Position numbers and translations under genes: made by a program | Origin: a virus | Direction: 5' to 3' (one strand) | DNA: 44,189 bases | Virus record (IMG/VR): IMGVR_UViG_3300045999_006359 | Coordinates: 1 to 44,189 of that record | In this document: positions 1-44,189 of the stretch, in pieces | How the letters are laid out: every line of letters begins with the position of its first letter | Position numbering within the stretch: position 1 is the first letter of the stretch | The notes under the pieces: generated by a model | The model's input: the letters and a program-made list of their open reading frames with translations, nothing else | Told to the model about the DNA's origin: nothing | Database searches by the model: none

Positions 1-194
1 GAATATGGCCGCCGGACGCAATAGGCCGAACCTGTAGCGCTCCACCCCAAGGGGCAGTTGTTCACCTTGACCACGGCAGGTCTGGCAGCCTTGGCGGGGA
101 CGCAATAGGACCCTTGGACGTACCAGCCAAGGGGGCAGCTGCTGATCTTCGGGACGGGGGTGGTAGCTAGCACCAGCACAAGGGTGAGACTCAT
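1..194 (-). CDS. Small secreted Cys-repeat protein (runs off the left end; completed by the right terminal repeat)
   Basis: Reading leftward from the ATG at 194-192 gives a 63-residue protein once the right-hand copy supplies the stop (TAA at 44065-44063, directly after Arg-Arg-Pro). Residues 1-12 (MSLTLVLVLATT) look like a short signal peptide. The mature part holds two repeats of the form C-P-L-G-W-(4-5 residues)-Y-C-V, separated by an Ala/Val/Lys linker, so four cysteines could form two disulfides. I recognise no enzyme family. Cys-repeat exported microproteins of this kind are usually unannotated. In the left copy the frame reads Pro-Tyr and runs off because bases 1-3 differ. It sits next to a plus-strand terminator in the joined map. 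Confidence 0.6.
   Translation of the reverse strand, partial: MSLTLVLVLATTPVPKISSCPLGWYVQGSYCVPAKAARPAVVKVNNCPLGWSATGSAYCVRRPY
4..129. repeat. Terminal direct repeat, left copy
   Basis: Positions 4-129 are identical to 44064-44189, a 126-base direct repeat at the two ends of the sequence. The base before each copy differs (a at 3, t at 44063). This means either that the contig is circular (or circularly permuted) and was cut with an overlap, or that the virion DNA has short direct terminal repeats. The repeat lies inside the coding region of a small minus-strand gene that becomes complete only when the ends are joined, which favours circularity. The first three bases (gaa) do not match the sequence preceding the right copy and may be assembly noise. 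Confidence 0.95.
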
Positions 195-354
195 GAGACT
201 CTGAATGAGATTTAAGCCATGAATGGGTTTTCAGCGAGGGCGAAGCCCGAGCATGAATGACTTTCTGTATCACACTACAGCCCGATGCGACAAAAGCCAG
301 CTGCTCCAGTGCAGATGTACAGGTTTTGTCGCAAGCCGTGAATGGAAATCCAGG
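195..354. other. Non-coding left-end region with inverted repeats and TGAATGG copies
   Basis: No convincing gene lies here. It holds a 9-bp inverted repeat, GCGACAAAA at 287-295 and TTTTGTCGC at 324-332, with a 28-base loop, and a smaller CTGTA/TACAG dyad around 265-280. TGAATGG occurs at 220 and 339, with variants TGAATGA at 202 and 254. TGAGACTCA at 185-193 is followed at once by a second TGAGACTC. One GCTCCAGT octamer is at 303-310. The density of motifs between two minus-strand genes suggests a regulatory or packaging region, but the function is inference. Confidence 0.45.
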
Positions 355-591
355 CTATGAATGGGTTTTTGGCTCGTTGAGTAGGCGGTCCATCTCGGTG
401 GCTTCGTGCATGGCCATGTGTGCCAGTCGATCCAGGGAATCGTTGAAGCAGTAATAGGAACTCATGAGGCAGGCAACCTGGGTCAGCGTCATGTCTGAAT
501 GGGCCACATAGGCCAGTTCGGGCATGTAGTGATCGAACCAGGCCTTTAGGTCGCTTTGGGCTTCGTTGGTCAGGCGTACCAGGCTGGACAT
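355..591 (-). CDS. Hypothetical protein, 78 aa
   Basis: An ATG-started minus-strand frame with natural composition: an amphipathic, mostly helical protein (SSLVRLTNEAQSDLKAWFDH near the N-terminus) rich in Met, His and acidic residues. No domain is recognised. It lies just downstream of the exonuclease gene on the same strand, about 40 bp away, so it is probably co-transcribed. No strong Shine-Dalgarno is seen upstream of the ATG. CCATTCA motifs encode His-Ser twice in it. It could be a small replication or host-takeover protein; this is a guess. Confidence 0.5.
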   Translation of the reverse strand: MSSLVRLTNEAQSDLKAWFDHYMPELAYVAHSDMTLTQVACLMSSYYCFNDSLDRLAHMAMHEATEMDRLLNEPKTHS

Positions 592-632
592 GGTGGGGTG
601 AATGGATTTCCCTACCTATTGCCGAGTGAGAC

Positions 633-1472
633 TCATAAGACTTGCGGTGAGACCTCCAGGCCCGCAAAGTAGCGCTCCACCCTGGACATGAATGACTCTT
701 CTGCGTCGGCGAGGTCACGAGCCGACATTGAATGGACGTTGGGGGCGCCGCAGCGGCGGGCGAGAACGATGGCTGCTCCAGTTGGCTGGAGGCCGGTTAG
801 ATGCTTGAGGCCGAGGCTGTAGGCCCCGCATTGGTCGATGTATGAATGGCCGGCGGGCAGGCGTTCCAGGCCTTCGTCGTCTTTGGTGGTTTTGCGGCCC
901 ACGCTGGTCTTCCAGTCGGCTAGTACCAGTGCATTGTTTTTCATGCCGATGAGGGCGTCACAGGTGCCCGCGAAGCCTGCAGGGTGGTGGACGCTGAACT
1001 CGGAGGCGAAAATCTCCGTGACGTTATCGGTGATCCAGTCAGACAAGCCGCGGGCGTAGCCTGAGGCGCTCCAGCCAACGCGGGGGACGTTGGGGCGGAC
1101 TTTGGTGAGGGCCCACTGGGTGATCTTGGGCGGGATGCGTGCCAGGCCGTCAGCGTCCCAGTTGATGGCGTTGCGCTTGTTTGCAGTGGAGCGTGCCAGC
1201 TGCTGGGCAGTTTTCAGGAGATATTCAGCTTGTGAATGGGCCATGTTGCCTCGGGTGGCGGCAACGTTTCTTTGTTGTGAAGCCTCGGCCTCGCCGAGGC
1301 GAGCGACCCAGCGTTCCAGTCCTGTCTGGTCGCTAGTCTCCTTTAGGATGTGTGTAACACTATGGTATATGTTGCCGTTGGCGTCGCGGTAGACCCTGAA
1401 TGGGCCAGTGTCGTCACGTTCCAGCCTCCATCTACGCAGTGATGCCAGTGTGTCTTGCGTATTTGAAGGCAT
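633..1472 (-). CDS. PD-(D/E)XK nuclease, RecB/Cas4-like exonuclease
   Basis: A 279-aa protein when started at the ATG at 1472; an in-frame GTG at 1490 would add six residues. I prefer 1472 because a -10-like TAATCT lies 28 nt upstream, the spacing seen at other genes here. Visible signatures of the RecB/Cas4-type fold: RG-x3-H near residue 74-79, an Asp in GTCDALIG (about D172), the DWK triad in LVLADWKTS (about D186, K188) and QCGAY (Q214, Y218) of the QxxxY motif. Such enzymes resect DNA ends for recombination or process replication intermediates. The neighbouring single-strand-binding-like gene fits that role. It carries several CCATTCA repeats within the coding sequence. Confidence 0.85.
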   Translation of the reverse strand: MPSNTQDTLASLRRWRLERDDTGPFRVYRDANGNIYHSVTHILKETSDQTGLERWVARLGEAEASQQRNVAATRGNMAHSQAEYLLKTAQQLARSTANKRNAINWDADGLARIPPKITQWALTKVRPNVPRVGWSASGYARGLSDWITDNVTEIFASEFSVHHPAGFAGTCDALIGMKNNALVLADWKTSVGRKTTKDDEGLERLPAGHSYIDQCGAYSLGLKHLTGLQPTGAAIVLARRCGAPNVHSMSARDLADAEESFMSRVERYFAGLEVSPQVL

Positions 1473-1494
1473 TTGAATAGTTTGTCCCACTAAT

Positions 1495-1500
1495 AGATTA
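1495..1500 (-). promoter_or_regulatory. Candidate -10 element TAATCT for the exonuclease
   Basis: TAATCT on the minus strand, 28 nt upstream of the ATG at 1472. It fits the spacing of the -10-like family seen across this genome. No matching -35 is visible. Confidence 0.4.
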
Positions 1501-1524
1501 CCCTGTCAAGCTTGGTTTGGCAAG

Positions 1525-1547
1525 AAAAAGCCCCCGGTGAAGGGGGC
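1525..1547 (-). terminator. Intrinsic terminator after the ssDNA-binding protein gene
   Basis: On the minus strand GCCCCC, a 6-base loop and GGGGGC are followed directly by five Ts. It lies just after the stop of the gene at 1564-2145 and before the exonuclease promoter, separating the two transcription units. Confidence 0.85.
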
Positions 1548-1563
1548 GATAACTTTCGTGTTA

Positions 1564-2145
1564 TCAAGCAGGCTTGAACGGGTTCGCGCCTGTGAGCAAG
1601 CGCGAAATATCGAAACCTTCGGCCTTGGCTTCAATCCACGCGGAATCAATGTGCTCTTGGCTGCCTTTCTTGCGGGGGACGGGGCGGACGGTGTACTCGG
1701 TGGTGAGGCCGCTGCCCTTTTTGCTGATGTTGAAGTCCCAGGAGAGGAGTTCGGCGTAATCCTCCATTTGGGAGATCGAGTCCAGCTCTTTGAGGATGGA
1801 CTTTTGGGTGATCTGGAGGACTTGGACTTTGCCGGACTCGTAGTTGTAGACGGGGACGGCGATGGCGAATTTGACGTCGACGGTGCCAGGGCCGCCGCGG
1901 CCTTCGCGGGGCTCGAAGTCGCCCATCTCGGAGGTGATGTCCTCGGGAGTGGGCTCGTAGTCAAAGCGGAAGGGCTTCGAGGCGCCGTCGCAGGTGCCCC
2001 AGCACTCGTAGAACTCCAGGGGTTCGTCGGAGAGCATTGCGAAGCGGACGGAGCCGCCGTCGGGGAGCTTGCTGAGCTGCAGGTAACCACCGCCAGCACC
2101 ATTGCTGGAGACGGCTGCCGAGGCTTGCTTTGAAAGGAATGGCAT
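1564..2145 (-). CDS. Single-stranded DNA-binding-like protein
   Basis: 193 aa, ATG at 2145. It has a Gly/Ser-rich N-terminus, then a beta-rich body with alternating hydrophobic and aromatic residues (GGYLQLSKLPDGGSVRFAML, then VDVKFAIAVPVYNYESGKVQ) that looks like an OB-fold, as in phage gp32/gp2.5-type proteins. The C-terminus (GANPFKPA) is short and not strongly acidic, which is atypical for classical SSB. It is divergent from the primase-helicase and next to the exonuclease, consistent with coating ssDNA at forks and during recombination. Assignment is by fold impression and context, with no catalytic motif to confirm it. Confidence 0.65.
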   Translation of the reverse strand: MPFLSKQASAAVSSNGAGGGYLQLSKLPDGGSVRFAMLSDEPLEFYECWGTCDGASKPFRFDYEPTPEDITSEMGDFEPREGRGGPGTVDVKFAIAVPVYNYESGKVQVLQITQKSILKELDSISQMEDYAELLSWDFNISKKGSGLTTEYTVRPVPRKKGSQEHIDSAWIEAKAEGFDISRLLTGANPFKPA

Positions 2146-2181
2146 GGTCGTTTGGGTGTTTTGGGCGTCGCCTGGGTGGCA

Positions 2182-2197
2182 ACTGTGTCACAGTAGC
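2182..2197 (-). promoter_or_regulatory. Promoter/operator motif with 13-bp palindrome
   Basis: On the minus strand GCTACTGTGACACAG, with TACTGT as a possible -10, 50 nt upstream of the ATG at 2145. Bases 2182-2194 (ACTGTGTCACAGT) form a perfect palindrome about a central base. The 15-mer recurs with one mismatch at 11894-11908 upstream of another gene. It is probably a promoter overlapped by an operator; the bound regulator is unknown, although several HTH and RHH genes are present. Confidence 0.5.
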
Positions 2198-2216
2198 ACG
2201 GCCTTGACCGCATGGC

Positions 2217-2256
2217 TAGGCTACAAAAATGCCCCAACGCTGGAGGGCGGTGGGGC
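2217..2256 (+). promoter_or_regulatory. Candidate promoter and leader hairpin of the primase-helicase
   Basis: GCTAGGCT at 2215-2222 matches the GCTANNCT pattern, giving -10 TAGGCT at 2217-2222. It is followed by a hairpin with GCCCCA at 2231-2236 and TGGGGC at 2251-2256, plus an inner CGC/GCG pair. The gene starts 73 nt after the -10, so the hairpin would sit in the 5' leader. On the minus strand the same hairpin is followed by ATTTTT and could stop antisense transcription. Confidence 0.4.
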
Positions 2257-2289
2257 GTGTTTCTTCATCTCTTGTAGGAGTCTAACACT

Positions 2290-4719
2290 GTGTCTTATGC
2301 GACGCAAGACTTGCTGGCGTTTGTGCGCCAGCTGCCGGTAGGGCTGGCGTATGCGCCGATCTATGCCAAGGATCGGTTGCTCCAGTCGGGGAAAGTTTCT
2401 AAGGGCAAGACGCCGCTGGAGCGGGCGCATCATGCGGTGATGACGCCGGCGGACGTGGCGCTGCAGATCGAGCGCAAGCCGGATGTGTTCCAGGCGGTGG
2501 GGGTTTTTACGGGGCCTCGCAGTGCGGGTCTCGTGATTCTTGACGTGGATCGCAATCTGGCGAAGCTGAAAAAGAAGTGGGGTGAGTCGCTGGAGGGTGC
2601 TCCAGTCGTTACGAGTACGAAGGCGAATGCGGCGAAGTACCTGTTTCGGGTGCCTGAGGCCCTGTGGGGGTCGGTGAAGGGTTTTGGGTTGTCGGATACC
2701 GGGGCCGGGTACGAGGTGCTGTGGGGCCGTCAGGGGCTCCTCTACGGGGCTTATCCGGGCTCCAGTGATGGGAAGGCACCGGAGGGGTCATATGGGTTTG
2801 AAGGTGACCTGGAGGCGCTTCCAGAGGCTCCTGAATGGCTTGTGGCGGAGATGAAGGACCACGCCGGCAAGGAGATTGCTGATGGGGGCTTCATCAAGAA
2901 CCGCAAGGCGCTGGATTTCTCGGATCGAGATCCAGCTGAGGTGGCTGAGATTGTGCAGTCGGCCTTGCGGGTGATTCCGGGGCAGGGGGCTGGGAGTCGG
3001 GATCACTGGGTGAAGGTGGGGATGGCGATCCACTCGGAGTTGCCGAACGACCTGGGCTTGACGCTGTGGAGTGCTTGGTCGGCTGAGGATCCTGAGTATT
3101 CGGAGGAGTGGTCGGACTCCAATCCCTGTGAGGAGGTATGGAGGTCGTTCAAAAAGGGGCCGGTGACGCTGGGGACGCTGTTTTGGATGGCGGACCAGCA
3201 GATGCCGGGGCGGTTGTGGCTGTCCGAGGATCTGCGGAAGGTTGTGGCAGGTGCTGAGACAGACAGCGTTACTCGGATAACTCAGGCAACGCTTAACTTT
3301 GAGCAGGCCATGCGCCGTGTTACAGAGGCCATGGCACTGGAGGATCCAGGCCAGCGCAATTTTGAGTTGAACCAGATAACCATACAGTCTGGTTATAGAG
3401 ATCAAGCAAAACTTGAACAGGTTTATGTTGATCACGTCGGTTTCAAAGAAAGCCCCGGACAGTTGACACTCGATACCATCAAACAGTACGTAACTCCGAG
3501 GGAATATTTAATTCCTGACGTGTTACCTAGACCAGCTGTGGTTGTTGTGTATGGAGCTGGCGGCGATGGTAAATCCATGGCGCTGTGGACACTGGCTAAA
3601 CACGTTGTCGAGGGTTTGCCGTTTGTTGTACGCGGGAAACCCATGCCGGTACAGCAGGGCGGTGTTGTGATTCTTAACGGTGATCAACCGATTGCCGATT
3701 TGGTTGAGCAACTGGAGGAATGCGACTACCCGTTGGACGAGCGCACGCTGCTACGGCCTGATTGGTCACTGCAGTACTACGCGCAGTTTGTGGATTTGAT
3801 GAAAAAGCGTAAGCCATCTTTGGTAATTATTGACTCTCTTATCGGGTGCTCCGGAGGTAAAGCGTTCGACGAGAATAAGTCTGAGTTTGCCATGCCTTTA
3901 TATTGGCTGACTCGCGGTAACGGTGTTCTATGGCCTGCGGCAACAATTATGGTCATTCATCACGCAAATAAAACTGGTGGTTTTAGAGGTACATCGGCTA
4001 TCAGGGATGCGGTCACTGAAACGTGGAGTTTGAAGCGGCCAGAAGAGGGTAAAAGCGACTTGGGTAAGGCCCACCGGTTAATCACCATCGAAAAATCGCG
4101 TTGCGGTCGAAGTGGGACCCAGCTGCTGATGCAGCAGGAAAAGGACTTGAGCTATTCGATACGGGATTACACACCGGAAGTGGATGAAACGGATACCACG
4201 CCGGCTAGCCACACGGACAGGGTGCTCCAGCGTATCCGCACTGGTTATCCACGCTGGTACACCCGTACAGACCTCAACTCCGACCCTTTGCTAGGCGGGA
4301 GTACGGCAGCTACCAGAAAGGCCCTCCAGCGCCTTGTTAAGCGGGGACTGCTGCGGGTGGAAGAACACTCCACCGATCGAGGTGGGAAACCGATCCAAAC
4401 GTTCCAGGCTGTACTGGCTTGCACGCGCGGAGAGGGTGGAGATGTGTCCCATTCAGGGCAAAACCCTTCTGCTGGAACGGAAAAGCAATGGGACACCCAG
4501 TCCGCAAAGCCGGAAGTGTCCCATTGCTCCGTGCTCCCTAACGAGGCAATGGGACACACCGACACCCGAGAAACCGGGTGTCCCATTGCAAAACGCAGTG
4601 GTGATACTGGTTTTGACCTCAATGGGACAGTTGCTGAGTATCCCCGCGCGAGGGATGAACGCACAGACGCGGAACTAGATGCGCTTAAAAATGCATCAAG
4701 CAGTGCATGGTCTGTGTAA
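2290..4719 (+). CDS. Bifunctional primase-polymerase / AAA+ replicative helicase
   Basis: 809 aa from a GTG start; AGGAG at 2276-2280 gives good spacing. The N-terminal ~200 residues resemble the archaeo-eukaryotic Prim-Pol domain, with the metal-binding DVD at D85-V86-D87. Residues ~210-310 resemble a primase C-terminal (PriCT-type) helical domain. Residues ~400-640 form a RepA/DnaB-like RecA-fold ATPase: Walker A GAGGDGKS at 422-429, Walker B LVIID ending at D515, and a following HHANK motif. The C-terminal ~170 residues include a winged-helix-like segment (~640-700) and a low-complexity tail. That tail (codons ~719-780) is encoded by six alternating iterons, so its sequence may be constrained by DNA function. 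It would prime and unwind DNA for the phage DNA polymerase A. Confidence 0.92.
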   Translation: MSYATQDLLAFVRQLPVGLAYAPIYAKDRLLQSGKVSKGKTPLERAHHAVMTPADVALQIERKPDVFQAVGVFTGPRSAGLVILDVDRNLAKLKKKWGESLEGAPVVTSTKANAAKYLFRVPEALWGSVKGFGLSDTGAGYEVLWGRQGLLYGAYPGSSDGKAPEGSYGFEGDLEALPEAPEWLVAEMKDHAGKEIADGGFIKNRKALDFSDRDPAEVAEIVQSALRVIPGQGAGSRDHWVKVGMAIHSELPNDLGLTLWSAWSAEDPEYSEEWSDSNPCEEVWRSFKKGPVTLGTLFWMADQQMPGRLWLSEDLRKVVAGAETDSVTRITQATLNFEQAMRRVTEAMALEDPGQRNFELNQITIQSGYRDQAKLEQVYVDHVGFKESPGQLTLDTIKQYVTPREYLIPDVLPRPAVVVVYGAGGDGKSMALWTLAKHVVEGLPFVVRGKPMPVQQGGVVILNGDQPIADLVEQLEECDYPLDERTLLRPDWSLQYYAQFVDLMKKRKPSLVIIDSLIGCSGGKAFDENKSEFAMPLYWLTRGNGVLWPAATIMVIHHANKTGGFRGTSAIRDAVTETWSLKRPEEGKSDLGKAHRLITIEKSRCGRSGTQLLMQQEKDLSYSIRDYTPEVDETDTTPASHTDRVLQRIRTGYPRWYTRTDLNSDPLLGGSTAATRKALQRLVKRGLLRVEEHSTDRGGKPIQTFQAVLACTRGEGGDVSHSGQNPSAGTEKQWDTQSAKPEVSHCSVLPNEAMGHTDTRETGCPIAKRSGDTGFDLNGTVAEYPRARDERTDAELDALKNASSSAWSV
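4444..4630. repeat. Six alternating iterons (candidate replication origin)
   Basis: An octamer core GTCCCATT and its complement AATGGGAC alternate at 4446-4453 (+), 4487-4494 (-), 4518-4525 (+), 4548-4555 (-), 4580-4587 (+) and 4621-4628 (-). Core centres are 41, 31, 30, 32 and 41 bp apart, close to 3 or 4 helical turns, and the spacing is symmetric. Sites 2-5 share the 12-mer GTGTCCCATTGC or its complement. A further 7-bp hairpin, ACACCCG/CGGGTGT, sits between sites 4 and 5 (4562-4581). Iterons inside an initiator or replication gene are a known origin design (lambda O gene). Origin function here is inference. Confidence 0.75.
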
Positions 4720-4731
4720 ACGGGTGTAAAC

Positions 4732-4773
4732 TGATGCGGCCTTACGTACTTTGTATGCGCCGCATCACTTTTT
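4732..4773 (+). terminator. Hairpin with T-run; its loop holds the next start codon
   Basis: TGATGCGGC at 4732-4740 pairs with GCCGCATCA at 4759-4767 (9 bp), with an 18-base loop and TTTTT at 4769-4773. It lies 13 bp after the primase-helicase stop. The ATG of the next gene (4755) is in the loop, so this element could act as a terminator, a translation-repressing hairpin or the operator of the ribbon-helix-helix protein it precedes. Confidence 0.65.
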
Positions 4774-4952
4774 CGTGTTCTTCAGAAACTTCCGCGCAAC
4801 TCGACTGGCTCTGTGCTCAAACGATGCGGAAGCCTTCAAATTTGCTCAGCTTGTTGATTCACCAGGAACTCGACAAGCATCTAGACAGCCTGTCCGCAGA
4901 AGCGCGGCTAGACGCACTCGATTTAATTTATGGGCAACCTGAATCCAACTAA
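4755..4952 (+). CDS. Ribbon-helix-helix (CopG/Arc-like) DNA-binding protein
   Basis: 65 aa from ATG 4755; in-frame upstream starts exist. It has the layout of an RHH repressor: a short N-terminal strand with alternating residues (RRITFSCS), a first helix (SAQLDWLCAQTM) and a second helix (PSNLLSLLIHQELDKHL), then a helical tail. RHH dimers bind short inverted repeats. The 9-bp inverted repeat that flanks its own start codon is an obvious candidate operator. No strong Shine-Dalgarno is seen. Its target and regulon are unknown. Confidence 0.65.
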   Translation: MRRITFSCSSETSAQLDWLCAQTMRKPSNLLSLLIHQELDKHLDSLSAEARLDALDLIYGQPESN

Positions 4953-5004
4953 CTTGCTCCTAGGGCTGCTCCGGGTTGCCGGGTGGCTGTTGTGGAGACC
5001 TTCG

Positions 5005-5283
5005 ATGGCGACGCCAACCAAGCCCAAGCGCGAACCACGGCCTCCTCGGAGGCCCAAGTTCACCTTCGCCCAGTACCCGGTGCCGCCGGAGGTCCACAGC
5101 ATCATCCGCACCACCTGGTACAAGAACGGCAAGACCGTCGAGGTGGACGAGATCCGGGTGATGGAGTGCCCGGATGCCATCAACGTCTTCCACTACCTCT
5201 GTGGTGGGGCGCTGAAGCAGGGTTGTGACGTCACCGTGCTCACCACCTACGAGCCCGAAGAGCTGGGCGTGCCATCGCCGTGA
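5005..5283 (+). CDS. Hypothetical protein, 92 aa
   Basis: ATG 5005 is preceded by GGAG at a good distance. An upstream ATG at 4930 would extend the frame into the preceding gene and encodes an unlikely hydrophobic leader. The N-terminus is Lys/Arg/Pro-rich (ATPTKPKREPRPPRRPKF). The remainder (YPVPPEVHSIIRTTWYKNGK and on to a Cys-containing C-terminus) looks like a small globular alpha/beta protein. No family is recognised. The stop overlaps the next start (TGATG), so translation is probably coupled. Confidence 0.6.
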   Translation: MATPTKPKREPRPPRRPKFTFAQYPVPPEVHSIIRTTWYKNGKTVEVDEIRVMECPDAINVFHYLCGGALKQGCDVTVLTTYEPEELGVPSP

Positions 5284-5627
5284 TGGGATTGTTACGGATT
5301 ACAACAGCGTGGCTTGCCGGATGGCCACTACTGTGCAAGGGTAAGGGGGTTCAACCAACGGGGGAGGCGCCTGTCTCCCTCCCACAAATGACCCACCAAA
5401 CAATCCTTCCTCCCGAAAATCTCAGCACCTGGTACTTCGCGATTCGCTGGGCTCGGTTTTCGCTGGAGAACCAGACGGCCCAGGCTGAGCGGGAAGGCTT
5501 CTCGACCGACTACAACAACGAGGTCATTCGCCAGCTGCTGACCATCGAGGACACGCTCCAGGCTGACTGGGACGCCTACATGGAGTCCATCACGCAGAAT
5601 CAGCCGGAGGTGGCTAGCCATGTCTGA
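5283..5627 (+). CDS. Hypothetical protein, 114 aa
   Basis: ATG 5283 overlaps the upstream stop (TGATG), which argues for coupling. A later ATG at 5388 would give 79 residues and removes an odd, weakly hydrophobic N-terminus. The C-terminal part is helical and acidic (QAEREGFSTDYNNEVIRQLL, then TIEDTLQADWDAYMESI). No domain is recognised. Its end overlaps the next gene by 8 bases. The start choice is uncertain. Confidence 0.55.
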   Translation: MGLLRITTAWLAGWPLLCKGKGVQPTGEAPVSLPQMTHQTILPPENLSTWYFAIRWARFSLENQTAQAEREGFSTDYNNEVIRQLLTIEDTLQADWDAYMESITQNQPEVASHV

Positions 5628-5874
5628 TGTTGTGTCTGTCGAAAGTCTTGATTGTGGTGCTGATGACCTCTGCTCTGTTGTGGCTGTCGTCGATGATGCT
5701 GCTGTTGTCATGCCGGCAACGCAGTTTGAGCCGGAGGAATACGGGCCTGCCTTGTGCAGAGGCACCTTCTACCTTCAAGATGACGAAGTGATCCCCACAG
5801 ACGATGTCGAACTCAGCGAATTCGTCGCAGACCGCGTCCTCTACTGGCAGGTCATCGACACGTCAGATTACTGA
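5620..5874 (+). CDS. Hypothetical acidic protein, 84 aa
   Basis: ATG 5620 overlaps the end of the previous gene. It is strongly acidic throughout (many Asp and Glu, e.g. DDEVIPTDDVELSEFVADR) with a Val/Ala-rich N-terminal stretch. Small acidic phage proteins are often inhibitors or DNA mimics of host enzymes, but nothing in the sequence shows that here. It is part of the overlapping plus-strand early gene cluster. Confidence 0.6.
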   Translation: MSDVVSVESLDCGADDLCSVVAVVDDAAVVMPATQFEPEEYGPALCRGTFYLQDDEVIPTDDVELSEFVADRVLYWQVIDTSDY

Positions 5875-6121
5875 GTCCTTGGCCCGCTTCATCCGCAACG
5901 AGAACGACTACGACGACTGGGATTACGGGACTGAGCCGATTCCACACGACACTTCTTGGGTTCCGCCGGGCAGCGTGCTGCATCTGTATGCTCACCTGCT
6001 CCAGCGCTTCCAAGAGGAGGAAACCGTCAACATGGCCCGCCTTGCGGCCTTGGCAGTCACCGAGATTCTCACTCTCCCACCTGAGACTCTTTTGAGACTC
6101 TCCAAAACTTTCGTCCCCTAG
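5804..6121 (+). CDS. Hypothetical protein, up to 105 aa (start uncertain)
   Basis: The frame is open from an ATG at 5804, which lies well inside the previous gene and encodes a Ser/Thr-rich leader. The convincing part starts near 5879, just after the upstream stop, where a TTG begins LARFIRNENDYDDWDYGTEP. It is acidic and tryptophan-containing, with a helical C-terminus (HLYAHLLQRFQEEETVNMAR). No family is recognised. Its stop is followed immediately by the -10-like TACACT of the next gene. Confidence 0.5.
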   Translation: MSNSANSSQTASSTGRSSTRQITESLARFIRNENDYDDWDYGTEPIPHDTSWVPPGSVLHLYAHLLQRFQEEETVNMARLAALAVTEILTLPPETLLRLSKTFVP

Positions 6122-6127
6122 TACACT
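6122..6127 (+). promoter_or_regulatory. Candidate -10 element TACACT
   Basis: TACACT begins 27 nt upstream of the ATG at 6149, the same spacing as in other members of the -10-like family. Two TGAGACTC octamers lie about 28-40 bp further upstream. Confidence 0.45.
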
Positions 6128-6148
6128 AACCACGTTTTCAATCTGACT

Positions 6149-6556
6149 ATGCTCACTCTTCTCTCATCCAAAGACAGCGCTCAGCTCCAGTCGTATCTGA
6201 CCGAGATCGGCACCGCACTGGAGAACCTGACCCAGATCCTGGAGCACGCGCAGACCGTTGCGGTCGAGGTCGACGCTCCAGTCCGTCAGAAAGTTGTGCG
6301 AGTTTCTGACACTCCGAAGTCTCAGCGTAAGACTCGTAAGTCTCGCCCTGGGAAGCGAGGGGTGTCGGTGCTGAACGAGCGCAAGGTGGCCGAAATCAAG
6401 CGCCAGCTGCAGGCTGGTGGGAAGTCGGTGGCCAAGATTGCGGCTGAGTTTGGCGTTCACGTCACCACGATCAACTGCATAAAGTGGGGTAAGACTTGGA
6501 AGGAGGTGCAGCCCGCTGCGTCCAAGCCTCTGGAGGTCGTGGAGATCATCAAGTGA
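6149..6556 (+). CDS. HTH DNA-binding protein
   Basis: 135 aa. The N-terminal ~45 residues form an amphipathic helix that may dimerise. The middle is a basic Ser/Lys/Arg linker (KSQRKTRKSRPGKRG). Residues ~75-122 contain a helix-turn-helix of the kind seen in Hin/resolvase-type and homing-nuclease-associated domains (KVAEIKRQLQAGGKSVAKIA, then EFGVHVTTINCI, then KWGKTWKEV). It is probably a regulator or a site-specific DNA-binding accessory protein. It has its own candidate promoter and two GCTCCAGT octamers inside the gene in different frames. Its stop overlaps the next start (GTGA). Confidence 0.75.
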   Translation: MLTLLSSKDSAQLQSYLTEIGTALENLTQILEHAQTVAVEVDAPVRQKVVRVSDTPKSQRKTRKSRPGKRGVSVLNERKVAEIKRQLQAGGKSVAKIAAEFGVHVTTINCIKWGKTWKEVQPAASKPLEVVEIIK

Positions 6557-7068
6557 TTCTGTGCGACACAGAAATCCGGGCTCTCTGTGAAGAGGGCCTT
6601 GTTTCTCCTTACGATCCAGTCCTGGTGAATCCGGCGAGTCTCGATGTGAGACTCGGTCTGGAGTTGATGGTGGAGGTTGAGGAATACTCCGATCTCATTC
6701 CCATCGACATTGCGGGTCACACGCAAGCGAACCCGTTCTGGCTACGGCCGGGTGAGTTTGTGCTGGGGTGCACGCTCGAAACGTTTTTCTTGCCTAGTGA
6801 TGTTGCGGCGCAGTTTGCGCTGAAGTCGACACGCGCCAGGCAAGGGATCGAGCACTTGATGGCCGGGTACTGCGATCCGGGCTGGAGCGGCTCCAAGCTC
6901 ACGCTGGAACTGCAAAACGCCCGTAAGTTGCACCCGGTCGCGCTGTGGCCGGAGATGAAGATTGGACAGCTGGTGTTTCACCGCATGTCGAGTGTTCCAG
7001 CCAGGGATTATTCCGTTACAGGACACTACAACAATGACCTATCTGTTCAGCGTGCCAAGTATGTCTGA
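6553..7068 (+). CDS. dcd: dCTP deaminase / dUTPase-family enzyme
   Basis: 171 aa from a GTG at 6553 that overlaps the upstream stop (GTGA). It shows the dCTP deaminase signature: KSTRARQG (S92, R94, R96), then CDPGWSGSKLTLELQN, with the likely catalytic Glu at 119, and an LVFHR strand near the end. This family converts dCTP to dUTP, or hydrolyses it further in bifunctional forms, at the start of dTTP synthesis. A phage copy would supply dTMP for replication. The length is slightly below the ~190 aa of bacterial Dcd. The C-terminal lid is short, so the exact substrate (dCTP or dUTP) is not settled by sequence alone. Confidence 0.85.
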   Translation: MILCDTEIRALCEEGLVSPYDPVLVNPASLDVRLGLELMVEVEEYSDLIPIDIAGHTQANPFWLRPGEFVLGCTLETFFLPSDVAAQFALKSTRARQGIEHLMAGYCDPGWSGSKLTLELQNARKLHPVALWPEMKIGQLVFHRMSSVPARDYSVTGHYNNDLSVQRAKYV

Positions 7069-7288
7069 TCCAGTTAACCAACCTGCTCATTACCAGCAAG
7101 GCGAGATCGAGTGCATTGAGGCTATGCAGTCAGCTTTGACGACAGAGGAATTCCGTGGGTACTGCAAAGGTAATGCATTCAAATATGTTTGGCGTGAAAG
7201 GCACAAAGGTGGGACTCAATCGCTTGAAAAAGCCAACTGGTACTTAAAGTATATTGTTGCTGTTGATGAGACCCATGGAAACGTATAA
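7061..7288 (+). CDS. DUF3310-family protein
   Basis: 75 aa from ATG 7061. An earlier in-frame ATG at 7034, preceded by AGGA at about 7019-7022, would add nine residues. It opens with SDPVNQPAHYQQGEIECIE and continues with GYCKGNAFKYVWRERHKGG and SLEKANWYLKYI, the conserved order of the DUF3310 family, which is frequent in phages and sometimes annotated as a nucleotide-kinase-like protein. The exact activity is not known from the sequence. It overlaps the dCTP deaminase gene, suggesting a shared nucleotide-metabolism role. Confidence 0.8.
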   Translation: MSDPVNQPAHYQQGEIECIEAMQSALTTEEFRGYCKGNAFKYVWRERHKGGTQSLEKANWYLKYIVAVDETHGNV

Positions 7289-7472
7289 GTTTGAGCTAAT
7301 CCATGCTGATAATGCACAGCAAATCACGCATGTTGTTAGCAGTAAGTTTAAGGCACTGCTACTTTCAAGTGTCGTTGATAGCTTTGTAGAGTTTGCGGTT
7401 GAGTGTGGGTTTGATAAAAAAGCCGTGCTTAACGTGCTCCAGGCACGTATAGATGAAGAGGCCGCTGTATGA
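7275..7472 (+). CDS. Hypothetical protein, 65 aa
   Basis: ATG 7275 overlaps the previous gene by 14 bases. It is a small alpha/beta protein (METYKFELIHADNAQQITHV at the start, then a helix-rich C-terminus ending in acidic residues). No known domain. It belongs to the tightly packed plus-strand cluster and contains a GCTCCAG heptamer. Confidence 0.6.
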   Translation: METYKFELIHADNAQQITHVVSSKFKALLLSSVVDSFVEFAVECGFDKKAVLNVLQARIDEEAAV

Positions 7473-7476
7473 CTTC

Positions 7477-7566
7477 ATGGACTGGGAGTGGTTTGCGCTA
7501 CTTGCAGTTGTTTACTGCTTGGTCTGCGCTCTTGTTATTTGTCTAGGTAAGTTTTTACTGCCATGA
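7477..7566 (+). CDS. Single-pass membrane microprotein, 29 aa
   Basis: ATG 7477 follows the previous stop by a few bases. MDWEWFALLAVVY begins a single hydrophobic helix with three cysteines (YCLVCALVIC) and a short basic end (GKFLLP). The stop overlaps the next ATG as ATGA at 7563-7566, which supports a real coupled gene. Function unknown; tiny early membrane proteins in phages often alter host membranes or exclude superinfection, but that is speculation. Confidence 0.5.
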   Translation: MDWEWFALLAVVYCLVCALVICLGKFLLP

Positions 7567-7724
7567 CTCCTTACAAGTGCTACAAAATTCAAATGCAGGT
7601 GACCACGACTGAGTTGCTGGCGCCTAGCATTGCCTCTGCCATCCTGGCGGCACAGGAGTTGTATCCGGGCCAGGAAATTCTCAGTGTTCTTTTACAACCC
7701 GAATGGGAGGATTGCGATGACTAG
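7563..7724 (+). CDS. Hypothetical protein, 53 aa
   Basis: It starts with an ATG in an ATGA overlap with the upstream gene. The sequence MTPYKCYKIQMQVTTTELLA leads into a helix rich in Ala and Ile and ends with an acidic tail (PEWEDCDD). No domain is recognised. It overlaps the next start at 7717. The overlapping arrangement on both sides is the main evidence that it is translated. Confidence 0.5.
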   Translation: MTPYKCYKIQMQVTTTELLAPSIASAILAAQELYPGQEILSVLLQPEWEDCDD

Positions 7725-7887
7725 CCCTCTGTGGAAACAGATGGAAATGCAGCTGGAGCGCCAGGGACAAGAGTGGCCGCCGAAGGTAGCGCGGGTGCTA
7801 CGTGTGTTGGCGAACCAGGAAAAGATCACGTCCGAGCAGCGCGAGTGGCTGTTGCGTGAGGCTGTGGATGCTGAACTTGCGGGGTAA
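7717..7887 (+). CDS. Hypothetical protein, 56 aa
   Basis: ATG 7717 is preceded by GGGAGG at 7705-7710, one of the clearest Shine-Dalgarno sequences in the window. It is a small helical protein (TSPLWKQMEMQLERQGQEW, then ANQEKITSEQREWLLREAVD) that looks like a three-helix bundle. The stop overlaps the next start (TAATG). No family is recognised. Confidence 0.6.
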   Translation: MTSPLWKQMEMQLERQGQEWPPKVARVLRVLANQEKITSEQREWLLREAVDAELAG

Positions 7888-8237
7888 TGGCGTTCAAAAA
7901 ACAGCTTTTACCTACATGCCCGGCATGTAAAGAACCTCGTTTGCGCGTGATCGAAACTGAAGCTACTGGTGCATCCGTTCGCAGGCGTAAAAAATGCGAT
8001 GCGTGTGGACATCGTGTGACTACGCACGAGATTTCTGAGGAGGCGTTTAATGCCTCGAAACAGAATGCCGCCGTACTCAACAAAATCTACGCAGCCTTAA
8101 ATAAGGATGCTCCAGTGATGGACGTTATTAAATGTTTCGACTGTAAGTTTAATAACGGCGATCACTGTTCACTTGATTTACCTGAGTTTGGTACTGATGA
8201 GGCTTACGACTGTAATTTGTTCTCGCCCAGTCCCTGA
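7887..8237 (+). CDS. Zinc-ribbon protein with two Cys4 clusters (NrdR-like N-terminus)
   Basis: 116 aa. Cluster 1: C11-x2-C14 and C37-x2-C40 with intervening VRRRKKCDACGHRVTTHE, very like the zinc ribbon of NrdR-type regulators, but there is no ATP-cone. Cluster 2: C83-x2-C86, C94 and C109, in a CSLDLPE context. It probably binds zinc and nucleic acid or a protein partner. The gene at 8479-8793 has the same two-cluster layout, so they are paralogues or share a domain. It overlaps its neighbours on both sides (TAATG, TGATG). Confidence 0.7.
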   Translation: MAFKKQLLPTCPACKEPRLRVIETEATGASVRRRKKCDACGHRVTTHEISEEAFNASKQNAAVLNKIYAALNKDAPVMDVIKCFDCKFNNGDHCSLDLPEFGTDEAYDCNLFSPSP

Positions 8238-8482
8238 TGGAATCGAACGACAAAGCGAAACGGGTTCGCTACAAAACCGTGAATATCCGCGTCACGGATG
8301 AAGAGGTTGCCATGGCGCGGAAGCTCGGGAACGGTAATGCGTCCCACGGCTACAGGTTGGCAGTGCGGTACGCGGAAAAGCGTTCCATGCGGCCCATCCC
8401 GCTCAGCACGCTGCTACGTGCGGCGGCTGAAATGGCTGCCGACCTTGAAGGCAGTGCACACATTGGCGCTCCAGCAAAATGA
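8237..8482 (+). CDS. Hypothetical basic protein, 81 aa (possible RHH)
   Basis: The start overlaps the upstream stop (TGATG). A basic N-terminus (KAKRVRYKTVNIRVTDEEVA) carries an alternating strand followed by helices (MARKLGNGNASHGYRLAVRY), reminiscent of a ribbon-helix-helix DNA-binding protein. The C-terminal half is a helix with Ala and Met. It lies between two zinc-ribbon genes and overlaps the second by ATGA. Confidence 0.55.
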   Translation: MESNDKAKRVRYKTVNIRVTDEEVAMARKLGNGNASHGYRLAVRYAEKRSMRPIPLSTLLRAAAEMAADLEGSAHIGAPAK

Positions 8483-8793
8483 ACTGCAGTGCATGTGGAG
8501 CAAGTCAGGTCAGACTTGTCAGCTCCAGGCTCAATGCTGCCGGTGATCGGCTTAAGCGGTTCGAGTGCAGGGTCTGCCTGCACCGCTGGGGGTCTCGAAA
8601 CGGGACTCTTGAGTCTCACTACGATCCGTGGAAGGAGATCGACTGGCGGGTTCCAGCTGGAGATGGGTGCCGAGACTGCGTGCACTACGCCAAGGGGTTT
8701 TGCTCGCTGGGGTTTCCGGAGGCTAAGGATCCTGCATTTGTTACAGAGTGTGAAGCCCGGTCGGTGCAGGGCGGTGTTCTTGTAGTACAGTAA
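8479..8793 (+). CDS. Zinc-ribbon protein with two Cys4 clusters (paralogue of 7887-8237)
   Basis: 104 aa, ATGA overlap at the start. Cluster 1: C3-x2-C6 and C30-x2-C33. Cluster 2: C64-x2-C67, C75 and C91 with CSLGFPE. The second cluster has the same C-x2-C-x7-C spacing and CSL-x2-PE motif as the protein encoded at 7887-8237, so the two probably arose by duplication. The binding target is unknown; nucleic acid or RNA polymerase are reasonable candidates for early phage zinc ribbons. Confidence 0.7.
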   Translation: MNCSACGASQVRLVSSRLNAAGDRLKRFECRVCLHRWGSRNGTLESHYDPWKEIDWRVPAGDGCRDCVHYAKGFCSLGFPEAKDPAFVTECEARSVQGGVLVVQ

Positions 8794-8823
8794 GCAGGCA
8801 CTAGACCCACAGGTCAGCACCTC

Positions 8824-9003
8824 ATGTTCAGGTTCTGCGTTTTTGATAAACACAAGCAAGTGTTTATCGACCGAGAAATTCCAGTTGCGTCGTCTATGCA
8901 GCAGGCCCGACGTTTCGTCGGGCAGCTGCTGGCTCTTGGCATGTTGGAGTTACCAGCTAAAGCCGCCGGTTACCGGATTGTGGAGGTACCTAGCAATGAC
9001 TGA
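8824..9003 (+). CDS. Hypothetical protein, 59 aa
   Basis: ATG 8824. FRFCVFDKHKQVFIDREIPV is a strand-turn-strand, followed by a helix (MQQARRFVGQLLALGMLELP) and a final strand (YRIVEV), a compact alpha/beta fold. It overlaps the next gene by 8 bases. A 7-bp hairpin CCCGACG-TTT-CGTCGGG lies in the coding region at 8906-8922. No family is recognised. Confidence 0.6.
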   Translation: MFRFCVFDKHKQVFIDREIPVASSMQQARRFVGQLLALGMLELPAKAAGYRIVEVPSND

Positions 9004-9340
9004 CTACAAAGCAATGCCCGAGCAGTGGGCACAGATTGAACGCAGCCAGGTGTTTAACGGTTCGTTCCAAGCCTGCGTCCTCGAACTGCGCACCAGGGTC
9101 GAGGCGTTGGAGGCCAACTCCAAGCCAACTCCTAATTCCTCCCAAATTGGGAGGTCGTTGGTGGAGCGGGTTACAAAGGTTGTTTTTCCGCGTGTTAGGC
9201 CTTATCGGCTTAAGTGTTTTGAGCCCGAAGCCCGAGCCGCGATTCGCGAGGTGGCGGCGTGGATCGAAGAAAACAAGCACGAGCATTGGAGCGCGGTTTC
9301 CAGGATGCTGCGTGCTGAGCTTGAGCAGGAGGCTAAGTGA
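8996..9340 (+). CDS. Hypothetical protein, 114 aa, carrying a palindromic insert
   Basis: ATG 8996 overlaps the previous gene. The N-terminal half is helical (AMPEQWAQIERSQVFN, then FQACVLELRTRVEALEAN), a type of short coiled-coil protein I associate with marine cyanophages. It is followed by a polar linker (KPTPNSSQIGRSLVERV) encoded by the palindromic element at 9124-9152. The C-terminus is helical and charged. The stop overlaps the polA start (GTGATG). The linker looks like an in-frame insertion of the repeat. Confidence 0.6.
   Translation: MTDYKAMPEQWAQIERSQVFNGSFQACVLELRTRVEALEANSKPTPNSSQIGRSLVERVTKVVFPRVRPYRLKCFEPEARAAIREVAAWIEENKHEHWSAVSRMLRAELEQEAK
9124..9152. repeat. Palindromic element, intragenic copy
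   Basis: The stretch starts with CCAACTCCTAA and ends with the perfect palindrome CCTCCCAAATTGGGAGG (9136-9152, odd centre). The same order, CCAACTCCTAA then CTCCAAATTTGGAGG, occurs between genes at 15691-15720. It encodes TPNSSQIG in the host gene. Confidence 0.65.
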
Positions 9341-11172
9341 TGACTAAGTATCTTTTTGGGCTGGAGTATTTGCATACGCTCCAGAACGCTACGACGATTG
9401 CGTTTGACTGTGAGACGACGGGGCTCCAGCCGAAGTTTGGCGGGTTGCGGTTACTGCAGTTGGCGGCGCTGGATCGAGAGCCAGTCATCATTGATTGCTG
9501 GGATCTCAGTGATGACGACTGGGTCACAGTTGAGGAGTTTTTTGCGCAGAAGCGTTACTGGCTAGCGCACAATGCAGTGTTCGATCTTGGTTGGTTACAG
9601 GAGCACGAGATTTATCCCGAGGGGGATGTACTTTGTACCATGCTGGCTAGCCGCATCCTGACCAACGGGATGCCCAACGTGAAGCACGGGCTCCAGCACG
9701 TTGTGAAGCGTTATCTCAAGGAGGAGATCTCGAAGGAAGAGCAGAAGAGTGACTGGAGTGGGGAACTTACGGAGGAACAAATGTACTATGCCGCCAAGGA
9801 TGTGGCGGTGTTGATTGAGTTGGATGGGCCGATTAACCAGCGGATGGCAGAGGCGAATCTGCACCATGCGTGGTTTCTGGAGTGCAAGGCGTTGCCGGCG
9901 ATGGCGCAGCTTTGGCGAACCGGCCTGCCGTTTGATCGCAAGTCACTAGAAATGCTCCAGCAGGAGTTAGCGCTGGAGCATCAGGAGCGTGGGCGGGAGT
10001 TTTTACTGTCACTGGACGAAGCGTTGCCGGCCTCTAGCAAGCTACCGAGGGATCCCGATGGCAGCATCAATACGCGCTCCAAGGCCACTGGCACGGTTCG
10101 AGGTGGGGACAAGATGGAGGCTGGTTTTAACTTGAACAGCCCCAAGCAGTTGTTGGATGTCTTTACAAAGTTGCTGGGGCAGAAGCCGGTGGATGCGAAC
10201 GGGAAGGCGAGTGCCAGTCGGCAAGCGTTGCGGGAATACGCTGGCGATCACCCAGTGGTGGCTGAGTATCTGGCGTGGAAGCGGGTGGAGAAGCGGCGGC
10301 AGATGGTGGAGTCGTTGTTGAAGCACCTACAGGCGGATGGGTTTATACGTGCCAGCTACATGCAGCTCGGGGCGGATACGGGGCGCATGTCGTGTATTAG
10401 TCCCAATCTCCAGCAAGTACCGAGAGATTCAAGATTTCGTGGGTGTGTGCAGGCACCTTCCGGGTGGAAACTGGTAGTTGCGGACTATGCACAGATGGAA
10501 CTGCGGCTTGCGGCTGCAGAGGCTGAGGATGATTTGATGATCCAGGCGTTCCAGAAAGGCATGGACTTGCACACACTAACTGCGATGCAGATTTACGGAG
10601 TTGATGAACATGAAGTCACTAAAGAACAGCGCCAAGTTTCTAAGTCTGCAAACTTCGGTCTGTTGTATGGATCGGGAGCCAGAGGATTACGCAACTATGC
10701 AGCTGGAATGGGGATACAAATGGATCTTGATGAGGCGGCAGAAGTTAGAGAAAAGTTCCACGCAGCGTATAGAGGAATCAGCCGGTGGCAACGCCAAAAT
10801 GCTCTCGCAGCTGATGCGGCTAAGAGCAATCCTGCCATCAGAATTCGTCGCTCGCAACTGCGGCGGTTTCTTCCGGGTGAGCACAACAAGCTGACGACAC
10901 GCTGCAATACTCCGATCCAGGGGGCTGGTGCAGCTGTGTTAAAACGGACCCTCGGGAAGTTGTGGCCGCTTTTGCGGAAGGAAACTGAGGATGTTGTAAA
11001 ACTGGCTGGCGTGGTGCATGACGAAGTGATTCTTCTCGTGCGGCAGGATCAGGCGGATAAGTGGGCGCTCCAGCTGGCAAAAGTTATGGAAGAGGCCGAG
11101 GCAGAATGGTTGGGTGTTGTGCCAGCGCTGGCGGAAGCGCATGTAGGCGACTCGTGGCTGGAGGCGAAGTGA
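9340..11172 (+). CDS. polA: DNA polymerase A (Pol I family) with 3'-5' exonuclease
   Basis: 610 aa from ATG 9340; AGGAGG at 9327-9332 gives ideal spacing, better than the GTG at 9337. A DEDDy proofreading domain occupies residues ~1-170 (D23 and E25 in FDCETTGL, HNAVFDLGWL, YYAAKDV). The polymerase domain shows motif A VVADYAQMELR (D382), the O-helix RQVSKSANFGLLYG (R431, K435, F439, Y443) and motif C HDE at 560-562. There is no 5'-3' exonuclease domain, as is usual in phages. F439 corresponds to E. coli Pol I Phe762. It would be the replicative polymerase with the Prim-Pol/helicase. Confidence 0.97.
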   Translation: MTKYLFGLEYLHTLQNATTIAFDCETTGLQPKFGGLRLLQLAALDREPVIIDCWDLSDDDWVTVEEFFAQKRYWLAHNAVFDLGWLQEHEIYPEGDVLCTMLASRILTNGMPNVKHGLQHVVKRYLKEEISKEEQKSDWSGELTEEQMYYAAKDVAVLIELDGPINQRMAEANLHHAWFLECKALPAMAQLWRTGLPFDRKSLEMLQQELALEHQERGREFLLSLDEALPASSKLPRDPDGSINTRSKATGTVRGGDKMEAGFNLNSPKQLLDVFTKLLGQKPVDANGKASASRQALREYAGDHPVVAEYLAWKRVEKRRQMVESLLKHLQADGFIRASYMQLGADTGRMSCISPNLQQVPRDSRFRGCVQAPSGWKLVVADYAQMELRLAAAEAEDDLMIQAFQKGMDLHTLTAMQIYGVDEHEVTKEQRQVSKSANFGLLYGSGARGLRNYAAGMGIQMDLDEAAEVREKFHAAYRGISRWQRQNALAADAAKSNPAIRIRRSQLRRFLPGEHNKLTTRCNTPIQGAGAAVLKRTLGKLWPLLRKETEDVVKLAGVVHDEVILLVRQDQADKWALQLAKVMEEAEAEWLGVVPALAEAHVGDSWLEAK

Positions 11173-11354
11173 TGGACGGGCACTGCACTTGGTACTTTGC
11201 GTGGATTCGGGATAAGGCCGGGTTGATAAGAGAGGTTCCGGTGCAAGCGGAGAATACGTTTATGGCGCAGAAAGCCGCGCTGGCGTTACATCCCAGTGGG
11301 CGTGTCGTCAGAATTGCGTTGGCGCCGCCGGACTGGGATGGGGAAGACAGGTAG
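11172..11354 (+). CDS. Hypothetical protein, 60 aa
   Basis: The ATG overlaps the polA stop (TGATG). The small protein starts DGHCTWYFAWIRDKAGLIRE and has a beta-alpha-beta look (strand, helix MAQKAALALH, strand GRVVRIALAPP). No domain is recognised. It is co-translated with polA and could be an accessory factor, but nothing specific supports that. Confidence 0.6.
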   Translation: MDGHCTWYFAWIRDKAGLIREVPVQAENTFMAQKAALALHPSGRVVRIALAPPDWDGEDR

Positions 11355-11541
11355 AGAGCTTGTGATGGAGCGGCTGTACGCTGCGATCCGCCGATCCACA
11401 ACGGCGGATATTCAGCGTGCAGCCATGTTTCTGGAGTGGGCGTACGAGGTAAGGAAAGGGTGCGCCAAGCAGAGGGCGGGGGCGCGGAAAGCCCAGGCGT
11501 ATGCGTGGCGGAAACAGGTGGATGCTCCAGCTCGCTGGTAA
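11338..11541 (+). CDS. Hypothetical basic helical protein, 67 aa
   Basis: ATG 11338 overlaps the previous gene by 17 bases; ATG 11365 is an alternative that would avoid the overlap and give 58 residues. The protein is helical and basic (MERLYAAIRRSTTADIQRAA, then KQRAGARKAQAYAWRKQ). No family is recognised. It ends just before a candidate promoter. Confidence 0.5.
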   Translation: MGKTGRELVMERLYAAIRRSTTADIQRAAMFLEWAYEVRKGCAKQRAGARKAQAYAWRKQVDAPARW

Positions 11542-11547
11542 GGCGGT

Positions 11548-11562
11548 GCTATTGTGTAGCAG
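11548..11562 (+). promoter_or_regulatory. Promoter-like motif GCTATTGTGTAGCAG
   Basis: -10-like TATTGT at 11550-11555, 30 nt upstream of the ATG at 11580. It matches 11 of 15 positions of the motif at 2183-2197. GCTATTGT recurs at 43399-43406. Confidence 0.45.
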
Positions 11563-11579
11563 AGTAGACCAAATTTAGG

Positions 11580-11846
11580 ATGCCTCTGCGTCACGGCCAG
11601 AAGTGGTACTGCCAGTTGTTGCTGGATACCCACAGGTACGCGCTGGTGGAGAAGCTGGCGGAGAAGGAAGGCAAGCGTCCCACGGCACTGTTGAGGGACA
11701 TGGTGTACGCGGCATTGGAGAAGGCGCTGCCAACGTCGGAGTACAAGGCGGCGGAAGCGGCGGATCAGGCTGCGTGGGCCGAGTCCATAAAACGACGAGT
11801 GGAAGGCAGGCAGCGTTCCAAGCAAGAAGGAACCTCAGACGCATGA
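11580..11846 (+). CDS. Ribbon-helix-helix-like protein, 88 aa
   Basis: It starts PLRHGQKWYCQLLLDTHRYA, with a short strand followed by two helices (LVEKLAEKEGKRPTALLRDM, then VYAALEKAL) in RHH order, then a charged coiled tail. Probably a small DNA-binding regulator. AGGA abuts the ATG, so translation may depend on a short leader from the promoter 30 nt upstream. No partner toxin-like gene is adjacent. Confidence 0.6.
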   Translation: MPLRHGQKWYCQLLLDTHRYALVEKLAEKEGKRPTALLRDMVYAALEKALPTSEYKAAEAADQAAWAESIKRRVEGRQRSKQEGTSDA

Positions 11847-11893
11847 GACTTAGTTGTTTTTCGTAATAAGTCTGGTGCGCTGAGGCAAGGTGG

Positions 11894-11908
11894 GCTACTG
11901 TTACACAG
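11894..11908 (+). promoter_or_regulatory. Promoter/operator motif GCTACTGTTACACAG
   Basis: It differs by one base from the minus-strand motif at 2183-2197. -10-like TACTGT at 11896-11901 lies 28 nt upstream of the GTG at 11924. The CTGT...ACAG arms give it dyad character. Confidence 0.55.
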
Positions 11909-11923
11909 CCACGAGGTTTTTAC

Positions 11924-12166
11924 GTGACGCGGTATCTCATTATTTGCGGCGACAAGTTTGTCGCGGCGGCGCAGCCGGACACTAAACGAATTCTGCTGAC
12001 GGACCAGCGCGATGATGCTGGGTCGTGGGCGACGTACGAGCGCACCATCAAGGCGGCCAGGTTTGTGCAGGAGACGACCGGTATTGCTGTGTTTATTCAG
12101 CGTGTAAAGGAGCCGGAGTATCCTCAGTCTTGGACTAAATCACAGAAGAAAAGCGATGTGGTTTGA
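11924..12166 (+). CDS. Hypothetical protein, 80 aa
   Basis: GTG start with GAGG about 8 nt upstream. It begins TRYLIICGDKFVAAAQPDTK and looks like a compact alpha/beta protein with a basic C-terminus (SWTKSQKKSDVV). No family is recognised. It has its own candidate promoter and overlaps the next gene by 11 bases. Confidence 0.6.
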   Translation: MTRYLIICGDKFVAAAQPDTKRILLTDQRDDAGSWATYERTIKAARFVQETTGIAVFIQRVKEPEYPQSWTKSQKKSDVV

Positions 12167-12383
12167 GCTGGAGATACGCAAGCCCGAGCGGCCGCCGATT
12201 CGCGACATTTTCCAAGGGCAGACCTTGGAGTGGGCGCTGTTCCAGGCGCACAAGAAATATCCTGGGGCGATCGTGTTTGTGCCGGATCAGCCGCCGAAGC
12301 CGAACTTGAGTCGGTCGTCGGATGGGCCGAAGAAAGCGCTCCAGCGCAAGCACGCTTTGGCTCAGCAGGAATCGCGGTCGTAG
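12156..12383 (+). CDS. Hypothetical protein, 75 aa
   Basis: ATG 12156 lies inside the end of the previous gene. WFELEIRKPERPPIRDIFQG and a helix with LEWALFQAHKKYPGAIVFV are followed by a basic, disordered tail. No domain. It is the last gene of the rightward block and converges with the minus-strand gene at 12362-12589, overlapping it by 22 bases tail to tail; no terminator was seen between them. Confidence 0.55.
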   Translation: MWFELEIRKPERPPIRDIFQGQTLEWALFQAHKKYPGAIVFVPDQPPKPNLSRSSDGPKKALQRKHALAQQESRS

Positions 12384-12589
12384 CCGCAGAGTTCAGCGAG
12401 GTTGTTGCTGGCCTCGCGGATGGCCCAGTCAGTTTTTATGCGCTCGATGCCGTACAGCTGGTTTAGCAGCAGTGCGGCTTTGAGTAGTTCGTCGTAGTTT
12501 CGTGCTTCGTGCAGTGTGCGGAGGTATTGATCGCGGGCATGTTGGCTTAACTGGTGCTCTAAGCGTGGCTCAAGAGGGTTGGCGTTCAT
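12362..12589 (-). CDS. Hypothetical helical protein, 75 aa
   Basis: ATG 12589 follows the endolysin stop by 2 bases, so it is translated from the same message. All-helical: NANPLEPRLEHQLSQHARDQ, LRTLHEARNYDELLKAALLL, then IERIKTDWAIREASNNLAEL. No known domain. It is the last gene of the leftward late operon. Its role could be lysis-related by position only. Confidence 0.55.
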   Translation of the reverse strand: MNANPLEPRLEHQLSQHARDQYLRTLHEARNYDELLKAALLLNQLYGIERIKTDWAIREASNNLAELCGYDRDSC

Positions 12590-12590
12590 G

Positions 12591-13730
12591 TCAGGCGGGG
12601 CGGATGCGAAGGAACCAGCCCGAGTCAGGGCCGTCGATGAGCCAGCGGGGGAGCCAGTTCTTCTTGGAGTATGCGACGCCTGCGCCGCCTTTGTTGCTTA
12701 CGTAGCCACCATTCACAAGATCCGCTTCGCCGTTGGGGTCGTTGTGGATGAAGTGGGTGGGGGTAAAACCAATGGCCACGCTCCAGTGACCAGTGCCGCT
12801 CGGAGAAGAAACTGGACCGCGGTGTAACCAGCCGACTGGGGTGGGGCGGCCTTCCTTGATTTGTTCCTCCAGGTCTGCAGCGGTTGCATCTTGGATGAAG
12901 TCAGCTTTGAGTCCCAGCTCGCGGAGGGTTGCGATTTGGGCGTGGACGCTGGTGCTGTCTCCGTGTTTGCGGCGGAGGACGTTGTAGGCGTCGTCGTTTC
13001 CGATCTTGCCCCAGTAGCGGGCAACCATCGCGCAGCTGGAGCTAAAGCACTCTCGGTATCCTTGGCCGGATTTGTTGTCCAGCTGATACTCGTACGGAAC
13101 CTTTAAGGAGTACGAGCCGGGGGATTCTGTGGCTGCGGGGATCTTTTGATTCATGACGCGGATTAGTTTTTCCGCGTATTTAGGGTCGGTGGCGTATCCC
13201 TGGGCTTGAAGTTGGCGGGCAGCGTCGTCTCGTGTTTCGGCGTTGTTGACGCCTTTGTAGGTTTTGTAATCCTTGTACCAGCGATCTACTAGGTAGGTTA
13301 CGCAGGTCTGTATGTCGGGGAAGTTGATGAAGGAGTCACTTACTGTGATCCATTGCCCGTTGATAAATTCTTGGGTGGTTGTGGATGTTCCAGAGCCTTT
13401 GAGGCCGAAGAAGTTGTTGCGGCCTGATGTTGCTTTGCCGCCGTTGGATTCCAGTTGCCATTGGGCGGCAACTAGTTCTGGGTATTTAGCGCCGGCGATG
13501 CGGGCAGCTTTGAGGATGCCGTTCCAGTCGTTGGTGACTTCGAGGATTTTGCCGCTCTGGCTCCAGGTTTTGAACCAGGCTTGGTTGCGGCCGAGGATGT
13601 GGGGGTTGGCCTTGTTGATGGCCTCTTCGAGTTCCTGCAGCGCTGCAGTTTGGTGCGGGAGCTGTCGGTAGAAGCGACATAGATCCAGCAGGCGGATGGA
13701 GTTGGGCTTAGTCACGGCGCCAGGGGGCAT
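12591..13730 (-). CDS. Endolysin: glucosaminidase plus C39-type peptidase
   Basis: 379 aa. Residues ~70-195 resemble a GH73-type N-acetylglucosaminidase, with the likely catalytic Glu in AAQWQLESNGGKA (E94) and the following NNFFGLKG. Residues ~208-345 resemble a papain-like C39-family peptidase: RECFSSSCAMVARYW (C228 or C233), GTGHWSVAIGF (H315) and HNDPNGE (D331). The two domains would cut glycan strands and peptide cross-links of peptidoglycan. No signal peptide, so a holin is needed. The start at 13730 overlaps the upstream gene; a GTG five codons later is possible. Confidence 0.85.
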   Translation of the reverse strand: MPPGAVTKPNSIRLLDLCRFYRQLPHQTAALQELEEAINKANPHILGRNQAWFKTWSQSGKILEVTNDWNGILKAARIAGAKYPELVAAQWQLESNGGKATSGRNNFFGLKGSGTSTTTQEFINGQWITVSDSFINFPDIQTCVTYLVDRWYKDYKTYKGVNNAETRDDAARQLQAQGYATDPKYAEKLIRVMNQKIPAATESPGSYSLKVPYEYQLDNKSGQGYRECFSSSCAMVARYWGKIGNDDAYNVLRRKHGDSTSVHAQIATLRELGLKADFIQDATAADLEEQIKEGRPTPVGWLHRGPVSSPSGTGHWSVAIGFTPTHFIHNDPNGEADLVNGGYVSNKGGAGVAYSKKNWLPRWLIDGPDSGWFLRIRPA

Positions 13731-13950
13731 GGATGGACATTGGGCCGCCGAGCTTTTGTGATTCTCCAGTCTGCAGCTCGGGATCTACAGGTTCTTCACG
13801 AAAGGTGGGCGATGCAGTATTTGCTGGCTGAGTGTTGTGCCATTTGCGGACCTCCTCGTCGATCTTCGCGGGTAGCGTTTTCTCGAACCACCATCGGCGG
13901 ATGACACGTTCGATGTCCCGCTCCAGCGAAGATTGGCCGAAGCGGATCAG
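13708..13950 (-). CDS. Hypothetical lysis-cassette protein, 80 aa, probable non-ATG start
   Basis: An open frame between the small membrane protein and the endolysin: LIRFGQSSLERDIERVIRRW, then WFEKTLPAKIDEEVRKWHN and a polar tail. There is no ATG, GTG or TTG in the right place. A CTG at 13950-13948 overlaps the upstream stop as CTGA, the same geometry as ATGA overlaps elsewhere here, so I propose CTG as the start. The frame also stays open further upstream. It ends 22 bases inside the endolysin gene. Function unknown; it could be a spanin-like or accessory lysis protein, but it shows no membrane segment or lipobox. Confidence 0.45.
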   Translation of the reverse strand: MIRFGQSSLERDIERVIRRWWFEKTLPAKIDEEVRKWHNTQPANTASPTFREEPVDPELQTGESQKLGGPMSIHAPWRRD

Positions 13951-14087
13951 CGCTTTTTTGCCTTGAGCAGATTCAGGATTTGGAAAGCCAGCTGGATAAT
14001 GCTGTTGCTCTTGAGCGGGGACAGCGCGATCAGCTCGGATGCGGCTGCAACCACAATCCAGAAGGCTGGGTGACTGAGGAAGTCCAT
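13947..14087 (-). CDS. Small membrane protein, candidate holin, 46 aa
   Basis: Start chosen at ATG 14087 (MDFLSHPAFWIVVAAASELI), 29 nt after a TACACT -10 with a TTGAAA -35-like hexamer 16 nt further upstream. A longer reading from 14138 is possible but would begin upstream of the likely transcript. One hydrophobic segment (residues ~7-24) and a basic end (LLKAKKR). Position directly before the endolysin and size fit a holin or pinholin, but with one clear membrane helix this is tentative. Confidence 0.55.
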   Translation of the reverse strand: MDFLSHPAFWIVVAAASELIALSPLKSNSIIQLAFQILNLLKAKKR

Positions 14088-14103
14088 AAGGAGTAAGACT
14101 TTT

Positions 14104-14118
14104 CTGTGTAAGTGTAGC
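14104..14118 (-). promoter_or_regulatory. Promoter GCTACACTTACACAG
   Basis: -10 TACACT (14116-14111) with TTGAAA 16 nt upstream; it starts 29 nt before ATG 14087. It matches 13 of 15 positions of the motif at 11894-11908. Confidence 0.55.
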
Positions 14119-14184
14119 GCTGGGAGAAAGGGTTTCAACTTTTTGCTGTTCCAGTCGCTACCGTTTACGTAGCTGCTGCGCGAT

Positions 14185-14493
14185 GTGGATTACATCGACG
14201 AAGAGCATGGCTTTTTAAGAAAACGTGAAGCCAAAGCTCGATTTCGCGAGCAGATTCTTAAAGGATGGGACTACAAATGCGCTTATTGTCGAGAACCGTT
14301 GGGTAAGTCAGGCACACTGGATCACATTCGCCCGAAGAGCAAGGGCGGTGAAACTAAAGTGGCCAACTTGGTTGCGTGCTGTCTCTCGTGCAATACGAGG
14401 AAAAGTTCCAGTGAGTGGGCGGAGTGGTTTCGGTTGCAGGAGTTTTGGGAGCCGCATCTGGAGGATGCGATCCAGTGGTGGATGAGTCAGTGA
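14185..14493 (+). CDS. HNH endonuclease
   Basis: 102 aa from a GTG at 14185. Classic HNH layout: KCAYCREPLG (first Cys pair), LDHIRPKSKGG (the HNH core His), NLVACCLSCNTRKSS (Asn and second Cys pair). It lies on the plus strand inside a minus-strand lysis region, typical of free-standing mobile HNH genes. It is not next to TerL, so a packaging role is less likely. It overlaps the convergent gene at 14487-14675 by 7 bases. Confidence 0.9.
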   Translation: MDYIDEEHGFLRKREAKARFREQILKGWDYKCAYCREPLGKSGTLDHIRPKSKGGETKVANLVACCLSCNTRKSSSEWAEWFRLQEFWEPHLEDAIQWWMSQ

Positions 14494-14675
14494 GGTTGGC
14501 GGTGTGGTGGGAGCCAGCCCATTGACTCGGCGTACATCATGACCATCCAGTGATCTTCAGCATATCTACAGGTTCCGCTGGTGCAGACGCGGTAGTAGGT
14601 GTGGCCGTCGTCGTATTGGAGTTGTTCGATGGTGAAGCCTTGGCCTATTTCTTCGGTGAAGAGGATGGTTCCCAT
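14487..14675 (-). CDS. Hypothetical protein, 62 aa
   Basis: ATG 14675 is one base past the stop of the preceding coiled-coil gene. GTILFTEEIGQGFTIEQLQY and DGHTYYRVCTSGTCRYAEDH suggest a small beta-rich protein with two cysteines; the helical end has several Met and Trp. No family is recognised. Confidence 0.55.
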   Translation of the reverse strand: MGTILFTEEIGQGFTIEQLQYDDGHTYYRVCTSGTCRYAEDHWMVMMYAESMGWLPPHRQPH

Positions 14676-14676
14676 G

Positions 14677-14919
14677 TCAGGGACGGGCTTCGATTTTGGT
14701 GACGCGCTGTTCCACGCGGTTTAGGCGGGAGAAGAATTCTTTGCGGTCGTCCTTGATGTCGTTGTGGAGGACTTCGAGTTGGGTGGCGATATGTTCCACG
14801 GCGGAGGTTAAGCGGATGACGGCGTCGCGGGCTTCGTCGTTGCGCTTGGAAAAGCCCATTGCGCCCATGGCGGCAACGGAGATTGATGCGCCAGCTACGG
14901 CGGCGATGACTTCGATCAT
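14677..14919 (-). CDS. Membrane-anchored coiled-coil protein, possible holin or lysis factor
   Basis: 80 aa. Residues 1-24 (MIEVIAAVAGASISVAAMGA) form a small-residue-rich membrane helix, followed by a charged helix of ~50 residues with heptad character (VEHIATQLEVLHNDIKDDRK, then FFSRLNRVEQRVTKIEARP). I associate near-identical architectures with cyanophages. A membrane helix plus coiled coil next to lysis genes suggests a holin or anchor. Promoter motif 27 nt upstream. Confidence 0.6.
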   Translation of the reverse strand: MIEVIAAVAGASISVAAMGAMGFSKRNDEARDAVIRLTSAVEHIATQLEVLHNDIKDDRKEFFSRLNRVEQRVTKIEARP

Positions 14920-14933
14920 GGCAGCGGTAGCTA

Positions 14934-14948
14934 CTGGATCAGTGTAGC
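14934..14948 (-). promoter_or_regulatory. Promoter GCTACACTGATCCAG
   Basis: -10 TACACT (14946-14941), 27 nt upstream of ATG 14919. It shares 12 of 15 positions with the motif at 14104-14118. It overlaps the stop codon of the upstream gene. Confidence 0.5.
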
Positions 14949-15085
14949 TATCCTTTGCCTTGGCCTCTTAGTTTTTTGCGGCCGTGGTTGGGAAGGCTGC
15001 GCTGGCCTTGACCTTGGCGTGTCTTTTTTGGTGGACTTGGTTGGTGATCGACACGCCCAAGGTTGGTTTTGGACTTAGTTGCCAT
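14948..15085 (-). CDS. Small basic protein, 45 aa
   Basis: Starts in a TGATG overlap with the upstream gene. Extremely basic and Gly/Gln-rich (ATKSKTNLGRVDHQPSPPKK, then TRQGQGQRSLPNHGRKKLRG). I recall similar short proteins with a TRQGQG...KKxRGQG pattern from many cyanophage genomes, where they remain uncharacterised. It may bind nucleic acid or be a virion component. Confidence 0.65.
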   Translation of the reverse strand: MATKSKTNLGRVDHQPSPPKKTRQGQGQRSLPNHGRKKLRGQGKG

Positions 15086-15609
15086 CAGAATCCGGTTGAG
15101 ATGCTATTGCCAGTAAACTCCAGCCCAGTATTAGAACCAGGCTGAGGAGGAGTAGGGGTGTCACCGGGCCAAGAAGAGTAGGCAGCGCTCGTAACGTAAG
15201 CGGCCAGATCGGCGGTGTCAGTGGTTTGTTTGATGGCCGTGACCTTGGTGCCAGTGGCTAGACGGATGGATTCGCGCCAGGCTTTTGTGTCGGCATCGGC
15301 GGGTTTGCCGTTATCGGCTTCGCGGATGATGATCCAGTCGGTTGGGGCCAGCAGCGTGTTGGCGGTGGTCCGGGTTTGCGCGGTCCACTGCTCGACCAGT
15401 TGGGTGTGGTCTTTGGGGATGAGTTTGCCCTCGGAGTCGTAGCCCCAGTAGAAGCGTTGGTCGTACGGTTGGGGGTCCGGGACTTCGATGATGCCGATGG
15501 CGGCGCGTTCCTCGGGGCTGCTCAGGCGGAGCCAGTTGGCGGGGTACTGGACACCGCCGTGGGTGAAGGCCACGTCTGGGCTCAGTGGCTTGCCTTCGAG
15601 GAGGAACAT
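15085..15609 (-). CDS. Tail fibre assembly / chaperone-like protein
   Basis: 174 aa. The N-terminal part (FLLEGKPLSPDVAFTHGGVQ, YPANWLRLSSPEERAAIGI) and the YDQRFYWGYDSEG segment are followed by a helical region with PTDWIIIREADNG, a pattern I associate with phage tail assembly chaperones. The Pro/Gly/Ser-rich C-terminus may contact the fibre. It lies directly downstream of the two long fibre genes. -10 TAGACT 27 nt upstream of ATG 15609. Confidence 0.65.
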   Translation of the reverse strand: MFLLEGKPLSPDVAFTHGGVQYPANWLRLSSPEERAAIGIIEVPDPQPYDQRFYWGYDSEGKLIPKDHTQLVEQWTAQTRTTANTLLAPTDWIIIREADNGKPADADTKAWRESIRLATGTKVTAIKQTTDTADLAAYVTSAAYSSWPGDTPTPPQPGSNTGLEFTGNSISTGF

Positions 15610-15630
15610 GGCTAACAGATCCGTTGTTGC

Positions 15631-15636
15631 AGTCTA
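15631..15636 (-). promoter_or_regulatory. Candidate -10 element TAGACT
   Basis: 27 nt upstream of ATG 15609, preceded on the same strand by TC. Same hexamer as at 33843-33848 and 41046-41051. Confidence 0.45.
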
Positions 15637-15690
15637 GATCCGGGGCGCCACAAGAGGAAGCGACTACGAGGGTCGCCACCAAAGTCCTAG

Positions 15691-15730
15691 CCAACTCCTA
15701 ACTTTCTCCAAATTTGGAGGTGTTAGTTGG
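15691..15730. repeat. Palindromic element, intergenic copy
   Basis: CCAAC at 15691 and TAAC at 15699 pair with GTTA and GTTGG at 15722-15730, around the perfect 14-bp palindrome CTCCAAATTTGGAG at 15706-15719. No T-run follows on either strand, so it is not a typical terminator. It shares order and sequence with the element inside the gene at 8996-9340. The rest of the 15610-15830 gap shows nothing further. Confidence 0.7.
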
Positions 15731-15830
15731 AATGCCTACGAGCCCCGGATTAGTGACCCCCAGGTTTGAGCATCGTGGAGAGGCTTAGGGGGTATTGGCT
15801 TCAGCGTATCAGGCTTGTTCACTTGTGGGT

Positions 15831-18266
15831 TTAGCGGGCGCGGGCGTAATTGAAGGGCGATTCGGCCAGAGCGAAGTAGATGTAAACGTTGCCGTTTGAG
15901 TTTGTGGAAGTGTAATTGGCTCTTAGCTTGAATCCGTTAGATAATATGTCTATCATATCTGTAACGACACCAGTTGCGCTCTCTTGGTCAGCCACATTGG
16001 GGAAAAGGTATGGACCCACTCCATTAGTTGTTCCCCTTGCTGTGTCAACCAGTATCCATGACAACGTTGAACTTGTATTTTTAATCAGTATCCACCTCGG
16101 CCTAAACCCGGTATAAACAAAAGTCCCATCCGAGCTGCCGTTGCCGACATATGAACCCATAGAACTGTACCCGACTACTGGGGCCCAGGCATAACATATA
16201 TGATTGCTGCCATTGCTATTTAGCGACGTACCGGCTCCCAAGGTGATAATCGTAGAAGTCGGTGAAGTTGAGTTAAATGCACTGGAGCTACCTGCAGCTG
16301 CAGTGGACTGGAGGAGAATGGACTGGGCGTTGCCCAGGGAAACGTGATATACCTGCCAATCACTGGAGACGCTTCTGTTCTTGAACAGCGCAAATGCTGG
16401 GGCGACGCCTAATCCATGGCCGATGCTTGCACCAGCGGAGCCCGTTCCAACATATGAAATAACCGAAAAACCTGCCGTTGTTGACGCTCTGACTTGCGCA
16501 TTAGTGATGGAGCCTTGTGTGTTCGTGACGGTGGAGCTTCCGGCGTCCCAGCACCAGCCCACAAACGTCTGGCCTGACTGGTTCAGGATGTTGTTGTTGG
16601 GGGAGGTTGATCCCAGCGAGAAACCAGTCGAATCAAAACTGGTCAGGTTCGTGTAAATGCTCTGGGCACCCTCGGCGTCTGTCGCGTTGGAGTAAAGGCT
16701 TTTGGTGGGACCGGTGCCGCGCACCGTGTCATAGAGGACGTGGTAATAAGTGGCAGCACTTCTGGTCTTGCCCCACACCAGATCTGGGCTGAAACCGCCG
16801 GGAAGTGTGATTGATTGCGTGCCGCTGTTCCCAGTCCAAAGAGCAACGTCAAAAACCGTATTAGGCTTTGTGATTAGTGGGGCGGGTAGATTAGAAGAAC
16901 ACAGCGCTTTGAAGCCGCTGGGGGCCGTGTAGGCGAAGGGGCGTTGGCCGAAGTTAAATGTTCCGGCAAATGAGCCGCCCCCATTTCCTACTGCAAAGAA
17001 GTAGGTCTCATTTGCAGACAGTCCGGAATATGCGGTTCCTTGACTGGTTCCGTTTTTATAAAAAGCAAGTGTGCCGTTATCGGCGTCAAAAGCAATTCCT
17101 ACAACGTCACCAGTTGTGTAGGAAGCTCCATACGATGAAGCACTGTTGTTGTTATACTTGTTTCCATTTGTTTGATAATACCCCCAGCTATTGGCGTTTC
17201 CTCCAACGTAAGTAGTCGCAATCGCTCCACTGTTTTGGAGGCCGACCATGTTATTTGCACCAGCGGTTGGCGTAAATTCGCAATACCACTTGCCGGTTCG
17301 CATCCCGATTGTAGATATTGCGATTAGATCACTGTTTGATGATGTTGACCAATCGAGGTTTCCATTTGCAAGCGTGCAGTTTGCCTGCTTGCTGAGAGGG
17401 TTGAGTGTGGCATAATTCCCTCTCACTTCGCCGCCAAGTCCACTATCTGTGCCACTAGAAGTGGGAACGTCTACGAGGGAATCGTTGCCTGCACCAGCAG
17501 TGACAGAAAGATTGTTCGGGGTCCAGTTATTGCCCAGACCAGAAGTGTCCTTCCCTAATGTCGTGGCAGTGTTAGAAGAATTGTCCGCAAACTCCAGGTG
17601 GAAGCCGTTGGTGCCGTAGGTGCCGGTGTACGCCTTGGGGTTCCACACGCCTGTGGTGGCGTCGGTTTCACCGAAGGAGCTGGGGGTCAGCGCTTGGCCG
17701 TCGATGAAGTGGATGTCGGCGAGGTAGCCGGAGAAATAAGCCTGCCTTGAATTTGCAAAAATAGAACCTATCTCATGCGGATAGTTTTGCGCATTTACAA
17801 GTAAATCAGTATTTTGCGCTGGAAAAGAGGATCCAGTAAAAGATTGCTGGACACCATTAACATATAACTTGACCGTATTTGCGGGGGTTGATTGCGTAGT
17901 ATCTACGGCAATGACTATGTGGTACCACGCGGAATAGTCCCTAAATACAGCAACTGTTGTAAGGTCAAGCGCGAAGCTTCCTCCAATAATTTCGAAGTAT
18001 CGAATAGCGTCCGATTGAAACCTTATGCCTCCGTAATTTGATGCCCCACTGCCAGAGCTTGCACTCCAGAAATGCCCATCTGCGGTGCCACTCCGCTTCA
18101 CCCAGCAACTGAAGCTCCACGTCTTTCTGTTGCCCGCCGATGATGGCGTTCTAGACAAGTAACCACTGTCACTTGCATTGAAACGGAGGCTTCTGCTAAT
18201 GCTGTACCCGCCGGCGGCGGCAGCGCTGCGAAGCAGGAGGGGATTGGCGCTTCCGGGAACCAGCAT
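15831..18266 (-). CDS. Tail fibre / receptor-binding protein with LamG-like and SPRY-like domains
   Basis: 811 aa; ATG 18266 overlaps the upstream stop (TAATG). Residues ~25-210 look like a concanavalin/LamG fold (WSFSCWVKRSG, HIVIAVD, VKLYVNGVQQSF, GYLADIHFIDGQ). Residues ~310-440 resemble a SPRY domain (GKWYCEFTPTAG, GDVVGIAFDADNGTLAFYKN). The remainder consists of repeated modules with GFSVISYVGTG, HGLGVAPAF and WILIKN, a type seen in marine phage fibres. These are carbohydrate- or surface-binding folds, so it probably contacts the host receptor. More AT-rich than the adjacent fibre gene, suggesting module exchange. Confidence 0.75.
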   Translation of the reverse strand: MLVPGSANPLLLRSAAAAGGYSISRSLRFNASDSGYLSRTPSSAGNRKTWSFSCWVKRSGTADGHFWSASSGSGASNYGGIRFQSDAIRYFEIIGGSFALDLTTVAVFRDYSAWYHIVIAVDTTQSTPANTVKLYVNGVQQSFTGSSFPAQNTDLLVNAQNYPHEIGSIFANSRQAYFSGYLADIHFIDGQALTPSSFGETDATTGVWNPKAYTGTYGTNGFHLEFADNSSNTATTLGKDTSGLGNNWTPNNLSVTAGAGNDSLVDVPTSSGTDSGLGGEVRGNYATLNPLSKQANCTLANGNLDWSTSSNSDLIAISTIGMRTGKWYCEFTPTAGANNMVGLQNSGAIATTYVGGNANSWGYYQTNGNKYNNNSASSYGASYTTGDVVGIAFDADNGTLAFYKNGTSQGTAYSGLSANETYFFAVGNGGGSFAGTFNFGQRPFAYTAPSGFKALCSSNLPAPLITKPNTVFDVALWTGNSGTQSITLPGGFSPDLVWGKTRSAATYYHVLYDTVRGTGPTKSLYSNATDAEGAQSIYTNLTSFDSTGFSLGSTSPNNNILNQSGQTFVGWCWDAGSSTVTNTQGSITNAQVRASTTAGFSVISYVGTGSAGASIGHGLGVAPAFALFKNRSVSSDWQVYHVSLGNAQSILLQSTAAAGSSSAFNSTSPTSTIITLGAGTSLNSNGSNHICYAWAPVVGYSSMGSYVGNGSSDGTFVYTGFRPRWILIKNTSSTLSWILVDTARGTTNGVGPYLFPNVADQESATGVVTDMIDILSNGFKLRANYTSTNSNGNVYIYFALAESPFNYARAR

Positions 18267-20932
18267 TAGCTCAGGTTGGTGATAAGGGTGGCGGTGATCT
18301 GCGTGGTGGACTGGACGGCGTACACCAGGCAATCACGAGCGTTGGCGGTGGTGGTCAGCGTGGGGGCCGTGCCGCCGGTGAAGTCCCACTGCGTTCCGTA
18401 GGCGAGCGTCCTCGATCCAGTGCCGTCCTGCGTAATCCAAATGCAGCCGGATTGGCCTGCAGTCAGATTAGTTGGGTTGGCCAGAGTCCGGTTTCCGCCG
18501 AGGGTCACGCTGAAGTTGTTGGCCACAGCGAAGTCCGGCGTGATCGTGGCGCCATCGGTCAACGCAGAGATCGCGCCACGCTGAGCAGCGGTGTAGCTCT
18601 GGGCCAGGTTTGTGCCAGCCACCGTGATGCTGGCGTCCGGCAGGGTCGCCGTGCGCGAGGCCGTCAGAGTGGTTGGAACGACCTCGGCGGTAAACGAGCT
18701 GGTGCCCCCAGCGCGGCCTCGGAGCAAAATGCCGTCCTGCGTGGCGGCTTGGCGGAAGATCTGGCCAGTGCTGTTGGTGAAGGTGTTGGCGCCAGTGAAA
18801 GCGTTGGCGCTGGCGAGGAACACGTTGCCAGCGGAGGCCCAGCTCAGAGTGCCCGAGCCGTCGGTGCTGAGCATCTGGCCGCTGGTGCCATCCGCACTCG
18901 GGAGTGTCCAAGTGACATTTGCGGCAATGGTGGCTGCACCTTGGAATGCCACCCAGTTGCTGCTATCCGCGTCAGCGAAGCGCAGGTCCGACCGCGCATT
19001 CAGTGTGACGTCGCCTGCGGATGTGATGCCAGTGTCGAAGACAGCGGCGCCGGTGACGTCGAGCGTGCCTGGAATGTCGACGTTGTCGGTCCACTCAACA
19101 TCGTTGCCGTTTGCACTGGTTTGCAGAAGCTGGCGGGCGTTGCCGTCGGCCAACTTGCTGACCGCGATCTCGGCGGTGGCGCTGATGTCAGCGTTGACGA
19201 CCGTTCCAGACAACAGGACTGTGCCGGAAGCATCGGGCAAGGTGATGGTGCGGTCAGCAGTTAGTGGATCGGTGACTGCGATGTAGGTCTCGTAGGCGTT
19301 GTCGGTCGAGCCCTCGAAGGCCAGTGCGCCGGCGGTGCCAATTCGCAGTTCGCCGGTGATCAAACCGCCTGCGACCGAAAGTTTTTCGTCGTCGAGTTCT
19401 TGGAGGGCGGTTTGGACGTTGTTAGCGGCCAGGTTGCCGTAGGGCGTGAAGCTGATGTTCGAGGCGATCTGACCGGCGATGGCGTTCGAGACATCGACGA
19501 GGTCCCAGGTGGCGCCGTTGGACACGATCATGTCCGGCGGTGCCAGTGCTACAGCCGGGGCTGGGGAGACACCGTTGCCGGAGTCCGAGACAACGACGTA
19601 GTAACGGACGTTGGTGGCCGAGGCCGCTGGGAGGACAGCGCCGACAACGAGGCCGGCGGCGGAACCTTGGGTGGTAACGCTCTTGACGCGGTTGGTAGAG
19701 GCGTCGTAGGTGCCGGCGTAGACGAGGTCACCGGAGATGACGGTGATCGGCTGCCAGGTGTTGCCGTCGAAAAGGTAGAGGTCTCCGTTGCTGGAGTCGA
19801 AGAACTGTTGGCCGGTGAAGTCCGGTGTGGGGAAGGTCACCACGCCGCTGGTCGAGCCAGCGCCACCGAACTTGACAGTGGAGAAGTTGGCTAGCTTGGT
19901 GCCCGCGAGGGCGTTGGTGCCGATCAGGTTGGAATTCAGCGTTCCAGTCGTGATCTTCGAGGCATCAAGGTTGGGGATGTCACCAGCGACCAAGGCAACC
20001 GCGTTAGTGATGTGACCTTGGTTGTCGAAGGTGATGCCGTTTTGGGTGGTGCCAGTGACGACGTTGGTGTGGTTGAAGACGCCGTTGACGTCAACACTGA
20101 GGCCGGTGCCGGGTTGGGCCGCACCACGGGCAATGCTTGTGGCGGCGGGCAGGTCGGTGCCACCGACTGCCGAACTCGCCGTGATCAGGCCCTGGGCGTT
20201 GTAGGTGATCTTCTGCAGCAGATCCGTCACTGGAGTGACGGTGTTGTTGATGATGGCGGTGTCGCCGCTCATCGTCAGGCCGCCGCCGTTGATGATGACG
20301 CCGCCTTTGGTTGTTGTGGTGGCGGTTGGGAGATCGGTGCCGACGATGGTGCGGTAAGCAACGGCTCCAGCTGCTCCAGTTGGGCCGGCGAGAAATTGTG
20401 CGGCGGCTGCGGTCTCGTCGAGCGTGGTGCTGATCGTGGCGGTATCGCCGCTGATGCTCGACGTGATGTTGACGATGCCGTCAGTGCCGGCCGTGATGGC
20501 GTTGATAGAGCCGGCAGCTTTGATTAGCTGCCACGCCGATCCTTGCCACAGATACAGCTTGAGGTTGTCGGTGGTCAGTCCCAGCTGGCCAACGAATAGG
20601 CCGGTGACGGCTTGGAGGGCTGCGAGGTTGGCGGCGACAACACAGGTGCTGTTGTCGGCGAGCTTTGCGCCAGTGACTGCGTCGGCGAGAAGTTTTTCGG
20701 TGGTTACGGCGTCAGCTGCCAGCGATGCGGCCAGGATCGAGCCAGCAGCGAAGTTGACCTTGGCGCTGGGGATGGTGGCGTTCGGGATCAGCGCACTGCC
20801 AGCGCTAATGAGGTCGTTTACCGTGATTTTGCGGGCTTCGGCGGCACTGACGTCTACCGCCAACAGGACGTCGTCTGCGGCTAGGGCGTTGCCGCCAAGG
20901 GCGGGAAGCTGCTGTACTTGGACGTCCGCCAT
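18266..20932 (-). CDS. Long tail fibre protein, low complexity
   Basis: 888 aa, rich in Ala, Thr, Gly, Ser, Asn and Val, with many short repeats of fibre type (TADRTITLPDASGTVLLSGT, NARSDLRFADADSSNWVAFQ). The N-terminus (MADVQVQQLPALGGNALAAD) resembles the particle-anchoring end of cyanophage fibres. No enzymatic domain. It is co-oriented and overlaps the receptor-type fibre by one base, so the two probably assemble together. GC-rich codon use leaves long open frames on the opposite strand that I treat as artefacts. Confidence 0.8.
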   Translation of the reverse strand: MADVQVQQLPALGGNALAADDVLLAVDVSAAEARKITVNDLISAGSALIPNATIPSAKVNFAAGSILAASLAADAVTTEKLLADAVTGAKLADNSTCVVAANLAALQAVTGLFVGQLGLTTDNLKLYLWQGSAWQLIKAAGSINAITAGTDGIVNITSSISGDTATISTTLDETAAAAQFLAGPTGAAGAVAYRTIVGTDLPTATTTTKGGVIINGGGLTMSGDTAIINNTVTPVTDLLQKITYNAQGLITASSAVGGTDLPAATSIARGAAQPGTGLSVDVNGVFNHTNVVTGTTQNGITFDNQGHITNAVALVAGDIPNLDASKITTGTLNSNLIGTNALAGTKLANFSTVKFGGAGSTSGVVTFPTPDFTGQQFFDSSNGDLYLFDGNTWQPITVISGDLVYAGTYDASTNRVKSVTTQGSAAGLVVGAVLPAASATNVRYYVVVSDSGNGVSPAPAVALAPPDMIVSNGATWDLVDVSNAIAGQIASNISFTPYGNLAANNVQTALQELDDEKLSVAGGLITGELRIGTAGALAFEGSTDNAYETYIAVTDPLTADRTITLPDASGTVLLSGTVVNADISATAEIAVSKLADGNARQLLQTSANGNDVEWTDNVDIPGTLDVTGAAVFDTGITSAGDVTLNARSDLRFADADSSNWVAFQGAATIAANVTWTLPSADGTSGQMLSTDGSGTLSWASAGNVFLASANAFTGANTFTNSTGQIFRQAATQDGILLRGRAGGTSSFTAEVVPTTLTASRTATLPDASITVAGTNLAQSYTAAQRGAISALTDGATITPDFAVANNFSVTLGGNRTLANPTNLTAGQSGCIWITQDGTGSRTLAYGTQWDFTGGTAPTLTTTANARDCLVYAVQSTTQITATLITNLS

Positions 20933-20941
20933 GGCTCAGAC

Positions 20942-21850
20942 CTAGTTGGTTACAGGGTTGGCGCCCAAAGTCTGGTTCTGGGCATTTACCGTAATGTTAG
21001 TTCCAGGAACAGTGACAACGTTCTGGACTGGGGCGGTAATCAGCTGGAGCTGGATTTGCCCTGTGGTCACAAATTCGATAGCGACTTCGACCCTTGAGTC
21101 GACCTGAAAAGCGACAGCAGCGTTGGTTATGACAGCGGTTGTTTCGTAGTACAACTCATCCGATAGCGTCCCAGGGGAATTGCTGGGGTTGTAATCGTCG
21201 GTTTTCAGATAAAACTTGGCGTTGAACTCTCCGCCGATTTGTGTACGTGTTACTAGTTGCAGTAGATAGTTTGCGTTTTCTGTGTTTGTTCCAAGGCCGA
21301 TTCCGGCATAATCCCAGATACAGCTAAGGCGGCCTGAACCAGACATTAAGCCGCTGTACTGGGTACGAAACTCTTCCGATAGAGCGGTTACGTCGATAGC
21401 TTCTTTGCTGGTGCTTAATTCGTACGAGGTGACAGCTGCAAGCAGCCTGTACGTGGAGTCAAGAGAACTGACGTTTACAACCATATTTACAGCGTCTGAA
21501 GCTACAAGCGGTGAAGCGTCAGCTAAGTCACCACGCAAGGCTAAGGCCAAGGATGAGTACAGACGAATTGAACCGACCTGGTCTACGTGTATAAAGCGAT
21601 CTATGCTGTTTTCTTGGGTACTTGAGGCCCAGTTAGAGGCAGCAATCCACGTCAAATTTGTGCCTGCGGGCGCGGTTATGCGTACACGATCTCCTGTGAT
21701 AAATGAGCCGTAGAAGATACCCCCCGTAGCGTTAGTTGCTCTAGCTGTAAAAGTTTGGCGGTTTGTGTCTGTTGAGACGATCGTAATTGTGCGAGGTAAG
21801 GAGCGTCTCTGTAGCTCGACTTGTCCGTAATTTCCTATGAAAACGGTCAT
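20942..21850 (-). CDS. Virion/tail structural protein, 302 aa
   Basis: Beta-rich, Thr/Val/Asn-rich sequence (TVFIGNYGQVELQRRSLPRT; VRITAPAGTNLTW; YLLQLVTRTQIGGEFNAKF). Its layout, with an internal EAIDVTALSEEFRTQ segment, resembles tail-tube-domain proteins. It follows a tube-like gene (21855-22292) and precedes the fibres, so a tail tip or collar role is likely. No catalytic motif. Identity is by position and composition. Confidence 0.55.
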   Translation of the reverse strand: MTVFIGNYGQVELQRRSLPRTITIVSTDTNRQTFTARATNATGGIFYGSFITGDRVRITAPAGTNLTWIAASNWASSTQENSIDRFIHVDQVGSIRLYSSLALALRGDLADASPLVASDAVNMVVNVSSLDSTYRLLAAVTSYELSTSKEAIDVTALSEEFRTQYSGLMSGSGRLSCIWDYAGIGLGTNTENANYLLQLVTRTQIGGEFNAKFYLKTDDYNPSNSPGTLSDELYYETTAVITNAAVAFQVDSRVEVAIEFVTTGQIQLQLITAPVQNVVTVPGTNITVNAQNQTLGANPVTN

Positions 21851-21854
21851 GGTT

Positions 21855-22292
21855 TTACAGGGTTACGGTTTCAAGGGGACCATCGCAAGTGAAGGAGATT
21901 TGCGACGATACCACTTCGCCTACGGATGCTCCTACTGAAACGCTCGTGATGTATGCCCTAAAACTAATTTCGCGTGGTGCGCCGGGATAATCAAAAAAGA
22001 ACTTGAGTTCTACGCGATCTTCTCTAGTAATACCGGCGACACCCGTGCGTAGGATGCGGCGCATCAAAGTATCCACAGCCGGGTTGCTGCCGTTATTGGG
22101 ACCTTTGTAATAGATAACGGTGGTAGTACCAGAAAAAGATTGGTGGCCAGGTGTGTATGTTTTTACGTTCTCACTGAGTGCCGTGGTTTCCAGCAGGTTG
22201 AGATCGCCTTGGATATTGAAAGCCGTGACTTTGAGTAAGCGGTCGTTGCCGACTTGCATGTAGCCGTCACGTCCTGTAAACAGCTTTTCCAT
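21855..22292 (-). CDS. Tail-tube-like protein, 145 aa
   Basis: It begins EKLFTGRDGYMQVGNDRLLK and contains LNLLETTALSENVKTYTPGH, the 'x-T-T-x-L-x-E' pattern found in phage tail tube subunits, then SSQISFTCDGPL near the end. It is half the size of the tube-like protein at 31032-31814. It may be a second tube-fold subunit at the tail tip. Confidence 0.6.
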   Translation of the reverse strand: MEKLFTGRDGYMQVGNDRLLKVTAFNIQGDLNLLETTALSENVKTYTPGHQSFSGTTTVIYYKGPNNGSNPAVDTLMRRILRTGVAGITREDRVELKFFFDYPGAPREISFRAYITSVSVGASVGEVVSSQISFTCDGPLETVTL

Positions 22293-22315
22293 GGTCGACC
22301 TCGCTTAGTACCAGT

Positions 22316-22708
22316 TTAGAAGACGCCGACGAACTTGGCTGTTACGACATGCGTGTCCTTTTTGACAGTCTCTATTGTAGGTGGGCCGGCATAGCGCCAA
22401 GCATTGCCACTGGAACCGGCGCCGATTAGCGCATCGTTTGCGTCCCAGCCGGCTTTTGTGCCGCTGGCCGCAGTAGAGCCGAATGCGAAAGTCTGGAATG
22501 TGCCTCGTTGGCCGATGTAGTGGTCCATGATCGAGGCGGCTTGGGTGGAGCTGATGTTGCGCCATTCCAAGCTCATGGTCATGTTGGTGCGGCGGTTGCC
22601 GTACAGAATCCGAATCTCGGCGCCACTTTGGGCCTTGTACGTTTTGACGGGCCAGTCGCCCATCTCGAACGAGCGGCTTGTGGGGGCGATGTTTGGAAAG
22701 TCAGCCAT
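22316..22708 (-). CDS. Minor tail protein, 130 aa
   Basis: It starts ADFPNIAPTSRSFEMGDWPV, followed by beta strands and SLEWRNISSTQAASIMDHYI. Size and order relative to the tail tip protein suggest a lambda gpM-like or baseplate-rim protein. No sequence motif settles it. Confidence 0.55.
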   Translation of the reverse strand: MADFPNIAPTSRSFEMGDWPVKTYKAQSGAEIRILYGNRRTNMTMSLEWRNISSTQAASIMDHYIGQRGTFQTFAFGSTAASGTKAGWDANDALIGAGSSGNAWRYAGPPTIETVKKDTHVVTAKFVGVF

Positions 22709-22716
22709 GGCCGTTG

Positions 22717-25700
22717 TCAGTTGGGATTCTCGTCCGCGATCACGGAGAACATGCCAGAGGTAGGCTTGAGTTCATCAGCGATGAGACTCTCTCCTTGTGA
22801 GTTTACTGGGAAGTAACTGGCTGTAATTTGCACCAGGCCGTCCTCGTCAAGGTTTATGGAATCGACCATGTAGACGAGCGAGTTGACTTTTGTTTCTTTT
22901 ACCGCGAAGACAGCGTTGCGGGTCGTTTCTGCCCACGGTGTTGCAGGTTCGCCCGGCAACGCCCTGACAGTGATATTCGCTTCACCTACTTCAGAACTGA
23001 GGGCACTCCAGATATACATCGAGTAGGTTTGTCCGATCTGCAGAGATGTGGGCGACACAATTACACCGTCATTTCTGATAATCCCCGAGGCGGTGGGTTC
23101 GACGTAGCTGCTTTGGGTGACAACGCGGATGAAGTCTCCAGGTGCCAAGTTGAGACCAAGCGGGGTTGTTTTGAACGTCACTGCGTGGGTGCGGTGATGC
23201 CTAGAACTCAGGGCAAACTTGGCAAACAGCTCGGCATGGTACTGACTGGTGATGTGGGAGAAACTAAATTCTTCTAGCGGACCGTCTTGGATGGGACCGT
23301 TAGCGGAAATACGCCTGGACACAACAACTGTTTTTTCTTGCGGGAAGCGGTTGGCTGATTCTTCCCGGTAGCGCACCAGGGCGCGGATCGGTAGACGTTC
23401 TTGGGCTTGGATGTACTCCAGCTGGAACGATTCTTCGATGATGTTGCCTTCGGTGAAGATACCTTTAATAGGCACCTTAACGTCGTAGATCGAATAGGTG
23501 GTCGAGTCTATAGGAAGGGCGGGCTCAATAGAAAACTTTCCGGCTCGTGTGACGAGATTGCAGAGGAGGCTTGTACTTACGCGAGCAAAAAATTCACGGA
23601 TATTTTGTTGCTCTACAAGCACATCGTCGAAAAATAGTCGATTCTTTTCAAGGAAGGTACCAGTACGTCGCAGCTGCGTTACGTCAATCAAATCAGGGCT
23701 GACAAGATTCCCAACGCCGGTGTTGCGGTCTGTGAGTAAGTAATAAACAAGGTCTGTAAAAATATTCGACGGGCCAACTGGATCTGGGTTGTTTTGTTCT
23801 GCCGGTGCTTTTACGCGTAGTTTTGTGACGCGAATACCTTCTTTTTGGTAGATATGGAGCTGCTCCAGACGGTCAAGGTTAATGCCGCTGCGGATCTTGA
23901 GGCCGGCCATAGCGCAGCCAATGTAGGAGGCTCGGCCATCGCGGGCAGCGTCGTTTGCAAGGCTTTCGTTGACGTACGTGATCTCGTGCTCGGGGTTGTT
24001 GTCGCAGCTGCGTGTGATCAAACTGTTGTAGTAGGACACTTCGGATATGCCTGCGTACTCGTCGAAAATGCGTTCGCCTGAAACTGTTCCAGGCACGCGG
24101 ATTTGCGTCGCGGCGTTGACCTGGAATGTGTAGCGAATTACTGTTTGATTAGGGTCAAATAGTTTGGAGTCGATTGTAAATGTATCGCCCGATTTCCAGT
24201 CGCCGCTGAAAGTGGCGGGTATTTCGCCTCCATTAGCGATTGTCCAGTACAAAGCGCGTGCGTTGCCGCCGGTTGTGCCGAAGTTTTCGACGCGCAGGCG
24301 CATTGCCATACGTATGACTTTGCTCCCAGAGACAAACTTGAAGTCTTCTTGGTCGTTGGCATCGAAGGTGTATTCAACGCCGGCTTTGGCGCCAGTTGCT
24401 GTTGGCCAAGTTGGAACAGGGAAGGTGTCTACGTTTGGGTCGGGGTCTTTGTTGATTTTGCGGGTGATGCCGTTACTGATTTCACGAGCTGTCGCTGTAC
24501 GTGTACCAGTTACAACTATTGCTTGGACAAAGCGCACACTTGTGAGTGTGGTTATAACACGTTCGCTTGTGGTCGTTTTTAGACTGCTGACCATCTCACT
24601 GTTGAGGGCCAGGCTGGCGATGCTGTCGATGTAACCGCGAGTGCGGATCGTAAATGTACCGTGATCGGTTTTAATTTCGTCAGTGTACGGGTTGGGGTCG
24701 CCGGCAACCGTTACGCCGTCGATATTGAGACGAATGCACGGAGCTTTTACGGTGCGGGATCCGATGCGGACATCTTTGTCGATGCCCAAGATGTGTACCA
24801 GTTCGCCTGATGTTATAGGTCTAAACCGAAACTCAAACTGCTTTAGCGGTTGTGCAATACGGATAAAGCTGTACTGGTCCTGTGGTGTCGAGCCAACGAC
24901 ACAGAAAGGAAACTGATTAAGTTTGACCCAGCCGTCATTGAAGCCGTAGGTTGTGTCGGCAGGTCTTGCATATAAGTTAAAGAACGATGCACGACGGACG
25001 TAGGACTGGATTGTTCCGGATGTTGCTGTAACCTGGCCGGCGTCGTATTCAAACTTGCCGAGCACTGTCGGTAGGCTGTTGAAATTACAGATGCCGTTTA
25101 GGCGTGCCCAGACGTTTGACTTAATGCCGATCTCGGTTACGTTGCATCGACGGGAATTCTGAATAACGGCGATCTCGGATTTGCATATTGGGTACCAGGC
25201 GGAATCAATCTTGTAGAGAGGGCCTCGGTTACCTTCGGGTAGGTGTGTTCTTGTAGTTACAAAACCGTAGTCACAGACGCCCACATAACCTTTATTTCCG
25301 TGGTCGAAAATGGCCACAGCCCGCAGAGTGACTGAGAAGACAGTCTTTTCAGTCTTATCGAAAACACGATCACCGGGCTCGCGTTTTTCGACTTCCCACA
25401 AGCAGTTGCCGATCATCCAACGGGTACCGAGTTTCAGCAAATCGTCTTGCTGCTCGTGCTCTGTCTTTATCGAGTTACGGATACTGAGATTGTCGACAGT
25501 ATCTGATTCTGGTCGCAGATAATTCTGCACGCCATTGCGATCTGCTCCAGGGACACCTTGCCAGCCTTCGGGGGCTGGTATGTTCCTTTCGTAGAGATCT
25601 TTGTTGTACGCAACTTTTTGGTCTACTTCGGCGGCGTTGTAAACAACTTTGATCCTGGTTGAATTGTTGGGGTTGTTCTTGTCGACAACTACATTTACTT

Positions 25701-26742
25701 CTGTACCGTTATTGCGGTTGGAAGCTGCATATCGTTGGCCGTTGACTTCGACAATGCCGAACTGACGGCCGTAGTTTCGGCCCGTTCCATACCATTGGGG
25801 ATTGCCGCAAAGCTGGGTAAGCTTTGCAGACATCGACCGAAGAGCTTGGTCGTTCGCAGGGCCGTAGTACGGAAGAACCTCGAAGTTCATCCTGTACGAC
25901 GTCCCATTAGGGAGGGCGTTGTATACGCCGAAACGGCTCTGAGTAGATGGCGAGAATGTGTGGCTGAAGGCCTCGCCGATGAGGCCCGACAGTGTCATGG
26001 CCTTGAACGAGTTCTCGTCGTCTTTTTCGTCGGCACGGAAATCACCGACGATTGAATTTCTGCCGCGTAAGCGGCTATCGGCGGGGGTGTAGTTACTGGT
26101 GTTGGCGATTGGAGCGCCACCGGGGTTGTAGTACCAGCGGTAGTCAGAGTCCGGGAAGCTGTCGAGGGGAAGTTGACCGAGGTAGACGCCTGCTTTGTTT
26201 TCGTTGACGTTTGCTGGGCGGTGCATCGGAGATTGACCGGCCAGGAAAACCATCTCGACGCTTTGATAGCCGCCCCAGCTGTAGGTGCGGGACCACACCA
26301 GCTTGGGGGCGATCATCACGCCTCCTACTTGCCTTGCAGTGGCGTCTCCGGGAAACTGGACAGACTTCTGTTCTGTGAAAACAATCGGGATAACTTCGTT
26401 GTATCGCGTCAGTTCCTGGTTGGCTTGAAAGCCGTATGTCGGAGCGAACCGATCTCGCCCGACGATGCTGTCTAACGTGCGATTCTGCGGTTGGCGTTGC
26501 TGCGGAACATTCGGCTTGGGTGTTAATAGGTAGCTAACACCTTGTAGAACCAGGCCGACAATAAACAGCACGATTGCTGTCGGCTCGTTTTTAATATCGG
26601 GGATATGTGCGTACTCAGCCGGGCGTTCGCGGCTGAGCCAGTAGACCTGGTGTTTGAAATCAAGGTATTCGGCTTCTGTACAGCCAATCTGTGCAATTAG
26701 CTGGCGCTCGTACGGAAGGAGGCGCTGCGATAGCAGCGGCAT
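22717..26742 (-). CDS. Tail tip / central fibre protein (lambda J-like)
   Basis: 1341 aa from ATG 26742 (PLLSQRLLPYERQLIAQIGC); a longer reading from 26817 overlaps the upstream gene more. A hydrophobic stretch near residues 55-75 (AIVLFIVGLVLQGVSYLL) is followed by a Pro/Gln linker and large beta-rich regions. The C-terminal third (QLEYIQAQERLPIRALVRYR; VVSRRISANGP; PLGLNLAPGDFIRV) resembles the tip attachment protein J / phage-tail-3 family. It would cap the tail tube and connect to the fibres. Confidence 0.8.
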   Translation of the reverse strand: MPLLSQRLLPYERQLIAQIGCTEAEYLDFKHQVYWLSRERPAEYAHIPDIKNEPTAIVLFIVGLVLQGVSYLLTPKPNVPQQRQPQNRTLDSIVGRDRFAPTYGFQANQELTRYNEVIPIVFTEQKSVQFPGDATARQVGGVMIAPKLVWSRTYSWGGYQSVEMVFLAGQSPMHRPANVNENKAGVYLGQLPLDSFPDSDYRWYYNPGGAPIANTSNYTPADSRLRGRNSIVGDFRADEKDDENSFKAMTLSGLIGEAFSHTFSPSTQSRFGVYNALPNGTSYRMNFEVLPYYGPANDQALRSMSAKLTQLCGNPQWYGTGRNYGRQFGIVEVNGQRYAASNRNNGTEVNVVVDKNNPNNSTRIKVVYNAAEVDQKVAYNKDLYERNIPAPEGWQGVPGADRNGVQNYLRPESDTVDNLSIRNSIKTEHEQQDDLLKLGTRWMIGNCLWEVEKREPGDRVFDKTEKTVFSVTLRAVAIFDHGNKGYVGVCDYGFVTTRTHLPEGNRGPLYKIDSAWYPICKSEIAVIQNSRRCNVTEIGIKSNVWARLNGICNFNSLPTVLGKFEYDAGQVTATSGTIQSYVRRASFFNLYARPADTTYGFNDGWVKLNQFPFCVVGSTPQDQYSFIRIAQPLKQFEFRFRPITSGELVHILGIDKDVRIGSRTVKAPCIRLNIDGVTVAGDPNPYTDEIKTDHGTFTIRTRGYIDSIASLALNSEMVSSLKTTTSERVITTLTSVRFVQAIVVTGTRTATAREISNGITRKINKDPDPNVDTFPVPTWPTATGAKAGVEYTFDANDQEDFKFVSGSKVIRMAMRLRVENFGTTGGNARALYWTIANGGEIPATFSGDWKSGDTFTIDSKLFDPNQTVIRYTFQVNAATQIRVPGTVSGERIFDEYAGISEVSYYNSLITRSCDNNPEHEITYVNESLANDAARDGRASYIGCAMAGLKIRSGINLDRLEQLHIYQKEGIRVTKLRVKAPAEQNNPDPVGPSNIFTDLVYYLLTDRNTGVGNLVSPDLIDVTQLRRTGTFLEKNRLFFDDVLVEQQNIREFFARVSTSLLCNLVTRAGKFSIEPALPIDSTTYSIYDVKVPIKGIFTEGNIIEESFQLEYIQAQERLPIRALVRYREESANRFPQEKTVVVSRRISANGPIQDGPLEEFSFSHITSQYHAELFAKFALSSRHHRTHAVTFKTTPLGLNLAPGDFIRVVTQSSYVEPTASGIIRNDGVIVSPTSLQIGQTYSMYIWSALSSEVGEANITVRALPGEPATPWAETTRNAVFAVKETKVNSLVYMVDSINLDEDGLVQITASYFPVNSQGESLIADELKPTSGMFSVIADENPN

Positions 26743-27077
26743 GGAGGCAGGACTTGAAAAGGGCACCAGTTCACCCGATTCACCATTGCCGCCGTGTATA
26801 GGATGCCGTCCTGCCAAGCGACCCCAAAAGCGTGATTGATGTGTGGCAGTAGAACCACGTCACCATCATACTGCGGGCGTGGAATACGAAAACCCCAGTT
26901 GTGGATAGCACGCAGGACGTCGCGTTTTGGTGCGTCGTACCAGCTGCTATCGAAGTCTGGGCAGCGGATGTGAAGGCGAGTAAGGACGGTATACACCAGA
27001 TGGATACAGTCCAAGGCTTTGTCTGAGTCGGAGCCGTCTGCGCCGAGGCGGTATGGTCTGCCGATGAGATCCAGCAT
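26697..27077 (-). CDS. NlpC/P60-like tail peptidase
   Basis: 126 aa. It opens LDLIGRPYRLGADGSDSDKA with the nucleophile Cys in KALDCIHLVY (C24) and a His in INHAFGVAWQDG (H82), the order of NlpC/P60 tail proteins (lambda gpK type). The role would be local peptidoglycan cleavage or tail tip assembly. It overlaps the tail tip gene by 46 bases. The C-terminal 30 residues are Cys/Arg/Ser-rich and may be an overlap artefact of the coding region. Confidence 0.7.
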   Translation of the reverse strand: MLDLIGRPYRLGADGSDSDKALDCIHLVYTVLTRLHIRCPDFDSSWYDAPKRDVLRAIHNWGFRIPRPQYDGDVVLLPHINHAFGVAWQDGILYTAAMVNRVNWCPFQVLPPCRCYRSASFRTSAS

Positions 27078-27583
27078 CAGCTCAGGCGGAGGTTGCTGGT
27101 TGTCGGGAGTGGGCCGAATACGTCCTCGGTGATTCGGCGACGTGGGATGTCGTTACCCACAGCGTCGATAATCGACGAAACTTCGACGCGCAGTTCAGTT
27201 TCGGTCCAGACAGCACCAGTGACTTGGCCTGCAAACTCGCTTAGGAGCTGAAAGTTGCGGTTTGGTGTTGGGTTGATGTACACCATGTCGATACTTATGA
27301 TCCAGCTTTCTTGGACGAGGCGGGCTGTCCAGCTTTTGCTGAGTTCGTTATTAGGGAAAGCTAGTTGCGTCAACTGGTTATCGCCGCTGCGGTTGACTGT
27401 GACGCCGGAGAATCCGAAGGGTAGAAAGTTGTATGTTTTACCGTCGTAGACAGTTTTACCGTCGCTCGTAGGGCCAACTCCGGGGCTGAAGAAGTTTTGA
27501 AAGTAGAAAGGGGCGGCGCCTGTTTCGCGTGGTGTAAGCGTTAAAAAATGGCCGAAGGAAAACTCGGATGGAACAGTAGACAT
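27077..27583 (-). CDS. Minor tail protein (lambda gpL-like)
   Basis: 168 aa, starting STVPSEFSFGHFLTLTPRET. The segment WTARLVQESWIISIDMVYIN and the C-terminal VEVSSIIDAVGNDIPRRRIT match the general look of tail tip L-like proteins (DUF1833/2163 type), including the conserved RR near the end. It lies between the tape measure and the NlpC-like gene, as gpL does between gpM and gpK. Overlaps the tape measure stop by one base. Confidence 0.65.
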   Translation of the reverse strand: MSTVPSEFSFGHFLTLTPRETGAAPFYFQNFFSPGVGPTSDGKTVYDGKTYNFLPFGFSGVTVNRSGDNQLTQLAFPNNELSKSWTARLVQESWIISIDMVYINPTPNRNFQLLSEFAGQVTGAVWTETELRVEVSSIIDAVGNDIPRRRITEDVFGPLPTTSNLRLS

Positions 27584-30354
27584 CAGACCATACCTAAACG
27601 ACTACGGGTGGAGCGCGATTGCTGTAGGCGGCGAAGCGTGCGTTGTTCGCCTTCCTGGGCACCACGCTGGGCGGCCTGGTTGAGGCCGGCTTGGAACTGG
27701 TCGGCAGTGACGTAATCGACGCTGTTGATTCGCTCCACGCTATAGCGGATGTCGATGGTGCCTGTTGACTGGGATGCCATGCCGCCGGCAGTTGCGTCAG
27801 AGTCGGTGCTGCCGCTGCCTGGGATGACGGAGGCGCCGCGGGCACCAGTTGCATAGCGGCTCATGGCTGCTTGCATTTTGCTGGCAGGAATAACGTATTC
27901 CGCTTCGCCGCCTTCGCCGATAATCGCGTTCGTTGGGCCTGTGACAAAGCCGCCTTCTGCGAACGGTGTAAGTGGCGCATACTTTGCCAGGCTTACATCG
28001 GCACCGGGGAAACTACCTGCGCCGCTTCCACCGCTGTTAAACCCGAGACCCAAGGATTTGAGAATAAAGCCCAAGGTCATCATCGTGATTTGTTGGGCGA
28101 TGATTTGGGCGGCCATGTTGACGAAGTTCTCGCCGATGCTCTTCATCATGTTGCCGAGCGCTTCTTGAGCGCTGACTGACCCACTCGCGATGTCTTGGAA
28201 CGCCTGACCGAAGGCTTGGCCGATGTTGTCGGCGGCCATAACACCGACGTTTTCAATGTTTGTGAGTTCGGCAATACTCTGCTGAAGCTCCTTCATTCGT
28301 TTTTGACCTGGGCTATCTTCGACCGCAAGTTGCTGGCGACGCTGGCGAATTTGTCCCAGTTGGTCTTCACCGAAGCCCTCGATACGCAGTTTGCGTAGAT
28401 CTTCTTCTATGCGTAACTGTTCCTTGGCAGCTTCTGTTGTGGCTTGCTTGAGCTTAAGTTCGTAGTCAAGATCCGCAAGAATTTCGGAAAATTGTTGCGC
28501 TTTTTTATTTTCAATCTCTTCTAAACTTTGCGCTATTTTAAGACGTGCATTTTCTGTTTCTTGTACACCCTTGATTACTAAGGCTTCTTGAGCACGTACA
28601 TTTGTTTCTTCGGAAAGTTTCTGGGCATATTGAAACTGGATATTTAAAATATCGAGTTCGCCTTTGAGGCGGGCGGCGGAAAGTGCGTCGCGGCGTTGTT
28701 CGGCCTGAAAAATACGATCTTGAAGGCCCACTTGAACCTGCAAGAACTGTGTTTCTGCTTGGGTGTCGCGGATGAGTTTTGCGACGCGGGCAGCTTCGCG
28801 TGCGGCCTCCTCAGCAGCGCGATCTTTCTTAGTTCGACCGGCTGACGGCGGTAGTTGTGACGGTGCTGAAATGCGTCCTATAGGCGTTTTAATTGGTTGT
28901 TGCTGACTACCCGGAATGTACCGTCCATACATTCCGGTATCTTGTGCTGACTTACGTCCACCTCCTGTTAATGCGCTTGCTGTATTAAGTAAATTAACAA
29001 CTGCCTGTAAGCCCGGAATCATCAATATAACGGCATTAGCAACGGTTTCTACATAACCGGGGATAGCCAGTAAAGCAGACGCTGCTTGCGTACCAAGATC
29101 TATAAATTTTGCTATTAACTGGGCTACTTTAATGGTAAGTGGTGCTAAAGCGTCTAGTATTTTTGTAAAACCGTTTGTAGCACTTTCTGTAACACTTTCT
29201 AATGATGCGTTTAGTTCAGTAGTGCTTGTTGTAAGTGTAGCAGTTACATTGCTAGCAAGTGCTTGAACTTTACTGGATATAGTATTAAACGCTACTTCAT
29301 AAGCGTTTTGAAGTTTTGGTGCGCCGGCAGAACCTTTGTTTGCCAGATCTACTAACGTATCTAACAGATCTTGAACGGAAATCTTGCCATCTTTTGCCAT
29401 GACAAGAATATTATCGCGGTTTGTTTTATATTTAGCAGCTAAAGCATCTTGGATGTTGATATTTTGACTTGTTAGTTGATTCAGTGTAGCTTGTGTTACT
29501 TTTCCGCTTTCCAGTGCTCCTGTAAGCGCGTTTGTTGTTTTTACAATGTTGCCGTTATACTGTTCAGTTAGAGCACTAACAAGTTGAATTGCTTTTGCTT
29601 GGTCTTCTATAGCTAGACCAATTCCGCGAATATTTTGAACTGACTCGACAAACTTGTCCGCATCTGCGCCAGCAAGTTTGAAGGCTTGTTGAAGACGGTT
29701 TGTTTGCTCTGCGCTAAAACCGATGTCAGCGCCGAGCTCTTTTATTTTGTTTCCTTGCTCTGTCAGGTTTCCGATTAACGTACCGAGCAGAGATCCGGCA
29801 AAACCGCCAGCGCCTCCGAAAGCTCCTCCGAGCGCTCCGCCGATGGCACCGCCTGTTGCTGCCCCGGCTCCTTGACCGAACAGCAACGGAAACGATCCGC
29901 CGATAATCGCATTTTCCGCTATACCTCGAAACGTTCCACTCCGTAAGGATCCTGCGACCCCGTTACGTCGTGCTCCTGCTGTACTTTGCGGTAGTGCAGG
30001 CCCTTGTACACCAAAACCTGCATCGCCCGGTTTAATTTTTTGCTGGGCTACCAGCTGCTGTTGAATAAGTCTATTTTGACGCTCTCTAGCGGTATTAGCT
30101 GCATTTAAAGCAGCAACATATGCTTGGACAGCTCGTGTTTCTGCCTCTGTACCGATCTGCGCTTGATCGAGTAATCTTTTTGCCTTTGATAGTTGCTCGT
30201 TAAATGCATTGAGACCCTTAGGCCCTGTTGAAGCGTTCTGCCAAGCGTTATTTACACGGTTTACAGCTGCTTCTGCTTCAGTTACTTTTTTGATTACGGC
30301 GTTTAATTGTGCCGTGCCTTTTACAGCTATGTTTATTTCTGCTGTGTAGGCCAC
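27583..30354 (-). CDS. Tape measure protein
   Basis: 923 aa from a GTG. A long helical N-terminus (VKGTAQLNAVIKKVTEAEAA), a Gly-rich hydrophobic patch at ~145-190 (GGAIGGALGGAFGGAGGFAG), a tape-measure core (~200-470) and a long coiled coil (~520-690) follow; the C-terminus has a hydrophobic segment and Gly-rich end. At about 0.15 nm per residue it suggests a tail of roughly 140 nm, a general rule of thumb. The N-terminal half (28.9-30.35 kb) is noticeably AT-richer than its surroundings. It has its own -10 (TAAACT) behind a terminator. Confidence 0.93.
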   Translation of the reverse strand: MAYTAEINIAVKGTAQLNAVIKKVTEAEAAVNRVNNAWQNASTGPKGLNAFNEQLSKAKRLLDQAQIGTEAETRAVQAYVAALNAANTARERQNRLIQQQLVAQQKIKPGDAGFGVQGPALPQSTAGARRNGVAGSLRSGTFRGIAENAIIGGSFPLLFGQGAGAATGGAIGGALGGAFGGAGGFAGSLLGTLIGNLTEQGNKIKELGADIGFSAEQTNRLQQAFKLAGADADKFVESVQNIRGIGLAIEDQAKAIQLVSALTEQYNGNIVKTTNALTGALESGKVTQATLNQLTSQNINIQDALAAKYKTNRDNILVMAKDGKISVQDLLDTLVDLANKGSAGAPKLQNAYEVAFNTISSKVQALASNVTATLTTSTTELNASLESVTESATNGFTKILDALAPLTIKVAQLIAKFIDLGTQAASALLAIPGYVETVANAVILMIPGLQAVVNLLNTASALTGGGRKSAQDTGMYGRYIPGSQQQPIKTPIGRISAPSQLPPSAGRTKKDRAAEEAAREAARVAKLIRDTQAETQFLQVQVGLQDRIFQAEQRRDALSAARLKGELDILNIQFQYAQKLSEETNVRAQEALVIKGVQETENARLKIAQSLEEIENKKAQQFSEILADLDYELKLKQATTEAAKEQLRIEEDLRKLRIEGFGEDQLGQIRQRRQQLAVEDSPGQKRMKELQQSIAELTNIENVGVMAADNIGQAFGQAFQDIASGSVSAQEALGNMMKSIGENFVNMAAQIIAQQITMMTLGFILKSLGLGFNSGGSGAGSFPGADVSLAKYAPLTPFAEGGFVTGPTNAIIGEGGEAEYVIPASKMQAAMSRYATGARGASVIPGSGSTDSDATAGGMASQSTGTIDIRYSVERINSVDYVTADQFQAGLNQAAQRGAQEGEQRTLRRLQQSRSTRSRLGMV

Positions 30355-30380
30355 GGCGCCGGCGTGCAGTCTGGTACTTC

Positions 30381-30386
30381 AGTTTA
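30381..30386 (-). promoter_or_regulatory. Candidate -10 element TAAACT for the tape measure gene
   Basis: Minus-strand TAAACT, 32 nt upstream of the GTG at 30354 and directly downstream of the terminator at 30393-30419. Confidence 0.4.
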
Positions 30387-30392
30387 CGGCAG

Positions 30393-30419
30393 AAAAAAGC
30401 CGCCGGGGTTAGCGGCGGC
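30393..30419 (-). terminator. Intrinsic terminator between tail chaperone and tape measure
   Basis: Minus strand: GCCGCC, a 9-base loop, GGCGGC, then six Ts. It overlaps the stop codon of the frameshifted chaperone (TAA at 30411-30409). An intrinsic terminator here is unusual in a tail operon. Confidence 0.75.
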
Positions 30420-30935
30420 GTCGGGCCTTTTCCAACTCTTTTTGTTGGTCCTCGTTGAGGACTTGGAAGTAGGCGCTCCAGCCGAGTAATTCCTCGGCGG
30501 TCATGGTGGTCCGAACTTCGCTCAGGGACATGCCCAGTTCTTTGGCGACTCCGAATTGGAGGAGGAGCCAGTTGTCCTTGCGGAGTTCGGCGCTCAGGAT
30601 TTTGGGTCGATTGGCTCGGCGTCGTCAGTGATGATGGCCAGCATCAGGGATTGCAGGTCTTTGTCCTTGACCTCGTTTTTAAGGACGTCGATTTCGCCGG
30701 CGCTGAACAGGTGGGCTCCAGTCTCGTCGAGGGCTTTGGTGATGAGGAGTTGGAGGGCGAAGGCGTTGGCGTCGTCGGACTTGGCTTGCTTTTGGGCGCG
30801 TTCGCGCTCGGCCATCGTCAGCGGGGTGACCCACATGTCGAATTCGGTGCCGTCGCTGAGGGTGACGGTCTTTTTGACCGGTTCGAGGTTGGCCGCCTTG
30901 CGCAGGCGGTCGATTGCGCGATTAGTAACGGGCAT
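30409..30935 (-). CDS. Tail assembly chaperone, -1 frameshift product (gpGT-like)
   Basis: A fusion of 175 residues: 112 codons in frame 0 up to the slippery site, then 63 codons in the -1 frame to TAA at 30411-30409. The extension starts ILSAELRKDNWLLLQFGVAK, continues with helices and ends KELEKARRRR. Its natural composition and in-frame continuation support real expression. The T-like domain would bind the tape measure or tube subunits, as in lambda gpGT. Confidence 0.8.
30594..30935 (-). CDS. Tail assembly chaperone, short form (gpG-like)
   Basis: 113 aa, ATG 30935. It starts PVTNRAIDRLRKAANLEPVK with a beta-rich section (TVTLSDGTEFDMWVTPLTMA) and helices. It is located immediately upstream of the tape measure, the invariant place for siphophage chaperones that hold the tape measure during tail assembly. 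The end (DAEPIDPKS) contains the slippery heptamer that lets a fraction of ribosomes read on. -10 TACACT 29 nt upstream. Confidence 0.85.
   Translation of the reverse strand: MPVTNRAIDRLRKAANLEPVKKTVTLSDGTEFDMWVTPLTMAERERAQKQAKSDDANAFALQLLITKALDETGAHLFSAGEIDVLKNEVKDKDLQSLMLAIITDDAEPIDPKS
30600..30606 (-). promoter_or_regulatory. Programmed -1 frameshift site C CCA AAA
   Basis: On the minus strand the codons GAC CCA AAA present CCCAAAA, a perfect X XXY YYZ slippery heptamer, three codons before the frame-0 stop. Slippage by -1 reads ATC CTG AGC GCC and enters the T domain. Confidence 0.8.
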
Positions 30936-30958
30936 ACCAAGGGAATGGGTATGTTTCT

Positions 30959-30966
30959 AGTGTAGC
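30959..30966 (-). promoter_or_regulatory. Promoter GCTACACT
   Basis: -10 TACACT (30964-30959), 29 nt upstream of ATG 30935 and just behind the terminator at 30978-31005. Followed by AGAAA, as at 40414 and 31867. Confidence 0.5.
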
Positions 30967-30977
30967 GGAGTAGAAAT

Positions 30978-31005
30978 AAAAAACCCCGGCGGTGAGGCCG
31001 GGGTT
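30978..31005 (-). terminator. Intrinsic terminator after the major tail protein
   Basis: Minus strand: AACCCCGGC, a 6-base loop and GCCGGGGTT running into six Ts. Strong GC stem, placed 26 bases after the stop of the gene at 31032-31814. Confidence 0.9.
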
Positions 31006-31031
31006 GCAGGACCTGTGAGTCTTTTACTCGA

Positions 31032-31814
31032 TCAGGTTTGAGCGAAGTCGAACGCGGGGCTGCTCGACGGGCGGAAGTTGACCGTAACGGACTGGGCGTC
31101 GTCGGGGTTGACGTTCAAGCTGGCCGAGGTCAAGACGGCGTCGAAGCTGATCGAGCGGCTGACCGTGTCGTCGAGAACGTTGTTCACGAACACGCGGTCG
31201 GTGTACAGCTTGAAGGCAGCGCCAGTTTGACGGTTCTGGAGGACGTCTTCCAGCATCCGGTTGGACAGGGCGGCATCCTCGTCGGTCATGTAGATGGTCG
31301 CGGTGCCGGTGCCATCGCTGAAGCCGGTGATGTACGTGCGGAAGGGCGCGTACTGGCCGGGGGTTTGGCCGATGGTGGTGACGTCGATCTCGGAGCGGGT
31401 GATCTCGAAGCTCCAGTCGCGGACTTGACCAACGGCAGCGAAGGTGGCGTAGGAAACCTCGAACTCGTTGGGGGCAGCCAGGGTTCCGTCGTCGGTCAGG
31501 TCAACGGCAGCGCCGCCGGCGGTGGCGGACACGCGGATTTGACCGGCAGCAGCATCACGGAACACAACGAAGTACGTGGTGTTAACGGCCAGGCCAGCGG
31601 GCAGCGCGTTGTTGGCGTCGGGCGTGACGGTTGCGTTGGTCTGGGGGTTGACGATGCGGAAGCGCACGGGATCGCCAACGCGGAAGTTGTGGTACGGAGC
31701 GATCGCGATGGTTTCCGTGCCAATCGTCACGTTGGCTTCGCGGAAGGTAGCCAGCGTGTTGGCGGGCTTGTAATACAGAGCGCCGGACGTGCCGGACAGG
31801 ACGGTAACGGCCAT
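31032..31814 (-). CDS. Major tail tube protein
   Basis: 260 aa, ATG 31814. AVTVLSGTSGALYYKPANTL opens a beta-rich protein. SFEITRSEIDVTTIGQTPGQ and FRTYITGFSDGTGTATIYMT match the tube fold signature of siphophage tail tube subunits. DDAQSVTVNFRPSSSPAF closes it. It lies between the tail terminator and the tail chaperone, the standard place. It has its own promoter and terminator, which allows high expression. Confidence 0.88.
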   Translation of the reverse strand: MAVTVLSGTSGALYYKPANTLATFREANVTIGTETIAIAPYHNFRVGDPVRFRIVNPQTNATVTPDANNALPAGLAVNTTYFVVFRDAAAGQIRVSATAGGAAVDLTDDGTLAAPNEFEVSYATFAAVGQVRDWSFEITRSEIDVTTIGQTPGQYAPFRTYITGFSDGTGTATIYMTDEDAALSNRMLEDVLQNRQTGAAFKLYTDRVFVNNVLDDTVSRSISFDAVLTSASLNVNPDDAQSVTVNFRPSSSPAFDFAQT

Positions 31815-31866
31815 TTGGGAGTACCAGTGGTCAGGGTGTTGGGGCGGGCACTGCCCGGCTTTCTAC

Positions 31867-31874
31867 AGATTAGC
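31867..31874 (-). promoter_or_regulatory. Promoter GCTAATCT for the major tail protein
   Basis: -10 TAATCT (31872-31867), 58 nt upstream of ATG 31814, giving a longer leader than most. GCTAATCT recurs at 36246-36253; GTAGAAA follows. Confidence 0.45.
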
Positions 31875-31893
31875 GCTTATCAGAAAACATTAC

Positions 31894-32325
31894 TCATGGC
31901 AACACAGTTGCCGTATAGGAGGTGTCAATGCGGCCAACAAAATGCGGGGAATCTTCTGTTGAGGAGAATGTTGGACCGTTTATTGCTCCAACGCGGAAGA
32001 ACACGCTGGTTTTTGTTTTTGCCGTGTTGTTTAGTGTTTCGAGGACGTTTACTGCTGTGCTTAGCAGAGTTTGGTTGCGGGCGGGGCCGCGACCTTTCTC
32101 CGTGAAGATGCGGATGACGATGGCGCCACGGGCGTTGTCAACGCTGGAGGTCAACGTGGGTTCGTTGGTGGTGCCAAACGTGACGTTGACGCGGACAAAT
32201 TCGGTTGTTGTGTTGGGTGGGACGGCCGTAATGTTGTCGAAGTAGACAGGGACAGCGGGTACCAGTGCGTTGAAGGCGCTCAGGAGCGGGTTTTCGACCG
32301 CGGCGCGGATGGCTTGATAGTTCAT
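31894..32325 (-). CDS. Tail terminator protein
   Basis: 143 aa. NYQAIRAAVENPLLSAFNAL, VPVYFDNITAVPPNTTTEFV and RGAIVIRIFTEKGRGP follow the pattern of tail terminator/completion proteins (DUF4128 or lambda gpU-like). It sits just before the tube gene and overlaps the upstream gene by 4 bases. Confidence 0.75.
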   Translation of the reverse strand: MNYQAIRAAVENPLLSAFNALVPAVPVYFDNITAVPPNTTTEFVRVNVTFGTTNEPTLTSSVDNARGAIVIRIFTEKGRGPARNQTLLSTAVNVLETLNNTAKTKTSVFFRVGAINGPTFSSTEDSPHFVGRIDTSYTATVLP

Positions 32326-32912
32326 GAGAAGCGGCGGCGGAAAGCGGAGTCCATTTCAATCTGCACGGCCCGGCCCAGGTTTGAACTGGCGTAAGTTGCA
32401 AACCAGTCGAGCGGGGCTGTGCGGCTGGAGGTGCTAAGGCCGCTTCCGCCGCCTGTTTGGCCCCGGAATGTGCTTGCAGCACGAGGTCCGTACACTTCCC
32501 ACTTACTGCGGCCCAGTGCGGTTGTGGGCTCAGCAGTCAAACGACGGGAGTAGTAACGGCGATCATGTTGCACAGCGTCGATAGCTTCCAGTGCGTGGGG
32601 CGCAAAGTTTGAGATGCGGAAAACAACGCTGTCTTTTGTGATAAAACTTTTTACTACTTGTTGGCCTGTTAGTGGAGGTGTGTAAACAGGACGAGGTTCG
32701 CCTGGTTGACCTGTGCCGCGCACGGTGGTTGTGGGTGTTTGAATTTCCCACGAGTTGGAGAATTCGCCGCTCCAGCTGGGGCCGGTTTGTTGCATTTCGC
32801 GGACTACACGTTCAGCCGCACTTTTGGGGCCGTTGTAGATAGTTGTGGTGGCAACTCGATCCAGCTCTTGGAGAAGGTTTACACCGCCTTGCCAGAAACC
32901 TTTGCGTGCCAT
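32322..32912 (-). CDS. Head-tail joining / neck protein (HK97 gp10-like)
   Basis: 196 aa, starting ARKGFWQGGVNLLQELDRVA, then SWSGEFSNSWEIQTPTTTV. Mixed alpha/beta with a basic end (VQIEMDSAFRRRFS). Position between connector and tail terminator suggests a minor tail or neck protein of the HK97 gp10 type. Overlaps both neighbours by a few bases. Confidence 0.65.
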   Translation of the reverse strand: MARKGFWQGGVNLLQELDRVATTTIYNGPKSAAERVVREMQQTGPSWSGEFSNSWEIQTPTTTVRGTGQPGEPRPVYTPPLTGQQVVKSFITKDSVVFRISNFAPHALEAIDAVQHDRRYYSRRLTAEPTTALGRSKWEVYGPRAASTFRGQTGGGSGLSTSSRTAPLDWFATYASSNLGRAVQIEMDSAFRRRFS

Positions 32913-33289
32913 TATTGGGGCCTCGCGATGATGGTGTGGAGGACGGGGTTGTCGCCGCGGTAGCTAGTAATGTTGAGGATTTTGGCCTCGCGGGTGACGC
33001 CAGCTTGGGTGTATTGGATGCGGTCAGCTTCGGTTGGGTAGTACGAGCCGAGCTCGCTGGCGCTCATGATGATGCGGATGTCGGTGGCTTGGTACAAGCC
33101 TTCGGATTCGCGGGAGGTAATCGGGGAGATCAGCGCTTTGGCGGTGACGTTGGTGTCGGCGCCAGTGACTGCTCCAGTCGTCGGGTTGTAGGTGCGGGGG
33201 GTTGTGGTTTTGATGTAGGTGATGGTTTGGCCCCAGTCGGCTAGGAGGGCGGGGGCGATGGGGGCGAAGGTGTCGTCGATGAGGCCCAT
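32912..33289 (-). CDS. Head closure / head-tail connector protein
   Basis: 125 aa from ATG 33289 with GAGG 6 nt upstream; a longer frame from 33331 overlaps the previous gene and is unlikely. GLIDDTFAPIAPALLADWGQ and TITYIKTTTPRTYNPTTGAV are followed by TREAKILNITSYRGDNP. A beta-barrel pattern of this kind (SPP1 gp16 / HK97 gp7-like) closes the portal after packaging. Confidence 0.65.
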   Translation of the reverse strand: MGLIDDTFAPIAPALLADWGQTITYIKTTTPRTYNPTTGAVTGADTNVTAKALISPITSRESEGLYQATDIRIIMSASELGSYYPTEADRIQYTQAGVTREAKILNITSYRGDNPVLHTIIARPQ

Positions 33290-33290
33290 G

Positions 33291-33821
33291 TCAACCTCGC
33301 TGGAGACGGACGGCGTAGTTGGAGGCGCCACCCATGCAGTAAGGGGCTAGGTAGGACTGGAGCCAGGGGTAGACGTCGAAGACGTTGTTGATGACGCCGG
33401 AGGTCTGGGAGGTTTTGTTGTATTTGACGCGGAGGTCGCCGAGTTCGACCTCGTCGTAGATGCCGGTGGTGCCAGTTGTGCCGGTGATGGCGTCGGTGTC
33501 GTTGGCGAGGGCGCGAGCCAGCTCGTAGGTGGCGGTTTTAATCGCCTCGGGGATGATCGTGCAGCTCAGCTCGATCGTGTCGACCGTGTAGTTGTTGCGC
33601 GGCCACTTCAGGGCTTGGGTGGTGGCGCAGCGGTCGCCGTAGAAGCTAAGGCCGTCGATCCAGCGCGTGGCGGAGATGAGGGCGCGGTTTTTCTGGTCGT
33701 CGGTCTTGTTTGTCCAGGTGGTCGAGTCGGGGACCGTTTCAAAATATGTGTTTGCGGACGCCAGCGTCACGTACGAGTTGGCCGAGGCTCCTCCGACAGT
33801 GGCGTCAATCGTGGCGGGCAC
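33291..33821 (-). CDS. Head-tail adaptor protein (gp6/gp15-like)
   Basis: 176 aa. PATIDATVGGASANSYVTLA, SANTYFETVPDSTTW and ALISATRWIDGLSFYGDRC followed by KWPRNN match a family of adaptor proteins, often annotated DnaT-like, that bind beneath the portal. ATG 33821, TAGACT 27 nt upstream. Confidence 0.75.
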   Translation of the reverse strand: MPATIDATVGGASANSYVTLASANTYFETVPDSTTWTNKTDDQKNRALISATRWIDGLSFYGDRCATTQALKWPRNNYTVDTIELSCTIIPEAIKTATYELARALANDTDAITGTTGTTGIYDEVELGDLRVKYNKTSQTSGVINNVFDVYPWLQSYLAPYCMGGASNYAVRLQRG

Positions 33822-33823
33822 GG

Positions 33824-34015
33824 CTAATACAGTCTTTGTCTGAGTCTAGCCGTAACACGTTTTGTGTTTTGTGGCGTGGGTTTCAGCAGCTTTGCGTGGA
33901 TGATTTGAGCGCCTTGAATTTCCAGGTCGGCTATGCGTTCCAGGTGGGCGCCGTGTTGGAGATCTTCACACCACTGGCGGTTATCCTGTACTACGTAGAG
34001 ACGTACTGTTCTCAT
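33824..34015 (-). CDS. Hypothetical protein, 63 aa
   Basis: ATG 34015-34013, overlapping head to head with the plus-strand ATG at 34014 (the two share CATG). RTVRLYVVQDNRQWCEDLQH and LERIADLEIQGAQIIHAKLL look like a compact alpha/beta protein; the tail is basic. It ends 2 bp before the head-tail adaptor start, and its end contains the promoter of that gene. No family is recognised. Confidence 0.5.
   Translation of the reverse strand: MRTVRLYVVQDNRQWCEDLQHGAHLERIADLEIQGAQIIHAKLLKPTPQNTKRVTARLRQRLY
33843..33850 (-). promoter_or_regulatory. Promoter GCTAGACT
   Basis: -10 TAGACT (33848-33843), 27 nt upstream of ATG 33821. Confidence 0.5.
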
Positions 34016-34292
34016 GCCTGCTCGTAAAACTGACGCTGCAACCAGCGTAGAGACCAAGGTTGAAAAGGTGAATCCGGCAATGCCGGGTGCGCAGATTCGC
34101 AACCTCGAAGATGTGGCGCTGGAAATTCGGCGGCTGCGTAATGAGGAGCTGATGTCGACCCAGGAGATTCACGAGATGCTGGAGGTCAGCTTCGATGTGA
34201 TTAACCAGCTGTTTTTGCAGTCGTACAAGATGACGATGAACACGCAGGATGTGTTCCAGGCGCAGGAGAAGTTGAGATTGGGGATTGAGTGA
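34014..34292 (+). CDS. Hypothetical protein, 92 aa, HTH-like, antisense island
   Basis: It lies on the plus strand inside the leftward structural operon. Sequence: PARKTDAATSVETKVEKVNP, a disordered basic start, then RNLEDVALEIRRLRNEELMS and TQEIHEMLEVSFDVINQLFL, which resembles a helix-turn-helix. TATCCT at 33982-33987 could be its -10 (32 nt upstream). It ends at a bidirectional terminator. Probably a regulator or moron-like gene with its own transcription. Confidence 0.6.
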   Translation: MPARKTDAATSVETKVEKVNPAMPGAQIRNLEDVALEIRRLRNEELMSTQEIHEMLEVSFDVINQLFLQSYKMTMNTQDVFQAQEKLRLGIE

Positions 34293-34298
34293 GGTAAT

Positions 34299-34331
34299 AA
34301 AAAAGGCCCCCGAGTTGGGGGCCTTTGTTTT
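34299..34331. terminator. Bidirectional intrinsic terminator
   Basis: AAAGGCCCCC (34302-34311), a 5-base loop and GGGGGCCTTT (34317-34326), followed by GTTTT on the plus strand and preceded by AAAAAA that reads as Ts on the minus strand. It separates the plus-strand gene ending at 34292 from the capsid gene ending at 34346. Confidence 0.92.
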
Positions 34332-34345
34332 GTCTAGGCCTGAGA

Positions 34346-35461
34346 TCAGGCGTAGGCAGTGGTATCGAAGGGGGTGTTGACCAGCAGGCGGCAGACAGGA
34401 ACCATTTTGGTGGTCGCGAAGACCAGGTTCCAGCTGGCGGTGGCGGCCAGGTTGCCGGTGGTTGCGGCGTTGGTGGGGTTGTCGCCAGCGGCGGCCCACT
34501 TGGTGCCGGTGACGTGGTAGCCGTAGTGATAATCCACGGCCAGAACATCCTGCATGGAGAGGATGTTTCTATCTGCAGCAAGACGCAGATCCTGCTGAAT
34601 ACCCTCGGAAACGACGCCCGAAGCGAACAGATAGATCGGGTACTTCTTGGCGTGGGTGGCGGTACCGCCGGTCAGAGCGACCAGTTGGTCGTCGATCACG
34701 ACGCGCAGACCGGCGAAGTAAGGAACTTCGGTCTGCTGGATGCCAACACCGCCGCCGCCCCAGACAATGGCGCCGGATGCGGACAGGGCCGAGGTGCTGA
34801 AGGTCAGCATCCCGACTTGCTGCAGGTAGTGGGCCACGTTGGAGTGCATGGCGATCGAGTCAAGCTCGTCGCTGCGCTCGCCCAGCTTCACCTTGGCGGC
34901 CACAACGTTGGCCACGTTCAGGAAGTTGGCCTCGGTCATGGAACCGGGGACACCAGCGAACGATTTGTCGCTCTGGTTGGGGCCGAGGACGCCATCGCCG
35001 GCGATGCCGCCGAACAGACCCAGCAGTTGGGCTGCCAGGGTGGCGGTTTTGAGCTTGTTGATGGCGGCGGTCAGCTGGTTGCGGACGTGGGCCAGGGGGT
35101 CGGCGCCGGAGCCGAGCTTGCTCAGGTCATCTGCGGCGTAGGCGAAGCCACGGTGCAGGATGGTCATGATCTGCTCGTCGGCAGTCACGTTCGAGGGAAC
35201 GAGATAGCCGCCGCCACCACCCCAGGTGTTGTTGCTGAGGATCTGGGTCTCAGAGGGGGCGATGGGGTCGAAGAAAGGCACGCGCACGCGGGTGCCGCCG
35301 CTGCGGGCGTCCAGGGCTGCGTTGCGCTGCACGATGCCGCTTTGGATCCACTTCGATTGCTCGAAGATGCCCTCGGCGGTGTACTGAAGGAATTCGGGGC
35401 GGGTGACCAGGTTCGACAGGAACGTCGAGCCGGCACCGTAGTTTCCAGCGAAGGAAGACAT
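34346..35461 (-). CDS. Major capsid protein
   Basis: 371 aa, ATG 35461 with GGAG about 8 nt upstream. SSFAGNYGAGSTFLSNLVTR, SGGTRVRVPFFDPIAPSETQ, LGSGADPLAHVRNQLTAAIN and DELDSIAMHSNVAHYLQQVG are typical of HK97-fold coat proteins with a long central helix and a P-domain. No protease gene is seen, and there is a separate scaffold, so assembly may proceed without prohead proteolysis. No own -10 is visible; it probably shares the scaffold transcript and ends at the bidirectional terminator. Confidence 0.9.
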   Translation of the reverse strand: MSSFAGNYGAGSTFLSNLVTRPEFLQYTAEGIFEQSKWIQSGIVQRNAALDARSGGTRVRVPFFDPIAPSETQILSNNTWGGGGGYLVPSNVTADEQIMTILHRGFAYAADDLSKLGSGADPLAHVRNQLTAAINKLKTATLAAQLLGLFGGIAGDGVLGPNQSDKSFAGVPGSMTEANFLNVANVVAAKVKLGERSDELDSIAMHSNVAHYLQQVGMLTFSTSALSASGAIVWGGGGVGIQQTEVPYFAGLRVVIDDQLVALTGGTATHAKKYPIYLFASGVVSEGIQQDLRLAADRNILSMQDVLAVDYHYGYHVTGTKWAAAGDNPTNAATTGNLAATASWNLVFATTKMVPVCRLLVNTPFDTTAYA

Positions 35462-35508
35462 TGGTTAGCTCCAGTGGAGTCGGGTTTGGGGAGGGCGCCC
35501 CACAGGGG

Positions 35509-36219
35509 CTAGTTGATGCCGGCTTCTGCTTTTAGGAGCCTGGCTTTGTCGGGGTCGCTGGCGAGCATCATCATTTGTTGGGTGATGTTCCAGCTGTCCT
35601 TGGACCAGGGGTTGGCTTGGCCGGGGAGGGAGGTGGAGCGGGCACTACCTGCTACACCCATGCCGGCGCGGTTCGTGGCTGCAAAATGGTGCTCGTAGCC
35701 GCTGCCGGGGTTTTTCAAGTTGGCGATGTATTCGCCGACTGGAACTTCGACGCCGCCGACAACAGCCACAGGCTGACCATCTTTGGCGCGTAGGTTCTCC
35801 TGCAATAAACGATACAGCTGATCGGGCGCTAATGCACCAGCCTGGGAAAGTTGGGCGATTGCTGATGCTTTGAGTTGTTCTTGTGTGAAGCCTTGGCGGA
35901 TTTGTTCGACTTCGGATTCTTTGGTGGCTAGTTGTTGTTTGAGGTCGGCAACAGTTTGTTGGGCTTCTTCCCAGAGGGTTTTGAATTCGCCAGATTCGGC
36001 GAGTTTTTGGGTTTTGGCGGATTCTTGGGCGTTGCGGAGTTCGTCGATTTGAGCTTGCAAGGCTTCGCGGTTTTCGCGGTCCTTGCGGCGCTCGGCGATT
36101 AGTTCTTGGTTCTTCGCACGAAGAGCGTCGAGTTGGGCCGCAAGATCAGAGGTTTCAGCCACAGGCTGAGGCGCAACAGGCTCCACGGGAGTTACTGGTG
36201 CGGTTTGTTCTTCGGGCAC
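35509..36219 (-). CDS. Scaffold protein
   Basis: 236 aa from a GTG. Pro/Glu/Thr-rich start, then a long charged coiled coil (DLAAQLDALRAKNQELIAER to about residue 115), then a C-terminal domain with GVEVPVGEYIANLKNPGSGY that probably binds the coat protein. Position directly before the capsid gene is classic. -10 TAATCT 32 nt upstream. A GCCCC-TGT-GGGGC hairpin (35497-35509) overlaps its stop; without a T-run it is unlikely to terminate. Confidence 0.88.
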   Translation of the reverse strand: MPEEQTAPVTPVEPVAPQPVAETSDLAAQLDALRAKNQELIAERRKDRENREALQAQIDELRNAQESAKTQKLAESGEFKTLWEEAQQTVADLKQQLATKESEVEQIRQGFTQEQLKASAIAQLSQAGALAPDQLYRLLQENLRAKDGQPVAVVGGVEVPVGEYIANLKNPGSGYEHHFAATNRAGMGVAGSARSTSLPGQANPWSKDSWNITQQMMMLASDPDKARLLKAEAGIN

Positions 36220-36245
36220 GAGTGCTGTGTTACTTGGACAGTTCT

Positions 36246-36253
36246 AGATTAGC
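36246..36253 (-). promoter_or_regulatory. Promoter GCTAATCT for scaffold and capsid
   Basis: -10 TAATCT (36251-36246), 32 nt upstream of the scaffold GTG at 36219, and 11 bp after the portal stop. Same octamer as at 31867-31874; AGAA follows. Confidence 0.5.
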
Positions 36254-36263
36254 AGTTAAGAAA

Positions 36264-37706
36264 TTAGGAACCGGTTGTTTCGTCTTCGGTTTCCGGGGAG
36301 TCCGGTTCCTCGGGGGATTCGGGTTGTTCCACGAGGGCGGTGGCGGGAAGGCCGGCGGCTTCGATCTCGTCTTCGATGTTGATGTTGTCGGGGAGGATTT
36401 CGCCGCGGCGCAGGATCTCCAGCAGCATGGCGTCGCTGATCTTGCCCATCTGGTTGAGTTGGGTAAGGACCGAGACGTCTTGGCCGATTAGACGGTAGTA
36501 GTCGAAGTCGCGGTCGATGGTGATTTCCGGTGGTTCCATGCCGACGTATTGGGCGGCAAAGGCGAAGGCCTGGTTGAGGGCGCTCTCCAGTTCTTGGCTG
36601 ATGATGGAGAGGACGCTGTTGGATTGGGCCTGGTCGATGCGCTTGGCCTCGGCGGATTCGGCTACGAATTTTTGGCCGAAGAGCTTGGTGACGCCCAGCG
36701 TGGACATCTGGCTTTCCAGGGATTGGAGTTCGGCCATTTGGGCGTCGAAGCTGGTGGCGTCAGCTTGGACGTAGTACGCCTTGTTGCCCGGTTGCATGGC
36801 GATGGCGTAGTTGACGCCCATCGTGGCGCTGCCGGTGGTGTCGTCCCAGCCCTCTAGGACGAGGGTGGGCATGGCGGCGATGTGGAGGGCGTGGATGAGG
36901 TCGGCCTGGCGCTGGTAGTGGGTGATGTTGAGGTTGGCGATGTCCAGCAGTGGGGGCTGGGAGATCAGCAGGCCGCGGCGGTTGCTGTAGATGGGGACCA
37001 GGGGGATTTCGGAGAGGCTGTAGCCGCCGGTGGCGGTGAATTCGACGACGTCTTGGCCGAGGGTGTAGAGGTCGTAGCGGCCGGGGTAGATGACGCGCAT
37101 TTCCTCGACTTGCTCCTCGCCGAAGTCGTTCAGGGGGCGGACGTCGTAGTCGTGGATGCGGACCTGGAGGAGGCGGTTGGTGCCGGATTCTTTGCGCCAG
37201 CCCCAGATCTGGGGGGCGTCAATGTGGACAAAGTAGGGGCGGCGGCCCATGGCGCGTTCTTCGGCCAGGTTGCGGGCCTCAGTAGCCGCTGGGTAGTCGA
37301 CCAAGATGGCGCTGTGGCCGTAGGTGAGGCTGCTTACCAACGCACGGCGGGCGTATTCGTTGATGCTGGAGCCTAGGCCGTCGATGTTTTGGCAGAGATC
37401 CAGCCAGTAGTCGTCGCCTTCGACGTGGATGGGTTTGCGCAGGATGGCGCCAGCTGCGGTTTCGATGAGGCGGCTGGTGTACGGCGATAGTACGGATCTG
37501 TCGACGCGGGTTTGGTAGGCGTCCTCGTCTTCGCGGGGTTCTTGGGGAAGATACGTTTCGCTTAGATCGCGGATGTAGTTGGTGCCACGCGTGACGGCGG
37601 CCATGACGCCCCAGTCGGGCATCATTGCGATGACGTCCAGATTGCGGACGAAAGGGGATTCGCTGACAACAGCGCCAGTGGGCGGAATGTTGGCGCTGTA
37701 AACCAC
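36264..37706 (-). CDS. Portal protein
   Basis: 480 aa from GTG 37706 with AGGAG 8 nt upstream. VYSANIPPTGAVVSESPFVR, LETYLPQEPREDEDAYQTRV-like start, an alpha/beta body (HIDAPQIWGWRKESGTNRLL; EIPLVPIYSNRRG) and helical stems (AQMAELQSLESQMSTLGVTK; SAEAKRIDQAQSNSVLSIIS) match the DUF4055-type portal family common in marine phages. The tail is Glu/Pro-rich. It forms the dodecameric DNA entry ring. Confidence 0.9.
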   Translation of the reverse strand: MVYSANIPPTGAVVSESPFVRNLDVIAMMPDWGVMAAVTRGTNYIRDLSETYLPQEPREDEDAYQTRVDRSVLSPYTSRLIETAAGAILRKPIHVEGDDYWLDLCQNIDGLGSSINEYARRALVSSLTYGHSAILVDYPAATEARNLAEERAMGRRPYFVHIDAPQIWGWRKESGTNRLLQVRIHDYDVRPLNDFGEEQVEEMRVIYPGRYDLYTLGQDVVEFTATGGYSLSEIPLVPIYSNRRGLLISQPPLLDIANLNITHYQRQADLIHALHIAAMPTLVLEGWDDTTGSATMGVNYAIAMQPGNKAYYVQADATSFDAQMAELQSLESQMSTLGVTKLFGQKFVAESAEAKRIDQAQSNSVLSIISQELESALNQAFAFAAQYVGMEPPEITIDRDFDYYRLIGQDVSVLTQLNQMGKISDAMLLEILRRGEILPDNINIEDEIEAAGLPATALVEQPESPEEPDSPETEDETTGS

Positions 37707-37732
37707 GGCTGGACTCCTACTTTGTACCTATT

Positions 37733-37948
37733 TTGGCACTAGAGCTTGGGGTATGTCCCGTGCGCGAGTGGAACACGCCTGTGCGTGAGCCGTGGAATCC
37801 TGTTATTCATCACTGTTTGAAAGGTATTGATAATCACACGCACCAGTACATGAGGACTGGGGATGTTTGGCACTTGGAGAAGGCAGAGTTTTTGAGAAGT
37901 TACGTTAGGGAGTTAAAAATGTGGATACATAAGTGTGAAGGGAGGTAG
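37733..37948 (+). CDS. Hypothetical protein, up to 71 aa, divergent from the portal
   Basis: A plus-strand gene between portal and small basic genes; the start is TTG 37733 or GTG 37760. The core WNPVIHHCLKGIDNHTHQYM and WHLEKAEFLRSYVRELKMWI resembles a small helical protein I have seen in other cyanophages. Function unknown. Its stop abuts the end of the convergent gene at 37949. Confidence 0.6.
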   Translation: MALELGVCPVREWNTPVREPWNPVIHHCLKGIDNHTHQYMRTGDVWHLEKAEFLRSYVRELKMWIHKCEGR

Positions 37949-38224
37949 TTACCATTTTGTGCGGTTGGCCCAGTAGGCGGCGGACATTTTGCCTTTGGAG
38001 ATGTTTTCGGCGTGGCGGGCTTTGAAGGATTCGCGGCGTTTGCGGGCGGCGTCGCTCTCGCCTTCGCGTTTGGGTGATCCAGATACGCCTTGTTGGCCAA
38101 AGCGGATGAGTTTTACCGTGTCGCCTTCTTTGGCGAGGACGGCGTGGGATTTTTTGGGGTGGTTGGGGGTGCGCTTGGGTTTGTTGTAGCCCGAGAACTT
38201 TTCGCCGCGGTACTCAATCGTCAT
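37949..38224 (-). CDS. Conserved cyanophage-type basic protein, 91 aa
   Basis: ATG 38224 is chosen; the frame is open further upstream but that overlaps a better gene. TIEYRGEKFSGYNKPKRTPN, HAVLAKEGDTVKLIRFGQQG and RESFKARHAENISKGKMSAA followed by YWANRTKW form a pattern I associate with short basic proteins of T4-like and other cyanophages. Likely DNA-binding or virion-associated. Overlaps the previous gene by 11 bases. Confidence 0.7.
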   Translation of the reverse strand: MTIEYRGEKFSGYNKPKRTPNHPKKSHAVLAKEGDTVKLIRFGQQGVSGSPKREGESDAARKRRESFKARHAENISKGKMSAAYWANRTKW

Positions 38225-38414
38225 CTTCGGGTTCCTCGTCGTCGGGGTCGGGGAGGGGTACCAGGATTTCGACGCCGTGGGCCAGCATCGTGATAAAACC
38301 GCCCAGTGTTTCGGGGTTAGAGGGGGTTTTGAAGGTGAAGGTGGCGTGTGTAATGCCCTCCTCACCGTCGATTTCGATGTGGATGCAGCCGCCGTTAATT
38401 GTTTGGATTGCCAT
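38214..38414 (-). CDS. Hypothetical acidic protein, 66 aa
   Basis: ATG 38414 in a TAATG overlap with the upstream stop. AIQTINGGCIHIEIDGEEGI and THATFTFKTPSNPETLGGFI form beta strands; the C-terminus is a run of Asp/Glu/Pro. No family. Codons are GC-rich and unremarkable. Confidence 0.6.
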   Translation of the reverse strand: MAIQTINGGCIHIEIDGEEGITHATFTFKTPSNPETLGGFITMLAHGVEILVPLPDPDDEEPEDDD

Positions 38415-38764
38415 TAGCCGTGATAAGCGACTGCAATGTGCGGGACCACGCTGGGCGAGCCAGAGCTGATGGAGGCGATGCGCATACGAATCTTGGCGGC
38501 GGGTTTGCCGTCGTAGAAGTAGACGTATTCGCCGGCGGCGTTGATGGTTTTGCCGTTGTCGATGGTGAACCAGTTGCCGTTGCCGTTGAAGCTGCACTCA
38601 AGGGAGAGTTGGAAGTTGGCGGTTCCAGTTACTTTGGCGGCGAAGGTGTAGCTGGAGGATTGGGCCGGGACTTCCATCCAGTCGTTGACGGCAGTCATGG
38701 TGCCGCCGGTGTATTCGACGAGGTTGGTGAAGGCGTCTTTGGCGGTGATTAGGACGGCGGCCAT
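38414..38764 (-). CDS. Probable virion decoration protein, 116 aa
   Basis: AAVLITAKDAFTNLVEYTGG followed by beta strands (SSSYTFAAKVTGTANFQLSL; GNWFTIDNGKTINAAGEYVY) suggests an all-beta Ig- or jelly-roll-like fold. Between TerL and portal such genes often encode head decoration or head-fibre proteins. No motif proves it. Confidence 0.55.
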   Translation of the reverse strand: MAAVLITAKDAFTNLVEYTGGTMTAVNDWMEVPAQSSSYTFAAKVTGTANFQLSLECSFNGNGNWFTIDNGKTINAAGEYVYFYDGKPAAKIRMRIASISSGSPSVVPHIAVAYHG

Positions 38765-38778
38765 GGTTTTTCTCCGGT

Positions 38779-38940
38779 TTATTTGCGACCTTTGGGTCGC
38801 TTGGCGGTTTTGGCCGCGGCTTTGAAGGCGGCGGCGGTGGGGGCACCCTTAGTGCCAGGCTTGCGCATTTTTTCGCCGCTGCCGGCGGCAATCCGCTTGC
38901 GCTTGGCGTGGATGTTGCTGTAAAGGCCGGGTTTTGCCAT
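38779..38940 (-). CDS. Small basic protein, 53 aa
   Basis: ATG 38940 in a TAATG overlap. AKPGLYSNIHAKRKRIAAGS, GEKMRKPGTKGAPTAAAFKA, then a Lys/Arg-rich end. I recall this 'PGLYxNIHAKRKRI...GEKMRKPG' pattern from many marine phages, function unknown. Likely a DNA-binding or virion protein. Confidence 0.7.
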   Translation of the reverse strand: MAKPGLYSNIHAKRKRIAAGSGEKMRKPGTKGAPTAAAFKAAAKTAKRPKGRK

Positions 38941-39119
38941 TACTTTTTGCCTTTTTTGCGGGGTTTTTTGGTCATTCCAGCCTCGGACATGGCGATGGCG
39001 ATGGCTTGTTTGCGGTTTGTTACTTTTTTGCCCGAGCTGGATTTAAGAGTGCCCGTTTTGTACTCGGACATCACTTTTTCCACCTTTTTCTGGCCTTTGG
39101 TGGGCTTTTTGGGTGCCAT
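38940..39119 (-). CDS. Small basic protein, DUF6496-like, 59 aa
   Basis: ATG 39119. APKKPTKGQKKVEKVMSEYK, then GTLKSSSGKKVTNRKQAIAI and AMSEAGMTKKPRKKGKK: the KVMxEYKxGxLKSSSGKKV...RKQAIAIA pattern of the DUF6496 family. Strongly basic. It is coupled to the next gene by TAATG. Confidence 0.75.
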   Translation of the reverse strand: MAPKKPTKGQKKVEKVMSEYKTGTLKSSSGKKVTNRKQAIAIAMSEAGMTKKPRKKGKK

Positions 39120-39139
39120 GGTGGGCCAGTAGAGGGGTG

Positions 39140-40390
39140 TTACCACACACGATAGTTGGTCTTGCCGAGGGATTCTGGCTTGGCAAGATTGAAAGTTTGA
39201 AGGCATAAATAGCCAAGAGCGTCGAAAGCATGGTCAACTCCAAGGTTTTTGTTGGGGAGGCCCGTGTTAGGGGCGTAGGTCAGGGTGCGAAGGGACTTGA
39301 TGAGTTCCTTGCAGCGGGGGTGGATGAAGAGGCGGCGGGTTCCAGTTGCATCGAGGAGGGCGGTGTTGACGCAGGTGATCTTGTCGCGGATTTTCCAGGG
39401 GTTGCGGGGGCTGGAGACGGTGAAGCCGGACTTGCGGAGGATGTTGTGGTCGGTGGCTCCAACGCCGGAGGTTTTGCGGGCGCCGCCGGTGGGGTCTGGG
39501 CAGGCGATGATGCGGCGCTCCACGCCGTAGCGGGTTTGGATTTCTTCGCAGAGATCCCAAGTGGTGGCGCCACCCGTCATGATGATTTCGTCGAATACCC
39601 AGAGGACGTCGCCCTTTTTGACCGCGCAGACTGCGGACATGGGGTCCACGTTGAAGTCCACGCCCAAAAGGAGGGGGAGGACGGGGAGGTCTTGGACTTC
39701 TTTGTTGATGTTGGCGTCCGAGAAGGAGATGGCGACGAGGCCGGAGAGATTCTCGAAGCTGGCCTCGAATTCTTGGCGGAAGGTTCGAGCGTCGAGTTGG
39801 GCGCGGGCGGCTTCGATTTCCTCGGGCGGGACGTTGTCGCCTTCGATCGTGGTGAATTGCCAGCGGTGCCAGTCGGGGTCGTCGTTTTCGCAGTAACACC
39901 AGAGGTCGTAGAACCAGCTGGCGGTGCCGTCTGGGGTGGAGATGAAGAGGGCCCAGCCCTGTTTGTCGGCCAAGGCGGGGCGGATGACCTCGAACCAGAC
40001 CTCGGCGTCCATGAAGGCGGCTTCGTCGAGGACCACGCCGGCGAGGCTTCTGCCTCGGAGGGCCATTGCGTTTTCGGTGCCCTTGAGTTCGATTGTGGAG
40101 CCGTTAACTAGCTCGATTTTGAGGTCGGTTTCGTTTTTGCTCTTGATCCAGGCCTTCGGGACAAGGCGTTTCATTACTTTCCAGGCGATGTCCTTCGCCA
40201 TTCGGTATGTGGGGGCCGCGTAGAAGAATGTTTCGCCCGGCTTTTCGATCGCCCCACGCAGCAATTCGATACACGACAGGTAGCTTTTTCCGAAGCGGCG
40301 GCCGGCGACGAGGACCCGGAAACGTTTTCGGCTTGAAAATACTTGGCCTTGGGCGTATCTGAGGGTTAATGCTCCAGCAGATTCGGGCAT
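39140..40390 (-). CDS. terL: Terminase large subunit
   Basis: 416 aa, ATG 40390. ATPase domain: Walker A AGRRFGKS (G30-S36), coupling motif around STPDG, Walker B GVVLDEAAF (D122, E123). The RNase H-like nuclease begins at GVDFNVDP (D245) and ends with LGVDHAFDALGYL. It packages DNA through the portal and cuts it at termination. -10 TACCCT 29 nt upstream, overlapping the end of the methyltransferase gene. Confidence 0.95.
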   Translation of the reverse strand: MPESAGALTLRYAQGQVFSSRKRFRVLVAGRRFGKSYLSCIELLRGAIEKPGETFFYAAPTYRMAKDIAWKVMKRLVPKAWIKSKNETDLKIELVNGSTIELKGTENAMALRGRSLAGVVLDEAAFMDAEVWFEVIRPALADKQGWALFISTPDGTASWFYDLWCYCENDDPDWHRWQFTTIEGDNVPPEEIEAARAQLDARTFRQEFEASFENLSGLVAISFSDANINKEVQDLPVLPLLLGVDFNVDPMSAVCAVKKGDVLWVFDEIIMTGGATTWDLCEEIQTRYGVERRIIACPDPTGGARKTSGVGATDHNILRKSGFTVSSPRNPWKIRDKITCVNTALLDATGTRRLFIHPRCKELIKSLRTLTYAPNTGLPNKNLGVDHAFDALGYLCLQTFNLAKPESLGKTNYRVW

Positions 40391-40411
40391 TCGTATTTTT
40401 GGGGGTACTTT

Positions 40412-41023
40412 CTAGGGTAGTACAGAGAATTGAACCCCGGCCCCCCATTGTTCGGCCATCGCAGCTGCAATGCCGGGGTAGGTCTTACTGCGTTCTTTCC
40501 ACCTGTCACTGCTGGGACCTAGACGATTCTGGCCGCTGGGCGTCTGGTTGCTCCAGTGGCCAGAAGCAGGTTTTTTACAGATGTGTGTCGGTTTAAGCGC
40601 GGGGAGGTTTTTAAGCCACAAGCATGTCTTTTTTGACTCAGGATGCCCAAACTCATACGGTTGGATGATGCAGTCTGGTTTCCTGATACGGGTTGAAATC
40701 ACCCCCACCGGGTTTTCCAGTGCGATTCTGTTGACTGGTGCCTGCAGTAGCTTAGACACGAAGGCCAAGGCGTCTTCAGTTAACTGCGGATCGCGTTTAC
40801 CCCGTACTGTCCAGTGCATACCTGATGCGCATAGGTACGTACACGGGGGAAAAGCGATCAACATGTCCCAGTGCTGGTCAAGCATGTCTTCCACCGGACC
40901 TTGGTAGTGCAGCCCTGGTGAATCTGTCGGAAGCAGGTCACAACTCCACGCCTCCCAGCCATACGCCGTAAAGGCATCACGCACGCGGCCGCTGTATTCA
41001 CAGGCAACAAGTAGACGCGGCAT
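40412..41023 (-). CDS. DNA cytosine-C5 methyltransferase-like protein
   Basis: 203 aa. Motif I-like VACEYSGRVRDAF, motif IV FPPCTYLC (P59-P60-C61, the catalytic Cys), motif VI ALENPVG (E103, N104, P105). It is shorter than typical Dcm proteins, and the region that should form the target recognition domain is brief (WLKNLPALKPTHICKKPASG). No restriction enzyme gene is nearby, so it is an orphan, probably protecting phage DNA or altering packaging or expression. TAGACT 28 nt upstream. Confidence 0.85.
   Translation of the reverse strand: MPRLLVACEYSGRVRDAFTAYGWEAWSCDLLPTDSPGLHYQGPVEDMLDQHWDMLIAFPPCTYLCASGMHWTVRGKRDPQLTEDALAFVSKLLQAPVNRIALENPVGVISTRIRKPDCIIQPYEFGHPESKKTCLWLKNLPALKPTHICKKPASGHWSNQTPSGQNRLGPSSDRWKERSKTYPGIAAAMAEQWGAGVQFSVLP
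40414..40421 (-). promoter_or_regulatory. Promoter ACTACCCT for TerL
   Basis: -10 TACCCT (40419-40414), 29 nt upstream of ATG 40390 and inside the last codons of the methyltransferase gene. AGAAA follows, as at other sites. Confidence 0.45.
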
Positions 41024-41045
41024 GTGCGTGTTAAACAGTAGAGAT

Positions 41046-41052
41046 AGTCTAC
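41046..41052 (-). promoter_or_regulatory. Promoter GTAGACT for the methyltransferase
   Basis: -10 TAGACT (41051-41046), 28 nt upstream of ATG 41023. The rest of the gap to 41164 holds only a GGCCG/CGGCC hairpin and a C-rich stretch; no gene or clear terminator. Confidence 0.4.
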
Positions 41053-41164
41053 TACATAAGAAGAAATTGAGGATATGTCAGTAGGTTCCCTGGGCCGTGC
41101 TCCGGCCGCCCGAAACCTGAACCCCGCCCCCTCCCTCGCACTGGTTCAGTTGTACTAGCCCGCG

Positions 41165-41350
41165 CTAGGCGATCAGCAGCCGCCGCACCGTGGTGCGGGA
41201 GCAGCCGAGCTGATCGGCGATGCGCTGCTGTGACCAGCCGTAGGACCGCAGCCGCCTGGCCCGTTGGGGCCTGGATTCTGTGGCCCAGAGCAGGAGCAGC
41301 ACGGGCAGGAGCAGGAGAGCGGCGAGGGCCGCGAGGGTTGTGGTTGCCAT
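41165..41350 (-). CDS. Membrane-tethered helix-turn-helix microprotein, 61 aa
   Basis: Residues ~5-23 (TLAALAALLLLPVLLLLWA) form one clear membrane helix, followed by a basic linker (ESRPQRARRLRSYG) and an HTH (WSQQRIADQLGCSRTTVRRL) typical of resolvase/Sigma70-like or Xre-type helices. By the positive-inside rule the HTH would face the cytoplasm. A membrane-anchored DNA-binding domain this small is unusual. It follows two other tiny genes on the same strand. Confidence 0.65.
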   Translation of the reverse strand: MATTTLAALAALLLLPVLLLLWATESRPQRARRLRSYGWSQQRIADQLGCSRTTVRRLLIA

Positions 41351-41384
41351 GGTGAGGCTAGGTGGGGTGGGTAGTGTGTTTGTA

Positions 41385-41501
41385 TCAGTCCGCCGTGGCG
41401 CCGAGTGCCAAGCCGCTGGCCGCGAGGGCCAGGGCGAGGGGCAGGTTGGCGGTGCTAGTTGCGAGGGCCAGCAGACCGAGCGCGGTGATGGTGCGAATCA
41501 T
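41385..41501 (-). CDS. Hydrophobic peptide, 38 aa
   Basis: ATG 41501 starts 4 bases after the previous stop (TGAGCCATG). MIRTITALGLLALATSTANL continues with LPLALALAASG and ends GATAD. One or two short membrane segments or a signal-peptide-like sequence. Placement between two small genes on the same strand suggests a translated leader or membrane peptide. Confidence 0.45.
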   Translation of the reverse strand: MIRTITALGLLALATSTANLPLALALAASGLALGATAD

Positions 41502-41504
41502 GGC

Positions 41505-41678
41505 TCAGCTCCCCAGCTCGCGAGCCATGCGGATCAGCCGCCAGAGCTCTGCGACATCTTTGGGTCCTGCACAGTTCACCCCGATGCGAGCCGCAAGCGC
41601 GGCGACAGCCTCGTTGAACTCCGCTTCGCGTTTGGCGTTTGCGAGCCAGTCGCGGTTGGTAGCGTTGAGCGTTTTCAT
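41505..41678 (-). CDS. Hypothetical protein, 57 aa
   Basis: ATG 41678 is chosen because TATTGT lies 33 nt upstream. MKTLNATNRDWLANAKREAE, FNEAVAALAARIGVNCAGPK, then DVAELWRLIRMARELGS: a small three-helix protein. No family is recognised. First gene of the three-gene mini-operon 41165-41678. Confidence 0.55.
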   Translation of the reverse strand: MKTLNATNRDWLANAKREAEFNEAVAALAARIGVNCAGPKDVAELWRLIRMARELGS

Positions 41679-41705
41679 GGCGTGGTGGGCCTTGAGTACC
41701 CTCAC

Positions 41706-41711
41706 ACAATA
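41706..41711 (-). promoter_or_regulatory. Candidate -10 element TATTGT
   Basis: Minus-strand TTATTGTGTG, 33 nt upstream of ATG 41678; the hexamer equals those at 11550 and 43401. Confidence 0.4.
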
Positions 41712-41778
41712 ACCACGGCACAGACCCTGCCACCTTGGCAGGGCCCGCATGTTGATATTTCTTCACATTCGCGGTAGG

Positions 41779-42309
41779 TCAGGCCTGCCGCTTGTCCTCA
41801 ACCGTGATCATCAGCTGTGGTGCTGCCGCTGCTGCCGCTTCTGGTGCGACCTCTCCTACCACTGCCCCCATGTCCTTTAAAAGCATCGCTGCGGTCTGAA
41901 GCTGTCCTTTCTTGACAGCAGCCGAGAACAGCCTTTCTCTCATCTGTGCGATTCGAGAGACCAAACGGGGCCTTTCCCTCTCGAAATCCTGCGCTACCCA
42001 TTGCTGCACAGCGTCCCAGTCTTTCCAGGCGGTGCTTGTGGCGATGCCCTCTCTTTCAGCGTGTTCTAGGACAAGCTGCCGTGTCGTCAGTCCGTCCAGT
42101 TGTCGCTTATAGAGTCGCTGTTGCCGCTGCTCAATCAAGGCGTCTGGGTTGCGTTTGCCATAGATTCGGCGCATCCGCTCGGCGCTATCTTTCGGGTACC
42201 CGTTAGCGGTGAGATTCTCTACAGCTTCCGGCGCAATCTCCGAAGCCTCGCTGTTAGCTTCCGTCGCGTCGCTCACTGTTAAGATCTCCAATCCGTTTGG
42301 TTCAATCAT
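41779..42309 (-). CDS. terS: Terminase small subunit (probable)
   Basis: 176 aa. Disordered acidic start, then SAERMRRIYGKRNPDALIEQ and an HTH-like region (LTTRQLVLEHAEREGIATST, AWKDWDAVQQWVAQ), then a helical oligomerisation region (RERLFSAAVKKGQLQTAAML, LKDMG) and an Ala-rich tail with LMITVEDK. The HTH plus 'GQLQTAAMLLKDMGA' coil is common in marine phage TerS proteins. It would bind the packaging site. It is separated from TerL by about 1.4 kb (methyltransferase and microproteins), so the identity is likely but not certain. Confidence 0.72.
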   Translation of the reverse strand: MIEPNGLEILTVSDATEANSEASEIAPEAVENLTANGYPKDSAERMRRIYGKRNPDALIEQRQQRLYKRQLDGLTTRQLVLEHAEREGIATSTAWKDWDAVQQWVAQDFERERPRLVSRIAQMRERLFSAAVKKGQLQTAAMLLKDMGAVVGEVAPEAAAAAAPQLMITVEDKRQA

Positions 42310-42320
42310 AGGCGCACACT

Positions 42321-42345
42321 AAAAAGGGCGGCACACTGGCCGCCC
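42321..42345 (-). terminator. Intrinsic terminator upstream of TerS
   Basis: Minus strand: GGGCGGC, loop CAGTGT, GCCGCCC, then five Ts (42325-42321). It ends the transcript of the gene at 42368-42847 just before the TerS start. Confidence 0.9.
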
Positions 42346-42367
42346 CGTAGAGTCTGCGGCGCGCCAC

Positions 42368-42847
42368 TCAATCCCCATACCAGAACAGCCCGGCGAACCA
42401 CTCAAGCCAGTCCACCTTGCTTTCGGGGTGATCGGTCCAAGGGATGCCCCAGTCCTGATACTGCAGTTGCGGCCGGTAAGGTTCGGTATGGTGGTCCAGG
42501 TCGCCGATAATCCGGACCGCGGGACCGCCAGTCGAAAGCAGCAGCTCAAACTGAACCGGCGTGAACTCTGAGCCTGGGGCGTGCCAGTCCGAGCGGACTA
42601 GGACCGACAGGGGCATGTCGCGAGCGAAGTCTGTCACCTGGTCGGCAAGCTGGTTGAATGGAGCCAACAGGTCCCAGTCATTCTCAGCCGCCAGAGCTGC
42701 TGACGTGGGAGCCAGGTCGTCAATGCTCCAATCCCGAGCGCTGGCATACATTGCCAGGTCATAGAGAGCCTCAATGGTCTGCATGGTTGCGCGAGCCGAG
42801 AAAAAGGCTGCGCGGTGAGCGTCAGTTGGTGCCAGTGTTGCTGTCAT
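42368..42847 (-). CDS. Hypothetical phage protein with STGGPAVRI motif, 159 aa
   Basis: The central strand pair FTPVQFELLLSTGGPAVRII followed by GDLDHHTEPYRPQLQYQDWG and IPWTDH is a pattern I recall from many phage and plasmid hypothetical proteins, with no known function. An N-terminal helical region rich in Ala (RATMQTIEALYDLAMYASAR). -10-like TACAAT lies 38 nt upstream (42885-42880). Placed with the next gene in a leftward pair, possibly an early transcription unit. Confidence 0.7.
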   Translation of the reverse strand: MTATLAPTDAHRAAFFSARATMQTIEALYDLAMYASARDWSIDDLAPTSAALAAENDWDLLAPFNQLADQVTDFARDMPLSVLVRSDWHAPGSEFTPVQFELLLSTGGPAVRIIGDLDHHTEPYRPQLQYQDWGIPWTDHPESKVDWLEWFAGLFWYGD

Positions 42848-42905
42848 GGTGGGTAGCCTATAGGTGGGGCTTGTGTGGGATTGTAGAACCGGAACCGGCC
42901 AGGTG

Positions 42906-43295
42906 TCAATAACGCCAGTGCCAGCCCAGAAGACGGCAGACTCGGAGCCAGCTTGCGTCAGTGATCCAGTCCGGACGGTGAACTGCAGCCCTAACGCCTA
43001 GGGCATCCTGTCCGGCCATATCACGCCAGAAGGGGCTGAGCCAGAAGTCAGACTCGGGATCCAGGGTGACCCACCGCGGGACCGCGGCGCCGTCACCTTC
43101 TGCGCAGCATCCTGCCAGACGGTCCAGAAGGTCCCTAAGGTCCCAGGCTGATTCTGCATAATCGTCGCAAGGGCAGCCGGTCCAACTAAGCCAGCCGGAT
43201 TCTGCAAAGTCTCCTTGCTCTGCGGATTCTTCTGTGATCGTCTCGTAGGTGACTCGAAAGGTCCCGTAGGGTTCTGTGCTGCGGATGATTGTCAT
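42906..43295 (-). CDS. Hypothetical protein, 129 aa
   Basis: Start at ATG 43295 (TIIRSTEPYGTFRVTYETIT); a much longer frame exists upstream but is Arg/Ala-rich and overlaps a plus-strand gene, so it is rejected. Acidic and Trp-rich: ESAEQGDFAESGWLSWTG, CPCDDYAESAWDLRDLLDRL, then DWITDASWLRVCRLLGWHWR. No family assigned; the alternation of aromatic and acidic residues resembles its neighbour. An ATG at 43325 is an alternative start. Confidence 0.65.
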   Translation of the reverse strand: MTIIRSTEPYGTFRVTYETITEESAEQGDFAESGWLSWTGCPCDDYAESAWDLRDLLDRLAGCCAEGDGAAVPRWVTLDPESDFWLSPFWRDMAGQDALGVRAAVHRPDWITDASWLRVCRLLGWHWRY

Positions 43296-43398
43296 GGCTG
43301 CTAGGCCGAACGACTCCCCCATCATGGGCCCCAGCCTGCCGCCCCCTAGGCCGCTGTTGTGTAACTTAACAAGCCGGTCGGCAGACCTTGCGCACCTT

Positions 43399-43406
43399 GC
43401 TATTGT
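43399..43406 (+). promoter_or_regulatory. Promoter-like GCTATTGT
   Basis: TATTGT at 43401-43406, 35 nt upstream of ATG 43436. The octamer is the same as at 11548-11555. Confidence 0.4.
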
Positions 43407-43435
43407 CGCAGGGTATCGCCACACCAGAGGCACCC

Positions 43436-43867
43436 ATGAATGACGGAAGCTGGACAACCCAGCGAGATAAGCGCGAGTTGAAACAGGCCGCGGCAGATGC
43501 CCGCGAGCTGCTGCGCGAGCAGATCCGACAGGAGAAGCGCCAGCTGCGCGACCTCCGCTACTGCGCTGAGCGCTCCACACTTACCGCGGCCGAATGGCGC
43601 GATCTGCTGACGCTGCACCAGCAGCACGGCAAGGAGGGTATCCGCGAATTGTGGGAGTCGTTGATCCCATACTGGGAGGCTTGCCAGACGGTCAATCACG
43701 GGGAGCCATGCCCGTCTGACCTGCGGCCGGTCGGTCTGAAATTAAGTGCAGAAAAAACGCGCACGAAACCAACGACGCGCAGCAAACCAGGGGCACCACG
43801 CAAACCCCGCACCGATGCGGGCAAACCCCGCGCAAGCTACAAACAACGAACCACCGCAAAAGCATGA
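43436..43867 (+). CDS. Basic coiled-coil / histone-like-tailed protein, 143 aa
   Basis: ATG 43436 (AGAGG upstream). The N-terminal ~80 residues are helical and charged (RDKRELKQAAADARELLREQ; IRQEKRQLRDLRYCAERS), and the last ~45 form a Lys/Arg/Pro/Thr-rich disordered tail (KTRTKPTTRSKPGAPRKPRT) like H1-type or nucleoid-associated tails. Probably nucleic-acid-binding. Its stop overlaps the next start (ATGA). Confidence 0.6.
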   Translation: MNDGSWTTQRDKRELKQAAADARELLREQIRQEKRQLRDLRYCAERSTLTAAEWRDLLTLHQQHGKEGIRELWESLIPYWEACQTVNHGEPCPSDLRPVGLKLSAEKTRTKPTTRSKPGAPRKPRTDAGKPRASYKQRTTAKA

Positions 43868-44025
43868 TCAGTCCAACCGAGTTACAGCTGAACGATCACA
43901 TCGCAAAGGTCCGAACCCGTTGTCTCCTGCCGTACCGGCCGCAGACCCGTACTGACTGGATGGCAGAGCACCAGCACAAGCCCCTCTGGTGGCGCCTAAA
44001 GTTCGCCCCACCAGCAGCAGACTGA
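43864..44025 (+). CDS. Hypothetical protein, 53 aa
   Basis: ATGA overlap with the upstream gene. ISPTELQLNDHIAKVRTRCL, then LPYRPQTRTDWMAEHQHKPL and WWRLKFAPPAAD: a small basic protein with Trp/Arg-rich end. No family. It is followed after 7 bases by a strong terminator, completing a two-gene rightward unit. Confidence 0.55.
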   Translation: MISPTELQLNDHIAKVRTRCLLPYRPQTRTDWMAEHQHKPLWWRLKFAPPAAD

Positions 44026-44032
44026 ACCTCCG

Positions 44033-44064
44033 GAGGCTAGGCACTTACACCTAGCCTCTTTTTT
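44033..44064 (+). terminator. Intrinsic terminator at the right end
   Basis: GAGGCTAGG (44033-44041), an 8-base loop and CCTAGCCTC (44050-44058), then six Ts. It ends the 43436-44025 transcript. Read on the minus strand, its downstream flank is the stop codon of the Cys-repeat gene. Confidence 0.95.
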
Positions 44065-44189
44065 ATGGCCGCCGGACGCAATAGGCCGAACCTGTAGCGC
44101 TCCACCCCAAGGGGCAGTTGTTCACCTTGACCACGGCAGGTCTGGCAGCCTTGGCGGGGACGCAATAGGACCCTTGGACGTACCAGCCA
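44063..44189 (-). CDS. Cys-repeat protein, 3' part (continues from 1-194)
   Basis: The right repeat carries the C-terminal two thirds of the small secreted protein and its true stop, TAA at 44065-44063. The 5' part, including the ATG, is at 129-194 when the ends are joined. Confidence 0.6.
   Translation of the reverse strand, partial: GWYVQGSYCVPAKAARPAVVKVNNCPLGWSATGSAYCVRRP
44064..44189. repeat. Terminal direct repeat, right copy
   Basis: Identical to 4-129. Preceded by the T-run of the terminator rather than the gaa that precedes the left copy. Confidence 0.95.

Follow-up and report, generated by a model that had tools for sequence, protein, structure and literature searches.

The window analysed here is a single stretch of phage DNA of 44,189 nucleotides. 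Its two ends share 126 identical bases (4-129 and 44064-44189), which fits a closed or terminally redundant, complete genome. Towards one end lies the gene for a primase-helicase, in which an N-terminal primase region is followed by PriCT-2 (residues 223-301), a RecA-type ATPase (residues 394-563), a C-terminal winged helix, a disordered linker and a C-terminal helix. An array of short repeats (iterons) occupies codons 719-780 of this gene, inside the predicted disordered linker. The features of the locus are as follows.

2290..4719, + strand: primase-helicase gene, 809 aa (Pfam domains, structure model)
4210..4410, + strand: winged-helix codons (proposed array reader; about residues 641-707; AF2 model and separate fold)
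4315..4317, + strand: codon of R676, the top covarying column, in the recognition helix (about residues 672-684)
4417..4659, + strand: codons of the disordered linker that contains the array (about residues 710-790, pLDDT near 25)
4445..4453, + strand: iteron site 1, TGTCCCATT
4487..4495, - strand: iteron site 2
4517..4525, + strand: iteron site 3
4548..4556, - strand: iteron site 4
4579..4587, + strand: iteron site 5
4621..4629, - strand: iteron site 6
4446-4453 (+), 4487-4494 (-), 4518-4525 (+), 4548-4555 (-), 4580-4587 (+), 4621-4628 (-): copies of GTCCCATT, by sequence count
4666..4713, + strand: codons of the conserved C-terminal helix, after the array (residues 793-808)
4707-4949: RHH-like ORF, directly following the primase-helicase gene (no Pfam match)

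The N terminus of the primase-helicase shows similarity to primases, and the protein families found in the sequence were PriCT-2 and AAA_25; Toprim was not among them. The AF2 model was built with 68 relatives. The ATPase region structurally matches DnaB and RSF1010 RepA (Foldseek: 1nlf, 1olo and 1g8y), with a target-normalised TM of up to 0.65 for RSF1010 RepA, to which the sequence match is weak. When modelled alone, the winged helix has the order H-H-H-E-E, and it resembles PDB entries of winged-helix proteins. Among relatives, mean pairwise amino-acid identity falls from 84% in the N-terminal domains to 55% in the winged helix and 27% in the linker whose codons hold the array, in agreement with an earlier suggestion that the tail of this protein looks free to vary. 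On the 3' side of the variable linker, a helix of the form RTxxELxxLxxxAxxxW is kept in nearly all relatives; it may serve as a peptide for docking to a partner in the replisome.

At the 3' end of the gene, six copies of GTCCCATT follow one another in strictly alternating orientation, with mirror-like centre spacings of 41, 31, 30, 32 and 41 bp. Counting and coordinates thus confirm the six sites, their alternation and their spacings as given in a preliminary description of this DNA, and also its 12-mer common to sites 2-5, which is GCAATGGGACAC. Outside the array, the whole 44-kb window holds one further copy of GTCCCATT, at 25901; shuffles give an expectation of 0.97 for the window, and in 100 of them a count of 7 was never reached. 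The 9-mer AATGGGACA occurs in the window at the six array sites only and, since the shared ends indicate a complete or closed genome, its absence elsewhere should apply to the whole phage. The tail of the gene contains 6 GGACA cores against 1.77 after synonymous codons are redrawn.

Four scans of viral contigs yielded 205 locus records with the gene, some of which were repeat fetches of one contig; 124 of these are distinct at the 3' end and collapse into 68 clusters at 93% identity. The same gene end bears such an array in the 124 distinct relatives, with a mean of 8.0 GGACA/TGTCC cores per tail versus 2.5 when synonymous codons are redrawn (excess at p<0.005 in 94 of the 124 loci), and the cores occupy all reading frames and both orientations. 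The GGACA core is constant and the bases 5' of it differ between lineages: AATG-GGACA in the window phage, and GTG-GGACA, AGTT-GGACA, AGCT-GGACA, AAAC-GGACA, AACC-GGACA and AGGG-GGACA in others. Bases -5 to -1 carry about 1.0-1.5 bits within one locus (controls, 0.45-0.73) and only 0.1-0.4 bits when pooled across loci. The lineage 9-mer was counted 209 times in tails versus 6 times in 504 kb elsewhere (3.8 by chance); with no enrichment outside the tail, a dispersed operator was rejected. The three nearest relatives retain the sites and differ in the spacers, site 6 being changed by one base in two of them.

A search by DNA pattern alone found 11 viral contigs, 10 of which have the primase-helicase gene at the array, and a gene-less array, as in a satellite, was accordingly rejected. 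The exception (L227) has an intergenic cluster of AATGGGACA-type / GGGACA repeats with an AT-rich middle at 11135-11435. Its contig encodes a VapE-type protein and no primase-helicase homolog, and comparison of the winged helices of the two proteins gave no detectable relation; these repeats may be a comparable iteron that serves an unrelated initiator. Annotated phages gave only three weak matches to the primase-helicase protein, and S-CBS4 gp082 has no array. Genome contigs gave four relatives, each on a metagenome-assembled contig.

The arrangement of the sites is ordered. A mirror partner in opposite orientation, no more than 1 bp off, is present for 83% of sites versus 38% in a fixed-ends null, and dyad symmetry is perfect at 32 of 67 loci (null, 0.06). 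Distances between sites of the same orientation follow a 10.3-bp period with a resultant of 0.73, against a null maximum of 0.15. With this symmetry and phase, the spaced DNA array is kept among relatives while the encoded residues change, which is what the preliminary description had expected of an origin. Measured from core start to core start (> and < for the two orientations), the commonest layout in relatives is > 45 < 16 > ... < 16 > 45 <, and that of the window is > 46 < 26 > 35 < 27 > 46 <; the inner sites of the window are the commonest layout displaced by one helical turn. A second class of layout reads > 51 > 10 > 10 > 10 > ... < 10 < 10 < 10 < 51 <. The central gap differs across loci (34, 45, 46, 79, 80 and 103) without keeping to the helical repeat, which suggests a pair of rigid half-arrays joined by a flexible centre.

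Alternating copies are able to pair, and their concerted change preserves pairing, so that the inverted copies might be read as RNA hairpins in the primase-helicase messenger. However, some relatives, L063 and L068 among them, have runs of four direct copies at a spacing of exactly 10 bp, and neither helical phase nor covariation with a DNA-binding helix (see below) would be expected of an RNA element; we regard this reading as very unlikely. A relative with 57% identity on a metagenome-assembled contig (L213) has an exactly symmetric array, > 46 < 13 < 14 > 55 < 14 > 13 > 46 <, with a stop codon (8218-8220) inside it; three of its sites lie beyond the frame, and the protein ends without the conserved C-terminal helix, a truncation that could come from a single assembly indel. 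The array is conserved as DNA, beyond the requirement of the protein.

On a tree built from residues 5-600, branches were counted on which protein residues and motif bases change together. Among 393 variable columns, the highest rank for co-change with motif bases -2 and -1 goes to residue 676, which lies in the recognition helix of the winged helix (13 shared branches versus 6.9 expected, p=0.002). Across the 68 clusters, K676 goes with G at -1 in 11 of 11 and never with T at -2, G676 with A at -1 in 8 of 8, T676 with T at -1 in 5 of 5 and Q676 with TT in 2 of 2. R676 is accompanied by TG in 19 of 20 clusters without T679 or acids, and by C at -1 in 8 of 9 clusters with acids at 673 and 680, the exception having D673; the bases are mixed for S676 and A676. 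The window phage (R676, TG) fits this table. Lysine and arginine at 676 differ at base -2 with a Fisher p of 9e-8, uncorrected for relatedness. On the tree, K676 appears at scattered places next to R, G and T, and the association thus either arose repeatedly or helix and iterons moved jointly; either course makes them a pair. The covariation could be inflated by relatedness and by linkage between winged helix and array, yet residue 676 outranks the other columns of the same domain.

Because the iteron covaries with its recognition helix, the primase-helicase is favoured, from the sequence comparison, as the protein that would bind the array. Of the two binders put forward in the preliminary description, the helicase is thus preferred and the RHH protein disfavoured: the RHH-like ORF, which that description had correctly placed directly after the primase-helicase gene, also lies directly downstream in a few relatives and is missing from most relatives with an array, which makes it an unlikely reader. 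The position of this ORF would suit an operator or partition site for the RHH protein, but the same absence, together with the covariation with the helicase, leaves such a role with very little probability. Likewise, a packaging (pac) signal within the gene has a precedent as a DNA signal inside a phage gene, P22 pac inside gene 3 (PMC8022706), but that is the small terminase gene, whereas the terminase of the window lies at its opposite end (39140-40390) and the array covaries with a replication protein; a pac site is extremely improbable.

Two further inverted repeats lie in this region. The ACACCCG/CGGGTGT hairpin reported within the array exists (4561-4568/4575-4582), but a conserved role for it does not hold: it looks incidental, because it is absent from the three closest relatives. 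The second, AAACTGATGCGGC/GCCGCATCACTTT at 4728-4771, overlaps the point where the RHH-like gene may start and could be its operator or a terminator.

Taken together, the sequence comparisons make it probable that the array is the initiator-binding part of a replication origin, placed inside the gene of its own initiator and read by the winged helix. In each site, the C-terminal winged helix would recognise the invariant GGACA together with a 5' extension private to the lineage, which is AATG in the window phage. Sites of the same orientation lie on one face of the DNA, and the array forms two inverted half-arrays, on which two initiator assemblies would most likely dock face to face. The RecA-fold helicase rings of the docked assemblies could then open the DNA, and the N-terminal primase would prime synthesis after opening.

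The preliminary description had proposed a check for a GC-skew minimum near 4.5 kb. There is none, nor a sign change, at this position, and most of the window has positive skew. AT content around the array is 0.36-0.51 with no peak, and no AT-rich unwinding element was found beside the array, not even in relatives whose central gap spans 79-103 bp. We infer binding, helicase loading by two assemblies, the direction of replication and origin activity; the last stays at this level because both the skew minimum and the unwinding element are missing. Over the whole window, GCTCCAG (37 versus 10) and TTCCAG (41 versus 11) are biased to the + strand whatever the gene direction, with no strand flip of either at the array.

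A heptamer, TGAATGG, recurs upstream of the gene; in the window it lies at 220, 339, 358, 496, 599, 729, 843, 1233 and 1397 (region 220-1403). It is found on the + strand 317 times versus 2, at 38 times the frequency expected from base composition, and in 45 of 45 relatives tested the cluster lies mostly 1-2.5 kb upstream of the primase-helicase. It is constant between lineages, unlike the iterons, and spans opposite-strand genes and all frames. It is possible that TGAATGG is a strand-specific priming, packaging or RNA signal; a literature search for it returned nothing relevant.

These observations bear on a further reading, in which the winged helix binds the array mainly for copy control, incompatibility or expression control (handcuffing, roadblock) and initiation takes place elsewhere. 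The covariation indicates pairing with the protein and not origin firing, the array has neither unwinding element nor skew signal, and the heptamer cluster, which is unrelated to the iterons, could be a further part of the replication region. However, the origin is usually where iteron arrays adjoin an initiator that has helicase and primase domains, and a dyad-symmetric layout is better suited to loading two helicases than to simple control. We consider such a control element rather unlikely, and the initiator-binding part of an origin remains the preferred reading.

The pairing of array and recognition helix may, somewhat short of probable, be a private code of replicon identity, in which GGACA is fixed and the neighbouring bases, along with a few residues of the helix, would be rewritten again and again. 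Related phages would then neither fire, titrate nor attack one another's origins, and the residue-to-base table would be a natural specificity code of winged helices. Satellites, superinfecting relatives or nucleases directed at origins could supply the pressure; such nucleases can drive iteron change, as with PLE satellites and ICP1 (PMC8263062). Protein and DNA changes can be read side by side in more than 100 natural initiator-origin pairs, so that a winged-helix recognition code and the layout rules of the origin (symmetry, phase, gap) become directly testable. The codons of a disordered protein linker are proposed to double as DNA-binding sites, and the pattern offers a route to candidate origins in uncultured phages.

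A search that covered few subscription journals found no published description of a primase-helicase family bearing such an array. In the lambda origin, an AT-rich element lies beside the iterons; no such element was found here. For lambda O, iterons are known to lie within the initiator gene, and the same has been proposed for P22-like gene 18 proteins; among lambda O and the gene 18 products of P22 and phage L, related initiators have differing iterons in their coding regions (PMC8022706), as here. The repeat proposed for phage L is TGTCCAACGGA (PMC8022706), in which TGTCC may be a coincidence. Lambda O and gp18 act as initiators apart from the helicase, which they recruit, whereas primase, helicase and winged helix are here in one protein, with the reader C-terminal and the array dyad-symmetric with half-arrays; Pfam and PHROGs gave no homology between lambda O/gp18 and the primase-helicase.

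Other systems share the architecture of the protein. Phage P4 alpha likewise combines primase, helicase and origin-binding winged helix, according to the work cited in PMC4234260; its primase is described there as Toprim, whereas ours is of the PriCT-2-linked type, with a RecA-fold helicase and the array inside the gene. ORF904 of pRN1 similarly joins primase, helicase and C-terminal winged helix, and has an origin element at the gene's 3' end, but that element is a stem-loop of ~100 bp downstream, without iterons (PMC4234260), in place of an iteron array inside the gene. RepA of RSF1010 is a hexameric RecA-fold helicase whose fold the ATPase of the primase-helicase resembles; RSF1010 splits over three separate polypeptides (PMC4234260) the functions that are here in one protein. 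In another primase family, a winged helix has been proposed as the origin recogniser (PMC5862659). In SaPI Rep and SCCmec Cch2, the iterons are bound by the C-terminal domain of an initiator helicase (PMC7581432). Those iterons lie in noncoding DNA downstream of the gene, whereas ours are inside the ORF (partly outside in L213), and the ATPase here is RecA/RepA-like. As in the present family, SaPI Rep and Cch2 combine an initiator helicase and a C-terminal reader with short iterons at the 3' region of the gene, and two hexamers have been proposed (PMC7581432).
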